A stretch of 64,000 nt of DNA, from NCBI RefSeq assembly GCF_023074175.1, contig NZ_JADPKS010000074.1, positions 1 through 64,000 on the forward strand, given 5' to 3'. The notes under the pieces were generated by a model. The model was not told where the DNA came from, did no database searches, and saw nothing but the letters and a program-made list of their open reading frames with translations. Made by a program: the position numbers and the translations under genes. Shown in pieces: positions 1-64,000 of this stretch. The first letter of the stretch is position 1; every line of letters begins with the position of its first letter. The stretch is from Bradyrhizobium sp. 139 (GTDB taxonomy: Bacteria > Pseudomonadota > Alphaproteobacteria > Rhizobiales > Xanthobacteraceae).

Positions 1-85
1 CCATCGCGTTGATCCCGTACAGAAGCAGGTTCCCGGCAAGCGGATGACGCAAAAAGGGATTGACTAACCAAGGCCCGTTACAGAA

Positions 86-165
86 GCCCGGATGGAGCGA
101 AGCGTAATCCGGGACCAGTACCTCCACGGATAGAATCCCGGATTACGCTGCGCTTCATTCGGGCT
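86..165. repeat. Inverted repeat, 'CGGATTACGCTGCGCTTC' family
   Basis: Two arms of about 28 bases (around 86-113 and 136-164) are near-perfect reverse complements around a 22-base spacer. The 'gagcgaagcgtaatccggg' motif is one I associate with dispersed intergenic repeats in Bradyrhizobium. It has no coding sense, and a transcript across it would fold into a long hairpin. The 85 bases before it contain nothing I recognise. Confidence 0.7.
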
Positions 166-170
166 ACGAG

Positions 171-772
171 ATGTTGCGTTGCCTGTCGGGCAAAACACAC
201 GAGCCGCAGGTCAATGCGCACCATCGAAAATATTCCACTTTACCGAAATTCGGAAACGGCGTATGTGTCGCCGCAACCCGGCCCAAGGAAGAGGGGCGTA
301 TCGCGATCGTCACGAACGCGGGCCGGGCGGCGGTGGACGTGGGCCACATCGGTGCGAAGGTGATCGCAGGGCGGAGAGCCGTGAGCGATGGCGTCGCACG
401 CACGACCGGTGTAGCTCGCGTACGGCAAAATCGTGTGGTCCTGGCGCCCGGGGTCTGTGCGCCAAGTTTTGCGGTGATGTGGCGGCCCAACCGGGCGCGC
501 GCATCAGTCATCCGCAGAGCGACGGGGGCAATAGTGCATCGCTCCCCGGGGAGAGCGCGACATAAGCCGTAAAACCACTGCGCAGGGAAGGCCGGATGTT
601 TGGCTTCACCTGTATGCCGCTGTGCAGCTTTCGTACTGCAATTTCCGCACAGTGGACCGCGGGTGCCAGCCGGCACCCGGTCTTCCCTGCACCCTCTTTC
701 ACCGAGGGCAAGGCGACGAAGCGAAGCTCGGGCGAAACAAGCCGCGAGAGGGCGAAGGTGTGTCTGCACTCC
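171..772. repeat. Gene-poor block, probable dispersed repeat or decayed sequence
   Basis: Several reading frames on both strands stay open here, but none has a ribosome-binding site, a protein-like composition or a recognisable domain. Translations are Arg/Ala/Cys-rich and look like the spurious 'hypothetical proteins' often called at this kind of Bradyrhizobium repeat (recollection, not a search). The block lies between two palindromic repeats, which supports a repeat island. I annotate no gene in it. A degenerate pseudogene is the alternative. Confidence 0.4.
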
Positions 773-851
773 GTCATTGCGAGCGCAGCGAAGCAATCCA
801 GGCTGCCGCCGCGGAGAGATTCTGGATTGCTTCGCTGCGCTCGCAATGACG
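773..851. repeat. Imperfect palindrome, 'GTCATTGCGAGCGCAGCGAAG' family
   Basis: The sequence starts gtcattgcgagcgcagcgaag and ends with its inverted counterpart cttcgctgcgctcgcaatgac, separated by about 35 bases. Half copies recur in this window near 11964-11990, 30437-30475 and 37368-37398, so it is a dispersed family. It is non-coding. I infer a mobile or structural intergenic repeat. Confidence 0.75.
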
Positions 852-914
852 ACGTGGAGGCATTGGAAGCACATCGTTACGCCCAGACCTGCCGGGCTTA
901 ATGGCAGGGCGAGT

Positions 915-1151
915 TCACAAATACCGCGTCAGCTCGGCTTTGACCTGCCCGTAGACGGCGTCCTCGATCTGGCTGCGCGTGATCCCGATGTCGCGCAAGG
1001 CGCGGTCGTCGAGTTCGTTCAGCGTCTTGACCGCCGAGCGGTGCTCCAGGCGATCGAACAGCGCATAGGCAACGTTGGCGAGCGCGCGGAAAAATCCGCC
1101 CGATGAGGATGGGCGTAAACTCCGCTCCGAAGTTTGCGAGATCGTGGTCAT
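915..1151 (-). CDS. DUF1127 small basic protein
   Basis: A 78-residue protein. The C-terminal half carries the DUF1127 signature: an aromatic/Arg-rich segment, then 'LDDRALRDIGITRSQIE', the conserved 'L-D-D-R-x-L-x-D-I-G-I-T-R' pattern. DUF1127 proteins are abundant in rhizobia; some bind RNA or affect phosphate and carbon uptake, but the role of this copy is unknown. I chose the ATG at 1151 because GGAGAAG lies about six bases upstream; a longer in-frame form to 1226 has a low-complexity N-terminus and no such site. It is transcribed divergently from the MocR-type regulator. Confidence 0.85.
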   Translation of the reverse strand: MTTISQTSERSLRPSSSGGFFRALANVAYALFDRLEHRSAVKTLNELDDRALRDIGITRSQIEDAVYGQVKAELTRYL

Positions 1152-1304
1152 TTTTCTTCTCCGGCCTACTGTCCCGCGCGGCGAAGCAGATGCCGTTGGC
1201 GCAAACGCTGAGCGTCTGCACCTCATATGCCTTCGGATTGCTCTCGCTCTCCTCGGCTCAATCGCGGGCCTTGATGGAACTTAAATGCTCCAGTACAATA
1301 CTCG

Positions 1305-1324
1305 GAGCAAGTGAAACATTGCTC
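1305..1324. promoter_or_regulatory. Inverted repeat before the MocR-type gene, possible operator
   Basis: GAGCAA and TTGCTC flank an eight-base spacer, ending 11 bases before the start codon of the MocR-type regulator. MocR/GntR proteins often autoregulate or control a divergent neighbour, here the DUF1127 gene. The arms are short, so chance is a real alternative. Confidence 0.25.
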
Positions 1325-1335
1325 TCGGTGCAATA

Positions 1336-2679
1336 ATGTCCAAGTTCGAGTACGTGAAGCTTGCCGATGCCATTGCCGTCGATATCTCTAACGGCACGTT
1401 AAGGCCCGGCGACCGGCTGCCGCCGCAGCGCAATTTTGCCTATGACCGTGGCATCGCAGTCTCGACCGCGAGTCGGGTTTATACGGAATTGCTCCGCCGC
1501 GGCCTCGTCGTCGGCGAGGTCGGGCGTGGCACCTTCATCTCCGGCGACATCAGGCGCGAGGTCGAGGCGCTGAGCGAGCCGCGCGACGCACGCATCGACT
1601 TCGAGGTCAATTACCCGCTGCTGCCGCAGCAATGGGCGATGATCGCCAAGAGTCTTGCGGGGCTGGAGCGCGTCGACGCGCTCGAATCCGCGCTGCGCGT
1701 CTCGACCAGCACCGGCACCAAGAGCGCGCGCATTGCAGCCGCCGCCTATCTCGCGCGCAAGGATTTTACGCCGCAGGCCGAGCAGATCGTCTTCACCGCC
1801 AACGGCAAGCAGTCGCTCGCGGCCGCGCTCGCGGCGCTCGTTCCCACCGGCGGCCGCTGCGGCGTCGAGGCGCTGACCTACCCTTACGTCAAGAGCATCG
1901 CGGCGCGGCTCGGCATTACGCTGGTGCCGCTTTCGACGGACGAACACGGCGCGCGGCCCGACGCGATCCAGAAAGCGCATCGCGAGGCCCACCTATCGGC
2001 GCTGTATCTCCAGCCCATCATCCAGAATCCGCTCGGCGTCACCATGAACGCGACACGGCGCGCCGACATCATGCGGATCGCCGAGAAGCTCGATCTCACC
2101 ATCATCGAGGACGCCGTCTATGGCTTCCTCGCCGACGACACGCCGCTGGCCGCGCTCGGGCCGAACCGCTGCATCGTGATCGACAGCCTGTCCAAGAAGG
2201 TCGCGCCGGGCCTCGCGCTCGGCATCCTCGTCACCCCGCCGCATCTGCGCGAGAGCGTGATGAGCGCGGTCAGGACCGGAGGCTGGATCGCCTCAGGCCA
2301 TGCGCTGGCGTCCGGGCAGCGGCTGATGGCCGACGGAACCGTCGCCGAGCTGACGCGGCTGAAACGGATCGACGCCGGACGCCGGCAGCAGACCGCGGCA
2401 AGGCTGCTCGCCGGGTACCAGCTCGCGGCCGACCCGCGCTCCTATCATCTCTGGCTGACGCTGCCGCCGCACTGGCGCTCGCAGACCTTCGTCGCCGCAG
2501 CAGCCCGGCGCGGCATCGCACTGACGCCGTCCTCGACGTTTGCAATTGCGCACGGTCACGCGCCGAATGCTGTGCGACTCGCGCTCGCCCCGCCCTCTCC
2601 TGAACAGCTCGACTCCGGCCTGCGCACGCTCGTGTCGCTGCTCGGCACCAAGGAAGAGGACTTTGATTCGACGGAGTAG
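1336..2679 (+). CDS. MocR-type regulator (GntR HTH fused to aminotransferase-like domain)
   Basis: A 447-residue protein. Residues about 5-75 form a GntR winged helix with the usual 'G-x-L-x-P-G-x-R-L-P-x-x-R' motif (NGTLRPGDRLPPQRN). The rest is a class I aminotransferase fold with the expected pyridoxal-phosphate lysine in 'DSLSKKVAPGLALG'. Family members are PLP-responsive transcription factors of amino-acid, GABA, taurine or vitamin B6 genes. No obvious target operon is adjacent, so the effector is unknown. The Shine-Dalgarno is weak, but the start fits the family N-terminus. It could be mistaken for a true aminotransferase; the HTH argues for regulation. Confidence 0.9.
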   Translation: MSKFEYVKLADAIAVDISNGTLRPGDRLPPQRNFAYDRGIAVSTASRVYTELLRRGLVVGEVGRGTFISGDIRREVEALSEPRDARIDFEVNYPLLPQQWAMIAKSLAGLERVDALESALRVSTSTGTKSARIAAAAYLARKDFTPQAEQIVFTANGKQSLAAALAALVPTGGRCGVEALTYPYVKSIAARLGITLVPLSTDEHGARPDAIQKAHREAHLSALYLQPIIQNPLGVTMNATRRADIMRIAEKLDLTIIEDAVYGFLADDTPLAALGPNRCIVIDSLSKKVAPGLALGILVTPPHLRESVMSAVRTGGWIASGHALASGQRLMADGTVAELTRLKRIDAGRRQQTAARLLAGYQLAADPRSYHLWLTLPPHWRSQTFVAAAARRGIALTPSSTFAIAHGHAPNAVRLALAPPSPEQLDSGLRTLVSLLGTKEEDFDSTE

Positions 2680-2687
2680 AGAGTCGT

Positions 2688-3275
2688 CTAAGGCAGCAAG
2701 GACTTCGGCACGTGATCGAAGCTGTAACTCTGTGGCCGGTTGCGCCGCACGAAGCCGCCGACCTGCCAGGCGAACAGCGCGGCAAAGCCGACGATGAACA
2801 GCGCGCCTGCGAATTCGCCGATCAGAAGCGCGCGGATCAGGAGTGCCGTCATCGCCACGGCCAGCACCGCCAAAAACGCCAGCACCGCCGCATAGGTCCT
2901 GCGGCCGAGGCCTGCGGTCAATTCGGCGCGGCTGCCGGCTTGCGCCATCCGCGCATGCAATTCGACGATGAACTCGCGAAAACCGTTGTCCTGCGGCGCC
3001 ATCAGCGCCGCGGTCTGCCAGCTCGTCGACAGGATCGCTATACGGCCGCCACCGGCGCGGCTGATATCGGCGCGGAAGCGGTGCTGCTGCATCGACACCG
3101 GGCGAAACGACAGCCGGATCGCGCCGATCTCATCGTAGCGCCAGACGCCCGAACGGCCGCCGATGCGCCAGGACAGGCCCTCGTCCGTCAGCTCGAAACG
3201 ATGCGCCGAGCCGATCAGCGATGCCTTGTAGGCGTAGCTCGTGGCTGAAGCGGGCGGCGCCTTGGAAAGCTGCAT
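2688..3275 (-). CDS. Hypothetical protein with two C-terminal transmembrane helices
   Basis: A 195-residue protein. The N-terminal ~110 residues are soluble, with a pleckstrin/bPH-like pattern ('FELTDEGLSWRIGGRSGVWRY', then alternating strands); this resemblance is only an impression. Two hydrophobic segments follow, about residues 125-145 and 150-170, then an Arg-rich tail. I chose the ATG at 3275; a GTG two codons upstream has AGGA at reasonable spacing and is possible. It ends nine bases from the convergent MocR-type gene. Function unknown. Confidence 0.75.
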   Translation of the reverse strand: MQLSKAPPASATSYAYKASLIGSAHRFELTDEGLSWRIGGRSGVWRYDEIGAIRLSFRPVSMQQHRFRADISRAGGGRIAILSTSWQTAALMAPQDNGFREFIVELHARMAQAGSRAELTAGLGRRTYAAVLAFLAVLAVAMTALLIRALLIGEFAGALFIVGFAALFAWQVGGFVRRNRPQSYSFDHVPKSLLP

Positions 3276-3368
3276 CTTCACATTCGATCCTGTCCGTGCA
3301 ATCCAGTCTGCGCAATCCCGTCCGCGATCAGCTTGCGCGATCGCCTTCGGCCATCCTACAAGCGGGGC

Positions 3369-3803
3369 ATGGCTGAGACGATCTTTTTTCCGCGCCGCCT
3401 GATTCTCGGCGCCGCCGTGATCTCCGGCGTGCTGCTCGCGCTCGCCGTGCACATGCTGGGCGCGCGCTACGGGCTCGACCTCGGCGGGCTCTGGCACTCG
3501 GATACGCATGAGTTCATCCCGGCCGGTGCGGCGATCGCCTGGTGGCTGATTGCCACGGTCGGCTTTTCCGGCGGCTATTTCACGGCGACATTGATGCAGA
3601 GCGCCGTCTCCGGCCAGATCCCGCAACGGATGCGGCAGTTCCTGATCGCAGTCGGCGTGCTCCTGCTCGCGGGCGCGGGCCAGGTGGCCTCGGCTCCGAG
3701 CCCGATTCCGACCGTCTCGGGTGTGCTGGCCGGGCTTGCCGCACTGTGCCTTGGCGCGGTGATGGCGTTCTGCGGCGCACATTTCGCACTGCGCCGCGAC
3801 TAA
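3369..3803 (+). CDS. Small hypothetical membrane protein
   Basis: A 144-residue protein with four likely transmembrane helices: after 'MAETIFFPRRLI', around 'AIAWWLIATVGFSGGYF', 'FLIAVGVLLLAGAGQ' and 'GVLAGLAALCLGAVMAFCG'. No known domain. The ATG at 3369 follows AGCGGGGC. It is divergent from the preceding membrane protein and ends two bases before the convergent c-di-GMP gene. Role unknown. Confidence 0.7.
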   Translation: MAETIFFPRRLILGAAVISGVLLALAVHMLGARYGLDLGGLWHSDTHEFIPAGAAIAWWLIATVGFSGGYFTATLMQSAVSGQIPQRMRQFLIAVGVLLLAGAGQVASAPSPIPTVSGVLAGLAALCLGAVMAFCGAHFALRRD

Positions 3804-3805
3804 CT

Positions 3806-6205
3806 CTACGCCAACGCGCGCAGCCGGGGCCGATCCAGCATGATCGCGACATCGGATGCAGGCCGAGGCTTGCTGAACAGATAGCCTTGCGCCTGGGTGC
3901 AGCCCTCGCGCCTGAGCAGCTCGAGCTGCGCCTCGTTCTCGACGCCTTCCGCGGTGGTAACGATACCGAGGCTGCGGCCTAGACCGGTCACGGCGCGGAT
4001 GATCGCCATGGAATCCTCGCGCGTCGCAAGCTCCGACACGAAAGAGCGGTCGATCTTGATCTTGTCAAACGGGAAGCTGCGCAGATAGCTCAGCGACGAA
4101 TAGCCGGTGCCGAAATCATCGAGCGAGATGCGCACGCCCATGGCGCGCAGTTCGTGCAGAGTGGTCAGCGTCGCCTCGCTGTTCTGGAGCAGCACCGATT
4201 CTGTGATCTCGAGCTCGAGGCGTCGCGCCGCGAGCCCCGAGGCTGCCAGCGCTCCGGTCACGGACGCGATCAGGTTCGGGCTCTTGAACTGCACGGGCGA
4301 CAAATTGACGGCGACATCGACATCGTCCGGCCAGGTGGCGGCGTCACCGCAGGCGCCGCGCAGCACGAACTCGCCGAGCTGGGCGATGAGGCCGGTCTCC
4401 TCGGCCAGCGGAATGAAGTTGATGGGAGCGATCAGTCCGCGCTGCGGATGGTTCCAGCGCAGCAGTGCCTCGAAGGCGACGACGCGGCCGCTCGCGACGT
4501 CCCGGATCGGCTGATAGTACGGCTCGAACTCGTCGCGTTGCAACGCCGCCCGCAGGTCCATCTCCAGCAGCCGCCGCGCCTGCGCGCGCGCATCCATGCC
4601 GGTCTCGAAGAAACGGTAGGTGCCGCGGCCATCGGCCTTGGCGCGGTACAGCGCGAGGTCAGCATTTTTCAACAGCTCGTCGGGATTGCTGCCGTCCTGC
4701 GGCGACAGCGAGATGCCGATCGAGACGCCGATGACGATCTGGTGGTCGTCGATCTCGTATGGCGCCGAGATCACCTCGACCAGGCGGCCGGCAAGGCATC
4801 TTGCCGCGGTTTCCTCCGACCGCCCGATCTGGACCACGGCGAATTCGTCGCCACCGAGCCGCGCCACGGTGTCGCTCGCGCCGACGGTGGCCTTCAGCCT
4901 CCGACCGACTTCTTTGAGCAGCGCATCGCCGATGGGATGGCCGAGCGAGTCGTTGATGTCCTTGAAGTGATCGAGATCGAGACAGAGCACCGCGAGCTGA
5001 TCGTCGGACTTCGTCTGGCGCAGGCCCTGCTCGAGCTGTTCGTGGAACAACACGCGGTTCGGCAGACTGGTCAGTGCGTCATGGCGCGCCATGTGCGAGA
5101 TCTTGGCCTGCGCCTCCAGCCATTCGGTGATGTCCTCGAAAGTCGCGACCCAGCCGCCACCCTGCATCGGCTGGTTGACGACCCGGACGGAGCGGCCGAA
5201 CCGGTTGACGACGTCGGTCGTGGTGCGGCCCTCGCGCGCGTCGGCCACAAGGCGGGCGAAGAACTCATCGGGATCGCCGTTCCACTGGCCTTTGCTCTGT
5301 TCTTCCTTCAGCACGTCGACGAGCCGACGGCCGACAAGCAGGATGTCGGTGCGGCGGAGCATTGCGGCATAGCGGTCGTTGAACAGCAGGATCTTGCCGT
5401 CCGCATCGAACATGCACAATCCCTGCGACATGTTCTCGAGCGCGCTATCCAGCACCACTTGCTGGCGTCCCAGTTCGCCCTTGGCGCGGCGGTCGAGCAC
5501 GGCCGCCGCGAGCGCGATCGCGATGATCGCAGCGGCGGCGCTGGCGGTGAGGATGGACAATGAGGCCGGCGGGATCGACAGGCCGCTGATGACGATCGCA
5601 GGATCCGGCGTCAGCTCCACAGCGCCCATGGCGGTGAAATGATGTGAGACGATGGCAAGCGTCAGCAGCACGGTCGCGCTGAGCGCACTCGCTTGGCTGT
5701 CGCGTCGCCCCGCAACGAACAGGGCAAGCGATCCAAGGACAATGCCGAGGACGATCGAGACCGTCACCGTCCCGGCCGTCCAGCCAATGCGCGCGGGAAT
5801 CTCGAGCGCCATCATGCCGGTGTAATGCATGGCGGCAACGCCGCCACCAACGACCGCGCCACCGAGCGCAACCAGCGCCCCCCGCGTCACCGACACCGAA
5901 ATGCTCAGCCCGATGAAGGTGACCGCGATCGCAAAGATCAGCGACAGGACCGTCACCGGAACGTTGTAAGCGCCACCCGTACCAGGCCCGTAAGCCTGCA
6001 TCGCGATAAAATGGGTTGCCCAGATGCCGCCGCCGGCGACAACGGCATCAAGCGCGACCCACGATACGCGTGCTCCCCCGCTCGCTGCGCGCGCGCGGTG
6101 GAACAGGCTGATCGCTGCCGCGCTGGCGAGCAGACACACCGCTCCGCCGAGTGCGACCAGACGCCAATCATGCTGATCCGTTAGGCAGTAAAGAACTTGA
6201 TACAT
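3806..6205 (-). CDS. MHYT-PAS-GGDEF-EAL c-di-GMP signalling protein
   Basis: A 799-residue inner-membrane protein. Residues 1 to about 235 form an MHYT sensor of seven helices with its three motifs ('THFIAMQAY', 'MHYTGMMAL', 'HHFTAMGAV'), thought to bind copper and sense a diatomic gas. A PAS domain follows (about 250-370, 'ENMSQGLCMFDADGKI'). The GGDEF domain keeps 'ARLGGDEFAVV', and the EAL domain keeps 'FEALLRWNHP', 'EITESVLL' and 'DDFGTGYSSL'. Both catalytic signatures are intact, so it may both make and degrade c-di-GMP. The inhibitory I-site reads GASD instead of RxxD. It is monocistronic. Confidence 0.93.
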   Translation of the reverse strand: MYQVLYCLTDQHDWRLVALGGAVCLLASAAAISLFHRARAASGGARVSWVALDAVVAGGGIWATHFIAMQAYGPGTGGAYNVPVTVLSLIFAIAVTFIGLSISVSVTRGALVALGGAVVGGGVAAMHYTGMMALEIPARIGWTAGTVTVSIVLGIVLGSLALFVAGRRDSQASALSATVLLTLAIVSHHFTAMGAVELTPDPAIVISGLSIPPASLSILTASAAAAIIAIALAAAVLDRRAKGELGRQQVVLDSALENMSQGLCMFDADGKILLFNDRYAAMLRRTDILLVGRRLVDVLKEEQSKGQWNGDPDEFFARLVADAREGRTTTDVVNRFGRSVRVVNQPMQGGGWVATFEDITEWLEAQAKISHMARHDALTSLPNRVLFHEQLEQGLRQTKSDDQLAVLCLDLDHFKDINDSLGHPIGDALLKEVGRRLKATVGASDTVARLGGDEFAVVQIGRSEETAARCLAGRLVEVISAPYEIDDHQIVIGVSIGISLSPQDGSNPDELLKNADLALYRAKADGRGTYRFFETGMDARAQARRLLEMDLRAALQRDEFEPYYQPIRDVASGRVVAFEALLRWNHPQRGLIAPINFIPLAEETGLIAQLGEFVLRGACGDAATWPDDVDVAVNLSPVQFKSPNLIASVTGALAASGLAARRLELEITESVLLQNSEATLTTLHELRAMGVRISLDDFGTGYSSLSYLRSFPFDKIKIDRSFVSELATREDSMAIIRAVTGLGRSLGIVTTAEGVENEAQLELLRREGCTQAQGYLFSKPRPASDVAIMLDRPRLRALA

Positions 6206-6310
6206 CGCCGGCCCCTATTCCAAATCGAACTAGAACCGGCAGAGATGGACAATCGGTAACCGGCTATGTCCCGGTTCCGGGAATGGTGAACGGAGAATGT
6301 GTGCCGCCGC

Positions 6311-7744
6311 TCACATTGAGTGCTCCTGCGCACTTGCATCAGCTGCATTTGCGCCGAGACCGATCACGGCGGCGGCCAGCAGCAGGACGGCCGCCGATAT
6401 GATCAGCGACTGGTGAAGGCCCATCATGAATGCACTGTCCGACCCCACCAGCGAGCCGAACAGCGCGACGCCGAGCACGCTGCCGGTCTGCCGCGTCGCG
6501 TTCAGGACGCCGGCGGCGATGCCGGAGCGCGCCTTATCGATGCTGCCGAGCAAGGTGGAGGTCAGCGGCGGCACCAGCAGGCCAAGTCCACCGCTGATCG
6601 CGATCATCTGCGCAAAGATCGCCCAGTAGCTGGTCCTGGCTTCGATCCAGAGCAGGCCGAGACAACCGAGCGCCGAGATACAGGCGCCGACCACGATGGT
6701 CGGGCACGAGCCGATGCGCTCGGCCAGACGCGGCGCCAGCAGGTTGGCCGGCAGCACCGCACCCATCATCGGCACGAAGGCGAGCCCGGTCCACCAGGCC
6801 GACAGCCCGTTGATCCTCTGGAAATACAGGCTCAGCACGAAGATCAGACCGTAGATCGCGATGTTGACGAGGAGGCCGACGATCGTGGTCAGGGTAAACA
6901 GCCGGTGACTGAACAGCGACAGCGGCAGCATCGGCTGCGCGGTGCGGCCCTCGCGCCAGACGAAGAGCACCGCGAATGCGGCCGCGGCAACGAATGCTGC
7001 GATCACGGCTGGATGAGTCCAGCCGCGCGCGCCAGCTTCGATGAGCGCACCGGCAAGCACGCCCAACGCACCGATCGCGGAGATCTGGCCGGGCAGATCG
7101 ATCTCGCGCGAGCGCGCCCGCGTGGTCTCGCTGGCGTAGCGCCAGCTCAGCCACAAGCCGGCAAGACCAATCGGCAGATTGACCAGGAAGATCGCACGCC
7201 AGCCGACCAGCGTAATCAGCGCGCCGCCGACGAAGGGGCCGGCAGTGAGCGCCAGGCTCGCTCCGGCGGCCCAAACCGCCACGGCGCGGCCACGCTCGCG
7301 GTCGTCGGCATAGGCATGATTGAGCAGCGCGAGAGAATTCGGCACCAGGATCGCCGCCGCCAGCCCCTGGACCAGCCGCGCTGCGATCAGCACGGCCGCA
7401 TTGGGAGACATTGCGCAGGCGAGCGAGGCCGCGGTGAAGATGGCGAACCCCGCCATGAAGATGCGCTTGGCCCCGATGCGGTCGCCGAGCGCGCCGGCGG
7501 TCAGAATGAAAGCGGCAAAGGCAATGGTGTAGGCGCTGACCACCCATTGCAACTTCGCGACGCCGCCGCCGAGCGTTTTTCCCATCGCATCCAGCGCGGT
7601 GTTGACGATGGTGACGTCGAGCTGCACCACGCCATAGCCGAGGCTCATCGCGGCAAGCGTGAGGGAGGTTGCAAGACGCGATGCCGCGCGCGGGGCGCCA
7701 TTCGCGTTGTCGAAGGATTCGTACTTAAGCGTGTCGGCTCGCAT
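6311..7744 (-). CDS. MFS transporter, DHA2 (EmrB/QacA) family
   Basis: A 477-residue polytopic protein. It has the DHA2 marker 'LDVTIVNTAL' in the first helix, 'LGDRIGAKRIF' between helices 2 and 3 and 'RLVQGLAAAILVPNSLAL' in helix 4. This subfamily exports drugs or small hydrophobic compounds by proton antiport, usually with 14 helices. No EmrA-like partner or regulator lies next to it. The substrate cannot be read from the sequence. Confidence 0.88.
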   Translation of the reverse strand: MRADTLKYESFDNANGAPRAASRLATSLTLAAMSLGYGVVQLDVTIVNTALDAMGKTLGGGVAKLQWVVSAYTIAFAAFILTAGALGDRIGAKRIFMAGFAIFTAASLACAMSPNAAVLIAARLVQGLAAAILVPNSLALLNHAYADDRERGRAVAVWAAGASLALTAGPFVGGALITLVGWRAIFLVNLPIGLAGLWLSWRYASETTRARSREIDLPGQISAIGALGVLAGALIEAGARGWTHPAVIAAFVAAAAFAVLFVWREGRTAQPMLPLSLFSHRLFTLTTIVGLLVNIAIYGLIFVLSLYFQRINGLSAWWTGLAFVPMMGAVLPANLLAPRLAERIGSCPTIVVGACISALGCLGLLWIEARTSYWAIFAQMIAISGGLGLLVPPLTSTLLGSIDKARSGIAAGVLNATRQTGSVLGVALFGSLVGSDSAFMMGLHQSLIISAAVLLLAAAVIGLGANAADASAQEHSM

Positions 7745-7830
7745 GCTGCACCTCTATCGCAGCCCCATGCGAAACATACACCTGTGGCGCCCCATCATGA
7801 TTCGATAACGGCCGAACGATGGATGCCAAA

Positions 7831-7865
7831 GGAAAACGCCGCGCGTCGGCCGCGCGGCGTTTTCC
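7831..7865. terminator. Bidirectional hairpin terminator
   Basis: A perfect 15-base-pair stem (ggaaaacgccgcgcg and its complement) with a five-base loop lies between the DHA2 transporter start and the DUF892 gene stop. The stem base is AAAA on one side and TTTT on the other. It most plausibly ends the DUF892 transcript, which runs toward the transporter. Confidence 0.7.
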
Positions 7866-7880
7866 ATGGCTACACTCCTG

Positions 7881-8387
7881 CTAGCTTGCCGCGCGCAGGT
7901 TCACCTTGCTCTCGGCGAGTGCGGTCAGCTTCTTGTCGGTCGCCTTCTCTTCTTCCAATGTCTTGGCGAGCATGCTGGCGCAGTCGTTGCGGCCGAGCTG
8001 CTTGGCCCAGGCGATCAGGCTGCCGTAGCGGACGATCTCGTAATGCTCCGCGGCCTGGGCCGCATTGATCAAGGCGGCGTCCAGCACCGCCTTGTCGGCG
8101 ACTTCACCGGCGGTGTCGTCGGCTTCCTCGATGATGCCGTCGATGGCCGGGCAGTCGACCGCCTTCACCTGCGCGCCGTGCATCTTGAACACTTCCTCAA
8201 GGCGCACGATGTGTTGCTCGGTTTCCTTGAGGTGCGTCAAAAAGCCCTGCTTCAACTGCGGATCGGTGGCCTTATTTGCCATTTTGGGCAGCGCCTTGGT
8301 GAGCTGCTGCTCGGCATAATAGATGTCCTGAAGCTGGTGCACGAACAGGTCGTTCATGGTCTTGATGTCTTTTGTGAACAGTCCCAT
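7881..8387 (-). CDS. DUF892 ferritin-like protein (YciE/YciF family)
   Basis: A 168-residue all-helical protein starting 'MGLFTKDIKTMNDLFVHQL'. The motif 'QDIYYAEQQLTKALPKM' and later 'EHYEIVRYGSLIAWA' supply the Glu/His positions of the four-helix ferritin-like fold. Family members are stress-induced, bind di-iron and often sit near general-stress genes. I chose the ATG at 8387 because GAGAGGA lies eight bases upstream and it matches the family N-terminus. Transcribed alone. Confidence 0.88.
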   Translation of the reverse strand: MGLFTKDIKTMNDLFVHQLQDIYYAEQQLTKALPKMANKATDPQLKQGFLTHLKETEQHIVRLEEVFKMHGAQVKAVDCPAIDGIIEEADDTAGEVADKAVLDAALINAAQAAEHYEIVRYGSLIAWAKQLGRNDCASMLAKTLEEEKATDKKLTALAESKVNLRAAS

Positions 8388-8811
8388 CGTTCCGATCCTC
8401 TCGGTTTCGGGAACACGGAGGCACCGGCTTGCACGAAAAGCCGCTTGTTCCTCGATGCTCAATTGCTGATGGGGCGCTAACCACCGCCCAGCATCGACGT
8501 TCCAAAAAAGCTCGCAGCGCTTGCGTTGGAACAATGCCGACGACGGGCTGACGTGAAACCATGTCAACGCACCGACGCGCAATCCGGGCAAGTGCCGCGA
8601 CTCATATGCTTAACGCGCGCCCGATGTGAACCACATATGACAACAGCGGCCGGTCAATGCAGAACCTATCGTTGTCAAGGGCTGCACAAGTCGCTGTTTT
8701 TGCCTTAAATGAGCTACATCATGCCTAGCGATCGAAGCCCATTTCGGGCAGTGATCGCACCCGACTGGCCAATGTCTGGCCCGTCGGCCTTGCCCCCCGC
8801 CGGGAGGACGA
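8388..8811. other. Divergent intergenic region
   Basis: About 424 bases separate the divergent DUF892 and UPF0104 genes. It should hold both promoters, but I see no strong inverted repeat, RNA gene or convincing short reading frame. A GGGAGGA ribosome-binding site lies just before the rightward start codon. Confidence 0.5.
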
Positions 8812-9894
8812 ATGCACGGAACGCTGCCCGCGCTGAAACGCGGCTTCAAGAGATGGATCGGGTGGCGACGGCTCGGCATTGCCGCGAGCGTCTTCATCAT
8901 CGCCTTCGCGATCACCACGCTTGTGCGCACTCTCAAGGATATCGATACCGGCGTCATCCTGACCGCGTTGACCGAGATTCCCCGCGGGAATATCGGGCTG
9001 GCGGCGATCTGCGTCGTCTTCGCGTTCTGTACGCTGACCTTCTACGACTTTTTTGCGCTGCGAACGATCGGCAAGAAGCATGTGCCCTATCGCATCGCAG
9101 CACTCTCGAGCTTCACCTCCTATTCGATCGGCCACAACATCGGCGCCACCGTCTTTACCGGCGGCGCGATCCGTTTCCGGATCTATTCGGACTACGGGCT
9201 GAACGCGATCGACGTAGCGAAAATCTGCTTCCTGTCGGGCCTGACCTTCTGGCTCGGTAACATCTTCGTGCTCTCGATCGGTACGGTCATCCATCCGGAT
9301 GCCGCCTCATCGATGGATCAACTCCCCTCGTCGATCAACCGGCTGATCGGGCTCGGCGGCCTCGCCTCGATCAGCGCCTATCTGGTCTGGCTTTGCATGG
9401 GCGAGAAGCGCCGCGAGCTGGGCCAGAAGGGCTGGAAAGTGGTGCTGCCCTCGGCGCCGCTGACGCTGGTGCAGATTCTGATCGGCGTGGTCGACCTAGG
9501 CTTCTGCGCCACGGCGATGTACTTGCTGATGCCGGCCAATCCGCCGATCGACTTCATGTCGCTGGCGGTCGTGTTCATCCTGGCGACGCTGATCGGCTTT
9601 GCCAGCCACGCGCCCGGCTCGATCGGCGTGTTCGACGTCGCCATGCTGGTCGCGCTGCCCGAATTCGGCCGCGAGCAGCTTCTGGCGACCCTGCTGGTCT
9701 TCCGTATCCTCTATTTCGTGATCCCGTTCGGCCTCGCCATCTCCATCATGGGCGCGCGCGAGCTCTGGATGAACGTGGTCGAACCCTGGCAGGAGCGGCG
9801 GCGGCTGGCCGAGGCCTGTGCGCAGGCCAATTTGCCCAAGCAGGTGGCCGCGATGGAGCGCGAGCGGTCATTGCGGCAGGCCAGCAAGCGGTAA
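8812..9894 (+). CDS. UPF0104 / lysylphosphatidylglycerol-synthase-type transmembrane protein
   Basis: A 360-residue polytopic membrane protein of the YbhN/UPF0104 family. Signature stretches include 'SYSIGHNIGATVFTGGAIRFR' (split here as SYSIGHNIGA and GGAIRFRIY) near residue 105 and 'GFASHAPGSIGVFD' near residue 265. It matches the flippase-like half of MprF but lacks the cytosolic aminoacyl-transferase domain, so it probably does not synthesise lysyl-PG. Some relatives act in lipid or hopanoid glycoconjugate transport. A good Shine-Dalgarno (GGGAGGACGA) precedes the ATG. A second family member lies at 57830. Confidence 0.85.
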   Translation: MHGTLPALKRGFKRWIGWRRLGIAASVFIIAFAITTLVRTLKDIDTGVILTALTEIPRGNIGLAAICVVFAFCTLTFYDFFALRTIGKKHVPYRIAALSSFTSYSIGHNIGATVFTGGAIRFRIYSDYGLNAIDVAKICFLSGLTFWLGNIFVLSIGTVIHPDAASSMDQLPSSINRLIGLGGLASISAYLVWLCMGEKRRELGQKGWKVVLPSAPLTLVQILIGVVDLGFCATAMYLLMPANPPIDFMSLAVVFILATLIGFASHAPGSIGVFDVAMLVALPEFGREQLLATLLVFRILYFVIPFGLAISIMGARELWMNVVEPWQERRRLAEACAQANLPKQVAAMERERSLRQASKR

Positions 9895-9985
9895 GGTGGG
9901 ACGGCCGACCGTCAGACAGAGGTTGCGGGCGGAGCAGCAATGCTCTCTTATTTCCGCCTCAACTTTGCCGTTGAACACGCGGGCC

Positions 9986-11938
9986 ATGATCCCTTTATCC
10001 TGTCGTAACCTCTCCGCGGGCCTCCTGCTGCTCGCCGGGATTCTGACGTCTTTGCCGCCCGAGCGCGCCGCCGCGCAGGACGCCGGCGCGATGCAAATAT
10101 CCTGGGAGGTGCGCAACCGCTTCCGCCTGTTCCGCGAGGAGCGCGACTTCCTGCTCCATGTCGAGAACGCGCGTAACCGCAGCATCCTCGCCGCCGAGCA
10201 GTCGCTGGAGCTCCAGAGCGAGGGCCGCGGCTGGGCCCGCAACATGGTCAACCGGCTGTGCATCGACCTCCAGGGCCGGGTCAACCAGCCCTGTACCCGC
10301 GACAACGTCAAAGAGAACTACATCACCCCGACCGATCATCCGGTGACCGTGCGCCTGAGCGGCGCGGTGCCGGTCGGCGCCACCTGCGCCTGGTCGTTCG
10401 ACGACGGCGACGGACCGCAAACCTCGACTTTCGATTGCGCCGAGCCGATCAATCTGCGGGTTCGCTACGGTAAGCAGACGGTCGCGAGCGTCGACGTTTC
10501 CTCTGGTTCCGATCCGACCCAGCGCGTCCAGACCGAGATCCAGGTCCGCGACATCTTCGTTGCGGGCCTCGGGGACAGCATCGCCTCCGGCGAAGGCAAT
10601 CCGGACCGGCCGCTGGCCCTGTCCGACGAAGGTTTCTGCTTCCGCTCTTATCTCGGCACGGCGGGCGCGCAGTACTACCGGCCAAGCCGCGCCGGCTTCA
10701 AGGGCGGCCGTGCCTGCGAAGCGCCGGATACGCTCGCCAACTGGCAGCGCTACAGCGCGCTCTGGTTCAATTCGCCCTGCCACCGCTCGCTCTACAGCTA
10801 TCAGGCCCGCACCGCGCTGGCACTCGCGGTGCGCTACACCCACGTCGCGGTGACCTTTCTGCCGCTAGCCTGCACCGGCGCCAGCATCGGCGACGGACTG
10901 CTGGGCTCGCAGCGCGCCCGCGAATGCCCGCCCGGCAAGACCGGCGTCTGCAACACCAGCGTGAACGCGCAGGTCGCCGAACTGCGCGAGGCGCTCACCG
11001 CCGCTAGGAAGCGGCAGCCCGACCGCACCCTCGACCTCGTGCTGCTCTCGGTCGGCGCCAACGACGTCTATTTCTCCGGCCTCGTCGCCGACGTCATCGT
11101 CGACACCGCGACCGAGCGCGCGCTGTTCCGCCGCTCCGGCGTGATGGCGAGCGTCGACGATTCCCGCGATGCGATGGCGCGCGAGTTGCCGAAGAATTTC
11201 GTCAAGCTGCGCGAGGCGCTGAAGCCGCTGGTCGGTGGCGACCTCTCGCACGTGGTCTACGTGTCCTACGCCAATCCCGCGCTCGCCGACGGTGGCGTGC
11301 CCTGCCGCGGCGGCCGCGCCGGCTTCGACATCCATCCGTCCTTCAACGCCGATCCGCAGCGCCTTGCCCGGGTCTCGACCTTCGTCGAAACCGAGTTCCT
11401 GCCGCAGCTGAAGGGCCTCGCCACCTGCACGCGCGGGGCGCTATGCCGCGATCCCGAAGCCGACCGCATGACCTTCGTGGATTCGCATCAGGCGGCGTTC
11501 GCCGATCACGGCTTCTGCGCCCATTCGGGCAACGATCCCGAATTCGACCGTACCTGCTTTGCCGAGAACGGCCAGAGCTTCAATCCGGACATCGTGACGG
11601 CCGCGAGCCAGCCGATGCTGTGCGGCCGTAGCGCCTCGGAATATCGCGCCTACCTGCCGCGCGCACGCTGGGTCCGCGACGCCAATGACAGCTATTTTGC
11701 AGCGATGACTTATCCGCAAGGCTTGCCGGCCGCGAACCAGCCGACCGACATCCACGACGCCACGTGGGGCGTGCTCTCCGCCGTCTATGGCGGCGCCGTG
11801 CATCCCACCGCCGAAGGCCACGCGGCGATGGCAGATGCCGCACTGCCGGCCGCGAGCGCCGTGCTCGGCCTTGATGCCGTGCCCCCGGGCGTGACCCGCG
11901 GGCTGCTCGCGCCGCTGTTGCCTGGCGCGCAGCAGTAG
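9986..11938 (+). CDS. Secreted SGNH/GDSL hydrolase-like protein
   Basis: A 650-residue protein with a signal peptide ('LSAGLLLLAGILTSLPPERAAAQD'). After a roughly 160-residue N-terminal region with a possible Ig-like segment ('CAWSFDDGDG'), the SGNH core begins with 'VAGLGDSIASGEGNPDRP' (block I serine), continues with 'LLSVGANDVYFSG' (block III Gly/Asn) and ends with 'VHPTAEGHAAMADA' (block V histidine). The catalytic set appears complete, so esterase or lipase activity on an envelope or extracellular ester is likely. Many cysteines suggest disulfides. I chose the ATG at 9986 because it creates the signal peptide. Confidence 0.82.
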   Translation: MIPLSCRNLSAGLLLLAGILTSLPPERAAAQDAGAMQISWEVRNRFRLFREERDFLLHVENARNRSILAAEQSLELQSEGRGWARNMVNRLCIDLQGRVNQPCTRDNVKENYITPTDHPVTVRLSGAVPVGATCAWSFDDGDGPQTSTFDCAEPINLRVRYGKQTVASVDVSSGSDPTQRVQTEIQVRDIFVAGLGDSIASGEGNPDRPLALSDEGFCFRSYLGTAGAQYYRPSRAGFKGGRACEAPDTLANWQRYSALWFNSPCHRSLYSYQARTALALAVRYTHVAVTFLPLACTGASIGDGLLGSQRARECPPGKTGVCNTSVNAQVAELREALTAARKRQPDRTLDLVLLSVGANDVYFSGLVADVIVDTATERALFRRSGVMASVDDSRDAMARELPKNFVKLREALKPLVGGDLSHVVYVSYANPALADGGVPCRGGRAGFDIHPSFNADPQRLARVSTFVETEFLPQLKGLATCTRGALCRDPEADRMTFVDSHQAAFADHGFCAHSGNDPEFDRTCFAENGQSFNPDIVTAASQPMLCGRSASEYRAYLPRARWVRDANDSYFAAMTYPQGLPAANQPTDIHDATWGVLSAVYGGAVHPTAEGHAAMADAALPAASAVLGLDAVPPGVTRGLLAPLLPGAQQ

Positions 11939-12149
11939 CAGCCAGAGCGAGCCCTCTCCACACCATCATTGCTTCGCTGCGCTCGCAATGTTTGCGGCAC
12001 GCATTCTCGCAACTCACTATCGTTCCCGCCACCTGCCGTTCCATCAATCCAAAAACGGCATCGATCGATACCCCCTTGAACTTGGACACCTTGCCGCGCG
12101 CGCCTCTAGGAGTCGCCGTGGGGAAACGTTCCGAATTGTAAGGAGGCGC

Positions 12150-13505
12150 ATGATGAGCGCAGTGGTGTCCGCGGCGGACGTGAGGAGGTCTCGCGTCAGG
12201 CTGCTCATCGTGACCATGTTGTTCCTGGTCACGACGGTCAATTATGCCGACCGCGCCACGCTCTCGATCGCGGGCCCTGCGCTCTCGAAAGAGCTGCATC
12301 TCGATCCCGTTGCCATGGGCTACATCTTCTCGGCGTTCGGCTGGTCCTACGTGATCGCGCAGGTGCCGGGCGGCTGGCTGCTCGACCGCTACGGCTCGCG
12401 CCTCGTCTATGCATTGTCCATCATCGTCTGGTCGCTGTTCACGACGCTGCAGGGCTGGGTCGGCTTCTTGAGCGCCGGCACCGCGATCACCGTGCTGTTC
12501 GGCCTGCGCTTCCTGGTCGGTATCGCGGAGGCGCCCTCTTTCCCCGCCAACGCGCGCATCGTCGCGGCCTGGTTTCCCAGTAACGAGCGCGGCACCGCGT
12601 CGGCGTTCTTCAACTCGGGACAGTATTTCGCGACCGTGATCTTCGCGCCGCTGATGGGCTGGATCGCGCATGACTACGGCTGGCGCTACGTCTTCTTCGT
12701 GATGGGCGCGCTCGGCGTCGTGATGGGCCTGGTCTGGATCAAGACCATCTACGGTCCGAAAGAGCACCCCGGCATCAACGAGGCCGAGTTCGACTACATC
12801 AAAGAGGGCGGCGCGCTGGTCGATCTCGACGCGCCCAAAAACGATTTGATGCAGGAGCGTGCGCCCGAGTCCGGCTCCGGCTGGGACCACATCCGCCAGC
12901 TGCTCTCCAACCGCATGATGCTGGGCGTCTATCTCGGCCAGTACTGCATCAACACGCTGACCTACTTCTTCCTGACCTGGTTCCCGGTCTACCTCGTGAA
13001 GGAGCGCGGTCTGTCGATCCTGCAAGCCGGCTTCGTCGCGACACTGCCGGCGCTGTGCGGCTTCATCGGGGGCGTGCTCGGCGGCGTCATCTCCGATGCG
13101 ATCCTGCGCAAGACGGGCTCGCTGACCATGGCGCGCAAGATCCCGATCGTCGGCGGCATGCTGCTGTCGATGTCGATCATCGCCTGCAACTATGTCGACG
13201 GACAGGCCCTCGTGGTCGGCTTCATGGCGCTCGCCTTCTTCGGCAAGGGCATCGGCGCGCTGGGCTGGGCGGTGGTCTCCGACACCTCGCCGAAGGAAGC
13301 CGGCGGCGTCTCCGGCGGCCTGTTCAACACCTTCGGCAATCTCTCTTCGATCAGCACCCCGATCGTGATCGGCTACATCCTGGCGGCAACCGGCTCCTTC
13401 AACGGTGCGCTGGTGTTCGTCGGCGCCAATGCACTGGTCGCCGCGTTCGCCTATCTCGTGATCGTGGGCAAGATCGAGCGCGTGGTGCTCAAACGTTCCT
13501 CCTGA
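12150..13505 (+). CDS. MFS transporter, anion:cation symporter family (probable glucarate/galactarate importer)
   Basis: A 451-residue, 12-helix permease. 'VNYADRATLSIAGPALSKEL' in helix 1 and 'GWLLDRYGSRLVYALS' are typical of the ACS family containing GudP, GarP and phthalate permeases. It opens a rightward cluster of aldarate degradation genes, so I infer uptake of D-glucarate and/or galactarate with protons. The start codon has a strong ribosome-binding site (TAAGGAGGCGC). A hairpin terminator lies after its stop, so it is probably transcribed separately from the LysR gene. Confidence 0.88.
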   Translation: MMSAVVSAADVRRSRVRLLIVTMLFLVTTVNYADRATLSIAGPALSKELHLDPVAMGYIFSAFGWSYVIAQVPGGWLLDRYGSRLVYALSIIVWSLFTTLQGWVGFLSAGTAITVLFGLRFLVGIAEAPSFPANARIVAAWFPSNERGTASAFFNSGQYFATVIFAPLMGWIAHDYGWRYVFFVMGALGVVMGLVWIKTIYGPKEHPGINEAEFDYIKEGGALVDLDAPKNDLMQERAPESGSGWDHIRQLLSNRMMLGVYLGQYCINTLTYFFLTWFPVYLVKERGLSILQAGFVATLPALCGFIGGVLGGVISDAILRKTGSLTMARKIPIVGGMLLSMSIIACNYVDGQALVVGFMALAFFGKGIGALGWAVVSDTSPKEAGGVSGGLFNTFGNLSSISTPIVIGYILAATGSFNGALVFVGANALVAAFAYLVIVGKIERVVLKRSS

Positions 13506-13540
13506 GCCCTCCGAGACCATCGGAGCGGACCAGGCAACTC

Positions 13541-13572
13541 AACGGCGGCTTAAACAGCCGCCGTCTTTGTTT
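13541..13572 (+). terminator. Rho-independent terminator after the aldarate permease
   Basis: A nine-base-pair GC-rich stem (acggcggct / agccgccgt) with a five-base TAAAC loop is followed by CTTTGTTT. It sits between the permease stop and the LysR start, as expected for ending the permease transcript. Confidence 0.75.
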
Positions 13573-13632
13573 CGGGGGAGATCGATGCTAGAAGCGCCGG
13601 GGAAACGCCTTATCCATCTAAGGCATGTATCG

Positions 13633-14538
13633 ATGTTCGACCTCAACCAGCTCCGCTGTTTCGTCACGGTGGCCGAAGAACTGCATTTCGGCCGCGCCGC
13701 AGCGCGGCTGAACATGACCCAGCCGCCGCTGTCGCGGCAGATCCAGGTGCTCGAGCACATCATCGACGCGCCGCTGCTCGAACGCACCAGCCGCTCGGTA
13801 CGCCTGACCCCGGCCGGACGCAGCTTCCTGCCGGAGGCGCGGCGCATCCTGAAGCTCGCCGAAAGCGCTTCGCAGGTCGCCCGCCGCATCGCGCTCGGCA
13901 AGATCGGCTCGCTGAAGATCGGTTTCACCGCGGCGGCGGCCTACGGCTTTCTCCCAGAGCTCGTCGCCGCCTGCCGGGCAAGACTGCCCGAGGTCGATTT
14001 CTCGCTGAAGGAAATGGTCTCGGGCGACCAGTTCGAGGCGCTGAGTTCGGGCCAGATCGATGCCGGCCTGTTGCGTCCGCCGATCGCGCGCCCCGAAATT
14101 GCCAGCCGCCGCGTCGTCGCCGAGCCCCTGCTGGCCGCGGTCCCGAAAAAGCATCCGCTGGCGAATGCGGAAAGCATCACAATCAAGGATTTCGACGGCC
14201 AGCCTTTCGTGATGTATTCGCCCTATGAGAGCCGCTACTTTCACGACCTGCTGGTCGCACTCTTCACGCGCGCCGACATCCTGCCGCGCTATGTCCAGCA
14301 TCTGAGCCAGATCCATTCCATCCTCGCCATGGTCCGCGCCGGCCTCGGCCTCGCCATCGTGCCGGCGGCGGCTGCGAGCCTCAAAATCGCCGACGTGCGC
14401 CTGCGGCCGCTCAAGCTGCGCACGCGCGTCCCGGTCGAATTGTTCATGGTCTGGCGCCGTGACGACGAGAATCCCCTGGTCTCGGCCCTGGTCAAAATCG
14501 CCGGTGAATTGTCCTCCGCGGAGACGATCGAAGATTGA
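13633..14538 (+). CDS. LysR-family regulator of aldarate catabolism (predicted)
   Basis: A 301-residue LysR-type regulator from the chosen start. The N-terminal helix-turn-helix is 'FGRAAARLNMTQPPLSRQIQ', and the rest is a periplasmic-binding-like effector domain. LysR proteins usually activate a neighbouring operon on binding a pathway metabolite, and the adjacent aldarate genes are the obvious target. I chose 'MFDLNQLRCF' as the start because it is the canonical LysR N-terminus; the ATG at 13585 adds 16 residues and has a better Shine-Dalgarno (GGGGGAG), so it remains possible. Confidence 0.87.
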   Translation: MFDLNQLRCFVTVAEELHFGRAAARLNMTQPPLSRQIQVLEHIIDAPLLERTSRSVRLTPAGRSFLPEARRILKLAESASQVARRIALGKIGSLKIGFTAAAAYGFLPELVAACRARLPEVDFSLKEMVSGDQFEALSSGQIDAGLLRPPIARPEIASRRVVAEPLLAAVPKKHPLANAESITIKDFDGQPFVMYSPYESRYFHDLLVALFTRADILPRYVQHLSQIHSILAMVRAGLGLAIVPAAAASLKIADVRLRPLKLRTRVPVELFMVWRRDDENPLVSALVKIAGELSSAETIED

Positions 14539-14555
14539 TGCTGATTTCGCATCAG
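14537..14555. promoter_or_regulatory. Short palindrome between LysR gene and kdgD
   Basis: CTGAT-TTCGC-ATCAG, within a longer overlapping GATGC...GCATC symmetry, starts at the LysR stop codon and lies about 110 bases before the kdgD start. It could be a LysR-type operator for the aldarate operon or part of a weak terminator. Based on symmetry and position only. Confidence 0.25.
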
Positions 14556-14666
14556 TCGATATAGGCTTTGGCTTGGACGCGCATCGAACGGTCTCCTAAA
14601 CCACGGCGCATGGACGCGCAGGCTTTCGTCGCGTCCTCCACATCACCAGACAAGGGAGCAGCGCCC

Positions 14667-15611
14667 ATGAGCAAGATGACCCCGCAGGAAATGGCCCAGA
14701 AAATCGGATCGGGCCTCCTGTCCTTCCCCGTCACGCCGTTCAAGGCCGACTATTCTTTCGACGAGGCGACCTACCGCGCCAACATGGACTGGCTGTGCGG
14801 CTATGACGTCGCCGGCCTGTTCGCCGCCGGCGGCACCGGCGAGTTCTTCTCGCTGACGCCGACCGAAGTCCCGCAGGTGGTCAAGATCGCCGTCGACGAG
14901 ACCAAGGGCCGCGTGCCCGTGCTCGCCGGCACCGGCTACGGCACCGCGACCGCCCGCGAGATCGCAATCGGCGCCGAGAAGGCCGGCGCCGACGGCCTGC
15001 TGCTGCTGCCGCCCTACCTCACCCATTCCGAACAGGAAGGGCTCGCCGCCCATATCGAGGCGGTGTGCGCCTCGGTGAAGATCGGCGTCATCGTCTACAA
15101 CCGCGACAACGCCATCCTCCAGCCCGACACGCTGGCCCGCCTTGCCGAGCGCTGCCCGAACCTCGTGGGCTACAAGGACGGCATCGGCGACATCGAGCTG
15201 ATGACCCGCGTCTACACCAAGCTCGGCGACCGCCTGACTTATATCGGCGGCCTGCCGACCGCGGAAACCTTCGCGCTCCCTTATCTCGACATGGGCGTGA
15301 CGACCTATTCGTCCGCCGTGTTCAACTTCGTTCCGGAGTTCGCGACCAATTTCTACGCCGCCGTGCGCAAGCGCGATCACGCGACGATCCATGCCGGGCT
15401 GAAGGACTTCATCCTGCCGCTGATCGCGATCCGCAACCGCAAGAAAGGCTATGCGGTCTCGATCATCAAGGCCGGCATGAAGGTGATCGGCCGCGATTCC
15501 GGCCCGGTCCGCCCGCCGCTCACCGATCTGACCGAGCAGGAGATCGCGGAAGTGACCGCGCTGGTGAAGAATCTGCCCGCCATCCGATCGACACAACAGG
15601 CGGCAGAATAA
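14667..15611 (+). CDS. kdgD: 5-dehydro-4-deoxyglucarate dehydratase
   Basis: A 314-residue enzyme of the DHDPS/NAL class I aldolase superfamily. It converts 5-keto-4-deoxy-D-glucarate to 2-oxoglutarate semialdehyde, CO2 and water. '[18 protein letters not shown]' is the phosphate-loop-like GxxGE region, 'IVYNRDN' supplies the active-site tyrosine and K170 in '[10 protein letters not shown]' is the Schiff-base lysine. The ATG at 14667 follows AAGGGAG at usable spacing. It is the first gene of the tight rightward operon with gudD and the semialdehyde dehydrogenase, and takes the product of both entry dehydratases. Confidence 0.95.
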
Positions 15612-15637
15612 CAGACAACAACAGGGAGGAGGGCGCG

Positions 15638-16996
15638 ATGGCCGAGACTGACATCTCCGGCGCGCCAGTCGCCGGCGCACCGGTCGTCACATCGATGCAG
15701 GTGATCCCGGTCGCGGGCCGCGACAGCATGCTCCTCAACTTAAGCGGCGCGCATGCGCCGTTCTTCACCCGCAACATCGTCATCCTCACCGACAATGCCG
15801 GTCACACCGGCGTCGGCGAGGTGCCGGGCGGGCAGAAGATCTGGCAGACGCTCCAGGACGCCCGCGATCTCGTGATCGGCAAGACCGTCGGCGCGATGAA
15901 CGACATCCTCGTCGACGTCCGCACCGCCTTCGCCGACCGCGACGCCGGCGGCCGCGGCAAGCAGACCTTTGACCTGCGCGTGATGATCCATGCGGTCACG
16001 GCGATCGAATCCGCACTGCTCGACCTGCTCGGCCAGCATCTTAACCTGCCCGTTGCCGCGCTGCTCGGCGAAGGCCAGCAGCGCAAGAACGTCGAGACGC
16101 TCGGCTATCTCTTCTTCGTCGGCGACATCGGCAAGTCCAGACTCGACTACGTCGGCGGTGAGACCGGCAAGCCCGAATGGTTCAACCTCCGCCACCAGGA
16201 GGCGATGACGCCGGAAACGGTGGTGCGCCTCGCGGAGGCCACCCACGATCATTACGGCTTTGCCGACTTCAAGCTGAAGGGCGGCGTGCTCCGCGGCGAA
16301 CAGGAGATCGAGGCCGTTACTGCGATCGCAAGGCGCTTCCCCAACGCGCGCGTGACCCTGGACCCCAACGGCGCCTGGTCGCTCGACGAGGCGATCCGGC
16401 TCTGCAAGGACATGCACGGCATCCTCGCCTATGCCGAGGACCCCTGCGGCGCGGAAGCCGGCTTCTCCGGCCGCGAGATCATGGCCGAGTTCCGCCGCGC
16501 CACTGGCCTGCCGACCGCGACCAACATGATCGCCACCGACTGGCGGCAGCTCTCTCATGCATTGCGCCTCGGCGCGGTGGACATTCCGCTCGCCGATCCC
16601 CATTTCTGGACCATGCAAGGCTCCGTGCGCGTGGCCCAGACCTGCCGCGACAACGGCCTGACCTGGGGCTCGCACTCCAACAGCCATTTCGACATTTCGC
16701 TCGCCATGTTCACCCATGTCGGCGCCGCCGCTCCCGGCAAGGTCACCGCGATCGACACCCACTGGATCTGGCAGGATGGCCAGGCGCTGACCAAGGAGCC
16801 GCTCCAGATCAAAGGCGGCAAGATCGCCGTGCCGGACCGTCCGGGCCTGGGTATCCAAATCGACAGGGCCGCCATCGAAGCGGCGCATGAACTCTATAAG
16901 CAGCATGGACTCGGCGCCCGGGATGACGCTATGGCCATGCAGGACCTGATCCCCGGCTGGACCTTTGACGACAAGCGTCCGTGCCTCGTGCGTTAA
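15638..16996 (+). CDS. gudD: Glucarate dehydratase
   Basis: A 452-residue enolase-superfamily enzyme. It dehydrates D-glucarate (often also L-idarate) to 5-keto-4-deoxyglucarate. The MR/glucarate dehydratase landmarks are visible: '[11 protein letters not shown]' with the KxK lysine, 'TLDPNGAWS' and 'YAEDPCGAE' for Mg2+ ligands, and '[13 protein letters not shown]' with the catalytic histidine. Length matches the family. A strong GGGAGGAGG ribosome-binding site lies before the ATG, 26 bases after the kdgD stop, so the two are cotranscribed. Confidence 0.95.
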
Positions 16997-17020
16997 GAAA
17001 CCTTCCTTTGGAGGAATGAG

Positions 17021-18469
17021 ATGACTGCGATCCTGAAGAACTTCATCGGCGGCGAATGGGTCGACGGCTCCGGCGTCACCAAGAACATCAACCCCTCCAA
17101 CACCAATGACCTCGTCGGCGAGTACGCCAAGGCCGACAAGGCGCAGACCGAGAAGGCGATCGCGGCCGCAAAGGCCGCCTTCCCCGCCTGGGCGCGGTCG
17201 ACGCCGCAGGAGCGCTATGACGCGCTGAACAAGGTTTCCCTCGAAATCATCGCCCGCAAGGAAGAGCTCGGCCGCCTGCTCGCCCGCGAGGAAGGCAAGA
17301 CCCTGCCGGAAGGCATCGGCGAGGTCGCCCGCGCCGGCCAGATCTTTGCATTCTTCGCCGGCGAGGCGCTGCGCCTGACCGGCGAAAAGGGCGCTTCGGT
17401 CCGCCCCGGCCTCGACGTCGAGCTCACCCGCGAGCCGGTCGGCGTGGTCGGCATGATCACGCCCTGGAATTTCCCGATCGCGATCCCCGCCTGGAAGATC
17501 GCGCCGGCGCTCTGCTACGGCAACACAGTGGTGTTCAAGCCGGCCGAGCTGGTGCCGGGCTCTGCGCATGCGCTGTCCGAGATCATCACCCGTTCCGGCA
17601 TTCCCGCCGGCGTGTTCAACCTCGTGGTCGGCTCCGGCTCCGTGGTTGGCCAGACTCTGCTTGAGCACCCCGACGTCGCCGCGATCTCCTTCACCGGTTC
17701 GGTACAGACCGGCCGCAAGATCGCGCAGGCCTGCGTGCTGTCGAACCCGATGAAGAAATTCCAGCTTGAGATGGGCGGCAAGAATCCGTTGGTGGTGCTC
17801 GACGACGCCGATCTCAAGCTCGCCGTCGAGGTCGCCGTCAACGGCGCCTATTTCTCGACTGGCCAGCGCTGCACCGCCTCCTCCCGCCTGATCGTCACCG
17901 AAGGCATTCACGATCGTTTCGTCGCGGCGATGACCGAGCGTCTGAAAGGCCTGACAGTGGACGACGCGCTCAAGGCTGGCGTGCATATCGGCCCCGTGGT
18001 CGACCAGAGCCAGCTTGACCAGGACCTGCGTTATATCAAGATCGGCCAGGACGAAGGCGCCAAGCTCGCCTGGGGCGGCGAACTGCTAAAGCGCGAGACG
18101 CCCGGCCACTACCTCCAGCCCGCGATGTTCACGGAAGCCAACAACAACATGCGCATCGCGCGCGAAGAAATCTTCGGGCCAGTGGCGACCGTCATTCGCG
18201 CCAAGAACTACGAAGAGGCGCTGGCGATCTCCAACGACACCGAGTTCGGCCTCGCCTCCGGCATCTGCACCTCCAGCCTGAAATACGCCTCGCACTACAA
18301 GCGCAACAGCGAGTCCGGCATGGTGATGGTCAATTTGCCGACCGCCGGCGTCGACTATCACGTGCCGTTCGGCGGCCGGAAGGGTTCGAGCTACGGCGCC
18401 CGCGAGCAGGGCTCCTATGCGCGCGAGTTCTACACCACGGTGAAGACCGCCTATACCTATCCTGGTTGA
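17021..18469 (+). CDS. 2-oxoglutarate semialdehyde dehydrogenase (aldehyde dehydrogenase family)
   Basis: A 482-residue NAD(P)-dependent aldehyde dehydrogenase. The catalytic cysteine is C284 in 'TGQRCTASSRL' and the general base is E250 in 'LEMGGKNP'; the cofactor motif 'TPWNFPIAIP' is present. In this context it should oxidise the KdgD product to 2-oxoglutarate, the last step into the TCA cycle. It starts 24 bases after gudD with TTTGGAGGAATGAG as ribosome-binding site. Succinate-semialdehyde dehydrogenase is the usual automatic name for similar proteins, but the operon favours the aldarate role. Confidence 0.9.
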   Translation: MTAILKNFIGGEWVDGSGVTKNINPSNTNDLVGEYAKADKAQTEKAIAAAKAAFPAWARSTPQERYDALNKVSLEIIARKEELGRLLAREEGKTLPEGIGEVARAGQIFAFFAGEALRLTGEKGASVRPGLDVELTREPVGVVGMITPWNFPIAIPAWKIAPALCYGNTVVFKPAELVPGSAHALSEIITRSGIPAGVFNLVVGSGSVVGQTLLEHPDVAAISFTGSVQTGRKIAQACVLSNPMKKFQLEMGGKNPLVVLDDADLKLAVEVAVNGAYFSTGQRCTASSRLIVTEGIHDRFVAAMTERLKGLTVDDALKAGVHIGPVVDQSQLDQDLRYIKIGQDEGAKLAWGGELLKRETPGHYLQPAMFTEANNNMRIAREEIFGPVATVIRAKNYEEALAISNDTEFGLASGICTSSLKYASHYKRNSESGMVMVNLPTAGVDYHVPFGGRKGSSYGAREQGSYAREFYTTVKTAYTYPG

Positions 18470-18483
18470 TAGGCCACGATCGT

Positions 18484-18576
18484 AGGGTGGGCAAAGCGAA
18501 GCGTGCCCACCGCTTACGTTCGGTATGAAGCATGGTGGGCACGGCGCGGTGTGCCTTTGCCCACCGTGCGACTTCA
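18484..18576. repeat. Palindromic intergenic repeat, 'TAGGGTGGGCAAAGCG' family
   Basis: gtgggcaaagcgaagcgtgcccac forms one hairpin, and a second half ends in tgcctttgcccaccgtgc, pairing with the first. This is a well-known motif of Bradyrhizobium intergenic regions. It sits inside the aldarate cluster between the aldehyde dehydrogenase and garD, so it may act as a processing or attenuation element in the operon mRNA. Confidence 0.75.
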
Positions 18577-18595
18577 GTTTCTGAGGCAAGAGCAG

Positions 18596-20137
18596 ATGGA
18601 CCAGGACGTCGCAGCGAAAGAGCAGCCCCGCTACATCAAGCTCAACGAGCGCGACAATGTCGCGATCGTGGTCAATGATTTCGGGCTTCCCGCCGGCTCG
18701 CGCTTTGCCTGCGGACTGACGCTGCGGGCCTTCGTGCCGCAGGGGCACAAGACGGCGCTGGTCGATATCGCGCAGGATCAGCCGATCGTCCGCTATGGCG
18801 AGGTGATCGGCTACGCACTTTCGCCGATCCTGGCCGGTGAATGGGTCGACGAAGCCCGCATCCGCATGCCGGAGGCCCCTGCCCTCGACAAGCTCGAGAT
18901 CTCCACCGCCGTTCCCGCGCCGCTGCCGCCGCTCGAAGGCTTCACTTTCGAGGGCTTTCGCAATCCGGATGGCTCGGTCGGCACCAAGAACATCCTCGGC
19001 ATCTCCTCCTCCGTGCAATGCGTCAAGGGCACGATGGAATATGCGGTCAAGCGCATCCGCACCGAGCTCCTGCCCAAATATCCGAACGTCGACGATGTCG
19101 TGCCGCTGACGCATGCCTATGGCTGCGGCGTCGCCATCAATGCGCCCGATGCGGTCGTGCCGATCCGCACGTTGCAAAATCTCGCGCTCAACCCGAATTT
19201 CGGTGGCGAGATTTTAGTCATCAGCCTCGGCTGCGAAAAGCTCGCGCCGGAGCGGCTGGTGCCGGAAGGCGTCAGCGATGCCATCGTGCGGATGCAGGAC
19301 GAAGCCTTTGACGGCTTTGGCGCGATCGTCGATGCGATCATGATCCAGGCCGAGGCCCGCCTGAAAATCCTCAACAAGCGCACCCGCGAGACCTGCCCGG
19401 CCGCCGATCTCGTCATCGGCCTGCAATGCGGCGGCAGCGACGCCTTCTCAGGCGTCACCGCGAATCCGGCGGTCGGCTTTGCCGCAGACCTGCTGGTGCG
19501 CGCCGGCGCCACCGTGATGTTCTCCGAGGTCACCGAAGTGCGCGACGCCATCCAGCTCCTCACCCGGCGCGCCATCAATGAGGACGTCGGCCGCGCGCTG
19601 GTGCGCGAGATGGCCTGGTACGATTCCTATCTCGCCCGCGGCGGCGCTGACCGCAGCGCCAACACCACGCCCGGCAACAAGAAGGGCGGCCTTGCCAACA
19701 TCGTCGAGAAATCACTGGGCTCGATCGTCAAGTCCGGTTCGTCGGCCATCACCGGCGTGCTCTCGCCCGGCGAGAAGGCGACGCAAAAGGGCATGCTGTT
19801 CGCGGCAACCCCGGCGTCAGACTTCATCTGCGGGACGCTCCAGCTTGCCTCCGGCATGACGCTGCAGGTGTTCACCACCGGCCGCGGCACGCCCTACGGT
19901 CTCGCGGCTGCGCCCGTCATCAAGGTTGCGACCCGCACCGAGTTGGCGCGGCGCTGGAAGGACCTGATTGATTTCGACGCCGGCGGCATCGCCACCGGCG
20001 AGAAGACCATCGAGGAGACCGGCCGGGACCTGTTCCGCCTGATCCTCGACGTCGCCAGCGGCCGGACAAAACCGTGGTCGGATCGCTGGGGCATCCACAA
20101 CGACCTCACGCTGTTCAATCCTGCGCCGGTGACCTGA
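18596..20137 (+). CDS. garD: Galactarate dehydratase (UxaA/GarD family)
   Basis: A 513-residue protein of the altronate/galactarate dehydratase family. The N-terminal SAF-like region (residues 1 to about 95) is followed by the catalytic part with '[13 protein letters not shown]', 'THAYGCGVA', '[18 protein letters not shown]' and '[19 protein letters not shown]', all family landmarks. GarD turns galactarate into the same 5-keto-4-deoxyglucarate used by KdgD, giving the cluster a second entry point. The start at 18596 excludes translated repeat sequence that a longer form would include. The family uses Fe2+. Confidence 0.9.
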
Positions 20138-20232
20138 GCAGAACGGCTCGCCAGCGCGAATTCGGAGAGCGAAGCTCGTTGATTTACGCACCGTCATCCC
20201 GGCAACGCCGCGAACCCGAAACGAAGCACGCC

Positions 20233-20589
20233 TCACGTCATGCTGCCCGGCATGAAGCAGCGCACGCGCGGGTGGCCGTCGACATAGTGCTTCCAAACCA
20301 TGGTGCGGCCGATCTTGTTCGGCTCGCTGATCACGGCGCCGTCGGGGACGACGACCCATTCCTGGTCGAGATGCACGCGATAGTGCCCGCGATCGGACTC
20401 CCAGTCGACGTCGGCCACGACATAGCCGTCCGCATCCGAGCAGCATTGCCCGTATTCGCTGTGCAGGCTCTCGAACCAGGGTTTTAGCGGCGAGTTGGCG
20501 TAGCGCCCGTCGTCGCGCGCCGGCGCCGGTATACCCTGCAGCGCCGTCAGCCCCAGCAGCGTCGCTGCACATAATGCTGCAAGCCTCAT
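20233..20589 (-). CDS. Small secreted protein of unknown function
   Basis: A 118-residue protein with a signal peptide ('MRLAALCAATLLGLTALQ', cleavage near residue 24). The mature part has 'GQCCSDADGYVVADVDWES' and a C-terminal 'GRTMVWKHYVDGHPRVRCFMP', with three cysteines that may form a disulfide or metal site. I recall similar short periplasmic proteins in Bradyrhizobium but know no function. Transcribed leftward, convergent with garD. Confidence 0.75.
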   Translation of the reverse strand: MRLAALCAATLLGLTALQGIPAPARDDGRYANSPLKPWFESLHSEYGQCCSDADGYVVADVDWESDRGHYRVHLDQEWVVVPDGAVISEPNKIGRTMVWKHYVDGHPRVRCFMPGSMT

Positions 20590-20924
20590 ATCGTCTCCGC
20601 GGAACCATCGTCGCAGGGGACGAACAATGCCGCCCTCCTCCGCGCAAATGAGACAGGCGCGGCGCCGGCGACTCGTTCCCCCAGCTTTTGCGACAGCTAT
20701 GCAAATCTGGCGCCAGCGTGCATTCCGTGGAACTACTGGCGCGAGGAGATGTGCTTCCTGGCCAGCAGATCCGACCGACTTGCCCGCAAACGAAGTTCAG
20801 CCGCGGTGCATTCGCATTCGACGCTCGATCTGCGATGCATTCGCATCGCAGGCCTCGCATCTCAGGATGACGGGACTGCGGTTCGCAATGACGGAACTGG
20901 GGCCACCTCTGAGAGTGAATGCGC
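20590..20924. repeat. Intergenic region with hairpin and repeat remnants
   Basis: This 335-base gap contains a perfect eight-base-pair hairpin, TGCGATGC-ATTC-GCATCGCA (20831-20850), followed by CTCGCATCTCAGGATGACGG. A similar hairpin plus flank occurs at 37216-37240, so it belongs to a dispersed family. GTTCGCAATGACGG at 20881 is a fragment of another repeat. No gene is supported. Confidence 0.55.
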
Positions 20925-21539
20925 CTACTGCTTCGGCGCCGGCGCCATCATTGCGCCGCCCTTCTTCGTCGCGGGTGCGGGCGGCGGTTTCGTCGCGGCG
21001 GCCTGCGCGGGCAGATATTTCGCGACGATGGCGGGATCGACCTGCGCGAGGTTGGTATCCGGGAGGCGCGTCCAGGTCTCATCCTTGCCAAACAGGGAAA
21101 TGCCGAGGAAGCCGCGCATGGTCAGCGTCTGCCCGTCCGGGCTCACCGACATCTTGGCCTTCCAGATGTTGCCGTCGCGCGGATTGACCACGTTGCCGCC
21201 ATCGTATTTCAGCCCGTCGCGCTTCATGTCGCGGATGAAGGAGAGCCCGAGCACCGGCGCGTTCTTGCGGTCGTCCGTGCATTTCGCACAGACCTCGTTC
21301 GGATCGTCGCCCGGGCGCGGAAAGGTCTTGGCGATCACGCCTTCGAAGATGCCGTTGTGGTCGATGAAGAGAAACCATCCTACCGTCTTGCCGTCTTCGA
21401 CCTTTTGCCAAAGGCCTGCGGCAGTCGGCTGGGCCTGCGCCGTAGCTGGGAGTTGCGCTGCAGCCGGGCTCACCGCACCGAGCGACAGCGCGAGCGTAAG
21501 CAGCGAGAGCAGCCGGAAGCTGGAAAAGAGGTTCCGCAT
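20925..21539 (-). CDS. DUF2147-type secreted protein
   Basis: A 204-residue protein with a signal peptide ('[19 protein letters not shown]'). The mature domain matches the DUF2147 pattern: '[18 protein letters not shown]', '[10 protein letters not shown]', '[18 protein letters not shown]' and '[18 protein letters not shown]'. Known members are small beta-rich periplasmic proteins of unclear role. The C-terminal ~35 residues are Pro/Ala/Lys-rich and disordered. The ATG at 21539 follows AAGGTGAT, a good ribosome-binding site. Confidence 0.85.
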
Positions 21540-21646
21540 TATGATCACCTTGCTAACCCGCGACTGGAATGGCCGCAGACTACGGCGATTTCGCGAACGG
21601 TTCCAGCACCAGAAACATGGGGCATCGCCCGCCCGCAACCCGGCCG

Positions 21647-22684
<1,038 letters not shown>

Positions 22685-22857
22685 TTATCGATCGTTATCG
22701 GTGGACGGCGCCCCCGCGGGCAGAAGTGACCCTGCCTGTCTAGCCAACGGGGATGGATCAGGGAAGGCATAAAAGCGGTGGCGCCCCGCAGCCGCGCCCA
22801 CTTGCCGGCTTCGGATAACTGGGCTGTAACGAGCAAAGATATGACGGAGATCAATCG

Positions 22858-23328
22858 GTGAACGCAGAAAGCCGCCTCGATACGACGCCGCGCCTGGAGG
22901 ACTATCCCTATCGTCTCAGTGACAATGTCCGCTTCGGCGATCTCGATCCGAACCAGCACGTCAACAACGCGGTCTACGCAACCTATTTCGAGACCGGTCG
23001 TGTCACGCTGATGAAGAGCCCGGAATACGGGCTGACGCCGCCGGGCCTGGCCTGGATCATGGTGCGGCTCGACATCCATTTCCGCGCCGAGTTGCACTGG
23101 CCGAACACGATCGAGCTTGGGCTTGGCGTCGTGAAACTCGGACGGACGTCAGTGACTTTCGAGCAGGTCGTGTTTTCGGAAGGAAAGTGCATCGCGTCGG
23201 CGATGTCGGTCGGCGTCATGCTCGACGAGGCGACGCGGCGTCCGGTGCCGCTCACTGCGGAGATAATCGAGAAGCTCAGACCGTGGCACAAGCGCGGCAT
23301 CGAGGTCGCGCCGCCGCCGCATAATTAA
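22858..23328 (+). CDS. Acyl-CoA thioesterase, 4HBT hotdog family
   Basis: A 156-residue hotdog-fold protein. 'VRFGDLDPNQHVNNAVYATYFE' (here VRFGDLDPNQHVNNAVY) carries the 4-hydroxybenzoyl-CoA thioesterase signature with the conserved Asp near residue 25. Related proteins hydrolyse short acyl-CoA or hydroxybenzoyl-CoA esters. The start is a GTG with GGAG about eight bases upstream. A seven-codon ATG frame (22841-22861) overlaps this start and might couple translation. It is divergent from the reductase and convergent with the ferredoxin gene. Confidence 0.87.
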   Translation: MNAESRLDTTPRLEDYPYRLSDNVRFGDLDPNQHVNNAVYATYFETGRVTLMKSPEYGLTPPGLAWIMVRLDIHFRAELHWPNTIELGLGVVKLGRTSVTFEQVVFSEGKCIASAMSVGVMLDEATRRPVPLTAEIIEKLRPWHKRGIEVAPPPHN

Positions 23329-23340
23329 AGAGAGGAGCGC

Positions 23341-23661
23341 TTAGGCCTGCCGTTCCGGCGTCGCAACGACCAGCCCGTCGAGCTCGTCGGAGACCTTGAT
23401 CTGGCAGGACAGCCGCGAGTTCGGGCGCACGTCGAAACCGAAATCGAGCATGTCCTCTTCCATCGGCGTCGGGCTGCCGACCTTCTCGCGCCAGACTTCG
23501 TCGACATAGACATGGCAGGTTGCGCAGGCACAGGCGCCGCCGCATTCGGCCTCGATGCCGGGAATGCTGTTGCGGATGGCGGCTTCCATCACGGTCGCGC
23601 CGTTCTCGACTTCCACCGTACGGGTTTCGCCCTTGTGGTCGACAAAGTTGATCTTGGCCAT
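23341..23661 (-). CDS. [2Fe-2S] ferredoxin
   Basis: A 106-residue ferredoxin starting '[19 protein letters not shown]'. Cluster ligands are C40, C46, C49 and C86, in the C-x5-C-x2-C...C arrangement of bacterial/adrenodoxin-type ferredoxins (ISC or FdVI type). Such ferredoxins serve P450s, Rieske oxygenases or Fe-S assembly; no isc genes are nearby, so an electron-carrier role with the adjacent reductase is more likely. I chose the ATG at 23661 from the family N-terminus; an upstream extension would be atypical. Confidence 0.93.
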
Positions 23662-23739
23662 GTGTGCTCGTGCTGCCGCGATGTTGCGAATGAATGAGGG
23701 TCCGGGCTGTCCTATAACGGGTCGATCCGCCCGGCGCCA

Positions 23740-23806
23740 TAGCGTTTTGATGCGAAGTGAATCCCGCTTGGCGGGAAGAAAACGCGTCAAAACAAAAGAC
23801 TAGAGC
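23740..23806. repeat. Degenerate Rhizobiales 'GCGTTTTGA...AAGAAAACGCGTCAAAA' repeat
   Basis: agcgttttgatgcgaagtg and gaagaaaacgcgtcaaaac are imperfect inverted arms around a small CCCGCTTGGCGGG hairpin. I recognise this as a common intergenic repeat of Rhizobiales genomes. It separates the ferredoxin and Hpt genes. Confidence 0.7.
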
Positions 23807-23826
23807 CCGGTCCTGACCCTGTCGCC

Positions 23827-24201
23827 CTAAGGCTTCAGGATCGCCTCGATGGCGGCGCGGGCCTCGGTCACCGCCTCTTTCAGCTCGGCGAAGGCGTGGG
23901 GCCGGCCATCGCCGGTCCGGATCGCGGTCTCCAGGCTGGCTGCGGCATCCGCCACCGCAAAGGCGCCGATTCCGCGCGCCGAACCCTTGAGCTTGTGCGC
24001 GAGCGCGCCGGCTTCGGCCGGAAGGGCCGCCATCGCCGCGATCAGGCGGACCGCCTGCTCGGCGAACATCGCCAACACTTCCTGTTCCAGTTCGGTGTCG
24101 CCGAGCGTCATGCGCGAGAGGTGATCGAGGTCGAGAGGGCCGTCGATGGGTGCAAGCGGGGGCGAGGGCATCCAGTCCATCCGTTGCAGTTCAGGCGTCA
24201 T
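23827..24201 (-). CDS. Hpt-domain phosphotransfer protein
   Basis: A 124-residue, nearly all-helical protein. 'LAHKLKGSARGIGAF' is the histidine phosphotransfer signature, with H69 as the predicted phospho-acceptor. No kinase or receiver domain is fused, so it should shuttle phosphate between a hybrid kinase and a response regulator encoded elsewhere. The ATG at 24201 leaves about 20 disordered residues; an in-frame ATG at 24267 adds 22 more. It is divergent from the giant coiled-coil gene across a region with CtrA-like half-sites. Confidence 0.87.
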   Translation of the reverse strand: MTPELQRMDWMPSPPLAPIDGPLDLDHLSRMTLGDTELEQEVLAMFAEQAVRLIAAMAALPAEAGALAHKLKGSARGIGAFAVADAAASLETAIRTGDGRPHAFAELKEAVTEARAAIEAILKP

Positions 24202-24597
24202 GGCACAGGCCCCGGCATCGCGCGACGGTCCGCCGGTCCGGCGGTCAGGTTCCTCCCACCCAAGCATGAAAATGGTTAACGAAATGTTGGGGCTGTTTAC
24301 CTGATTCCGCCCGTTTATTGACGAAAAGTTGCCGCAATCCGGCGAGTCCGGTGGAGAATTGTATTTATTGCTAAGGCGTTACGGCGTGATCCTGTTAACG
24401 ATGATTAAGATTGTCTTAATCGCAGGCATTTCATTCGCGACGCTCTGCCAATAGGATGTTGCGGAAATTGGCGGACAAGCCGTCCGGGTGGGGACGGCTC
24501 GGAAATCCGCGCAAGCGGCATGATCCGGTCTGTGGGCTTGCGTAGCGCGCAGGGCTCGCGGGGGGACGCGTACAAGTAACGAGGGCTCGGACTGAAC
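24202..24597. other. Divergent promoter region of the Hpt and giant coiled-coil genes
   Basis: An approximately 400-base region with no gene. It is more AT-rich than its surroundings in the middle and contains the TTAA half-sites described separately, plus TTAAC near 24276. The rightward gene lacks a strong Shine-Dalgarno; CGAGGGCTCGGACTGAAC precedes its ATG. Confidence 0.5.
24395..24419. promoter_or_regulatory. CtrA-like tandem TTAA half-sites
   Basis: TTAA occurs at 24395, 24405 and 24416. The last two are spaced by exactly seven bases, matching the alphaproteobacterial CtrA recognition sequence TTAA-N7-TTAA; the first adds a half-site at six. They lie about 180 bases before the giant gene in otherwise GC-rich DNA. 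That this is a CtrA site is inference from the consensus alone. Confidence 0.4.
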
Positions 24598-27500
24598 ATG
24601 GCGAACACTCCGAAAAAGGTCAAAGACCCCACAGAAGTTGCGCTTTCTGCGATCCAGGAAGCCCTGAACATCAGCGACACGGCCGCGGACACCAGCCGCA
24701 ACGCCTCGATGCGCAACGAAACGTCGTCTCCAGGGGCGCCGCCGGATCCCCCGATTTTCGACGAGCCGAATTTCGAGCCGCGTCCTGCCGCCAACGAACG
24801 GGCGGTGTTCGACCCGATCGAGGAGCCGCGTTCGTCGCGCCGCGCCGCCAATGACGACCGCGAGACGATCGGCCAGTTACTTCAGGCGCTTCAGAAGGGC
24901 CGCCCTGCCCGCAGCGTCTATACCTTCGCCACCATCTTCGCCGGCGTCTGGCTCGCGGCCTGCGCCGCGCTGACCGTCGGCTTCCTGCCCTCGATCCAGG
25001 CCGCCATGGGCCAGAGCGGCGGCGTGCTCGTTATCGCCGGTCTGATCGCGATGTTCTTCGCGCCCATCATGCTGTTCTACTTCCTGGCGAGCCTGGTCTG
25101 GCGCGGCCAGGAAATGCGCATGATCGCGCAGGCGATGGCGCAGGTCGCGATCCGCTTCTCCGAGCCGGAAGGCTCGGCGTCCGATTCCATGGTCACCGTC
25201 GGCCAGGCCATCCGCCGCGAGGTCGCGGCGATGGGCGACGGCATCGAGCGCGCCATCGCGCGCGCCGGCGAGCTCGAGACGCTGGTCGCCAACGAGGTTG
25301 CGGCGCTCGAACGCGCCTATTCCGACAACGAAGTGCGCATCCGCGCCCTGCTCCAGGACATCGCGCATCAGCGCGACAATCTGGTCGGCCAGGCCGAGCA
25401 GGTCCGCAGCGCCATCTCCGGCGTGCAGATCGATTTGCGCCACGACATCGCGCTGATCTCGGACGCGATCGCCTCGCGGGTCGACGAAGTCGCCAAGAGC
25501 ATCACCGGCGCGCTGGAAGAGCGCGGCGCTCATATCACGGGTGCCCTGAGCAACGCCGGCGACAACATGATCCTCGCGCTCGGCGAGCGCGGCGGCGACC
25601 TGCTCGACCGCCTCGAGGAGGCCAGCAACGAGACCACGCGCGCCGTGCTCGACGCCAGCGAGCGGCTGACCACCAGCCTCAATTTCAAGACCGGCCACGT
25701 CCACGACGAGTTCGTCGACCTCGCCGACCGCGTCCACGAGATGCTCAACGAGCGTATCGACCGCATCACCGGCGAGTTCGAGCAGCGCTCCGCCGCGATC
25801 GTCGACGGCATCTCCGAGCGCACCGAGCAGGTGCACGATAGCCTGAAGAATTCGTCGGACTCGCTGCTGCTCGAGCTCGAGCTGCGCTCCAACGACCTCT
25901 CCGCCAAGATCGACGACGCCGGCAACCGGCTCGCCGGCCAGATCATGACCTCCGGCGACAAGGCGAGCGAGGCGCTCGACGCCACCGTCAACACGCTCGT
26001 CGCCAAGGTCGTCAGCCAGACCGAGACCGCGCACGACTCGCTGTCGCTCCAGATGAGCGCGTTCGACGAGCTGGTGAAGAACCAGGGCACCGAATTGGTC
26101 GAGAAGTTCGCCCGCGACTCCGGCACCCTGGGCGCGCTGATCACACGCCACATCTCCGAGTTCGACCGCACCGTGAAGACGTTTGGCGGTGAGATCGTCG
26201 AGCGCATGGGCCAGCGCACGGAGGACATCGCCGAGACGCTGAAGACCTATGTCGACAATTTCGATACCCGCTTCACCTCGAACGGCGGCGACATCACGGC
26301 TGTCCTCGACCAGCGGCTGGTGCAGTTCGAGACCACGATCGGCGAACGCGTCACCAATCTCGACTCCTCGCTGAACGACAAGATCGCCGGCCTCGACGGC
26401 ACGATCGAAGGCCACATCAAGACCTTCGACAACCAGCTTGTCGGCCGCGTCGCCGCGCTCGAACAGTCGTTCGACACCCGCGCCAGGTCGGTGACAGAAA
26501 CCATTGACGGGCGCCTCAACACACTCGCCACGACGCTGACTGACGGTGCCGCCCAAGCGATTCAGTCGGTCGATACGCGGCTGACGCACCTCACGACGAC
26601 GCTCACCGGCGGCGCCTCGGAGGCACTCGAGTCCATCGACTCCCGCCTCACCCACCTCACGACGTCCCTGACCGACGGCGCGTCGCAGGCGATTGAGACG
26701 ATCGACACGCGCCTCAACCATCTCACGACCTCGCTCACCGATGGCGCATCGCAGACCATCCAGTCGATCGATACGCGGTTGACGCACCTCACGACGACGC
26801 TCACCGGCGGCGCCTCGCAGGCGCTCGAATCCATCGACACGCGCCTCACCTACCTGACGACTGCGGTGACAAACGGCGCCTCGCAGGCCGTGCAGTCGAT
26901 CGACACGCGCCTCACCCTCCTGACCTCGACGCTCACGGACGGCACCGCGCAGGCGATCGAGGCGGTCGACCGCCGCATCACCGGCGTCACCGAGATCATC
27001 GACGGCCGCAGCACGCATCTGACCGACACGGTCACGGCGCGCTTCCAGGACATCCACCAGGCCATCGAGACCAAGGTCGGCTCGGTCGCCAGCGATATCG
27101 ACGTGCGCGTGGCGCAGTTCGAGGACCTGCTCGGCTCGCGTGTCGAAGCCGTTGCCGGCCGCATCGAAAGCAGCGGCCGTCAGGCCAGCGAGGACATGAT
27201 GTCCCGCGCCGAGATGATCTCGACCGCGATCCGCTCGCATGTCGAGGACGCCGAGCGCTCGCTCACCAACCTCGTGGTCAACACCAGCGAGACGATCCAG
27301 ACCGGTGCGCGTACCGCCCAGCAGTCGCTGATGACGGTCTCCTCCGACGTCAACGCCCAGCTCAAGATGACGTCCGCCGAGGTCGAGCGCGCGCTGACCG
27401 CGGTCGGCACCGGTGCTGCGAACTCGATCCTGACCAGCGCCCGCGAGGCGCAGTCGACCCTGGTCGCTGCCTCCGGCGATGCCTCCAACCAGATCAAGTC

Positions 27501-30366
27501 GCTGTCGGCCGACGTCGAACGCACGCTGTCGGCGGCCGGTTCTGCCACCGCAGCCTCGATCCTGGCCGGCGCCCGCGAGGTGCAGACCACGCTCGTCACG
27601 GCGTCCTCGGACGCGGCCAACCACGTCAAGACGCTGACCGCCGACGTGCAGCGTTCGCTCTCGATGGCCGGCTCCACCACGGCGGAATCGATCACCGCCG
27701 GCGCCCGCGATGCGCAGAGCGCGCTGATCGCGGCCTCGAGCGAGACCGCCAACCAGATCAAGGCGCTGTCCTCGGACGTGCAGCGTTCGCTCTCGATGGC
27801 CGGCACCGCGACGGCCGAGACCATCATGACCGGCGCCCGCGAAGCCCAGAGCACGCTCGTCAATGCGTCCTCGGATGCGGCGAGCCAGGTCAAGTCGCTC
27901 GCGGCCGAAGTGCATCGGTCGCTCTCGCAGGTCGGCCAGTCGACCGCCGAGACGATCACGACCAGCGCCCGCGACGCCCAGAGCACCCTGCTCTCCGTCT
28001 CGGCCGAACAGACCAGCCAGGTCCGCTCGCTCGCGGCCGAGATGCAGCGCGCGCTGGCGACCGCCGGCGGCGCCACCATCGAGGCACTCACAAGCGGCGT
28101 ACGTGAGGCCCAGGGCACGCTGATCTCCGCCTCGACGGACGCGGCAGGCCAGATCAAGTCGCTGACCACGGACATCGAGCGCACGCTGACCTCGGTCGGT
28201 GCCGACACCGCCTCGACCATCCTCAGCAGCGCGCGTGAGGCGCAGACGTCGCTGACCTCGACGTCGGCGGATGCCGCGAGCCAGATCCGCGCGATCTCGA
28301 CCGAGATCGAGCGCACGCTGAGCACGGCGACGGCGAACGCGACCAACGACATCCAGACCAGCGCGCTCAACGCCCAGAACGCGTTGATCAATGCCTCCAA
28401 CGAGGCGAGCTCGCGGGTCAAGTCGAGCTCGGCCGACGTCGAGCGCTCGGTGCTCGCCGCCAGCAGCAGCTTCGGCCAGGCCATGACCGGCAAGACCGAC
28501 GAGATCGTCACCTACGTGCAGCAGCAGTCCGATCGTCTCGCGAACATGATCGACGCCAAGCGCGGCTCGCTCGTGGACGCGATTGGTTCGAAGACCAGCC
28601 AGCTCACGCTCGACATCGACCGCGTCACCTCGGATGCACTGAAGTCGATCGAGACGCGCGGCCATGCGTTCTCGCAGACTATGATGGGCAACGGTTCCGA
28701 AGTGGCCCGCACCATCAACTCGGCGAGCGAGATGGCCACAGGTGCCGTCAACAAGTCGCTCAAGGACCTCGAACAGGCCTCGCGCGCGGCGATCGACCAG
28801 TCGCGCCAGGTCTCGATCGCGGCCGTCACCGAGATGCAGGAGACCAGCAAGATCCTGCGCACCGACACGGTGGCCCTGTTCGAGCGTCTGCGCGAAGGCA
28901 ACATCCTCCTCCAGGAGGTGCTGACCGGTGCGCACGACAATCTCAACTCGCTCGAGCGGGCGCTGGTAACGCGCGTTGCCGACTTTGTCTCGGCGATGAA
29001 TGACGTCACCACGCGCAACGGCGCGGCGACGCAGAACCTGGAAGACCAGCTCAACGTCTTCAATACGAAGACCACGCGGGCGCTCCAGGATCTCGGCGAG
29101 CTGTCGACCCAGTTCGATGCACATGGCAAGGCACTGGTCGATGCCGCGCAGGTCGTCGAGCAGAGCAACAAGAACACCACCGCGTCCCTCGCCGAACGCA
29201 AGCAGGCGCTGGAATCGCTCGTCACCACGATCGACCTGCGCACGGCCGATCTCGACCAGCGGCTGTCGCGCTTCACTGGCCTGCTCGATGAATCGCTGGC
29301 AGCCGCCGAAGAGCGTGCCCGCGACATCGCCCGCGTCGTGGCGGAGACCGCCGGCGCAGGTTCCGCCGCGATCACCCGCCAGTTCGAGGCGGTGCGCGCG
29401 GCGTCCGAAGAGGAGCACCGGCAGACCGTCGAATCCATGCACGACATCTACCGCCAGACCACCGACGAGGCGGATGCGATGTTCAAGCAGTCGACCGAGA
29501 AGTTCAGCAACCTCGTCTCCAGCATGAAGCAGATGGCGTTCGAGATGCACAACGAGCTCGAAGCCACCCGCAACGAGCTGCGCCGCGGCGTGCTCGAGAT
29601 GCCGCAGGAGGCTGCCGAGAGCACTGCGCAGATGCGCAAGGTGATCGTCGACCAGATCGAGGCCCTCGCCGAGCTCAACCGCATCGTGGCCCAGCATGGC
29701 CGCGGCCTCGACGTCACCACCACGGGCCGCGCCGCGGTGCAGCGCCAGGAAGAGCCGGCGCTGGCAGCCGTCGGTGGCCGCACGACCGAGACGCGCATGC
29801 GCGACACCGGCAGCGCCTCGACGCTGCCGCCGCCGGACCTCGGCATGCCGGCCTCGCGCCGCGCCGAGGCGCCGCCGGTCGCGCCCGCGGGCAGCGACCA
29901 GGGCCGCGACGGCTGGCTGTCGGACCTCTTGAACCGCACGGACGCCAGCCAGGGCGCTCCAACCGGCCGTGAGGCGCCCCGTGGCCGCGCGGCACCCGCG
30001 CCGCAGCCGCAGGCTCCGCAGGGTGGCAGCAATCCGCTGGAATCGCTGTCGCTCGACATCGGCCGACTGATGGACCGCAACCTCGCCGCCGAGATGTGGG
30101 ACCGCTATCAGCGCGGCGAGAACAAGGCCTTCACCAAGCGTCTCTACACGCCCGCCGGCCAGAAGGCCTTTGACGAAGTCGCCCGCAAGTACCGCGCCGA
30201 CCGCAACTTCAAGGCCACGGTCGACCGCTACGTCGCCGAGTTCGAGCGCCTGCTCGACGAAGTCGCCCGCGACGGCCGCGGCCCGCAGGAGCTGCGCAAC
30301 CACCTGACCTCGGAGACGGGCCTGGTCTACACCCTGCTCGCTCACGCGGCGGGACGACTGGGGTAA
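24598..30366 (+). CDS. Giant membrane-anchored coiled-coil protein, GPR (Growth Pole Ring)-like
   Basis: A 1,922-residue protein. Residues 1 to about 100 are polar and disordered; two transmembrane helices follow at about 108-130 and 142-168. A very long helical rod covers roughly 175-1700, rich in Ala, Ser, Thr, Asp and Gln with little Pro or Cys. It includes seven 22-residue and nine 44-residue tandem units, all multiples of 11 and therefore apolipoprotein-like. A Pro/Ala-rich linker (about 1725-1811) leads to a compact C-terminal domain (1812-1922). Size and order match the Agrobacterium GPR protein, which forms a ring at the growing pole and is needed for polar growth. Orthology is inferred from architecture, not alignment. 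It is monocistronic, with a terminator behind it. Confidence 0.85.
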   Translation: MANTPKKVKDPTEVALSAIQEALNISDTAADTSRNASMRNETSSPGAPPDPPIFDEPNFEPRPAANERAVFDPIEEPRSSRRAANDDRETIGQLLQALQKGRPARSVYTFATIFAGVWLAACAALTVGFLPSIQAAMGQSGGVLVIAGLIAMFFAPIMLFYFLASLVWRGQEMRMIAQAMAQVAIRFSEPEGSASDSMVTVGQAIRREVAAMGDGIERAIARAGELETLVANEVAALERAYSDNEVRIRALLQDIAHQRDNLVGQAEQVRSAISGVQIDLRHDIALISDAIASRVDEVAKSITGALEERGAHITGALSNAGDNMILALGERGGDLLDRLEEASNETTRAVLDASERLTTSLNFKTGHVHDEFVDLADRVHEMLNERIDRITGEFEQRSAAIVDGISERTEQVHDSLKNSSDSLLLELELRSNDLSAKIDDAGNRLAGQIMTSGDKASEALDATVNTLVAKVVSQTETAHDSLSLQMSAFDELVKNQGTELVEKFARDSGTLGALITRHISEFDRTVKTFGGEIVERMGQRTEDIAETLKTYVDNFDTRFTSNGGDITAVLDQRLVQFETTIGERVTNLDSSLNDKIAGLDGTIEGHIKTFDNQLVGRVAALEQSFDTRARSVTETIDGRLNTLATTLTDGAAQAIQSVDTRLTHLTTTLTGGASEALESIDSRLTHLTTSLTDGASQAIETIDTRLNHLTTSLTDGASQTIQSIDTRLTHLTTTLTGGASQALESIDTRLTYLTTAVTNGASQAVQSIDTRLTLLTSTLTDGTAQAIEAVDRRITGVTEIIDGRSTHLTDTVTARFQDIHQAIETKVGSVASDIDVRVAQFEDLLGSRVEAVAGRIESSGRQASEDMMSRAEMISTAIRSHVEDAERSLTNLVVNTSETIQTGARTAQQSLMTVSSDVNAQLKMTSAEVERALTAVGTGAANSILTSAREAQSTLVAASGDASNQIKSLSADVERTLSAAGSATAASILAGAREVQTTLVTASSDAANHVKTLTADVQRSLSMAGSTTAESITAGARDAQSALIAASSETANQIKALSSDVQRSLSMAGTATAETIMTGAREAQSTLVNASSDAASQVKSLAAEVHRSLSQVGQSTAETITTSARDAQSTLLSVSAEQTSQVRSLAAEMQRALATAGGATIEALTSGVREAQGTLISASTDAAGQIKSLTTDIERTLTSVGADTASTILSSAREAQTSLTSTSADAASQIRAISTEIERTLSTATANATNDIQTSALNAQNALINASNEASSRVKSSSADVERSVLAASSSFGQAMTGKTDEIVTYVQQQSDRLANMIDAKRGSLVDAIGSKTSQLTLDIDRVTSDALKSIETRGHAFSQTMMGNGSEVARTINSASEMATGAVNKSLKDLEQASRAAIDQSRQVSIAAVTEMQETSKILRTDTVALFERLREGNILLQEVLTGAHDNLNSLERALVTRVADFVSAMNDVTTRNGAATQNLEDQLNVFNTKTTRALQDLGELSTQFDAHGKALVDAAQVVEQSNKNTTASLAERKQALESLVTTIDLRTADLDQRLSRFTGLLDESLAAAEERARDIARVVAETAGAGSAAITRQFEAVRAASEEEHRQTVESMHDIYRQTTDEADAMFKQSTEKFSNLVSSMKQMAFEMHNELEATRNELRRGVLEMPQEAAESTAQMRKVIVDQIEALAELNRIVAQHGRGLDVTTTGRAAVQRQEEPALAAVGGRTTETRMRDTGSASTLPPPDLGMPASRRAEAPPVAPAGSDQGRDGWLSDLLNRTDASQGAPTGREAPRGRAAPAPQPQAPQGGSNPLESLSLDIGRLMDRNLAAEMWDRYQRGENKAFTKRLYTPAGQKAFDEVARKYRADRNFKATVDRYVAEFERLLDEVARDGRGPQELRNHLTSETGLVYTLLAHAAGRLG
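26539..27000 (+). repeat. Seven tandem 66-bp (22-residue) coding repeats
   Basis: Units begin 'TDGAAQAIQSVDTRLTHL' or close variants (TGGASEALESIDSRL..., TDGASQAIETIDTRL...) and run without gaps from residue 648 to 801. Each is two 11-residue turns. Nucleotide identity between units is visible by eye, suggesting recent duplication or gene conversion, with the seventh unit more divergent. Confidence 0.9.
27277..28464 (+). repeat. Nine tandem 132-bp (44-residue) coding repeats
   Basis: Units follow the pattern x-x-x-A-x-x-I-x-x-x-A-R-E-A-Q-S-T-L, then A-S-x-D-A-x-x-Q-I-K-x-L, then D-V-E-R-x-L-S-x-A-G. They run from residue 894 to 1289 with no insertions or deletions. 44 is four times 11, the same hendecad period as the 22-residue block. 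The units are more diverged at DNA level than that block, so they are probably older. Confidence 0.9.
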
Positions 30367-30401
30367 GCAGCCCGCAGCAACAGCGAATAGCTTAGCTAAC
30401 G

Positions 30402-30433
30402 AAAACGGAGGCCTCACGGCCTCCGTTTTTGTT
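30402..30433 (+). terminator. Rho-independent terminator of the giant coiled-coil gene
   Basis: A nine-base-pair perfect stem (acggaggcc / ggcctccgt) with loop TCAC, extended by A-T pairs, is followed by a TTTTTGTTT run, 36 bases after the stop codon. Confidence 0.88.
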
Positions 30434-30436
30434 TGG

Positions 30437-30661
30437 ATCGTCATTGCGAAGAGCGAAGTAACGAAGCAAATCCAGACTGCCCCTGCGGCGGCAGTTGCCG
30501 CTGCGGCGCACTCCTTTTCCTTCTCACCTTGTGGGAGAAGGTGGCGCGCGCAGCGCGTCGGATGAGGGGTTTCTCTCCGCGCACGAATCTCTCTCGGTTG
30601 AACATGAGGGGACAACCCCTCATCCGGCGCTTCGCGCCACCTTCTCCCACAAGGGGAGAAG
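30437..30661. repeat. Composite intergenic repeat with long inverted arms
   Basis: It begins with a fragment of the 'TCATTGCGAAGAGCGAAG' family. From 30520 it has long inverted arms: caccttgtgggagaaggtgg plus ggatgaggggtt on the left, and their complement (aacccctcatccgg, ccaccttctcccacaagg) on the right. This type is widespread in alphaproteobacterial genomes. It lies between the giant gene's terminator and the 3' end of mlaD. Confidence 0.75.
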
Positions 30662-30670
30662 CGTTCCCGC

Positions 30671-31549
30671 CTACTGACGCCTGCGCTCCGTCGCGGCGGG
30701 CCTCGGCGCTTCCGCCGGCGGCGGAGCGGCCGGTGGTGCGCTGTTGCTGGCGCCGAACAGCACGCGGGTCGGGTTGCGATCAAAATTGTTCACGGCTCGG
30801 CTGATGTCGCCGAGCGTGCGGCGGCCGTCGGTCATCAGCGCGCCGGAGCGCTTGTCGAAATCATCGGCCAGTTCGCGGATCGATTTCACCGCCTGGAACA
30901 GTTCGCCGCCGTCCTTGCCGCCGGCCAGCGTATTGAGGCCGAGCATGAGGCTGTCGGCCTTGAGCATGACACCGTCGACCCTGGCCATCACGCCGTCGAT
31001 CTTTTCGGAGTTGCGCGCGAGCGAATTGGTGAAGGTCTCGAGGTTCTTCAGCGAGTTCTTCACCGACTCCTGATTGTCGGCGACGATCTTGTTGATGTTC
31101 TGGAGCGTGCCGCGGATCGCCTCGGTGACGTCCTGGAGCTTGTTGGGATCGGCCGTCAGCGTCGGGATGCCGTCCTCGTCGAGCGGCGGCGCGGGAGCCG
31201 CCTCCTCGCCGCCCTTGAGCGAGATCGCGGCAACGCCGGTCAGGCCCTGGAATTCGAGGCCGACCAGGGTGTCCTTGCGGATCGGGGCGTTGTTCTCGAC
31301 CATGGCGAGTGCGACAACCCGACGCGGGTTGTCCAGCTTCACTGAGACCACCTCACCCACTCGGATACCGTTGAAATTGACGCTGCCGCCATTGCGCAGG
31401 CCTGCCGCCGGGCCCTCGAACACGACCCGCAAGGGGCTGCGCTGTTTGGTGGTGTGCAGCGACTGGAACCACAGCACGAAGCCGATCGCCGCGGCGATCA
31501 CCGCCAGCGTAAACGATCCGATCAATACGTAATTTGCCCGCGTTTCCAT
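30671..31549 (-). CDS. mlaD: MlaD-family (MCE domain) lipid-transport substrate-binding protein
   Basis: A 292-residue protein with an N-terminal anchor helix ('YVLIGSFTLAVIAAAIGFVLW'), then the MCE domain (about 38-115, 'VVFEGPAAGLRNGGSVNFNGI' split around AGLRNGGSV) and a long helical segment. A Pro/Ala-rich tail ends the protein. MlaD-type proteins form the periplasmic ring that passes phospholipids between membranes through the MlaE/MlaF transporter. It is the third gene of a leftward mlaE-mlaF-mlaD operon, 16 bases after mlaF. The tail is longer than in E. coli MlaD, as is usual in alphaproteobacteria. Confidence 0.9.
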   Translation of the reverse strand: METRANYVLIGSFTLAVIAAAIGFVLWFQSLHTTKQRSPLRVVFEGPAAGLRNGGSVNFNGIRVGEVVSVKLDNPRRVVALAMVENNAPIRKDTLVGLEFQGLTGVAAISLKGGEEAAPAPPLDEDGIPTLTADPNKLQDVTEAIRGTLQNINKIVADNQESVKNSLKNLETFTNSLARNSEKIDGVMARVDGVMLKADSLMLGLNTLAGGKDGGELFQAVKSIRELADDFDKRSGALMTDGRRTLGDISRAVNNFDRNPTRVLFGASNSAPPAAPPPAEAPRPAATERRRQ

Positions 31550-31565
31550 CAGCTACTCCGGCACC

Positions 31566-32342
31566 TCAGCCCATCACCGCGCGAGCGCGCTTGCCATGGA
31601 AATATTGCCTCAGCCAGGGATGCTGCGAGGCCTGCATATCGGCGATCGACCCTGCCGCAATGATCTTACCGTTGCCTAAAACGGCGATGCGGTCGCAAGC
31701 TGTGTAGAGGCTGTCGAGGTCGTGCGTTACCATGAAAACGGTCAGGCCCAAAGTACGCTGGAGCGTCCGGACCAGCTCGTCGAAGTCGCCGGCGCCGATC
31801 GGATCGAGGCCCGAGGTCGGCTCGTCGAGGAACACGAGATCGGGATCGAGCGACAGCGCGCGCGCCAGCGCCACGCGCTTGATCATGCCGCCCGACAGTT
31901 CCGAGGGAAAGCGATCCGCAACTTCCGGCTTGAGCCCGACCATGGTGAGTTTGGTCAAGGTGATCTCGTCCATCAGCCGCTGCGAGACCCGCAAGTATTC
32001 GCGCATCGGAAACTGGATGTTCTGCCTGACGGTCAACGAGGAGAACAACGCGCCCTGCTGAAACAGCACGCCCCAACGTCGCTCGACGTTGCGGCGCTGC
32101 GAAGTATTGGAGGAATCGAGATCGACGCCGAACACTTCGATGGAGCCCGCGACCTTCGGCACAAGGCCGATGATGGTCCGCGTCAGCACCGACTTGCCGG
32201 CGCCCGAAGGACCGACGAAGCCCAGAATCTCGCCGCGCTTGACGTCGAGGTCGAGGCCGTCGAGCACCCGCGTCGCGCCGAACTGCACGGTAATGTCGCG
32301 GACGCGTATGATGGGATTTTGAATCTCGCCAGCCATCGTCAC
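31566..32342 (-). CDS. mlaF: ABC transporter ATP-binding protein, MlaF-type
   Basis: A 258-residue ATPase with Walker A 'GPSGAGKSVL', signature 'LSGGMIKRVALARAL', Walker B 'LVFLDEPTSGLDP' and switch histidine 'VTHDLDSL'. The signature variant LSGGMxKR is characteristic of the Mla/Ttg2 lipid-transport ATPases. It powers the MlaE permease whose gene overlaps its start by four bases (ATGA), implying translational coupling. Confidence 0.94.
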   Translation of the reverse strand: MTMAGEIQNPIIRVRDITVQFGATRVLDGLDLDVKRGEILGFVGPSGAGKSVLTRTIIGLVPKVAGSIEVFGVDLDSSNTSQRRNVERRWGVLFQQGALFSSLTVRQNIQFPMREYLRVSQRLMDEITLTKLTMVGLKPEVADRFPSELSGGMIKRVALARALSLDPDLVFLDEPTSGLDPIGAGDFDELVRTLQRTLGLTVFMVTHDLDSLYTACDRIAVLGNGKIIAAGSIADMQASQHPWLRQYFHGKRARAVMG

Positions 32343-33472
32343 ATCCCGATCGAAGCGAAGAAGATGGCGAATACGCCATCCATGACGATGACGAAGAAGA
32401 TGCCCTTCACCACGGATGCCGTGGTGTGCTGTCCCAGCGATTCCGCGCTGCCCTGCACGGCGAGCCCCTCGACGCAGGCGACGATGCCGATCACGGCGGC
32501 CATCACCGGTGCTTTCACGATGCCGACGATGAAATGGTCGATCGAGATCGCGTCGCGCAGGCGCAGCAAAAAGGCTTCGGGATCGACGCCGCCATAGAGC
32601 CAGGCGACGAGACCACCGCCATAGAGCGCCGCCATGGCGCCGAGAAAGGCCAGGATCGGCAGCGCCAGCACCAGCGCCAGCATGCGCGGCAGCACCAGCA
32701 CCTCGATCGGATCGAAACCCATCGTGCGCAGCGCGTCGATCTCCTCGCGCATCTTCATCGAGCCGAGCTCGGCGGTGTAGGCGCTGCCCGAGCGGCCCGC
32801 GACCATGATCGCGACCAGCAAGACGCCGATTTCACGCAGCACCAGCACGCCGAGCATGTCGACGACGAAGATGTCGGCGCCGAACCTGCGGAAATGAAAA
32901 ATGCCCTGCTGGGCGATGATGCAGCCGATCAGGAAGGTGATCAGCACGATAATCGGCACCGCGCGCCAGCAGACCTGCTCGAGGTGATGCACGGTCGAGG
33001 TCAGGCGGAGCGAGCGCGGATGGATCAGCACGCGCGCGCCCGCCGCGAGCACCGCGCCGAGCATGTCAATGAGGCCCGCAACCGTGCCGGCGATGCCGGC
33101 CACGGCCCGGCCGATCTGCTCCAGCATGCCGGTGATGGTGATCGTGCTGCTGTCGATCACGGGCGTCGCCCTGACCCGCCGGACCTCGTCGACGAGGCTG
33201 GAATAATTGGCGGATAGCCCTGCGATCTGCGCCTCGACGGCGCCCTGCGTCAGGCTGCGGCGCAGCCGCTCGATCAGCCAGGCACCGAAAGTATCGAGCT
33301 TGGCGACCTCGGAGACGTCGATGAAGATGCTTTGCGAACCGCCGGCGAGCTTCTCGGCGTCAGCCACCATCCGCTCCAAGACCGGCGCGAAGCTCGCGGT
33401 CCAGGTTCCGGTGGCGCAGAGTGCCAGCGCGTTGCCCTTGGCGATCCGTTCCAGCTTCGGATCGCCGCTCAA
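32339..33472 (-). CDS. mlaE: MlaE-family permease with N-terminal STAS domain
   Basis: About 377 residues. The first ~110 form a STAS-like domain ('IFIDVSEVAKLDTFGAWLIERL'; core DVSEVAKLDTFGAW), functionally the place of MlaB. The MlaE permease follows, with 'FRRFGADIFVVDMLGVLVLRE', 'MVAGRSGSAYTAELGSMK' and 'EIDALRTMGFDP'. Fusion of STAS to permease is common in alphaproteobacteria. I chose the TTG at 33472, preceded by GGGAG; a TTG nine codons further up is the other option and no ATG gives a full STAS domain. Confidence 0.9.
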   Translation of the reverse strand: MSGDPKLERIAKGNALALCATGTWTASFAPVLERMVADAEKLAGGSQSIFIDVSEVAKLDTFGAWLIERLRRSLTQGAVEAQIAGLSANYSSLVDEVRRVRATPVIDSSTITITGMLEQIGRAVAGIAGTVAGLIDMLGAVLAAGARVLIHPRSLRLTSTVHHLEQVCWRAVPIIVLITFLIGCIIAQQGIFHFRRFGADIFVVDMLGVLVLREIGVLLVAIMVAGRSGSAYTAELGSMKMREEIDALRTMGFDPIEVLVLPRMLALVLALPILAFLGAMAALYGGGLVAWLYGGVDPEAFLLRLRDAISIDHFIVGIVKAPVMAAVIGIVACVEGLAVQGSAESLGQHTTASVVKGIFFVIVMDGVFAIFFASIGM

Positions 33473-33615
33473 GATGTCCGCTCCCGTGCCGGGGCACAAG
33501 AAACGGAGAGAATCAGATGGTTGTCCACGCGCCCTTACCCAGAGAAGGTATCCCCGACTGGTTAACCTTAGTTGCTAGAGGTAACTAGCAGGTTCAGATT
33601 TCGCCAGAGTTCAAA

Positions 33616-34611
33616 ATGACTTCCAGCAAAGTTCCGGCCCTGGCCGCGCGAATCGAGCGTTTTCCCATCGCCGGCAGTTTTACCATCAGCCGGGGCGCCA
33701 AGACCGAGGCCGTGACCGTCGTGGCCGAAATCAGCCGGAACGGCCTGACCGGCCGCGGCGAGTGCGTGCCCTATCCCCGCTATGGTGAGACCCCCGAGGC
33801 AACCCTTGCCGCCATCCAGGCCATGCAGGCGGCCGTGGCGGGCGGCCTCTCGCGAGAGGCCCTGCAGGCCGCCATGCGGCCGGGCGCGGCCCGCAATGCC
33901 CTGGATTGCGCCCTGATCGACCTCGAGGCCAAGGCGACCGGCCGGCGGGCCTGGAATCTGCTGGATCGCCCGGTGCCGGGCGAGCGCACCACCGCCTACA
34001 CGATCTCCCTGGGCAGCCCCGAGGCTATGGCGGCGGCGACGGCCAAAGCCGCGCACCGGCCACTGCTCAAGGTCAAGCTTGGCGGCGACGGCGATCCGGA
34101 GCGGATCGCGGCGGTTCGCAAAGCCGCCCCCGAATCCGAGCTGATCGTCGATGGCAACGAGGCCTGGACCGAGGCCAATCTGGAGCAGAATCTCGCCGCC
34201 TGCGGCGCCGCCGGCGTCACCCTGGTCGAGCAGCCGCTGCCGGCCGGCAAGGACGATGCGCTGGCGCGGATCAAGCGGCCGCTCGCGGTCTGTGCCGACG
34301 AGAGCGTGCATGACCGCAGCTCGCTCGCGCCGCTGCGCGAGCGCTACGACGCCGTGAACATCAAGCTCGACAAGACCGGCGGCCTCACCGAGGCGCTGGC
34401 TATGGCGGATGCCGCGCAGGCGCTCGGCTTCGAGATCATGATCGGGTGCATGGTCGCGACGTCGCTGTCGATGGCGCCGGCGATGCTGGTGACGCCGCAA
34501 GCACGCTTCGTCGATCTCGACGGCCCCTTGCTGCTGTCGCGCGACCGCGAGCACGGGCTGCGGTATGACGACAGCCTGATCTATCCACCGGCCTCGTCGT
34601 TGTGGGGCTGA
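33616..34611 (+). CDS. dgcA: Dipeptide epimerase (L-Ala-D/L-Glu epimerase type)
   Basis: A 331-residue enolase-superfamily enzyme. Catalytic landmarks: 'LLKVKLGGDGD' (KxK lysine), 'IVDGNEAW', 'LVEQPLP' and 'CADESVHD' (Mg2+ ligands), and 'NIKLDKTGG' (second lysine). Such enzymes epimerise L-Ala-D-Glu from murein turnover; some relatives belong to D-glutamate catabolism as DgcA. Neither a murein peptide gene nor dgcN is adjacent, so the exact substrate is open. Its 3' end overlaps the convergent MFS gene by 31 bases. Confidence 0.88.
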   Translation: MTSSKVPALAARIERFPIAGSFTISRGAKTEAVTVVAEISRNGLTGRGECVPYPRYGETPEATLAAIQAMQAAVAGGLSREALQAAMRPGAARNALDCALIDLEAKATGRRAWNLLDRPVPGERTTAYTISLGSPEAMAAATAKAAHRPLLKVKLGGDGDPERIAAVRKAAPESELIVDGNEAWTEANLEQNLAACGAAGVTLVEQPLPAGKDDALARIKRPLAVCADESVHDRSSLAPLRERYDAVNIKLDKTGGLTEALAMADAAQALGFEIMIGCMVATSLSMAPAMLVTPQARFVDLDGPLLLSRDREHGLRYDDSLIYPPASSLWG

Positions 34612-35777
34612 GCTTTCAGCCGATGCCGCGCCGACCAGATGACAAGCGCGCCGGCCGCGGCCATCGCCGCCATCACGTAGTAGAGGCCGTCGCCGATGCG
34701 GGCGTAGATCGCGCCTGACGCGATCGAGGTGGTCGCGCCGAGCAGCCCGTTGCACGCGGCATAATAGCCCTGCCCCCGCGCGATCTGATGCGATGGCACG
34801 CGCTGCACCAGAAGATTCATGGTGCCGACGATGGTCATGCCGAAGCTGAGGCCGTGGCCGAGTTGCACGATCGCAAGCAGCGCGAGCGGCGGCTCTTGCG
34901 CGGTGACGATCCAGCGCACCACCGCACTCACCCCGCCGATCGCGATCAGCGAGGACGGATGCAGCGAGAACCGCGGCGACAGCGCGAACACGATGATCTC
35001 GGCGATTACACCTAAGGTCCAGAGGCCCGCGATGGTCAGCCCGCCGAGGCCATGGAGCTGCCAGTTGATGGCCGAGAAGGTGTAATAGGCGACGTGACTG
35101 CCCTGGATCAGCGCGGCGGAAGCGATGACGGCCCAGAAGCCGCCATCGCGCAGCAAGGCCTTGCCGGCATGCGTCTCCGTTGTCCTTCGCCTGACATCGT
35201 CGAGCGGCTGAAGCAGCAGGCTGGCGGCGACCGCAACGACGGCCCACGCGACGATGATCCAGATCAGGTCGCGGGCGGCGATGCTGTCGACCAGATAGCC
35301 GCAGGCGAGCGAGCCCGCGGCGAAGGCCGCCGAGCCCCACAGCCGCAGCGGCCCGTAATCGAGCCCGTAGCGGGCGACGCCGCGCAGCGCATAAGCGTCC
35401 GTCAGCGGGGTCATCGGCGTCCACATCACGCAGGTCAGCACATAGATCAGGAACAGCGCCAATGGCTGCTGCTGCAAGCCGACCGCCGTGAACCCGATCG
35501 CCGTGGCCAGCACCGACACCATCATGCCGGCGCGAATGGCATGTCGCTTTTCGGCCAAGGCGGTGATTTGCGGCAGCGTGGTGAAGCGCGTGATCGCCGG
35601 CAGCGCGTTGATGATGCCGATCCAGGCCGCATCGATGCCGATCGCCTTCAGCCAGACCGGAAAAAACGGCAGATGCGTGCCCGACACCGCGAAGACGGCG
35701 GAGTAGAACAGGGCGAGGCTCACGGCGAATCGCCGCTTCACGGACGCTCGCGTGGGGATTTGTGATTCGGGTGCCAT
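34581..35777 (-). CDS. MFS transporter, MFS_1-like (phenylpropionate-permease type)
   Basis: A 398-residue, 12-helix permease. The N-terminus 'SLALFYSAVFAVSGTHLPFFPVWL' (core SGTHLPFFPVWLKAIG) resembles HcaT and MFS_1-like proteins, as does 'DYGPLRLWGSAAFAAGSL'. Substrate unknown; the family includes aromatic-acid and nucleoside or sugar importers. I chose the ATG at 35777; longer forms extend into the neighbouring promoter region. Convergent with and slightly overlapping the epimerase gene. Confidence 0.82.
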   Translation of the reverse strand: MAPESQIPTRASVKRRFAVSLALFYSAVFAVSGTHLPFFPVWLKAIGIDAAWIGIINALPAITRFTTLPQITALAEKRHAIRAGMMVSVLATAIGFTAVGLQQQPLALFLIYVLTCVMWTPMTPLTDAYALRGVARYGLDYGPLRLWGSAAFAAGSLACGYLVDSIAARDLIWIIVAWAVVAVAASLLLQPLDDVRRRTTETHAGKALLRDGGFWAVIASAALIQGSHVAYYTFSAINWQLHGLGGLTIAGLWTLGVIAEIIVFALSPRFSLHPSSLIAIGGVSAVVRWIVTAQEPPLALLAIVQLGHGLSFGMTIVGTMNLLVQRVPSHQIARGQGYYAACNGLLGATTSIASGAIYARIGDGLYYVMAAMAAAGALVIWSARHRLKAQPHNDEAGG

Positions 35778-35852
35778 CAAACCAATTGCGATTCGGTCGA
35801 TATCGTGGTGATCGTTACTGTAACGCGCGGTGATTTGCGCGACGAGATTGAC

Positions 35853-37169
35853 ATGGCCAACGAAGCATTCGCCCTCTCGCCTATGGCTGCCCGTGCGGCC
35901 GAGCCGAACGAGCAGGATTACGACGCGATCCGCGAAGCCTTCATGGAAACCGCGCGCGGCCGCTGGTTCCTCGGCGAATATGCCAAGCGCAACCGCAATG
36001 CGGATACCCGCATGGTGCTCGATGCGGTCGCGAAAATCGAAGAAACCCTTGCGGCACAGCGACAACCCGTGGTCGAGGACCGCCTGCCCGAGGCGCTGGT
36101 CGAGATCCGCCGCGCCATCCGCGAGGCCGAGACGATCGCGATCGCAGCCTTCGATCCCGCCGCGATCGAGGCCAGCCTCGCGCCGATCCCGCGCGGCGTC
36201 CGCATCATCAAGGAGATCTCCTGGCGCTGGCGCGAGATCGGTGCCGACGGGCGAATCTGCGACCTCATTGATTCGCAGCTCGCCCTCATCGAGGCCGCTT
36301 GCGGACAGGTGTCGATCATCGACCCCCGCGTCGAGCTCAAGGCCGCATTCGATCTGCTCAGGGATCGGGTCGAGCAGCTAGATGCAGACGGCGACACAGC
36401 GCCGCAAGCGGCGGTGCACCCCGCGCCGGCGCCGAAAGCGCCCGTCGCAGAGGCCGCGCCTGTCGAGGCCGCGCCTGCCGCGATGGCGAGCGAAGCACCT
36501 GTGACCGAGGCTGCGGTCGAAGCGGTCAGCACCGCCGAAGCACTCGCCATTGCCGAGGAGGCAATGGACGTCGCCATCGAGCCGGAGGTCATTGCCGACA
36601 ATCACGTCACGCGCGAAGAGGAGATCGCCGAACCCGCCGCTTTCGCCGAGATGGCCGACGATTTCTCGCTCGACGCCGCCGCGGAAGCCGAGGACGAAGC
36701 CGTGCTCGAGGCCATTGCGCTGGAGATGGCCGCACCCGATCCGTCGTTCGATGAGATCGTCGAACCGATCGAAGCGGGCATTCCGGAGCCGGTGGTTGCG
36801 GAGGCAGCAGCGCCCGTTGCCGCCGAGATGCCGGAGCCGATCGCGCCGGAGCCGGCCGCCGCACCGCTCGTGGAGGAGCCCGTAGAGGAAGCGCCGATCG
36901 CGATGGAATCGCTTGCGCGCCTCACCAACGCCATTGCGGAAGCCGCCGCCGAAGTGATGGAGCAGCCGGCCCCGACCTTGGCAGCCACGGCAACATTCGG
37001 CGCAGCGCTGACCGCGACACTTCCCATGCCCTCGCCCGTCCCCGAGCCCTCGCTCGGCGCCACCATCCTCGCCAGCGGCATTTTGCAAAAGCCCCGCGCG
37101 GCGGCCAACGATCCCATGGCCCCAATTCGCCGCATGACCCAGGCCGAGAAGATCGCGTTCTTCTCGTAA
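35853..37169 (+). CDS. Ala/Glu/Pro-rich protein of unknown function
   Basis: A 438-residue acidic protein. Residues 1 to about 195 look folded and helical ('EQDYDAIREAFMETARGRWFL', core AFMETARGRWFLGEYAKRN; 'VRIIKEISWRWREIGADGRI'). The middle (about 200-400) is low-complexity Ala/Glu/Pro, and the C-terminus ends in a compact basic motif 'MAPIRRMTQAEKIAFFS'. No signal peptide or membrane segment. I recognise no domain with confidence; the layout suggests a cytoplasmic scaffold or adaptor. The ATG at 35853 gives a cleaner N-terminus than the upstream GTG-type start. Confidence 0.8.
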   Translation: MANEAFALSPMAARAAEPNEQDYDAIREAFMETARGRWFLGEYAKRNRNADTRMVLDAVAKIEETLAAQRQPVVEDRLPEALVEIRRAIREAETIAIAAFDPAAIEASLAPIPRGVRIIKEISWRWREIGADGRICDLIDSQLALIEAACGQVSIIDPRVELKAAFDLLRDRVEQLDADGDTAPQAAVHPAPAPKAPVAEAAPVEAAPAAMASEAPVTEAAVEAVSTAEALAIAEEAMDVAIEPEVIADNHVTREEEIAEPAAFAEMADDFSLDAAAEAEDEAVLEAIALEMAAPDPSFDEIVEPIEAGIPEPVVAEAAAPVAAEMPEPIAPEPAAAPLVEEPVEEAPIAMESLARLTNAIAEAAAEVMEQPAPTLAATATFGAALTATLPMPSPVPEPSLGATILASGILQKPRAAANDPMAPIRRMTQAEKIAFFS

Positions 37170-37191
37170 GGGGCGCTCTAATTGTTAATCC

Positions 37192-37398
37192 GTCATCCTG
37201 AGGTGCGGGGCTTGCGATGCGCTCGCATCGCAAGACGAGCCTCGAAGGATGAACGGCCGAGATGCAGCCGGGCCGTCGCCCTTCGAGGCTTGCTCAGCGC
37301 CGCGATGCGCCGCCGAGCGCGCACCTCAGGGTGACGGTGAGAGATAGATGTCCGCGGCTAGATTTCGTCATTGCTAGCGCAGCGAAGCGATCCGGACA
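37192..37398. repeat. Intergenic repeat cluster, 'CATCCTGAGGTGC...CTCGAAGGATGA' type
   Basis: CATCCTGAGGTGCGGGGC and its inverted counterpart GCGCACCTCAGGGTG bound the element, with internal hairpin CTTGCGATGC-GCTC-GCATCGCAAG and a CCTCGAAGGATGA block. A half-copy of the 'CATTGCTAGCGCAGCGAAG' family follows at 37368. Related copies occur at 20831 and 40341. Non-coding. Confidence 0.75.
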
Positions 37399-37418
37399 GC
37401 CACCGCGTGGCTGCCTGA

Positions 37419-37778
37419 TCACCCGCAATTCCACACCGCGCCGATCGGTGTCCGTGTCCAGCACGGGCCGAAGCTGCCGCCGTTGTAGCGGCCGCCGCCG
37501 AAGCCGGGACGGCCGAAATAGCGCCACTCGCCGTCCCAGCCGTAATATTGCGGAACCGGATCGATGTACCAGTGGCGACGGTCGCTGCGCGACATACGCC
37601 GCATCGCTTCCTTCTGCTTGTAGAGCGGAATGCTGTTGCTCAGCGGCTGACGATAGCCCGGCAGGAAGCCGTAGCCATGCCAGGCTTGCGCGGCCCGTTT
37701 CTTGATGGACTCCGCCGGGGCCGTAGCCGGCAGCAGGGACAGGATGATAACAACAGACAGACGTACAAGGCGCGACAT
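37419..37778 (-). CDS. Small secreted Gly/Tyr/Arg-rich protein
   Basis: A 119-residue protein with a signal peptide ('LVRLSVVIILSLLPATAPAES'; cleavage near residue 22). The mature part has 'WHGYGFLPGYRQP' and a glycine/aromatic C-terminus with 'RYFGRPGFGGGRYNGGSF' and two cysteines. Proteins like this are common in Bradyrhizobium with no known role. The ATG at 37778 is chosen for the signal peptide; the Shine-Dalgarno is weak. Confidence 0.75.
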   Translation of the reverse strand: MSRLVRLSVVIILSLLPATAPAESIKKRAAQAWHGYGFLPGYRQPLSNSIPLYKQKEAMRRMSRSDRRHWYIDPVPQYYGWDGEWRYFGRPGFGGGRYNGGSFGPCWTRTPIGAVWNCG

Positions 37779-37876
37779 GGATTCACGATAGACAGTCGAG
37801 TTCGGGAACGCCATTCAAATTCGAGTGCAAGGCTATTTGTACGAGCGCCCACCAATCGGATGGTCCGAAGCTTCCG

Positions 37877-38320
37877 CTAGCTGATCACGCCCTTGCGGAT
37901 CAGAAAGCATCCATACGCCCTGCTGTCCCCCACCTGCACCACGCCAAAGCCCGCCGCAGCGGCGCGATAGAAATCCGCACGCGCGAGCTTGCCGGGACTG
38001 ACCGTTCGCCCGACCGCGCGCTCGATCTCCGCCAGCACTGCGCGCTGCACCTCGGGGACGCGCTCGGGATCGTCGACCGGCATCATCACGCGCACCGGAT
38101 CGGGATCGAAATCGTCGAGCGGATAAACGGACATGATGGCGCGGATTGCGGTCTCCATGCTCATGCCGGGCAACTGGATCAGGCGCTGCGACGTCGTGCT
38201 CTGCGCGATGCGGGTGGCCGGATGATTGGCATCGACGAAAACGAGATCGTCGCCATGGCCCATCGAGGCGAGCAGCCAAAGCAGGTCGGGCGTCAGGATC
38301 GGATCGATCGATTTCAGCAT
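37877..38320 (-). CDS. RbsD/FucU family sugar mutarotase
   Basis: A 147-residue protein matching L-fucose mutarotase/RbsD: 'DPILTPDLLWLLASMGHGD', 'LVFVDANHPA' and the C-terminal 'FYRAAAAGFGVVQVGDSRAYG' (core GFGVVQVGDSRAYGCF). These decameric enzymes interconvert pyranose anomers of fucose or ribose. No sugar kinase or fucose transport gene is adjacent, so substrate and pathway are unknown. FucU is favoured over RbsD by length and the NHPA motif. Confidence 0.85.
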   Translation of the reverse strand: MLKSIDPILTPDLLWLLASMGHGDDLVFVDANHPATRIAQSTTSQRLIQLPGMSMETAIRAIMSVYPLDDFDPDPVRVMMPVDDPERVPEVQRAVLAEIERAVGRTVSPGKLARADFYRAAAAGFGVVQVGDSRAYGCFLIRKGVIS

Positions 38321-38485
38321 GTGACGGACTATCCTCCCAATCGATCGCCCACCATAGCAGGTTCCAATCGTGATTCAGATCACGCAGCCTGCCATGGTGA
38401 CCGCAATCACGGACCACAGGTTCGAACGCGGCCAAGCTTCCTCGCAACCAATCTCGCATCGAGATCAGTGCCAAAGGAGCACGCC

Positions 38486-40207
38486 ATGTTCCGCCTAAAG
38501 CCTTTGCTGATGACTGCGGGCCTGCTGGGAAGCCTGTTCGGCTTCGCCTGCGGGCCCGTTTCCGCGCAAGTTGCCCCGGTCCAGCCCACCCTCGCCGCGC
38601 TGCAAGGCCCGGAGCAGCGGGTGGCGCTGGTGATCGGTAATGCGAACTACCAGAACGCGCCGCAACTCGCGAACCCCGACGATGACGCGCAATCGATGGC
38701 GCAATTCCTGAACTCGGCCGGCTTCGAAGTGGTCGCCGCGACCGACCTGACCCAGAACGACATGCTGCGCGTGGTGCAGGACTTTTCCGCCAAGGTCGCT
38801 TCGCGCGGCCCGAACACGGTAGCCATGGTGTATTATGCCGGTCATGGCGTGCAGCTCGCCGGCGAGAACTACCTCGTTCCCGTCGACGCCAGGGTGTCGA
38901 GCCCGACCGAGCTGGTCAACAACTCGGTGCGCCTGGTCGACGTGATGTCGACGCTGGAGACGATCCCGAGCCGCATGCGCATCGTCATCCTCGATGCCTG
39001 CCGCAACAACCCGTTTCCGAACGTGAATGACGCCGGCCGCGGTCTGGCCATCGTCGACGCGCCGAACGGCTCCATCGTCGGCTATTCGACCGCGCCGGGT
39101 GCGGAAGCGCAGGACGGCGCCGGCGGCCATAGCCCCTACACGCAGGCCTTCCTCAACGTCGCGCGCGAGCCCAACGTGCCGATCGAGCAGCTGTTCAAGC
39201 GCGTGCGCCTCGAAGTCAACCAGACCACCAGCGGCGCGCAGATCCCGTGGGAAAGCTCGTCATTGACCTCCGACTTCACCTTCTTCGGCGACACCGTGGT
39301 TGCCGCAAGCCGCGCGCCGGTGAATGCGCCGGTGGTGCAGATGGCCTCCAACCTGCCGAGCCGCTCGACCCGTCAGGCCTATGACTACGTCGTGTCCGAG
39401 GGACGGCCGGAGTACTATCAGGAGTTCATCCAGATGTACCCGCACGATCCGCTGTGCGACCACGTCCGCTGGCTGCTTGCGAATCTCACGATCTCGCAGG
39501 CCTGGCACAAGGCGGTGCTCGCGAATTCGCCGCTCGGCTACAAGAGCTTCTACGACAGCTACGGCAACAGCCCCTATGCGCCAGTCGCGCTGAAGCTGCA
39601 GGTCCAGCCGAAGCTGATCCCCTTGACGCAGGCGACCAGGTTCCTGGCTCCGCAGAACATGACTGCGACCTTCAAGATCGGCAATCTCGGCCAGCCCAAA
39701 TACATACCGCTGGTGCAGCAGGGCAATGGCGGCGGGCAAGTGAACGGCAATTTGCCGGTCGTGCAGAAGCCCGGCGACAACAACGTCATCGGCAAGCTCG
39801 GCAATGGCGGCCAGATCGTCAATTTGCCGGCGGGCAGCCAGACGAACGGCACGCCGTCGCAGATCCCGAGCAAGATCGTCACGATGCCTGCGCCGACCAA
39901 CACCACGACCAACAATGGCGGCATCGGCAGGATCGTCACGATGCCTGCGAATGTCGGCAAGCGTGGCTCGAATGTCGGCGTGAAGCCTGTTCAGACGCAG
40001 ACCAATCCGATCCGCATCAACAACGGCGTGAAGTTGAACAACAACCCGGTGAACAAGGTGCAGGTTCAAAACAACCAGCAGAACAACCGCCCGCAGTTCA
40101 ACACGACCAGCCGGATCGGCAGTGGCGGCGCCAACAACTTCCGCCAGTCGATGAACCAGGCGCAGGGCAACAGCGGCGGCAACAATCACCGCGGCTTCAT
40201 GCACTGA
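38486..40207 (+). CDS. Secreted caspase-fold (peptidase C14) protein with Asn/Gln-rich tail
   Basis: A 573-residue protein with a signal peptide ('LLMTAGLLGSLFGFACGPVSA'). The C14 domain (about 43-275) keeps the catalytic pair: H120 in 'VYYAGHGVQ' and C172 in 'LDACRNNPF'. After a helical 'YDYVVSEGRPEYYQEF' segment (about 290-340), residues from about 411 to the end are dominated by Asn, Gln, Gly and Val, with repeated 'KIVTMPA'/'RIVTMPA' and poly-Asn-like stretches, and look disordered. Bacterial metacaspase-like proteins cleave after Arg/Lys or are regulatory. The start has a good AAAGGAG site; a terminator follows the gene. Confidence 0.88.
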   Translation: MFRLKPLLMTAGLLGSLFGFACGPVSAQVAPVQPTLAALQGPEQRVALVIGNANYQNAPQLANPDDDAQSMAQFLNSAGFEVVAATDLTQNDMLRVVQDFSAKVASRGPNTVAMVYYAGHGVQLAGENYLVPVDARVSSPTELVNNSVRLVDVMSTLETIPSRMRIVILDACRNNPFPNVNDAGRGLAIVDAPNGSIVGYSTAPGAEAQDGAGGHSPYTQAFLNVAREPNVPIEQLFKRVRLEVNQTTSGAQIPWESSSLTSDFTFFGDTVVAASRAPVNAPVVQMASNLPSRSTRQAYDYVVSEGRPEYYQEFIQMYPHDPLCDHVRWLLANLTISQAWHKAVLANSPLGYKSFYDSYGNSPYAPVALKLQVQPKLIPLTQATRFLAPQNMTATFKIGNLGQPKYIPLVQQGNGGGQVNGNLPVVQKPGDNNVIGKLGNGGQIVNLPAGSQTNGTPSQIPSKIVTMPAPTNTTTNNGGIGRIVTMPANVGKRGSNVGVKPVQTQTNPIRINNGVKLNNNPVNKVQVQNNQQNNRPQFNTTSRIGSGGANNFRQSMNQAQGNSGGNNHRGFMH

Positions 40208-40229
40208 TTGCGGTCGTCCACACCACGGC

Positions 40230-40261
40230 AAAGGGCAGAGCGGTGACGCTCTGCCCTTTTT
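40230..40261 (+). terminator. Rho-independent terminator of the caspase-family gene
   Basis: A 13-base-pair stem (aaagggcagagcg and its complement) with a GTGA tetraloop is followed by TTTTT, 22 bases after the stop codon. Confidence 0.9.
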
Positions 40262-40340
40262 CGTGTCAGCAAGTAAGACATGATCAGATAGTCTGCGGCT
40301 CGGGCTTACCCTCGGGCCTTTTGGGCGGCCTGAGCGCACG

Positions 40341-40477
40341 CCTCGTCCTTCGAGACGACCGCTCCGCGGTCTCCTCAGGATGAGGCTAATCGGCATCGAT
40401 GCTCGTTGAAACTCCTGCCGCGCACTCAATCCTCATCCTGAGGAGCCCGCCAAAAGCGGGCGTCTCGAAGGATGGGC
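40341..40477. repeat. Intergenic repeat with inverted 'CATCCTGAGGAG' arms
   Basis: CTCGTCCTTCGAGACG and TCCTCAGGATGAGG on the left pair with CCTCATCCTGAGGAG and CGTCTCGAAGGATGGG on the right, about 45 bases apart. It belongs to the same broad class as the 37192 element. It fills most of the gap between the caspase-family gene and the convergent dehydratase; I see no gene. Confidence 0.75.
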
Positions 40478-40567
40478 CGCGGGGAAACAGCTCTCAAAGA
40501 CAATAGCCCTGCAGCCCTGCCCTGCGGGGAGAAGTGGACCGAGCTCTCTCGCTCGCACCGATTGGAA

Positions 40568-41551
40568 TCAGGCCACCAGTTCGGCGAACAAATCGGCGTC
40601 GACATTGCCGCCGGAGAGCACGATGACGACGTTCTTGCCGGCGACATCGAGTCGGCCGGCGAGCAGCGCAGCAAGGCCCACCGCGCCGCCGGGCTCGACC
40701 ACGAGCTTCAGTTCGCGATAGGCAAATGCCACGGCCGCGCCGACTTCCTTGTCCGACGCGGTGACGCCGCATGCCAAGAGCTTGCTGTTGATCGCAAACG
40801 TCATCTCGCCGGGGATCAAGGCCATCAGCGCGTCGCAGATGGTGCGGCCAGCAGGCGCATGCGGCTCGCGATGGCCTGCGGTCAGCGAAAGGCCGTGATC
40901 ATCGAACGCCTCCGGTTCGGCCACCACGATCTGGGCCAGCGGATAGCGCGCCTTCACCGCGGTCGCGACACCGGCGATCAGGCCGCCGCCGGAGGCCGGC
41001 GCCACCACGATGTCTGGGCTAAGGCCGAGCGCCGCCATGTCCTCCGCGATCTCGCGGCCGGCGGTGCCCTGCCCCGCAATCACGAAGGGATCGTCATAGG
41101 GCCTGACAAGCGTCGCGCCGCGCTTCTCGGCGATGCCGCGCGAGATCGCCTCACGGTCATCGCGGTCGCGGTCGTACAGCACGACCTCGGCGCCGTAGGA
41201 TTTGGTGCGCTCGCGCTTGGACAACGGCGCATCCGCCGGCATCACGATGGTCGCCTGCATGTCGAGGATTTTTGCCGCCGCCGCCACGCCCTGGGCGTGG
41301 TTGCCGGAGGAGAACGCGACGACGCCGCCGGCACGCTTGTCCTGCGGGATCGAAGCGACCTTGTTGAAGGCGCCGCGGAACTTGAAGGAGCCGGTGCGCT
41401 GGAGCATCTCCGGCTTCAAAAAGACCTTTGCGCCGACGCGCTCGTTGAGCACGGGAAAGGACAGCAGCGGGGTGCGGATGGCAAAGGGCGCGATCACGCG
41501 TGCTGCGGCATCGATATCGGCGGGGCCGATCGGAAGGGGCTGTTCGGTCAT
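40568..41551 (-). CDS. Threonine/serine dehydratase (fold type II PLP)
   Basis: A 327-residue enzyme. The PLP lysine is in 'TGSFKFRGAFN', the substrate loop is 'SSGNHAQGVA', and the phosphate-binding glycine loop is 'PASGGGLIAG'; 'VLSGGNVD' ends the domain. The length and lack of an ACT domain point to a catabolic threonine/serine dehydratase or serine racemase-like enzyme, not biosynthetic IlvA. The ATG at 41551 is chosen from the family N-terminus; longer forms are low complexity. Confidence 0.9.
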   Translation of the reverse strand: MTEQPLPIGPADIDAAARVIAPFAIRTPLLSFPVLNERVGAKVFLKPEMLQRTGSFKFRGAFNKVASIPQDKRAGGVVAFSSGNHAQGVAAAAKILDMQATIVMPADAPLSKRERTKSYGAEVVLYDRDRDDREAISRGIAEKRGATLVRPYDDPFVIAGQGTAGREIAEDMAALGLSPDIVVAPASGGGLIAGVATAVKARYPLAQIVVAEPEAFDDHGLSLTAGHREPHAPAGRTICDALMALIPGEMTFAINSKLLACGVTASDKEVGAAVAFAYRELKLVVEPGGAVGLAALLAGRLDVAGKNVVIVLSGGNVDADLFAELVA

Positions 41552-41606
41552 ATCAGATGTTATCGCGCCCGATGAGGCGCGGGCAAGACATCTCCGCGCG
41601 AGGATT

Positions 41607-42650
41607 TTAGGCGACGAAGCGAGCCTGTTCCGCACCGTTCCGGCCTGATAGCACCGCGCCGACCGCCAAAATGCTGTCAACGAAGGCCCGGGCCGAGGCC
41701 TCCCAGGTATAATCGGCGGCGAATTCGACGCAGGCCGGCCGGGAGATGTCGAGCGCGGCGAAGCAGGCGTTGCGCAGATCGTGATCGAGCGCGCCGACCG
41801 GCGCATCGCCGATCACATCGCGGGGCCCCTTCACGGGGAACGCCGCCACCGGCAGGCCGCTTGCCAGGGCTTCCAGCAGGACCAGGCCGAAGGTGTCGGT
41901 CTTGCTGGGAAACACGAACACATCAGCCGCCGCATAGATCTCCGCCAGCGCCTCACCGTGCTTCTCGCCCAGGAAGATCGCATCCGGATAGGCTTCTTCC
42001 AGCGCGATACGCGCCGGGCCGTCGCCGACAATCACCTTGGTGCCGGGCAGATCGAGATCGAGAAACGCCTCGAGGTTCTTTTCCACCGCGATGCGGCCGA
42101 CCGACAGGAAGACCGGCGCCGGCAGGCAGAGGTCGATCGCACGGGGGTGGAACAGATGTGTGTCGACGCCACGCGGCCACAGCACGACATTGTCAAAGCC
42201 GCGCTCGCCAAGCTCGCAGGCGAGCGCAGGCGTCGCCGCCATCACGGCGCGGCTGGGGCTGTGGAAGCGGCGCAGCGCCCGCCAGATCAGGGAGCCCGGA
42301 ACCGGCACGCGCGCGCGGACATATTCAGGAAAGCGGGTATGAAAGCTGGTCGTGAACGGCAGCTTGCGCTGACGGCAGTAGCGGCGAACCATCAGGCCGA
42401 TCGGCCCCTCGGTCGCAATGTGGATGCTGTCCGGCCGCGCCGCTTCGATCAGCCTCGCGATTCGCGCCGGGCGCGGCATGGCGAGCCGCACGTCGCGATA
42501 GCTCGGCATCGCGAAGGTGCGGAACGATTGCGGCGTCAGGAACGTGAACTCGACGCCGAGCCCATTGGCGGTGTCAGCAAGCTTGGTCAGCGTCCGAACC
42601 ACACCGTTGACTTGCGGGTGCCAGGCGTCCGTCGCGACCAGGATGCGCAT
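41607..42650 (-). CDS. Glycosyltransferase family 4, lipid mannosyl/glucosyltransferase-like
   Basis: A 347-residue GT-B enzyme. N-terminal 'ATDAWHPQVNGVVRTL' and C-terminal 'GEKHGEALAEIYAAADVF' and 'DTFGLVLLEALASGLPVAA' are typical of MgtA/PimB-like transferases acting on membrane lipids. Its ATG overlaps the stop of the upstream metallophosphoesterase gene (TGATG), so they are translationally coupled. Related pairs in rhizobia act on glycolipids, and the LpxH-like partner fits envelope lipid modification (inference). Confidence 0.88.
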   Translation of the reverse strand: MRILVATDAWHPQVNGVVRTLTKLADTANGLGVEFTFLTPQSFRTFAMPSYRDVRLAMPRPARIARLIEAARPDSIHIATEGPIGLMVRRYCRQRKLPFTTSFHTRFPEYVRARVPVPGSLIWRALRRFHSPSRAVMAATPALACELGERGFDNVVLWPRGVDTHLFHPRAIDLCLPAPVFLSVGRIAVEKNLEAFLDLDLPGTKVIVGDGPARIALEEAYPDAIFLGEKHGEALAEIYAAADVFVFPSKTDTFGLVLLEALASGLPVAAFPVKGPRDVIGDAPVGALDHDLRNACFAALDISRPACVEFAADYTWEASARAFVDSILAVGAVLSGRNGAEQARFVA

Positions 42651-43462
42651 CAGGCTGCCTTTGCTGAGACCTGCGGGACAGCTGCCGGCTTCTGCACCTG
42701 ATCCGCCCAGGTGATGATCTCGAAATGGCCGTCGTCGTGCTCGACCAGAGCGGTGCAGCTCTCGACCCAATCGCCGCAGTTCATGTAGCGGATGCCGCCC
42801 TCGTCGCGGATCACGGCGTAGTGGATGTGGCCGCAGATCACGCCGTCGGCGTCGTGGCGCCGCGCCTCGGCGGCGAGCGCCTGCTCGAACGCGCCGATAT
42901 AGTTGACGGCGTTCTTCACCTTCTGCTTGGCCCATTGCGACAGCGACCAGTAGGGCACCTTGAACATGCGGCGGAAGAAGTTGACGAAGCGATTCATCTG
43001 GATCGCGAAGTCGTAGGCCTTGTCGCCGAGATGGGCGAGCCAGCGCGCGTTCTGTACCACCAGATCGAAGATGTCGCCGTGGATGACGAGATAGCGCTTG
43101 CCGTCCACACCGGCGTGGACGGTGTTCTCGACCACGTCGATGCCGCCGAAATGCGTGCCGTAATAGTTGCGCAAGAACTCGTCGTGGTTGCCGGGGATGT
43201 AGATGACCTTGGCGCCCTTGCGCGCCTTGCGCAAAAGCTTCTGGACCAGGTCGTTGTGCGATTGCGGCCAGTGCCAGCTCGATTTCAGCGCCCAGCCGTC
43301 GACGATATCGCCGACGAGATAGATCGTGTCGGCGTCGTGGAAGCGCAGGAAGTCGAGCAGAAGGTCGGCTTGAGAACCGCGGGCTCCGAGATGAACGTCG
43401 GAGATGAACAAGGTGCGGAAGCGCCTTTCAGGGCTCCCGTCACTCACATCGTAACTTCCCAT
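42650..43462 (-). CDS. LpxH-like metallophosphoesterase (UDP-2,3-diacylglucosamine hydrolase family)
   Basis: A 270-residue calcineurin-like phosphoesterase. Metal-binding motifs: 'FISDVHLGARG' (D-x-H), 'LVGDIVDGW' (GD-x-x-D), 'IPGNHDEF' (GNHD), 'VIHGDIFD' and 'VICGHIHYAV' (GHxH). The motif set and length match UDP-2,3-diacylglucosamine hydrolases, but it differs from canonical LpxH in the variable cap ('FFRRMFKVPYWSLSQW'). Rhizobia usually use LpxI for lipid A, so it may act on another phospholipid or sugar phosphate linked to the coupled glycosyltransferase. Confidence 0.86.
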   Translation of the reverse strand: MGSYDVSDGSPERRFRTLFISDVHLGARGSQADLLLDFLRFHDADTIYLVGDIVDGWALKSSWHWPQSHNDLVQKLLRKARKGAKVIYIPGNHDEFLRNYYGTHFGGIDVVENTVHAGVDGKRYLVIHGDIFDLVVQNARWLAHLGDKAYDFAIQMNRFVNFFRRMFKVPYWSLSQWAKQKVKNAVNYIGAFEQALAAEARRHDADGVICGHIHYAVIRDEGGIRYMNCGDWVESCTALVEHDDGHFEIITWADQVQKPAAVPQVSAKAA

Positions 43463-43652
43463 GCGACAGCCTGTAACAATATCCCGTGACAGGGGGATGA
43501 CCGATTAGCCTTGAGGCACCCTCAGATACGAATCAAATCTAGCCTCGCCCTCCCCGCGAATATCAGTCGCATGCGACAATCAGGCGACATCGCGCCGCAG
43601 GCGCCCCGCCAAAGGGCGTAACGACGGGCCGTCGCTGCGCGCGAAGCCCACG

Positions 43653-44453
43653 TCAGTAGAACTTGTGGAAATGATGGATCGGCCCGTGGCCTTGGCCGAC
43701 GCTGAAGCGGTCGGCGGCCGCGATCGCCGCGCTGATCCAGGCCTTGGCGTTCTGCACGGCGCCCGCGAGATCCTCGCCCTTGGCCAGCCCTGCAGCGACC
43801 GCCGAGGACAGCGAGCAGCCGGTGCCATGAGTATTGCGGGTGGCGACGCGCGGCGCGGCGAGCGCGATCGTGTTTTCGCCATCGACGAGATAGTCGATGC
43901 TCTCGACGCCCTCACCGTGCCCGCCCTTGATCAGGACGGCGCGGCAGCCGAGCGCCAGCAGGCGTCGCCCCTGGTTCTCGATCTCGGCCTCGCTTGCCGC
44001 AACGGGCTCGTCGAGAAGAGCAGCGGCCTCGGGCAGATTAGGCGTGATCACCGACGCCAGCGGCATCAGTTTTGTGCGCAGCGCATCGACGGCGTCGGAC
44101 GCCAGCAGGCGATCGCCCGAGGTTGCGACCATGACGGGATCGAGCACGACATGCCGGGGCGCCCAGCGCGACAGCGCGGCCGCGATCGCATCGATGCTGG
44201 CGGCCTGCGCCACCATGCCGATCTTCACCGCGCCGACGTCCAGATCAGAGAACACCGCGTCGATCTGCGCGGTCACGAACTCGGCGGGCACCGCGTGAAT
44301 GCCGGTGACGCCGCGCGTATTCTGCGCGGTTAGCGCCGTGATGGCGGACGCGCCATAGACGCCGAGCGCCGCAAAGGTCTTGAGGTCGGCCTGGATGCCG
44401 GCGCCGCCGCTCGAATCGGAGCCTGCGATGGTGAGCGCCACGGGCGTCGTCAT
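43653..44453 (-). CDS. thiD: Hydroxymethylpyrimidine/phosphomethylpyrimidine kinase
   Basis: A 266-residue ribokinase-fold kinase. '[19 protein letters not shown]' is the substrate-binding N-terminus and '[18 protein letters not shown]' carries the GTGC catalytic loop. It phosphorylates HMP and HMP-P for thiamine synthesis and salvage. It stands alone with no thiamine genes near, and I see no TPP riboswitch-like CTGAGA element in its leader. Confidence 0.95.
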
Positions 44454-44505
44454 GGGGCGGTTTTCTGCTGGTTCTGGGCCATGATCCGTCCTAGCGCGCA
44501 TGGCC

Positions 44506-44551
44506 GGAGGCAGCAAGTTTGCTTGCGCCCGGAGGCAGCAAGTCCGCTTGC
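44506..44551. repeat. Short direct repeat upstream of thiD
   Basis: Two 21-base copies (ggaggcagcaagttTGCTTGC and ggaggcagcaagtCCGCTTGC) repeat with a 25-base period in the thiD leader region. Each contains a small GCAAG/CTTGC hairpin. They may be regulatory in the thiD transcript or chance slippage; no known motif. Confidence 0.5.
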
Positions 44552-44607
44552 TAAATCCGGCCGGTTTTGGCCTATTAGCCGCCAGATGTGCCTTCGGAGT
44601 GACTGCA

Positions 44608-44853
44608 ATGGTTCCCTTTTTCGTCCAGATCAAATGCAAGCTCGGCCAGTCCTATACGGTCGCCAACGCGCTTGCCGAAGCCGAGATCGCCTCCGAGATC
44701 TACTCCACCGCCGGACAGTACGATCTGCTGGTGAAATTCTACGTCGACAAGGACACCGACATCGGCCACTTCGTCAACGAGAGGGTCCAGGTGCTGCCCG
44801 GCATTCAGGACACCCTCACCATCATCACCTTCAAGGCGTTCGGCGCGAGCTAG
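44608..44853 (+). CDS. Stand-alone Lrp/AsnC ligand-binding domain protein
   Basis: An 81-residue protein covering just the RAM/ligand-binding domain of Lrp/AsnC ('VQIKCKLGQSYTVANAL', 'TAGQYDLLVKFYVDKDTDI', 'PGIQDTLTIITFKAF'). The DNA-binding HTH is absent and there is no room for it upstream. Such proteins may modulate full-length Lrp partners or sense amino acids alone. The ATG follows CGGAGTGACTGCA, a good ribosome-binding site. Divergent from thiD. Confidence 0.87.
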   Translation: MVPFFVQIKCKLGQSYTVANALAEAEIASEIYSTAGQYDLLVKFYVDKDTDIGHFVNERVQVLPGIQDTLTIITFKAFGAS

Positions 44854-44986
44854 CTGCCTGAAATTGACGCAAGCAAAACCACGCGTCGAGACCATCAGCC
44901 ACAATTGCACAAAGTGGCCGCCCCCCATTGTGACGCACATTCCGATTAGAGCCGATCGATCTCGTGTCAATCGGCAAGGTCCGGCC

Positions 44987-45913
44987 TCAGGCGCCACCTT
45001 GCTTGCGTTTTGGCGGCGTCGGTCCATCGACCGGCGGCAGTGACTTCAGATAGGCCGCCATCGCGGCGCGATCCTCAGGCGTGAGCTGCGCCAGATTCTT
45101 GATGACCGGCCGCATCGCGCCCGACGCGCTGTCGCCTTCGGGCATCTCGCCGGTCTCGAGAAAATCGGCGATCTCCTTCTCGCTCCATTCCCCGATGCCT
45201 TTTTGCGTGATGTTCGGCACCCAACCCTCGCCTGCCGGATTGGGTCCGCCGGCAAAGCGCTGCGCGGTGATGATGCCGCCCAGGAGGTTGCGCGGGCTGT
45301 GGCACTCCGCGCAATGGCCGAAGCCATTGACGAGATAGGCGCCGCGATTCCATTGCGGCGAGCGCGCTGCATCCGGCACGAACGGCTGGCTGTCCATGAA
45401 CAGCAATTTCCAGATCCCGACATTGCGGCGGATATTGAAGGGAAACGGCAGGTCGTGATCGCGCACCCTGCCCGGCACGGCCGGCAAGGTCTTCAGATAG
45501 GCGAAGAGATCGCGTACGTCGTCCAGCTCCACAACATGATAGGACGCGTAGGGAAATGCCGGGAAGTAATGCGTTCCCTCGGGCGAAACGCCCCGCATCA
45601 CGGCGCTGACGAAATCGGTCTCGCGCCAGCGCCCGATGCCGTCGGTGGGATCGGGGGAAATGTTGGGCGCGTAAAACGTCCCGAACGGCGAGCCGAGCGG
45701 CAGGCCGCCGCCAAGCCGCAGACGATCGGGCTGGTTGGGGACCGCATGACAGGACGAGCAGCCGCCGACGTTGAAGATCTCCTGCCCGTTGGCAAGATCA
45801 GGCGCGCGGGACGGCAGCGGGACCGCCAGCGCAGCCGGAGCCGTCAGCCACCAATAGACGCCGAATGCCGCGACGGCGACAAGGACGGCGGCAAGCAGGG
45901 TTCGTCGCAGCAT
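44987..45913 (-). CDS. Dihaem cytochrome c (alcohol-dehydrogenase-type subunit)
   Basis: A 308-residue exported cytochrome. A single N-terminal helix ('LLAAVLVAVAAFGVYWWLTA') anchors or exports it, and two CxxCH haem sites follow: 'GGCSSCHAVP' (around residue 53) and 'HCAECHSPRN' (around residue 200). 'GTFYAPNISPDPTDGIG' and 'WVPNITQKGIGEW' are typical of the cytochrome subunit of membrane alcohol/aldehyde/gluconate dehydrogenases. No dehydrogenase gene is next to it, so its electron donor is unknown. Confidence 0.88.
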   Translation of the reverse strand: MLRRTLLAAVLVAVAAFGVYWWLTAPAALAVPLPSRAPDLANGQEIFNVGGCSSCHAVPNQPDRLRLGGGLPLGSPFGTFYAPNISPDPTDGIGRWRETDFVSAVMRGVSPEGTHYFPAFPYASYHVVELDDVRDLFAYLKTLPAVPGRVRDHDLPFPFNIRRNVGIWKLLFMDSQPFVPDAARSPQWNRGAYLVNGFGHCAECHSPRNLLGGIITAQRFAGGPNPAGEGWVPNITQKGIGEWSEKEIADFLETGEMPEGDSASGAMRPVIKNLAQLTPEDRAAMAAYLKSLPPVDGPTPPKRKQGGA

Positions 45914-46066
45914 TGAGGCATTCCATCCAGATCAAGCGAATTTACGGGTCAGTTCGCGCCCGCTCCAGCCACGAATAATTTAGATGGCTTGATCCGCCGG
46001 CGGGAATAAAATCAAACCCGCACTGTTTGCAGATTGACAGCATCAGACGCCAACAGGGAGACGACC

Positions 46067-46486
46067 ATGAACAAGCCCGTTTTTGTCACGCTTGCACTCG
46101 GAGCGGCCATCGCTTTTGCCGGTCCGGCCTGCGCGGAGAAATTGAAGGCGACGCTCGACGGCAAGTCCGAGGTGCCCGCCAACACCAGCAGTGCCACCGG
46201 CACGGCCGATCTGGACTATGACGCCGGCAGCAAGAAGCTCTCCTGGAAGGTGACCTATTCGGGACTCTCCGGCCCCGCCACCGCCGCCCACTTCCACGGC
46301 CCCGCCGAGACCGGCAAGAACGCCGGCGTCGCAGTCGCAATCCCCAATGCCACCTCAAGTCCGGTCGAAGGCAGCGCGACGCTCACCGAGGCGCAGGCCG
46401 CAGATCTCCTGGCCGGCAAGCTCTACGTCAACATCCACACCGCGGCCAATCCGGGCGGCGAGATTCGCGGTCAGGTGACGAAGTAA
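46067..46486 (+). CDS. Secreted CHRD-domain protein
   Basis: A 139-residue protein with a signal peptide ('LALGAAIAFAGPACA') and one CHRD (chordin-like) domain covering nearly all of the rest: 'LKATLDGKSEVPANTSSATG', 'AAHFHGPAETGKNAGV' and C-terminal 'YVNIHTAANPGGEIRGQV'. CHRD domains are found in animal chordin and many bacterial periplasmic proteins; function in bacteria is unknown, with possible copper or superoxide-related binding through the HFHGP histidines (inference). Good GGGAG site before the ATG. Confidence 0.9.
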   Translation: MNKPVFVTLALGAAIAFAGPACAEKLKATLDGKSEVPANTSSATGTADLDYDAGSKKLSWKVTYSGLSGPATAAHFHGPAETGKNAGVAVAIPNATSSPVEGSATLTEAQAADLLAGKLYVNIHTAANPGGEIRGQVTK

Positions 46487-46510
46487 GTACTGCCACGTCG
46501 AGGAGACAAG

Positions 46511-46543
46511 GCCGGGCGCTCGCAGGGGCGCCCGGATTTTTTC
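46511..46543 (+). terminator. Rho-independent terminator of the CHRD gene
   Basis: An eight-base-pair GC stem (ccgggcgc / gcgcccgg) with an eight-base loop is followed by ATTTTTT, 24 bases after the CHRD stop codon and before the convergent PLP enzyme gene. Confidence 0.82.
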
Positions 46544-46578
46544 AGCCGCCGCTTGGCGCGCGCTCGCGTCAATCGCGC

Positions 46579-47862
46579 TTAAGCCGCGTTCAACGCCTGC
46601 GCGAGATCCGCGATCAGATCCGCCGGGTTTTCGATGCCGATCGACAGCCGGATCGTGGAATCGAGAATGCCGATTTTCCGGCGAATGTCGGCCGGAACGC
46701 CGGAATGGGTCATGGTTGCGGGCAGGCTCGCAAGCGATTCCGTGCCGCCAAGGCTCACCGCCAGCTTGAGTATCTGCAGCGCGTTGAGGAATTTCATGGC
46801 CGCCGCCTTGCCGCCGACGATGTCGAACGAGAACGTGGATCCCGCGCCGAGGCATTGCTTCGCGAACACTAGTCCGGCCGGCGAGGCCTCCTCGTGATGA
46901 CCAAGGTAGTGAACCTTGGCCACTTTGGGGTGGTCGCGCAAATAGTCCGCCACGAGACGTGCATTCGCATCGGCTTTCTCCATACGCAGGCTCAGCGTCT
47001 CGAGCGACCGGTTGATCATCCAGCAGGAGTGCGGATCGAGCTGGGTACCGATGGCGCCCCGGAGCGCCTTGATGCCCTTCATCATCGCCTTCGAGCCGAG
47101 CGCGGCGCCCGCGATCAGGTCTGAATGACCGCCGACATATTTCGTGAGCGAGTACAAGGAAATATCCGCGCCGTGCTCGATCGGCCGCTGAAACACCGGT
47201 CCGAGCAGCGTATTGTCGCAGGCGACGATCGGAATATGCCCCTGGGTCTTTCCGATGGCTTCTGCGACACGGCGCATCATCGCGACGTCGACCAGCCCGT
47301 TGGTCGGGTTGGCCGGGGTTTCGATCAAAATCATCGAAACCCGACCCTTGCGCATGGCCTCCTCCGAGGCCTGGCTGACCGTAGCTTCATCAACGCCATC
47401 GGCGAAGCCGACGGCGCCGATCGACAGACGCGCAAGCGTGTTCGTCAGCAGGGTTTCCGTCCCGCCATAGAGCGGCTGGGAGTGCAAAATGACGTCCCCG
47501 GGGCGGACGAAAGTCAGGATCGTGGTTGCGATGGCCGCCATGCCGGATGAGAACAGCGCACAGCTCTCGGTGCGCTCGTAGATCGCGAGCCTGTCCTCGA
47601 CGATTTCGCTGTTGGGGTGGTTGAAGCGCGAATAGACCAGGCCCGCACCCATGCCTTCCGGCGGCTCGCGCCGGCCGGAGACGAAATCGAAAAAATCCTG
47701 CCCGTCTTCGGCCGTCCTGAAGACAAAGGTGGAGGTCAGGAACACCGGTGGCTTGATGGCCCCTTCCGACAGTTGCGGATCATAGCCATAGGTCAGCATC
47801 AGCGTTTCGGGATGCAGCATATGGTTGCCGATGTGGGTCTTCGACGGAAACGGTTTCGCCAT
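46579..47862 (-). CDS. Cystathionine gamma-synthase/methionine gamma-lyase family enzyme
   Basis: A 427-residue Cys/Met-metabolism PLP enzyme. The PLP lysine lies in '[15 protein letters not shown]'; '[17 protein letters not shown]' and '[14 protein letters not shown]' are the family's tetramer and cofactor motifs. The C-terminal '[20 protein letters not shown]' is typical. The protein is about 30 residues longer than E. coli MetB. Synthase and lyase activities cannot be separated by eye. No partner sulfur gene is adjacent; a small inverted repeat lies about 45 bases upstream. Confidence 0.88.
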
Positions 47863-47904
47863 GGCCTGTCTCGCTGTTTGATTCAGATCCTCGCCGCGTT
47901 GGAA

Positions 47905-47931
47905 CTCCTGATGTCATGAAGTCGTCAGGAG
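47905..47931. promoter_or_regulatory. Inverted repeat upstream of the cystathionine-family gene
   Basis: CTCCTGA and TCAGGAG flank a 13-base spacer, beginning about 43 bases before the gene's start. It could be an operator or leader hairpin. It does not match the SAM-II riboswitch as I recall it. Confidence 0.25.
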
Positions 47932-48043
47932 CCAGATGCGCCAGCATCCAACAGCTCGCATCGACGCCGCGGCGGCCGAGCTGAAGATAGCCGCTCTGAC
48001 AGCGATCCGTCAGGCCCTGCGAATGGAATTTGCTGCGCCTCCC

Positions 48044-48143
48044 CTGTCATTCCCCGCGAAGGCGGGGAATCCAGTATTCCAGAGACGTCAAACGTCCCCA
48101 GCAGCGCCGCGGCGTACTGGCCCGCCTTCGCGGGTGATGACGC
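48044..48143. repeat. Intergenic repeat, 'TGTCATTCCCCGCGAAGGCGGGG' family
   Basis: TGTCATTCCCCGCGAAGGCGGGGAA forms one hairpin, and the other end, CCCGCCTTCGCGGGTGATGACG, is its inverted partner. This is a common alphaproteobacterial intergenic repeat. It occupies much of the 306-base gap between the PLP enzyme and cytochrome c556 genes; the remainder shows no gene. Confidence 0.78.
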
Positions 48144-48168
48144 TGAGCTTGTGGTGTCGTGCGTGCCG

Positions 48169-48618
48169 CTACTTCAGCTTGACGCGATAGGTCTCGTGAC
48201 AGTCGGTGCAGCGATCGTTGATCGCGGTGTACGCGGCCTTCAGGCTCGCCACGTCGGTGATCTTGCCTTTGACGTCCGTGATCGCCTTCTGTACCGGCGG
48301 GATCTTGGAGTCGAAATCGGCCTTGCTCTTCCAGACCTTCGGTGAGGCGCCGTAGGTGGCGTTCACCACGTCCTGCTTGGGATTGACCTCGAAGGTTTTT
48401 GCGATCTTGGCGACGTCGGCTTCGATGCTCGCGATGGCCTGATCGACCGCCTTCTGATCGTAGGGGATCTCACCCTTGGTCATCTTCTGGATGATGCCAT
48501 ACTGGTTCTTGGCGATCGAGCGCATCAGATTGTCCTGCTGAACGGCAATCTCCTGCTGCGCCATCACGGCGCCCGCACCCAGCAACAGGGTGCTCACGAC
48601 AATCATCGTCCGTTTCAT
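48169..48618 (-). CDS. Cytochrome c' / c556
   Basis: A 149-residue exported protein with a signal peptide ('MIVVSTLLLGAGAVMAQ'). It is a four-helix bundle with the haem site at the very C-terminus, 'RCTDCHETYRVKLK', the diagnostic arrangement of cytochrome c'. N-terminal 'QQDNLMRSIAKNQYG' contains the methionine that in c556 is the sixth haem ligand. Such proteins bind NO or act as periplasmic electron carriers. A weak ribosome-binding site (CCGGAGAAACAAGCCG) precedes the ATG. Confidence 0.92.
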   Translation of the reverse strand: MKRTMIVVSTLLLGAGAVMAQQEIAVQQDNLMRSIAKNQYGIIQKMTKGEIPYDQKAVDQAIASIEADVAKIAKTFEVNPKQDVVNATYGASPKVWKSKADFDSKIPPVQKAITDVKGKITDVASLKAAYTAINDRCTDCHETYRVKLK

Positions 48619-48709
48619 CGGCTTGTTTCTCCGGCTCGTAGAGGTTGGGGAGCGCCATCATGGATAGAACCCGGCGGCGGGCGTTTATTCCCGCCGCGGA
48701 GAACGCCGC

Positions 48710-51019
48710 TTAGAGGCTGTGGCGGCGATGGTGCTCGTTGATCGCAATCCACACCCGCTCCGGGGTCGCCGGCATGTCGATGTGGTCGATCTTGTATTCG
48801 CGCCAGAGCCCGTCGACGATGGCATTGACGACGGCCGGGCAGGAGCCGATCGCGCCGGCTTCGCCCGCGCCCTTGACGCCCAGCGGATTGGTCTTGCAGG
48901 GGACGTTGGCGGTCTCGAACACGAAGGCTGGACCGTCGGCAGCCCGCGGCAGCGCATAGTCCATGTAGGTCGCGGTGATGAGCTGGCCGTCACCGGCGCC
49001 GTAGATCACCTGCTCCATCAGTGCCTGGCCGATGCCCTGCATGGCGCCGCCATGCACTTGCCCAGCCAGCAGCAGCGGATTGAGCGTCTTGCCGAAATCG
49101 TCGACGATCACGTAGTTGACGATCTTGATCATGCCGGTGGCCGGATCGATCTCGACTTCCGCCAGATGTGTGCCGTTGGGATAGGTGCCGTCGGCGCTGG
49201 CAAACGTCGCGCTCGCGTTCAGCTTCGACGGGTCGGCACCCGGACGCTTGGCGAGGTCGGCGAACGAGATCGAACGGTCGGTGCCGGCGATACGCACCAC
49301 ACCTTCGGAGATCTCGAGATCGCCGGCGCTGGCTTCCAGCGCCTGCGCTGCAAACTCCTTCAGCTTCTTGCCCAGCTCGCCCGCAGCACGCTCCACGCAA
49401 ACTCCGCCCGTGGGAATCGAGGCCGAGCCACCGGTGCCGAGGCCCGTCGCGATCTCGGCAGTGTCGCCCTGGTGGATGTGCACACGCTCCGGCGGCAGGC
49501 CGAACTGCTCGGCAACGATCTGCGCATAGGCCGTCTGGTGGCCCTGCCCGCTCGATTGGGTGCCGATCAGGATCGTGACGTCACCGCTGGGATCCATCCG
49601 CACATTGGCGGTCTCCTCGCCCATGGTGCCGCAGACCTCGACATAGCTCGCAAGACCAATGCCGCGGATCAGGCCGTTCTTCTTCGCTAACTTTGCGCGC
49701 TTTCCAAACTCCTTCCACTCACCGATCTCCATTGCGCGCTTCAGATGCGCGGCGAAGTCGCCGGAATCGTAGACCTTGCCCGTGGCCGTCTTGTACGGCA
49801 GCGCCTTCGGCTGGATAAAGTTTTTGCGACGGATGGCGTCCGGCGTCATGTCGAGCTTGCGGGCGCAGGCATCGACCAGACGCTCGATGACATAGGCAGC
49901 TTCAGGGCGGCCCGCGCCGCGATAGGCGTCGACTGGCACGCTGTTGGTGAAGATCGTGCGCACCCGGCAGTGGAAGGCCTGGATGTCGTAGAGGCCCGGC
50001 AGCATGCCGGCGCCGCCATGCGGAATGTAGGGCCCGAAGGTCGACAGATACGCGCCCATGTCGCCCATCAGGTCGCAATCCATAGCGAGAAATTTGCCGT
50101 CCTCGGCCAGAGCCATCTTCGCGGTGGTGACGTTGTCGCGGCCCTGCGCGTCGCCCATGAAATGTTCGGTGCGGTCGGCCGCCCATTTCACCGCCTTCTT
50201 CAGTTTTCGCGCGGCGACTGCCAGGAGGGCGTATTCCCGATAGGGAAACAGCTTTGTGCCAAACCCGCCGCCGACGTCGGGGCAGATCACCCGCATCTTG
50301 TCGGTCGGGATGTTGAGCACGTTCTGGCAGAGGATATCGCGCAGGCGGTGGCTGCCCTGGCTGCCGACGGTCAGCGTCAGATGATCGTTCTTGGCGTCGT
50401 ATTCGCAGACCGCGGCGCGCGCCTCCATGAAACTCGCGACCACGCGCGGATTGACGATGGAGATCTCGGCAACCGCATGCGCCTTGGCGAAAGCGGCTTC
50501 CGTCGCCGCCTTGTCGCCGATCGAGACGTCGAACAGGACGTTGCCGGCCTTGTCCGGCCAGACCTGCGGCGCGCCCTTCTTGACCGCGTTGACGACGCCG
50601 GTCACCGCCGGCAGCGGGCTCCATTTGACGTCGATCGCCTCGATCGCGTCGCGGGCCTGGTCGATGGTCTCGGCCACGACGAAGGCGATGGAATCGCCGA
50701 CATGGCGCACCTCGTCCTTGGCGAGGATCGGGTATGGCGGGCCGGTGAAGGGATCGGTCTCGAGATTGAACAGGCAGGGCAGATTGCCGAGATCCCCGAC
50801 GTCATCGGCGGTCAGGATCAGCGCAACGCCGGGCAGCGTGCGGGCACGGCTCGCATCGATGGTGTATTTGGCATGGGCGTGCGGCGAGCGCAGCATCAGG
50901 CAGCGGAGCGCAGCCTGCGGCGCGTAGTCGTCGGTATAGCGGCCCTTACCGCGGATCAGTGCATCGTCCTCCTTGCGCAGCACGCTCTGGCCGACGCCGA
51001 ACTTGATGGGGGCTGCCAT
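48710..51019 (-). CDS. Molybdenum hydroxylase large subunit (xanthine dehydrogenase / form II CoxL-like)
   Basis: A 769-residue molybdopterin-binding subunit. Motifs include 'GKGRYTDDYAPQ' (N-terminal domain), 'PDVGGGFGTKLFPYREYALL' (core GGGFGTKLFPYRE), 'DAYRGAGRPEAAYVIER' and C-terminal 'GVKGAGEAGAIGSCPAVVNA', which contains the catalytic glutamate. AYRGAGR is the form II signature; true CO dehydrogenase has AYRCSFR, so CO oxidation is unlikely. The usual small [2Fe-2S] and medium FAD subunits are not adjacent. The ATG at 51019 has GGAGAG six bases upstream. Confidence 0.92.
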   Translation of the reverse strand: MAAPIKFGVGQSVLRKEDDALIRGKGRYTDDYAPQAALRCLMLRSPHAHAKYTIDASRARTLPGVALILTADDVGDLGNLPCLFNLETDPFTGPPYPILAKDEVRHVGDSIAFVVAETIDQARDAIEAIDVKWSPLPAVTGVVNAVKKGAPQVWPDKAGNVLFDVSIGDKAATEAAFAKAHAVAEISIVNPRVVASFMEARAAVCEYDAKNDHLTLTVGSQGSHRLRDILCQNVLNIPTDKMRVICPDVGGGFGTKLFPYREYALLAVAARKLKKAVKWAADRTEHFMGDAQGRDNVTTAKMALAEDGKFLAMDCDLMGDMGAYLSTFGPYIPHGGAGMLPGLYDIQAFHCRVRTIFTNSVPVDAYRGAGRPEAAYVIERLVDACARKLDMTPDAIRRKNFIQPKALPYKTATGKVYDSGDFAAHLKRAMEIGEWKEFGKRAKLAKKNGLIRGIGLASYVEVCGTMGEETANVRMDPSGDVTILIGTQSSGQGHQTAYAQIVAEQFGLPPERVHIHQGDTAEIATGLGTGGSASIPTGGVCVERAAGELGKKLKEFAAQALEASAGDLEISEGVVRIAGTDRSISFADLAKRPGADPSKLNASATFASADGTYPNGTHLAEVEIDPATGMIKIVNYVIVDDFGKTLNPLLLAGQVHGGAMQGIGQALMEQVIYGAGDGQLITATYMDYALPRAADGPAFVFETANVPCKTNPLGVKGAGEAGAIGSCPAVVNAIVDGLWREYKIDHIDMPATPERVWIAINEHHRRHSL

Positions 51020-51098
51020 TTTCTCTCCATTCCGCATGGTTGTTTTGCCGGCATATTGCCGTGGAAAAAGTGACAAGGCAAACAGGTTGGCGAAAAAG

Positions 51099-52628
51099 CT
51101 AGCCGCGCACCAGCAAGACCAGCCAGCGGCGGCCGAACAGAACGAGGATCGCGAGCGCGTAGACGATGGTGCCCCCGACGGCCAGCAGGACCAGCGTCAA
51201 TTCGTCCCGGAACGCCTGCATGGAGGCGAAAGTCGTCGGGCTGAAACGCGCGATCAGCCAGAAGGCGGCGGCGAGGATGATCCCGGTCAGCAAGAATTTG
51301 GCGAGCGACATCAGCCAAGCGCGGTCCAGCACGAGAAAGCCTCGCCGCACCGCGAAGAAGAGCACCAGCAGCAGATTGGTCCAGACGCCGACGGCGGTTG
51401 CCAGCGCCAGGCCGATCTGGGCGAGCGATCCCATCAAGGCAACCTTCAGCGCGACATTGACCGCGATGCCGGTCAAGGAAGCACGAACCGGGGTCGCCGT
51501 ATCCTTGCGCGCATAGAAGGTCGCGACCGCGCTGCGGATCAGCACGAAGGGGATCAGGCCGATGGCGTAGGCGGCGAGCGTGGCGCCTGCCGCGGCGGCA
51601 TCGGCCTTCGAGAAGGCGCCCCGGGCGAACAGCGCCCGCATGATCGCCTCGGGCACGGTGATGAAGGCAGCCACGAACGGCACCGAGAACAGCAGCGTGA
51701 AATCGAAGGCACGGCGCTGCGCCTTCATCGCGCCGTCATGATCGTTGGCGGTGATCCGCCGCGACATCTCCGGCAGCAGCACCGTGCCGATGGCGATGCC
51801 GATCACGCCGATCGGGAGCTGGTTGAGGCGGTCGGCATAATAGAGCGCCGACAGCGCACCGGCGGGCAGGAAGGTCGCGATAATGGTGTCGGCGAACAGC
51901 GCGACCTGCGTGCCCATCGAGCCCAGCGTCGCAGGCCCGAGCGCCCTAAAGAAGCCCCGGACGTCCTCATCGAGCCTGAGCGGGGCAAAGCGCGGCAGGC
52001 CGCCATGGCGCGCGAGATCGCCCGCGAGCAGGAAATATTGCAGGAAGCCCGAAATCAGCACGCCCCAGGCGGCGGCGTGCCCAGCGCCGGGAAACCAGGC
52101 GGCGAGCGCCAGCGTCATCATCATCGAGATGTTGAGGAAGATCGACGCCGCCGCGGCACTCGCGAAGCGCTGCATCACGTTGAGCATGCCGCCATAGAGC
52201 GTGACCAGCGTGATCAGCAGCAGATAAGGAAAGGTGATGCGCGTCAGCTCGATCGCGAGCCTGCGCTGCTCGGCGTCCTCGCTAAAGCCGGGCGCCAAAA
52301 TGCTCATGGCCTGCGGCATGAATAGCCAGGCGACGATCAGCAGCACCACCTGCGAGGCCAGCAGCAGCGTGAAGATGCGATCGGCGAACAGTCTTGCCGC
52401 CCCCTCCCCGCGCTCGCCATGGACGTGCGCATAGGCCGGCACCCAGGCCGCGTTGAATGCACCCTCGGCGAAGATCGCGCGGAAATGATTGGGCAGCCGC
52501 AGCGCCACGAAAAAGGCGTCGGCCACGGGACCGGCACCCAGGATCGCCGCGAGCATGATGTCGCGGGCAAATCCCGTCAATCGCGAGAGCAGCGTATATC
52601 CGCCAACCGTGAAGATACGTCCGAGCAT
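51099..52628 (-). CDS. murJ: Lipid II flippase MurJ
   Basis: A 509-residue, 14-helix MOP-superfamily protein. 'MLGRIFTVGGYTLLSRLTGFARD' at the start (core SRLTGFARDIMLAAILG), 'DAFFVALRLPNHFRAIFAEG' and 'FVPAYAHV'-like 'WVPAYAHVHGE' are MurJ landmarks with the essential arginines near residues 17 and 50. It moves lipid II across the inner membrane for peptidoglycan synthesis. It lies alone, next to the surface polysaccharide locus but separated by a repeat. Confidence 0.94.
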   Translation of the reverse strand: MLGRIFTVGGYTLLSRLTGFARDIMLAAILGAGPVADAFFVALRLPNHFRAIFAEGAFNAAWVPAYAHVHGERGEGAARLFADRIFTLLLASQVVLLIVAWLFMPQAMSILAPGFSEDAEQRRLAIELTRITFPYLLLITLVTLYGGMLNVMQRFASAAAASIFLNISMMMTLALAAWFPGAGHAAAWGVLISGFLQYFLLAGDLARHGGLPRFAPLRLDEDVRGFFRALGPATLGSMGTQVALFADTIIATFLPAGALSALYYADRLNQLPIGVIGIAIGTVLLPEMSRRITANDHDGAMKAQRRAFDFTLLFSVPFVAAFITVPEAIMRALFARGAFSKADAAAAGATLAAYAIGLIPFVLIRSAVATFYARKDTATPVRASLTGIAVNVALKVALMGSLAQIGLALATAVGVWTNLLLVLFFAVRRGFLVLDRAWLMSLAKFLLTGIILAAAFWLIARFSPTTFASMQAFRDELTLVLLAVGGTIVYALAILVLFGRRWLVLLVRG

Positions 52629-52655
52629 GCGTCTGTTTTAGAGCATGGCGAGATT

Positions 52656-52825
52656 AGGTCTAGGTGCTAGGTCTAGGTGCAAGCCGCGAGGAAGCTGTAC
52701 TCCCTCCCCCGCTTGCGGGGGAGGGTTGGGGAGAGGGTGTCTCCACAAGGGGGAGCCCCCCAGAGGAGAGACCCCTCACCCGGATCGCGTGCGCGATCCG
52801 ACCTCTCCCGCAAGCGGGAGAGGTG
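52656..52825. repeat. Short direct repeat plus long palindromic repeat
   Basis: AGGTCTAGGTGC is duplicated head to tail at 52656-52680. From 52701, CTCCCCCGCTTGCGGGGGAG and, at the other end, CCTCTCCCGCAAGCGGGAGAG form two hairpins and pair with each other, around a centre with CCGGATCGCGTGCGCGATCC. This is a frequent alphaproteobacterial intergenic repeat. Confidence 0.78.
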
Positions 52826-52840
52826 AAGAAAACGGCGAAA

Positions 52841-53992
52841 TCAGGTTGAAAGCGCGCCGCGTACGGCCGCGATGATTCGCTCCTGATCGGCTTCGGTCAG
52901 ATAGGGGTGCATCGGCAGGCTGATGACGTCCTGCGACAGGCTTTCGCAGCCCGGCAGGCCGCCGTCGGCGACCGGATACTGCTTGTAGGCGGTCTGCTGA
53001 TGCATCGACTTGCCGTAATAGATCGCGGTCGGCACGCCCTGCGCCTTCAGCGCGGCGGCGAAGCCATCGCGCTCGGTGCCCTTCGGGAGACGGATCGTGT
53101 ACTGCGCCCAGACCGAGCTATTGCCGGGGCCAAGACGCGGCACGGTGACGACATTGGACAGACCCCGCGCATAGCGCTCCGCGACTTTGTTGCGGGCGGC
53201 AATCTCGTCATCGAAAATTGTCAGCTTCTCGATCAGGATCGCGGCCTGCATGGTGTCGAGTCGGCCGGTCAGGCCGAGGCGGACGTTGTCGTATTTGTCA
53301 ACGCCCTGCCCGTGCACGCGGATGCTGCGCAGCGTCGCCGCAAGCTCGTCGTCATCGGTGAAAATCGCGCCGCCGTCACCGAAGCAGCCGAGCGGTTTTG
53401 CCGGGAAGAAGCTGGTCGCGGTGGCGAGTCCGATTGTGCCGAGCTTGCGGCCCTTGTAGCTCGCGCCAAAACCCTGGGCGGCGTCGTCGAGCACGAACAG
53501 GCCTTCGTCCCTGGCGATTTCGGCGATGGCGTCGTGATCGGCAGGCTGCCCGAACAGGTCGACCGGAATGACCGCGACAGGCTTGAGCCCGGCCTTGCGG
53601 GCCGTCGCGATGCCGCGCTTCAGCGATTCCGGGCTCATGTTGAAGGTGGCCTCATCCACGTCGACATAAACAGGCGTCGCACCGGTCCGCGCCACCGGCG
53701 AGGCAGTTGCGATGAAGGTGAAGGACGGACACAGCACGGCATCGCCGGGGCCGACATTCTTCGCCATCATGACCATCAGGATCGCATCGGTGCCGCTGGC
53801 GCAGCCGATCACGTGCTTGGCGCCGCAATAGGCCGCGAGCTGCGCCTCGAGCGCGGCGACTTCAGGGCCATTGACGAACTGGCAATGGTCGAGAACGCGC
53901 TTCACGGCGGCATCGAGCGAGACCCCGAGCCGGCGGCGCTGCGAGGCGACGTCGATGAAGGGAATGGGATCGGAACGCAGATGCTGGTTCAT
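52841..53992 (-). CDS. DegT/DnrJ/EryC1/StrS sugar aminotransferase
   Basis: A 383-residue PLP enzyme from the chosen start. 'GCASGTDAILM' and 'PSFTFIATASPVARTGATP' are the family's cofactor and substrate motifs, 'DDAAQGFGASYKGRKLG' precedes the PLP lysine in 'TSFFPAKPLGCFGDGG'. It aminates a keto-sugar nucleotide. The upstream Gfo/Idh/MocA gene suggests a 3-amino sugar (WlbA/WlbC type). I chose the ATG at 53992 because AAGG lies just upstream; the ATG ten codons earlier has no such site. Confidence 0.88.
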   Translation of the reverse strand: MNQHLRSDPIPFIDVASQRRRLGVSLDAAVKRVLDHCQFVNGPEVAALEAQLAAYCGAKHVIGCASGTDAILMVMMAKNVGPGDAVLCPSFTFIATASPVARTGATPVYVDVDEATFNMSPESLKRGIATARKAGLKPVAVIPVDLFGQPADHDAIAEIARDEGLFVLDDAAQGFGASYKGRKLGTIGLATATSFFPAKPLGCFGDGGAIFTDDDELAATLRSIRVHGQGVDKYDNVRLGLTGRLDTMQAAILIEKLTIFDDEIAARNKVAERYARGLSNVVTVPRLGPGNSSVWAQYTIRLPKGTERDGFAAALKAQGVPTAIYYGKSMHQQTAYKQYPVADGGLPGCESLSQDVISLPMHPYLTEADQERIIAAVRGALST

Positions 53993-54031
53993 GGCGCCTT
54001 GCACTTCTTGAGCGGTCGACATGGAAAGGGA

Positions 54032-55036
54032 TCAGCCGGCGACCCGGCGCGGGCCCTTGCGGGCGGCCGACGTGGCCGCAGGCCGCGATGGCGTTTCCAG
54101 GCACTGCGTGGCGATCTCGAGGCTGGCAACGCCTTCGTCGCCCGTGACCGCCGGCGTCTCGCCGTGGCGCACGGCCTTCAGGAAGGCGATCAGCTCGGCG
54201 CGAAGCGGCTCGTCGTGACCGACCGGCAAATGGCGCATTGAGTAGCTGCCGTCCGGCTTGAAGCCGAAGCACTCGGTGACCTGGCGGGTCAGCAGATCGC
54301 CCATCACGTATTTGCCGCGGGTCGCGACCGTGACGCTGCGCGCCTTGAACGGCGTCAGCCAGTTGGTGTTGATATGGGCAAGCACGCCGGAGGCGGTGCG
54401 AAACTGCAACAGCGCGATGTCCTCGCGCTCGGCCACCGCGCTCGACAATTGCGGCTGCACCTCGACGATGTCGGACTCGGTGAACCAGCGAATCAGGTCG
54501 ATGTCGTGCACGGCGAGATCGATGACGACGCCGACATTGGACATGCGCGGCGGGAAGGGGCCGACGCGCGTGATCGCGATGGAGAGAATATCCTCGCCCG
54601 CGATCGCCTGCTTGACCGCGGCGACCGCCGGATTGAAGCGCTCGACATGGCCGACCATCAGCGTCACGCCGGCCTTTTGCGCGGCGGCGACGATCTCGCG
54701 CCCTTCCGCGACCGTCGAGGCGATCGGCTTCTCGACCAGCACGTGGATGTTCTTGGCGATGCAGGCGAGCGCAACCTCGTGATGCAGATGGGTGGGCGCC
54801 GCGATGGTGACGGCGTCGACGCCCGCGGCGAAGAGCTGCTCGAGCGTCTCGAAGCTTGCGCAATTGGCAAGTTCCATCGCCCGCGTGCGATGTGCCGGCG
54901 AAGGATCGACCACGCCGACGAGGCTGATGCCGGGAAGACCCGCGAGCACGCGCGCATGGTTGCTGCCCATCACGCCGGCGCCAATGACGCCGACGCGCAA
55001 GCCGGCCTTTGCCGGTGCAGATCCTTTGGAAGTCAT
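54032..55036 (-). CDS. Gfo/Idh/MocA oxidoreductase, nucleotide-sugar type
   Basis: A 334-residue NAD-dependent oxidoreductase. 'VGVIGAGVMGSNHARVLAG' is the Rossmann motif, 'VLVEKPIAST' holds the conserved EKP lysine and 'VIDLAVHDIDLIRWF' the catalytic D-x-x-x-HD-x-D region. With the DegT aminotransferase just downstream it probably oxidises a sugar nucleotide at C3, as WlbA does on UDP-GlcNAcA. The UDP-sugar 6-dehydrogenase and acetyltransferase needed for that route are not in the window. Confidence 0.88.
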   Translation of the reverse strand: MTSKGSAPAKAGLRVGVIGAGVMGSNHARVLAGLPGISLVGVVDPSPAHRTRAMELANCASFETLEQLFAAGVDAVTIAAPTHLHHEVALACIAKNIHVLVEKPIASTVAEGREIVAAAQKAGVTLMVGHVERFNPAVAAVKQAIAGEDILSIAITRVGPFPPRMSNVGVVIDLAVHDIDLIRWFTESDIVEVQPQLSSAVAEREDIALLQFRTASGVLAHINTNWLTPFKARSVTVATRGKYVMGDLLTRQVTECFGFKPDGSYSMRHLPVGHDEPLRAELIAFLKAVRHGETPAVTGDEGVASLEIATQCLETPSRPAATSAARKGPRRVAG

Positions 55037-55218
55037 TTGAGCAAACCCCGATTCAACGCAAATCCCCGGGCCGCTTCTAGCACGGACGCCACATTTATGG
55101 CGAATGCCGGCCTCACTGACCGGACACGATTTGATTCAAAAAGTTACACGTTTCCCAGGCCTTAACCGCTGAAGAGTGCGCTCTTTCGGCCCGGATCCTG
55201 TGATTCGGAGTGTGCTGG

Positions 55219-56637
55219 TTACGACCTTTGATAGTCGTCTTCAATCCGGATGATGTCGTCTTCCCCGAGATAGCTTCCAGTCTGGACCTCGATCAGTTCC
55301 AGCATGATTTTCCCGGGGTTCTCCATCCGGTGCACCGCGCCCATCGGGATGTAGATCGACTCGTTCTCGTGCACCGTCTTTACGGTCTCGTTGACGGTGA
55401 CCCGAGCGGCACCGCGGACCACGATCCAATGCTCGGCGCGATGATGGTGCTTCTGCAGCGACAGCCGCCCGCCCGGCTTGACCACGATGCGCTTGACCTG
55501 ATGGCGCTCGCCATTGTCGACGGACTGGTAGCTGCCCCAGGGCCGATGCACTTTGAGATGCTCCTCGGTGACCTTCGGTGCGACGGCCTTGAGCTTGGTC
55601 ACCAGGCGCTTCAGGCCGTTGGCATCCTTCTGGCGCGAGACCAGCACCGCATCGGCGGTGGCGACCACGACGAGATCGTCGACACCTTCGAGCGCGACCA
55701 GCGCGGAATCGGTGGTGACGTTGCAGTTGCGGGAGTCCTCGAACACCGCGGCGCCGTGCGCGGCGTTGCCTTGCGCATCCTTGTCCGACAATTCCCACAC
55801 TGCGTGCCAGGAGCCGACGTCGGACCAGCCGCAAGCCACCGGCACCACTGCGGCGCGCGATGTCTTTTCCATTACCGCGTAGTCGATCGAGATCGCCTTG
55901 GCCGAGCCGAACGCCTGCGGCTCCAGTGTCACGAAGCCGAGATCGCGGCCGGCATCGGCGACAGCATTGGAGATCGCCTCCACGCTCGCCGCGTCGACCC
56001 TGCGGTATTCGTCGAGCAGGACGGTGGCCGGGAACATGAAGTTGCCGCTGTTCCAGAGATAGCCCGAATTGACGTAGTCGGATGCCTTCACGGCGTCCGG
56101 CTTCTCGACGAAGCGCGCGACCGCGTGCACCTCGCCGGAGATCATTTCGCCCGGGCTGATATAGCCGTATTCGGTCGCCGGCCGCTCCGGCTTGACGCCG
56201 AAGGTGACGATGCGCCCGGCACTCGCGGCGGTGAGGCCTTCGCGGCACGCGGCGACGAAAGCCGCATTGTCCTGCACCACGTGATCGGCGGCGAGCGCGA
56301 GCACGATGGCTTCACTGGAGCGGTTCTGCGCGAACACCGCGCCCGCGGCGATCGCGGGGCCGGAATCACGCCGCATCGGCTCGAGGATCACGTCGGCCTC
56401 GATTCCGATCTCGGCGAGCTGCTCCAGCACCATGAAGCGATAGGACGCATTGGTGATGACGATCGGACGATCGAACAGCGCGCCATCTGAAACACGCAGC
56501 AGCGTGTCCTGGAAGGTCGAGCGCGTGCCGAACAGCGGCAGGAACTGCTTGGGCCGCACCTCGCGCGAAGCCGGCCACAGCCGCGTGCCGGCACCGCCGC
56601 ACATGATCAGGGGGATAATGCGTTTGTCCATCGTCAT
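55219..56637 (-). CDS. Mannose-1-phosphate guanylyltransferase / mannose-6-phosphate isomerase
   Basis: A 472-residue bifunctional enzyme of the AlgA/ManC type. The N-terminal nucleotidyltransferase has 'MCGGAGTRLWPASREVRPKQF' split as GGAGTRLWPAS and RPKQFLPL. The C-terminal cupin has 'RPWGSYQSVDNGERHQVK' and the metal site 'QKHHHRAEHWIVV' of type II phosphomannose isomerase. Together they make GDP-mannose from fructose-6-phosphate (with a mutase). It starts one base after the epimerase stop, so they are cotranscribed. GDP-mannose could feed O-antigen mannose, fucose or rhamnose. Confidence 0.93.
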   Translation of the reverse strand: MTMDKRIIPLIMCGGAGTRLWPASREVRPKQFLPLFGTRSTFQDTLLRVSDGALFDRPIVITNASYRFMVLEQLAEIGIEADVILEPMRRDSGPAIAAGAVFAQNRSSEAIVLALAADHVVQDNAAFVAACREGLTAASAGRIVTFGVKPERPATEYGYISPGEMISGEVHAVARFVEKPDAVKASDYVNSGYLWNSGNFMFPATVLLDEYRRVDAASVEAISNAVADAGRDLGFVTLEPQAFGSAKAISIDYAVMEKTSRAAVVPVACGWSDVGSWHAVWELSDKDAQGNAAHGAAVFEDSRNCNVTTDSALVALEGVDDLVVVATADAVLVSRQKDANGLKRLVTKLKAVAPKVTEEHLKVHRPWGSYQSVDNGERHQVKRIVVKPGGRLSLQKHHHRAEHWIVVRGAARVTVNETVKTVHENESIYIPMGAVHRMENPGKIMLELIEVQTGSYLGEDDIIRIEDDYQRS

Positions 56638-56638
56638 T

Positions 56639-57628
56639 TCAAACCTTGAAGTGGTCCCGATACCAGGTGACAAAATTATGGACCCCGTGCGCGATCGGCG
56701 TTGACGGTGCAAAGCCGGTGTCGCGCATCAGATCCTCGACATCCGCGAACGTTTCCAAAACGTCTCCCGGCTGCATCGGCAGCAATTCTTTGATCGCCAT
56801 CCGACCCAGCTCCTGCTCCAGAAGTCCGACGACGTGCATCAGCTCCTCGGGGCGGTGGTTGCCGACATTGTAGACCTTAGACGGCGCATTTGCGGCAGCC
56901 GGGTCATCGGTGGGAACCAAGTCAATGAGCTTGGACACTGCACGGGTGACGTCGTCAATATAGGTGAAGTCGCGACGCATTTTGCCATGGTTAAAGAGCC
57001 GGATCGGACGGCCCGCCATGATCGCGTTCACGAACAGAAACAGGGCCATATCGGGCCGACCCCACGGACCGTAAATGGTGAAGAAGCGCAGGCCCGTGAC
57101 CGGCAGCCGGTAGAGATGGCTGTAGGACTGCGCCATCAATTCGTTCGCCTTCTTGGTCGCGGCATAGAAGCTCACGGGATGGTCGGTCCGGTCCTGCACG
57201 GCAAATGGCAGTTTGGTGTTGGCGCCATAAACGGAGGATGACGAGGCGTAGACGAGATGATGACAGCGATTGTTGCGGCAGCCCTCCAGCACGTTGAGAA
57301 AGCCCTGGAGATTGGAATCGGCGTAAGCATGCGGCTGCTCGATCGAGTAGCGCACGCCGGCCTGGGCCGCCAGATGCACGACTTTGGCAAATCGGTGCCG
57401 CGCAAACAGCGCCGCGATGGTCTCGCGGTCGGCAAGATCGGCCTCGACGAAGGCGAAGCGGGGATCGTTCCGGAGCAGCGCCAGGCGCGCCTGTTTCAGC
57501 GCCGGATCGTAATAGCTGTTGAGATTGTCGAGCCCGACCACGGGCCGGCCTTCAGCCAGAAGCTGCCGGGCAACGTGAAAGCCGATGAACCCGGCGGCAC
57601 CTGTGACCAAAATCGCCTGATCCGTCAT
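56639..57628 (-). CDS. NAD-dependent nucleotide-sugar epimerase (UDP-glucuronate 4-epimerase-like)
   Basis: A 329-residue extended SDR. 'VTGAAGFIGFHVARQL' binds NAD and 'YAATKKANELMA' holds the YxxxK catalytic pair. 'LDNLNSYYDPALKQARL' and 'TIYGPWGRPDMALFLF' are characteristic of UDP-glucuronate 4-epimerases (LpsL/CapI group), giving UDP-galacturonate. First gene of the leftward epimerase-GMP/PMI pair, divergent from the UPF0104 gene. Confidence 0.88.
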   Translation of the reverse strand: MTDQAILVTGAAGFIGFHVARQLLAEGRPVVGLDNLNSYYDPALKQARLALLRNDPRFAFVEADLADRETIAALFARHRFAKVVHLAAQAGVRYSIEQPHAYADSNLQGFLNVLEGCRNNRCHHLVYASSSSVYGANTKLPFAVQDRTDHPVSFYAATKKANELMAQSYSHLYRLPVTGLRFFTIYGPWGRPDMALFLFVNAIMAGRPIRLFNHGKMRRDFTYIDDVTRAVSKLIDLVPTDDPAAANAPSKVYNVGNHRPEELMHVVGLLEQELGRMAIKELLPMQPGDVLETFADVEDLMRDTGFAPSTPIAHGVHNFVTWYRDHFKV

Positions 57629-57829
57629 GCTGTTCCCACGAGATCCCTAGCTTACGGCGCCTCTTTAGCCGCGGTATCGAGGGGGTCGCAATAGCCCGAG
57701 CGCCCTCTTCACGACAGCTTTCACGACAGCTATTGCAAGATCGGCGCCAAAACCATACCAAAGCGGCCGAATTCGGCGCCTCGCGTCGGGTTGCCTCAAA
57801 TCTTCGCAAACCCTGTTCATGCGGGCGAG

Positions 57830-58789
57830 ATGCGCCGAATCCTGCTTTCGACGGCCAAAATCCTGATTTCCGGAGCGCTGCTCTACCTGGCGCTGCGCAA
57901 GGTCGATCTGACCGAGCTGTTATCGCGCTTCACCGCGACCAGCCTGTTCTGGATCGGCGTGGCGATCGCGGTCACGTTCCTGCAAATCTTCGTCGGCGTG
58001 CTGCGCTGGCGCGAGATCAGCGCCGAATGCGGCGCGCCGCTCGAGCTTGCCCGCGCCATGCGCTACAACGTGATCGGCGCCTTCTTCAATCAGACGCTGC
58101 CGTCGTCGATCGGCGGCGATGCGGTCCGGCTGTGGCTGGTGGCGCGCGCCGGCGCCGGATGGCGTGCGGCCACCTACTCGATCTTCGTCGATCGCGCGAT
58201 CGGCCTCGTCGCGCTCGCGATTCTCATCGTCGCGAGCCTGCCCTGGAGCTACGAGCTCATCACCGATCCGCACGGACGCTCGGCGCTGCTGCTCGTCGAC
58301 CTCGCGGCGCTCGCAGGCGGGCTCGGTTTCCTGATTTTCGGCGCGCTGAAATGGTCGTGGCTGAAGACCTGGTGGGCCACCCATCACATCCACGCTTGCG
58401 CCGTGATTGCGAACCGCGTGATCTTCAACGCCAGGCGCGGACCTGTTATCGCGGTCCTGTCGCTCCTCGTGCACGTGCTTGCCGTCGTCATCGCCTGGTG
58501 CGTGGTGCAGGCGATCGCAGCGCCAGTCAGCTTCGGCCAGATCTTCCTGCTCATTCCGCCGGTGATGCTGATCACACTGATGCCGATCTCGATCGCCGGC
58601 TGGGGCGTGCGCGAGGCGACCATGGGCCTCGCCTTCGGCTTCGCCGGGCTGGCTCCCAATGAGGGCGTCAACATCTCGCTGCTGTTCGGCGCAGTCTCGT
58701 TCATCGTCGGCGCGGTCGGCGGCCTGGTCTGGATTCTCAGCGCGGAGAAAGCTGCGCAAGGCTCGGCGCCGCTCGGGGTGCCGGAGTGA
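57830..58789 (+). CDS. UPF0104 / lysylphosphatidylglycerol-synthase-type transmembrane protein
   Basis: A 319-residue polytopic protein. 'VGVLRWREISAECG', 'AFFNQTLPSSIGGDAVRLWL' (core LPSSIGGDAVRLW) and 'PISIAGWGVREATMGLAF' are the conserved family segments. It lacks any catalytic aminoacyl-transferase domain. Its stop overlaps the GTG start of the phosphoglycosyl transferase by four bases (GTGA), tying it to polysaccharide synthesis; a lipid-linked glycan flippase-type role is conceivable but unproven. The ATG at 57830 is supported only weakly by GCGGGCGAG. Confidence 0.86.
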   Translation: MRRILLSTAKILISGALLYLALRKVDLTELLSRFTATSLFWIGVAIAVTFLQIFVGVLRWREISAECGAPLELARAMRYNVIGAFFNQTLPSSIGGDAVRLWLVARAGAGWRAATYSIFVDRAIGLVALAILIVASLPWSYELITDPHGRSALLLVDLAALAGGLGFLIFGALKWSWLKTWWATHHIHACAVIANRVIFNARRGPVIAVLSLLVHVLAVVIAWCVVQAIAAPVSFGQIFLLIPPVMLITLMPISIAGWGVREATMGLAFGFAGLAPNEGVNISLLFGAVSFIVGAVGGLVWILSAEKAAQGSAPLGVPE

Positions 58790-59805
58790 ACCCGGTCACC
58801 GATGCTCTCGCAGCCGCGCCGTCGCTGCTTGCCGTCGCGATCGCCGCGCTAGTTTCGGCGCTCGTCACCTGGATCAGCCGTCCCCTGCTCCAGCGCTACG
58901 CGCTGGCGCGGCCGAATGCGCGTTCCTCGCATCGCATCCCGACCCCGCAGGGCGGAGGCATCGCGGTGATCACCGCGACGCTGCTGGTTGCTTCGATCTG
59001 GGCGGCGTGGGCAAACGTCGCGATCCCTTCCGCGCTGTTGGGCGCGACGGTGCTGATCGCGCTGGTCGGATTTGCCGACGACATCATGTCGCTGCCGGTG
59101 CTGGTGCGGCTCGTGCTGCAGGCCGCCGCCGTCGGTGCGGTCGTGTTCACCACGCCCGAAACCGCGCGCATCGTGCCGGCGCTGCCGCTGGCGCTGGAGC
59201 GCGGCCTCATCCTGCTCGCCGGCGTCTGGTTCGTGAACCTCGTCAACTTCATGGACGGGCTCGACCTGATGACGGTGGCGGAAGTGGTGCCGGTCACCGC
59301 AGCGCTCCTGCTGCTCGGATGGCTCGGCGAGCTGTCCTGGCCACCCGTACTCATCGCCGCAGCGCTGTGCGGCGCCATGCTCGGCTTTGTGCCGTTCAAC
59401 CGTCCGGTCGCAAAGGTTTTCCTGGGCGATGTCGGCAGCCTGCCGATCGGCCTCCTGCTCGGATGGTGCCTGCTCGAACTCGCCTGGCACGGGCAACCGG
59501 CCGCGGCGCTGTTGCTGGCGGCCTATTACCTCGCAGATTCCACCGTCACACTGTTTCGACGCGTCGCGCGGCGCGAACAATTCTGGTCGGCGCACCGCAC
59601 GCATTTCTACCAGCGCGCCACCGACAACGGTTTCGAGGTCCCGCGGGTGATCGGCGAGGTCTTCGCGCTCAATCTCGTGCTCGCGGGGCTCGCTATCCTG
59701 ACCATCCGCGCCGGTTCGACACCGATCACGGCGCTCGCGCTGCTCGCCGGCGCAATCGCGATCGCGTTCGTGCTGCGGCGGTTCTCCCGCCCTCAGGAAT
59801 CCTGA
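58786..59805 (+). CDS. Polyprenyl-phosphate HexNAc-1-phosphate transferase (WecA/WbpL type)
   Basis: A 339-residue, about 11-helix PNPT-superfamily enzyme. 'RSSHRIPTPQGGG' is the first loop, 'GFADDIMSLPV' holds the DD pair, 'NLVNFMDGLDLMTVAE' and 'FLGDVGSLPIGLLLGW' are the catalytic MraY/WecA motifs. It transfers a HexNAc-1-P (often QuiNAc or FucNAc in WbpL/WreU relatives) from UDP-sugar to undecaprenyl phosphate, starting O-antigen synthesis. Starts with GTG. Its end overlaps the convergent reductase by 13 bases. Confidence 0.9.
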   Translation: MNPVTDALAAAPSLLAVAIAALVSALVTWISRPLLQRYALARPNARSSHRIPTPQGGGIAVITATLLVASIWAAWANVAIPSALLGATVLIALVGFADDIMSLPVLVRLVLQAAAVGAVVFTTPETARIVPALPLALERGLILLAGVWFVNLVNFMDGLDLMTVAEVVPVTAALLLLGWLGELSWPPVLIAAALCGAMLGFVPFNRPVAKVFLGDVGSLPIGLLLGWCLLELAWHGQPAAALLLAAYYLADSTVTLFRRVARREQFWSAHRTHFYQRATDNGFEVPRVIGEVFALNLVLAGLAILTIRAGSTPITALALLAGAIAIAFVLRRFSRPQES

Positions 59806-60740
59806 GCCGACAGCGCGAGCCGCAAGCCCTCGTCGAGGGAAACCTGCGGCTGCCAGCCGGTCGCGATCGCCCTGGCGAGGTTGAGCTCGAGCGAGCCGAT
59901 CAGGCTGTCATGCGTATCCTGCTGGCCGATCACGCCGAGAAGCGTGCTGAGCAGCTCCGGCGGCACGCGGAACAGCCGCGGGCTCTTGCCGGCCGCCATG
60001 GCCAGGCGCTCGATGAATTCGGGCGTCGAGACTTGTTCCCTGTCGGCCACCAGAAAGATTTCGAAATTGCTCGCGGGATCGGGATGGGCAAGCCGGTGCA
60101 GGATGAACGATGAGAGATTCTGCACCGCGAGGAAAGCGCGATGATTCCGGATCGCGGCAAAGGGCAACGGCAGTCCCAGATTCACCGCACGCGTCAGCAG
60201 CGCAAAATTGCCCTTGGCGCCCGCACCATAGACCAGCGGCGGCCTGATCACCGAGATCGTTATGGCGCTGTCGCGCGCCAGCGTTCTCAGCCCTGCTTCG
60301 GCGGCCGCCTTGGACATGCCATAGAGGCCGCGCGGCGTGAGGATGTCGTCCTCGCTGAACGGCGCCCGGCCCTCATTGCTGCGGCCGTGCACGAGGACCG
60401 TGCTGACGAAGATGAACTGGCGCACGCCGGCCGTCGCCGCGCTGCGCGCCAGGTGCAGCGTGCCGGCGATGTTGACGTTGCGGTAGAGCTGGACCGCATG
60501 CTCCTCGTGCTTGTGATGCACGCGGGCGGCGAGATGAACCACGGCGTCGACGCCTTCGAGCGCGGCCTGCCAGTCGGTTTCGGGACCGATCGTTTCAATG
60601 ACGACCTCGTCGTCGATGCCTTCCGGACCGCGCACCGCGCGGCGGACCGACCATCCCTGGCGCGCCAGCGCGGGCACGACATGACGTCCGACGAAGCCGC
60701 TCGCTCCCGTCACCAGCACGACCGGTTTACCCTCGCTCAT
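59793..60740 (-). CDS. NAD-dependent epimerase/reductase (WbpV/WreQ-like)
   Basis: A 315-residue extended SDR with 'VTGASGFVGRHVVPALA' (cofactor), 'FVSTVLVHGRSNEG' and 'YGMSKAAAEAGL' (YxxxK). It resembles WbpV and WreQ, which reduce the 4-keto-6-deoxy-HexNAc made by WbpM/WreV-type dehydratases to UDP-QuiNAc or FucNAc. That dehydratase type is encoded two genes upstream, which supports the role (inference). Its start overlaps the upstream glycosyltransferase stop by four bases. Confidence 0.83.
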   Translation of the reverse strand: MSEGKPVVLVTGASGFVGRHVVPALARQGWSVRRAVRGPEGIDDEVVIETIGPETDWQAALEGVDAVVHLAARVHHKHEEHAVQLYRNVNIAGTLHLARSAATAGVRQFIFVSTVLVHGRSNEGRAPFSEDDILTPRGLYGMSKAAAEAGLRTLARDSAITISVIRPPLVYGAGAKGNFALLTRAVNLGLPLPFAAIRNHRAFLAVQNLSSFILHRLAHPDPASNFEIFLVADREQVSTPEFIERLAMAAGKSPRLFRVPPELLSTLLGVIGQQDTHDSLIGSLELNLARAIATGWQPQVSLDEGLRLALSAQDS

Positions 60741-61957
60741 CGCTGTTCCGCCAATTTGGGGTTGCGCAACAATTCGTCGACCAGGGCGGCATAGGCGTTC
60801 ATCGCGGCCGTCCGGTCGAATCTCGCTGCCGCCTTCACCGCGCGGTCGGCCATGGCGGCGGCGTCGGAACGGGATGCCGTACGGATTGCCTCAGCCAATT
60901 GATCGGCACGGCCCGGCGTCACGACCCAGCCGAGCCCGTTTTCCACCACTGTCAGCGCAGCTTCGGCTTCCGGCTCGGAGACCAGCACGACGGGACGCCC
61001 GACCGCCAGCAGATTGTAGAACCGGCTCGGCACCGACACCCCGGCAACATTCTTCCGGTACGGGATGATCCAGAGGTCGGCAGAGGTCAGGAACGCCTCG
61101 AGCTCCGCATCCTCGACGCGCGCCACGAAGCCGATATTGGGCAGGTTCGAGGCCGCCTGCAACTGCTTCAACCGCTCGAAGCCGATGCCCCAGCCGGAGA
61201 GCAGGAACTGAATCTCCGGCTCGTCCTTCAGCAGGCGCGCGGCCTCGAACACGATCTCCGGATCATGGGTGAAGCCGAGATTGCCAGAGAGGCCGACGAC
61301 GAAGCGGGCCGACAGCGCCTTGCGAAACGGATTGTCCGGTGTCACCGGCCGTGGCGCGGGCACGAGCGTCGTCCAGTTCGGGATGAAGCGGATCTTGTTC
61401 CGCGTCATGCCCCGATAGCTCAGCAGCCGCCGTTCCGCATCGCGGCCGATCGTGATGACGGCATTGAGCGCCCGGAACATCAAGGCATTTGCGGCGCGCA
61501 TCATCCTGGCCACGAGCGAACCGGGCTTCAGGAGGCCCGCCATCACCAGCACGTCGGGGAAGAGATCGTGCAGGATCAGAGCGGACCGCGCACGCCTGAG
61601 CTTCGCCGCCGCCGCAACCGCGTAGGGCAGCATGAACGGCGCGGTCACGGTCAGCACCACATCGCCCTGCCGCAGCTCCCGGATCAGCGCGACGAAGGTG
61701 CGCACCACGAACAGGATCTCGGCGGCGGCGCGCCGCACCAGCGCGGCCTTCCCCGTCATCCGGTTCTTGATGGCAACGACGCGCGGCTTGCCCGGTCCGG
61801 TTTGCAAGGCAGGCAGCACGCCGGTCGATCCCGACAACACGACCACCTCGTGATCCGCGGCGAGGCGGCAGGCAATTTCCGCCATGATCCCCGCTGTTGT
61901 GCTTGGATCCGGCGGATAATGCTGGCTCGCGACGACGATCTTGCCGGAAGGCTCCAT
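60737..61957 (-). CDS. Glycosyltransferase family 4 (WbuB-like)
   Basis: A 406-residue GT-B transferase. N-terminal 'ASQHYPPDPSTTAGIMAEIA' (core SQHYPPDPSTTAGIMAE) and 'LILHDLFPDVLVMAGLL' are characteristic of WbuB-type enzymes; 'VVGLSGNLGFTHDPEIVFEA' and 'GVSVPSRFYNLLAVGRPVV' form the nucleotide-sugar site. It likely adds a sugar to the undecaprenyl-linked O-antigen acceptor. It starts two bases after the dehydratase stop and is translationally linked to the reductase gene. Confidence 0.88.
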   Translation of the reverse strand: MEPSGKIVVASQHYPPDPSTTAGIMAEIACRLAADHEVVVLSGSTGVLPALQTGPGKPRVVAIKNRMTGKAALVRRAAAEILFVVRTFVALIRELRQGDVVLTVTAPFMLPYAVAAAAKLRRARSALILHDLFPDVLVMAGLLKPGSLVARMMRAANALMFRALNAVITIGRDAERRLLSYRGMTRNKIRFIPNWTTLVPAPRPVTPDNPFRKALSARFVVGLSGNLGFTHDPEIVFEAARLLKDEPEIQFLLSGWGIGFERLKQLQAASNLPNIGFVARVEDAELEAFLTSADLWIIPYRKNVAGVSVPSRFYNLLAVGRPVVLVSEPEAEAALTVVENGLGWVVTPGRADQLAEAIRTASRSDAAAMADRAVKAAARFDRTAAMNAYAALVDELLRNPKLAEQR

Positions 61958-61959
61958 GA

Positions 61960-63873
61960 TCAGGCCGCGGTCGATCCGAATTCCGGAACCGCGTCCTTCA
62001 GGATGGTCCTGATCGTGGCCCGATCGTCCCGCGCGATCGCCTGCTCCAGCGCTGCGATCCATTTGCGCAGCGTCTGCATCGGCGGCTCGTTCGGCTGTGC
62101 CGCCATGATGCCGGCGACACCGATCTCGCGGGTGGGCTCCTCGGAGGCGAACAGGATTTCGTGCAGGCGCTCGCCCGGCCGCATGCCCGTGAACACGATC
62201 TCGATGTCGTAGCCGGGCTGGAGACCGGAGAGGCGGATCATGCGCTCGGCAAGATCGACGATCTTCACCGGCTGGCCCATGTTAAGCACGTAGACCGAGA
62301 CATCGGGACGCGCGGTTCCGAGCGCATGCGTTGTCGCCGTGATGACGAGATCGCAGGCCTCACGGATGGTCATGAAGTAGCGGACCATGTCGGGATGGGT
62401 CACCGTCACGGGACCGCCGGCCTCGATCTGGGCCTTGAACTTCGGCACCACCGAGCCGTTCGACGCCAGCACGTTGCCGAACCGAACCGAGATCAACCGC
62501 ATCGGCGGCCTGGCACCGCCGCTACCTGCGGCAAGATCGTGGTCGAGCGCCTGGCAGTACATCTCGGCGAAGCGCTTGGTGAGGCCAAGCATCGACACCG
62601 GCTCGATCGCCTTGTCGGTCGAGATCATCACCATGGCTTCGGCGCCGGCGCTGTGCGCCGCATCGGCAACGTTGATCGAGCCGAAGATGTTGGTCTTGAC
62701 GCCCTCGCTCCAGTCGCGTTCCAGGATCGGCACGTGCTTGAGCGCAGCGGCATGGAACACGATGTCCGGGTTGAACTCCGCCATCAGGCGCATGATGCGC
62801 TCGCGGTCGCGGATGTCGGCGATCCGCCCTTCGATCTCGGCAGCCGTGCCATGCGCAGCGAGCGCTTCCGTGACCGCGTAGAGCGCCGGCTCGGAATGTT
62901 CCACGATCAGGAGGCGCGCGGCCCCGAAGGCGACGACGCGCTCGCAGATCTCGGAGCCGATCGAACCGCCGCCGCCGGTGACGATCACCGCCTTGCCCCT
63001 GATCAGGGCTTCGAGGCGCGCATAGTCGATTATCTCGCTCGGCCGCAGCAGAAGGTCCTCGACCGCGACGGCCGCGAGGCGCGGCGTATCGCCGCTCTCC
63101 AGCGAAGGCATCCGATTGACGATCACCCCGAGCTTGCGCGCCCGCATCAGGATCGATTCCGGATGCGCGTCCGGCTCGAACGCCGACGGCGTCATGATGA
63201 GGCGCGCGATCGGCTTGTTGCGCTTGGCGAAATCGGCGATGACGTCCTCGATGTCGTCAATGCCGCCCAGCACCGGCACGTTGCGGATGAACTGGCCGCG
63301 ATCGGATCTCGACGGCGACAGCACGCCGACCGGCCAGATGCGTTTGATCGCCCCGCTCTCGATGCCGCGCAACAGCACCTCGGCATCTGCGGCGCGGCCG
63401 ATCAGCAGTGTCGGCGCGGCGTCCTCGGTTCGGGCGTGACGCCGCACCCGCGTATAGCGGAAGTAGCGATAGGCCATGCGCGACGCGCTGAGGAAGGAGA
63501 TCTCAAGGAACCAGTAGAGAACGATCGTCACCTTGCCGAGGAAGAAGGCGCCGCGGACATTGGGGGCGACGAAGATGTAGTCGAGCGCCAGCAGGGCAAC
63601 CGTCAGCACGGTCGCGACGCGGATGATGTTCAGCGCGTCGGGCAGCGAGATGAAGCGCCATTTCGTCGTGGTCAGGTTGAAGAGGAAGAACACGACGACG
63701 CTGAAGGCGAGGAAGTAGGGCAGGATCTGGAACAGCAGCGGCAGCCGGTCGAAGAAGCCGTCGCCACCTTCGAAACGCAGGTAGAAAGCGGCGAACAGCG
63801 CCGCCGTGGTCGCCAAGAGGTCATGGAGCGCGATCAGGAAATTGCGCAAGGTGAGATGCGAAAGACGCGTCAT
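61960..63873 (-). CDS. Nucleotide-sugar 4,6-dehydratase, WbpM/CapD family
   Basis: A 637-residue protein. Four N-terminal transmembrane helices (about 12-125) precede a first Rossmann-like domain (about 150-270) and the SDR catalytic domain (about 285-580) with 'VTGGGGSIGSEICERV' and 'MISTDKAIEPVSMLGLTKR'. WbpM relatives make UDP-4-keto-6-deoxy-GlcNAc. At the position of the usual Tyr/Met before G-x-T-K this protein has Leu ('SMLGLTK'). 'RYFMTIREACDLV' and 'TGMRPGERLHEILF' complete the family signature. First gene of a leftward three-gene operon. Confidence 0.92.
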   Translation of the reverse strand: MTRLSHLTLRNFLIALHDLLATTAALFAAFYLRFEGGDGFFDRLPLLFQILPYFLAFSVVVFFLFNLTTTKWRFISLPDALNIIRVATVLTVALLALDYIFVAPNVRGAFFLGKVTIVLYWFLEISFLSASRMAYRYFRYTRVRRHARTEDAAPTLLIGRAADAEVLLRGIESGAIKRIWPVGVLSPSRSDRGQFIRNVPVLGGIDDIEDVIADFAKRNKPIARLIMTPSAFEPDAHPESILMRARKLGVIVNRMPSLESGDTPRLAAVAVEDLLLRPSEIIDYARLEALIRGKAVIVTGGGGSIGSEICERVVAFGAARLLIVEHSEPALYAVTEALAAHGTAAEIEGRIADIRDRERIMRLMAEFNPDIVFHAAALKHVPILERDWSEGVKTNIFGSINVADAAHSAGAEAMVMISTDKAIEPVSMLGLTKRFAEMYCQALDHDLAAGSGGARPPMRLISVRFGNVLASNGSVVPKFKAQIEAGGPVTVTHPDMVRYFMTIREACDLVITATTHALGTARPDVSVYVLNMGQPVKIVDLAERMIRLSGLQPGYDIEIVFTGMRPGERLHEILFASEEPTREIGVAGIMAAQPNEPPMQTLRKWIAALEQAIARDDRATIRTILKDAVPEFGSTAA

Positions 63874-63937
63874 CCGCCGACCGATGTTATCCCGTTGAGT
63901 ACCACCTGATCGCGCTGATAGCCCATCCCGCCAAGAG

Positions 63938-63993
63938 TTGCCAGCACAAGACTTGCCAACACAAGACTTGTCAGACGTTCCAGCATAAGGCTT
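63938..63993. repeat. Short imperfect tandem repeat at the window edge
   Basis: CAGCACAAGACTTGC is followed by CAACACAAGACTTGT and, more diverged, CAGCATAAGGCTTGC. Roughly 15-base unit, about three copies, upstream of the dehydratase operon. The window ends here, so the full extent is unknown. Confidence 0.5.
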
Positions 63994-64000
63994 GCAGCCG

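Follow-up and report, generated by a model that had tools for sequence, protein, structure and literature searches.

Which enzymes make and load the first sugar of the Bradyrhizobium O-antigen is the question raised by this locus, which lies towards the end of the window, i.e. the whole stretch of 64,000 nucleotides from Bradyrhizobium sp. 139 that was analysed. The first-step enzymes are not named for this genus in any paper that we found, and the locus gives candidates for them across the genus. B. japonicum is described as requiring its O-antigen to nodulate soybean properly (PMC4581169), and photosynthetic strains as nodulating Aeschynomene without need of it (PMC4743980). We propose that the locus is probably a module that initiates the LPS O-antigen, making and loading the first 6-deoxy-HexNAc. 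A sequence-only reading had named a dehydratase, a reductase and a transferase here, and all three were found at the positions and on the strands it gave, the transferase indeed running tail to tail with the reductase on the opposite strand (Table 1). Two further genes had been missed by that reading: GT4, between DEH and RED, and FlipTM, whose last 4 bp (GTGA, 58786-58789) are the first 4 bp of PGT.

Table 1. Genes and gene overlap of the proposed initiation module in the window
Feature	Assignment	Position	Strand	Model match or size
DEH	WbpM-type membrane-bound UDP-GlcNAc 4,6-dehydratase	61960..63873	-	PF02719, 637 aa
GT4	GT-B glycosyltransferase	60737..61957 (likely start 61957)	-	PF00534/PF13439
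RED	WbpV/WreQ-family SDR 4-reductase	59793..60740	-	PF01370 111 bits, 315 aa
PGT	Polytopic WbpL-family phosphoglycosyl transferase	58786..59805	+	PF00953 107 bits, 339 aa
FlipTM	PF03706 (LPG_synthase_TM) membrane protein	57791..58789	+	PF03706 157 bits
RED/PGT overlap	Tail-to-tail overlap	59793..59805		13 bp

We infer the reactions, the identity of the sugar and the polymer served from sequence. Judging from its family, DEH would convert UDP-GlcNAc to UDP-4-keto-6-deoxy-GlcNAc at the membrane, and PGT, by its family and motifs, would transfer a sugar-1-phosphate from UDP to undecaprenyl phosphate. With NAD(P)H, RED would reduce the 4-keto group to give D-QuiNAc or D-FucNAc, acting on the UDP sugar or, with slightly greater probability, after transfer to the lipid. 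GT4 would probably add the second sugar, and the neighbouring WaaL would ligate the finished chain to the core.

The full-length DEH has the WbpM-type architecture, with four N-terminal hydrophobic segments in the hydropathy profile and PF02719 over residues 296-593; its match to this model (353-356 bits) agrees with the family proposed earlier, and no other protein of the genome scores above 49 bits with it. Its closest solved sequence is PglF/WlaL (5bju, E 4e-67). The TDK motif is kept, and a Leu replaces the Met of WbpM, WreV and PglF, the residue at the site of the usual SDR Tyr, in 107/107 genus proteins. Since this substitution is accompanied by only 33-34% identity to WbpM and WreV (34% to the P. 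aeruginosa WbpM-type enzyme, 33% to WreV), the product of DEH is not certain. PGT displays 10 hydrophobic segments and the DD, NxxNFMDGxD, GDxGS and HRxHFYQR motifs, which are kept in 107 to 109 of the 109 genus proteins; DD, NxxNFMDG, GDxGS and HxxHxYQ make up what we take to be the motif list of the WbpL polytopic PF00953 transferases. Together with the PF00953 match, these segments and motifs place PGT among the WbpL-type transferases. It also matches MraY structures (E 4e-13) and shares 35% identity with WbpL from two P. aeruginosa clusters. The genome encodes just one further PF00953 protein, presumably MraY.

For GT4, no solved relative was found at E 0.01, the match to the WcaI-family model NF007640 lies below the cut-off, and the open frame extends to 62062; its assignment as WreG was tried and dropped, as no match was obtained at 1e-3 in three R. 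etli stretches (L191, L192 and L174). FlipTM may be a candidate flippase for the lipid-linked sugar. A search of the strain's own genome with Wzt_C (PF14524), a domain of ABC-type O-antigen export, gave no match.

RED has the Ser113, Tyr140 and Lys144 triad, invariant in 10/10 aligned family members. Its best match in R. etli, at 45% identity over 311 residues, is a reductase that we presume to be WreQ on the basis of this match and of its rough chromosomal place, as expected for YP_470339. In the reductase tree, from which four earlier rows were dropped (one long branch and three with close kin kept) and to which three were added, a 26-row branch (100/100) unites RED, the presumed WreQ and the WbpV-type and WbjF-type enzymes. 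The WbpV/WreQ family name given earlier is supported by PF01370, triad, tree and identity, and the better matches to unrelated SDRs that could have overturned it did not appear, the identity to GalE, HldD and a local epimerase being at most 28%.

It is quite possible, if short of an even chance, that the same module yields D-FucNAc, in which case the starter would not be QuiNAc; reduction may then also precede transfer. Of the P. aeruginosa enzymes, the O11-type is 40% and the O6-type 37% identical to RED, and these two are sisters in the tree (95/91). The presence of RED in one branch with the presumed WreQ, a QuiNAc enzyme, would speak for QuiNAc if both Pseudomonas enzymes did not belong to that branch too. 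The WbpK/WbjF product in P. aeruginosa O5/O11 is, we assume, D-FucNAc, with an axial C4, and one P. aeruginosa record is presumed from its gene order to be O6. If these products are right, the sister position of the O6-type and O11-type enzymes means that the reductase family holds both stereochemistries, and the attempt to read QuiNAc or D-FucNAc from the tree failed for the same reason. The O11 gene order is backed in part by PMC5774825, and WbpL is reported (PMC3726653) to start chains with either D-FucNAc or D-QuiNAc. Our literature search found no paper tying Bradyrhizobium LPS to QuiNAc, fucosamine or the module genes. An older study of the composition of B. japonicum LPS is said to list both quinovosamine and fucosamine.

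That the polymer is O-antigen, as had been proposed, is supported by genes for an O-antigen ligase, hldE, hldD and heptosyltransferase II (rfaF), which lie just past the window end. The ligase (PF04932), hldE (via its two domain models), hldD, heptosyltransferase II and galE neighbours all score above the model cut-offs. The available parts of PMC4581169 (see also PMC4743980) place waaL in the like-named B. japonicum region and describe a waaL mutant without O-antigen; the mutants published for this region in these two sources, as far as those parts go, concern ligase, heptose and core genes. Dehydratases and transferases of these kinds also serve other surface glycans. It could thus be argued that the module starts an exopolysaccharide, a capsule or a protein glycan, and 4/59 congeners do carry a reductase and the dehydratase without a WbpL-type transferase, the reductase being paired there with a PF02397 transferase. 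We nevertheless consider this unlikely: ligase and hldE both stand beside the module in 72 of the 79 named loci, and the genome holds five PF02397 transferases, all long (477 aa or more), of the usual exopolysaccharide kind. It is very improbable that RED is an epimerase acting on lipid-linked HexNAc, like Gnu (described as acting on UndPP-GlcNAc; PMC3682973), with DEH serving another pathway, for although the SDR families are close, RED is far nearer to the presumed WreQ than to the genome's own GalE (28% over 210 residues) in a comparison that covered GalE, HldD and the local epimerase, and in the window, as in the P. aeruginosa and E. coli clusters, the dehydratase gene lies close to the reductase gene.

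The proposed O-antigen initiation module is a compact gene set common to most of the relatives examined, and in its cousins one often finds parts relocated, exchanged or disrupted. Its conservation was followed in 79 named genome loci, which were fetched via the reductase and are thus uninformative on how often it is absent; the counts come from tblastn, the simple ORF picking used for gene maps having missed overlapping genes. PGT accompanies the reductase in 78/79 loci, which rules out a chance cluster, and in all 78 with both genes it lies downstream of RED and convergent with it, with an identical 13-bp overlap in 52. The GT4 gene was found in 70/79 loci and FlipTM in 78/79, the 4-bp FlipTM/PGT overlap being kept in 42 of 76.

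The reductase itself decays or moves in the genus, and where it is broken or absent a further relative is often present at another site. Of four genomes in which the reductase is broken, three have another, intact relative, as against 0/14 chosen controls; three of these four disrupted genes come from draft assemblies and might reflect sequencing error. G002, for example, combines a broken copy with a different reductase. This complementarity is not strict, since no substitute was found in G355, which has a broken reductase, in three of 59 congeners (G012, G024 and G056) DEH and PGT are retained and no relative of the reductase was found, and two of the 37 genomes with a close reductase in the wider survey (G035 and G045) have a second one. 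A Fisher test on the reductase classes gave p = 7e-10, a value that is partly circular, the classes having been set by best match, and that ignores shared ancestry; the argument for loss and replacement rests on the separate cases.

A tentative and still doubtful hypothesis would join these observations: the WbpL-type PGT may first load the 4-keto sugar onto the lipid and RED act only afterwards. A late, separable step of this kind would leave the reductase gene free to break, to relocate to a remote island of sugar genes, to give way to a profoundly different reductase, to team up with the other transferase superfamily or to disappear. On this view, a post-transfer route as reported for R. 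etli would not be tied to PF02397 transferases, reductase replacement would perhaps change QuiNAc to FucNAc, and in a few lineages the O-antigen would begin with a 4-keto sugar. The broken or missing reductases and the four PF02397 lineages let one ask whether 4-keto reduction comes before or after lipid transfer, and whether the starter sugar changes when one kind of transferase is exchanged for the other.

The R. etli CFN42 system, whose stretch was fixed by 100% identity at p42b:967-3018, resembles the window in combining a membrane dehydratase (WreV) with a 4-reductase, and a ligase gene lies beside wreV as it neighbours the module here. Its parts are scattered, with wreV and a PF02397 transferase of 188 aa on p42b and the presumed wreQ apart, among cell-division and murein genes. 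The CFN42 genome has no WbpL-type transferase, its sole PF00953 protein being MraY, and the PF02397 transferase beside wreV would be WreU. PGT was accordingly rejected as WreU: of the earlier label 'WbpL/WreU-like', the initiating kind and the WbpL part stand and the WreU part falls, WbpL and the putative WreU belonging to different superfamilies, with the WbpL kind in the window. Li and Noel (2017) reportedly found a preference of R. etli WreU for the 4-keto sugar, which WreQ reduces on the lipid; on that account, the earlier statement that the R. etli Wre proteins make UDP-QuiNAc and load it is probably out of date. Campylobacter PglF (WlaL), which feeds bacillosamine synthesis, shares the TDK motif with DEH and has Met where the Bradyrhizobium enzymes have Leu. 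Outside the genus, a PF00953 transferase adjoins the reductase in 10 of 13 reductase loci examined, and in one a PF02397 transferase lies ~1.5 kb from it. Reductase, WbpL-like and WbpM-like genes stand in a row in two P. aeruginosa clusters and on one E. coli plasmid. The P. aeruginosa sets (wbpV-wbpL-wbpM and wbjF-wbpL-wbpM) have in common with the window an SDR 4-reductase, a PF00953 transferase and a membrane WbpM-type dehydratase, at only 34-40% identity and with Met at the position of the Leu in DEH. Their three genes share one orientation and form the end of the O-antigen cluster, whereas in Bradyrhizobium sp. 139 the transferase is convergent with the reductase, overlaps the PF03706 gene and lies beside the ligase and heptose genes.

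The module in the window is real, conserved and coherent, and most likely begins an O-antigen with a 6-deoxy-HexNAc. The window covers bases 1-64000 of C79, one of the 176 contigs that make up a 7.9 Mb genome; open frames were called in it and searched with Pfam and NCBIfam profiles. The sequence-only reading had described a dehydratase, a reductase and a transferase, and the open frames bear out these three genes, their strands and their tail-to-tail layout; two further members, the glycosyltransferase GT4 and the membrane protein FlipTM, were absent from that account. PGT begins within the final 4 bp of FlipTM (GTGA), and the 3' ends of PGT and RED overlap by 13 bp.

Genes of the module and their position in the window
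Gene	Product	Coordinates	Strand	Arrangement
DEH	dehydratase	63873-61960	-	first in transcription order on the minus strand
GT4	glycosyltransferase	61957-60737	-	second in transcription order
RED	reductase	60740-59793	-	third in transcription order
FlipTM	PF03706 membrane protein	57791-58789	+	runs towards the minus-strand genes
PGT	phosphoglycosyl transferase	58786-59805	+	runs towards the minus-strand genes

The closest solved sequence to DEH is PglF (5bju, E 4e-67); its N-terminus has four hydrophobic segments, and its identity is 33-34% with both WreV and two WbpM proteins of P. aeruginosa. Its active-site stretch (window 62622-62572, minus strand) does not vary among the 107 full-length Bradyrhizobium proteins obtained from 125 scanned loci, some genomes being present twice, and holds a Leu in place of the Met found in WreV, PglF and the Pseudomonas WbpM enzymes; several other relatives have Leu at the same position. 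The catalytic Ser, Tyr and Lys of RED are invariant in all 10 aligned family members. Among 109 PGT proteins, the motifs DD (109/109), NxxNFMDGxD (108/109), GDxGS (109/109) and HRxH(F/Y)YQR (107/109) are maintained, and PGT shares 35% identity with WbpL of P. aeruginosa and 23% with MraY of R. etli. The label 'WbpL/WreU-like', given to PGT in the sequence-only reading, merges two superfamilies; the division between WecA-type and PglC-type transferase families is described in excerpts of PMC9860679. Contig C4 of genome G226 is 100% identical to p42b:967-3018 with the same coordinates, which identifies the genome as R. etli CFN42. The sole PF00953 protein of that genome is MraY, an assignment made by eye from locus and sequence, so WreU, whichever protein it is, is not WbpL-like. 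On p42b, a PF02397 sugar transferase of 188 aa precedes the membrane dehydratase (683 aa), which has a ligase gene facing it, and we infer that this PF02397 protein is the natural candidate for WreU. The best R. etli relative of RED (45-47%), the presumed WreQ, is chromosomal, lies amid genes assigned by eye to murein and cell division, and has no transferase beside it. This gene (L191:6296-7243) stands alone, on the strand opposite to these neighbours.

A genome scan with RED as query, of which the best 80 of 95 matches were kept, gave 79 loci: 77 with Bradyrhizobium in the title, a 'Bradyrhizobiaceae bacterium' and a 'Frankia sp. RB7', the last probably a mislabelled record. Among these loci from the best 80 of 95, PGT is found in 78 of 79, downstream and on the opposite strand in 78 of 78, with an overlap of exactly 13 bp in 52 of the 78; DEH and FlipTM are each present in 78 of 79, GT4 in 70 and the ligase together with hldE in 72, several loci being cut by contig ends. 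Since the loci were picked by RED, absence must be judged from a separate set, the genomes of 100 relatives, 59 of them congeneric with the window. PGT has a match (E 1e-10) in 52 of these 59 congeners and DEH (E 1e-60) in 54. The best RED relative reaches at least 55% identity in 37; the best full-length one reaches only 34-44% in 16, including G002, where a broken closer-type copy is present as well; and six have no RED relative at E 1e-20. Three of these six (G034, G044, G050) also lack DEH and PGT, two of the three being less than 90% complete.

The more interesting part is that reductase and transferase class appear to have been reshuffled among members of the genus, which we infer from draft and complete genomes. 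Four genomes (G027, G037, G049, G051) carry the module without RED and a 55-68% relative at another site. In 12 genomes the sole full-length relative is of a deeply different type (33-36% identical to the window's); those of them included in the tree make up a separate branch together with reductases from other families. It lies on the module's contig about 27-64 kb off in G002, G007, G014, G018, G030, G038 and G047, megabases off on that contig in G053, and on a separate contig in the remaining four; at the two sites scanned, the neighbours are sugar genes (NeuB, cytidylyltransferase, DegT, Gfo/Idh, hexapeptide transferase). RED appears broken in four genomes that retain transferase and dehydratase matches: in the single-contig genome G002 (L050), about 119 residues are gone, including the catalytic Tyr and Lys, with stops in the rest, and L166, L167 and L170 show stops and frame changes in drafts, where sequencing error is possible. 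A deep-type query found an unbroken second reductase in G002, G356 and G357, three of the four, none in G355, and none in 14 intact-module genomes chosen by us as controls. G035 and G045, not among the controls, have an intact close reductase plus a second one (the wider figure being 2 of 37). This second reductase (L051 and L214, respectively; 49-53% identical to the window's) lies outside the module, with a second dehydratase match nearby. DEH and PGT are present in G012 (L073), G024 (L072) and G056 (L070), where two queries found no reductase relative. A simple replacement is opposed by G355, by G035 and G045, and by G012, G024 and G056. As to the transferase, G006, G007, G019 and G052 retain DEH and FlipTM and have neither PGT nor GT4 at the module; in these four congeners (L081, L082, L083, L194) a PF02397-type transferase, 52-80% identical to that of G019 and with its family scanned in G006 and G019, directly adjoins a reductase. 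The pair is next to the region's gnnA-like gene in three of the four and about 50 kb off in G007.

Li and Noel are said to have found in 2017 that R. etli WreU favours the UDP-4-keto sugar and that WreQ works much more rapidly once the product is lipid-linked. According to an extract of PMC4514872, an R. etli wreQ mutant has the 4-keto sugar in its LPS, implying that transfer of the unreduced sugar is possible. Among 13 reductase loci outside the genus (eight relatives, R. etli and four selected from plasmid matches), a PF00953 transferase adjoins the reductase in ten, a PF02397 transferase is about 1.5 kb away in one (G077), and neither class is near it in two (G087, R. etli). Outside these 13, coordinates place a PGT match next to the reductase match in G067, and G082 has a reductase match with no PGT found. 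The linkage to either class is compatible with a transfer-linked job of the reductase, the order of steps being unproven by it.

Two P. aeruginosa O-antigen cluster ends were located in plasmid-filed records. One has an asnB-like gene ahead of reductase-wbpL-wbpM, an order that we take to be of O6 type. The other has the wbjB-wbjC-wbjD-wbjE-wbjF-like order of the O11 type, partly backed by the available text of PMC5774825. In a 40-row tree their reductases are sisters (95/91), and a single branch (100/100) unites the two with RED and the presumed WreQ. The products of the two sisters presumably differ at C4. Because such sisters fall on the same branch as RED and the presumed WreQ, QuiNAc, proposed in the sequence-only reading, is only a plausible product of RED. 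WbpL begins chains with D-FucNAc or D-QuiNAc, as stated in a passage of PMC3726653.

Past the window end (L009), the minus-strand series goes on with an O-antigen ligase (PF04932), hldE and hldD, the latter two above NCBIfam cut-offs (hldE through its two domain models). A plus-strand heptosyltransferase II, above its NCBIfam cut-off, comes next, then an RND pump, a group-1 glycosyltransferase, galE (above cut-off) and an msbA-like ABC gene that scores below the MsbA cut-off. The RND efflux pump, together with the gene for its adaptor, occupies L009:9084-13549 and separates the heptosyltransferase from the glycosyltransferase that follows it in this LPS core region. The other flank, in the window, has a UDP-GlcA-epimerase-like gene, manC, a Gfo/Idh and DegT pair and murJ. 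The DegT aminotransferase and Gfo/Idh oxidoreductase (52841-55036, minus strand) are gnnB/gnnA-like, which suggests a possible 2,3-diaminoglucose lipid A; the UDP-GlcNAc 3-dehydrogenase model gives 271 bits here, under its 450 cut-off, and a gnnA-like gene is found in 64 of the 79 RED loci (best 80 of 95 kept). As far as the sources' extracts go, these surroundings resemble the rfaD, rfaF, lpcC, galE and waaL region of B. japonicum, whose waaL mutant is without O-antigen (PMC4581169), and the rfaL region of Bradyrhizobium ORS285 (PMC4743980). The module itself is of the WbpM/WbpV/WbpL kind already known from Pseudomonas.
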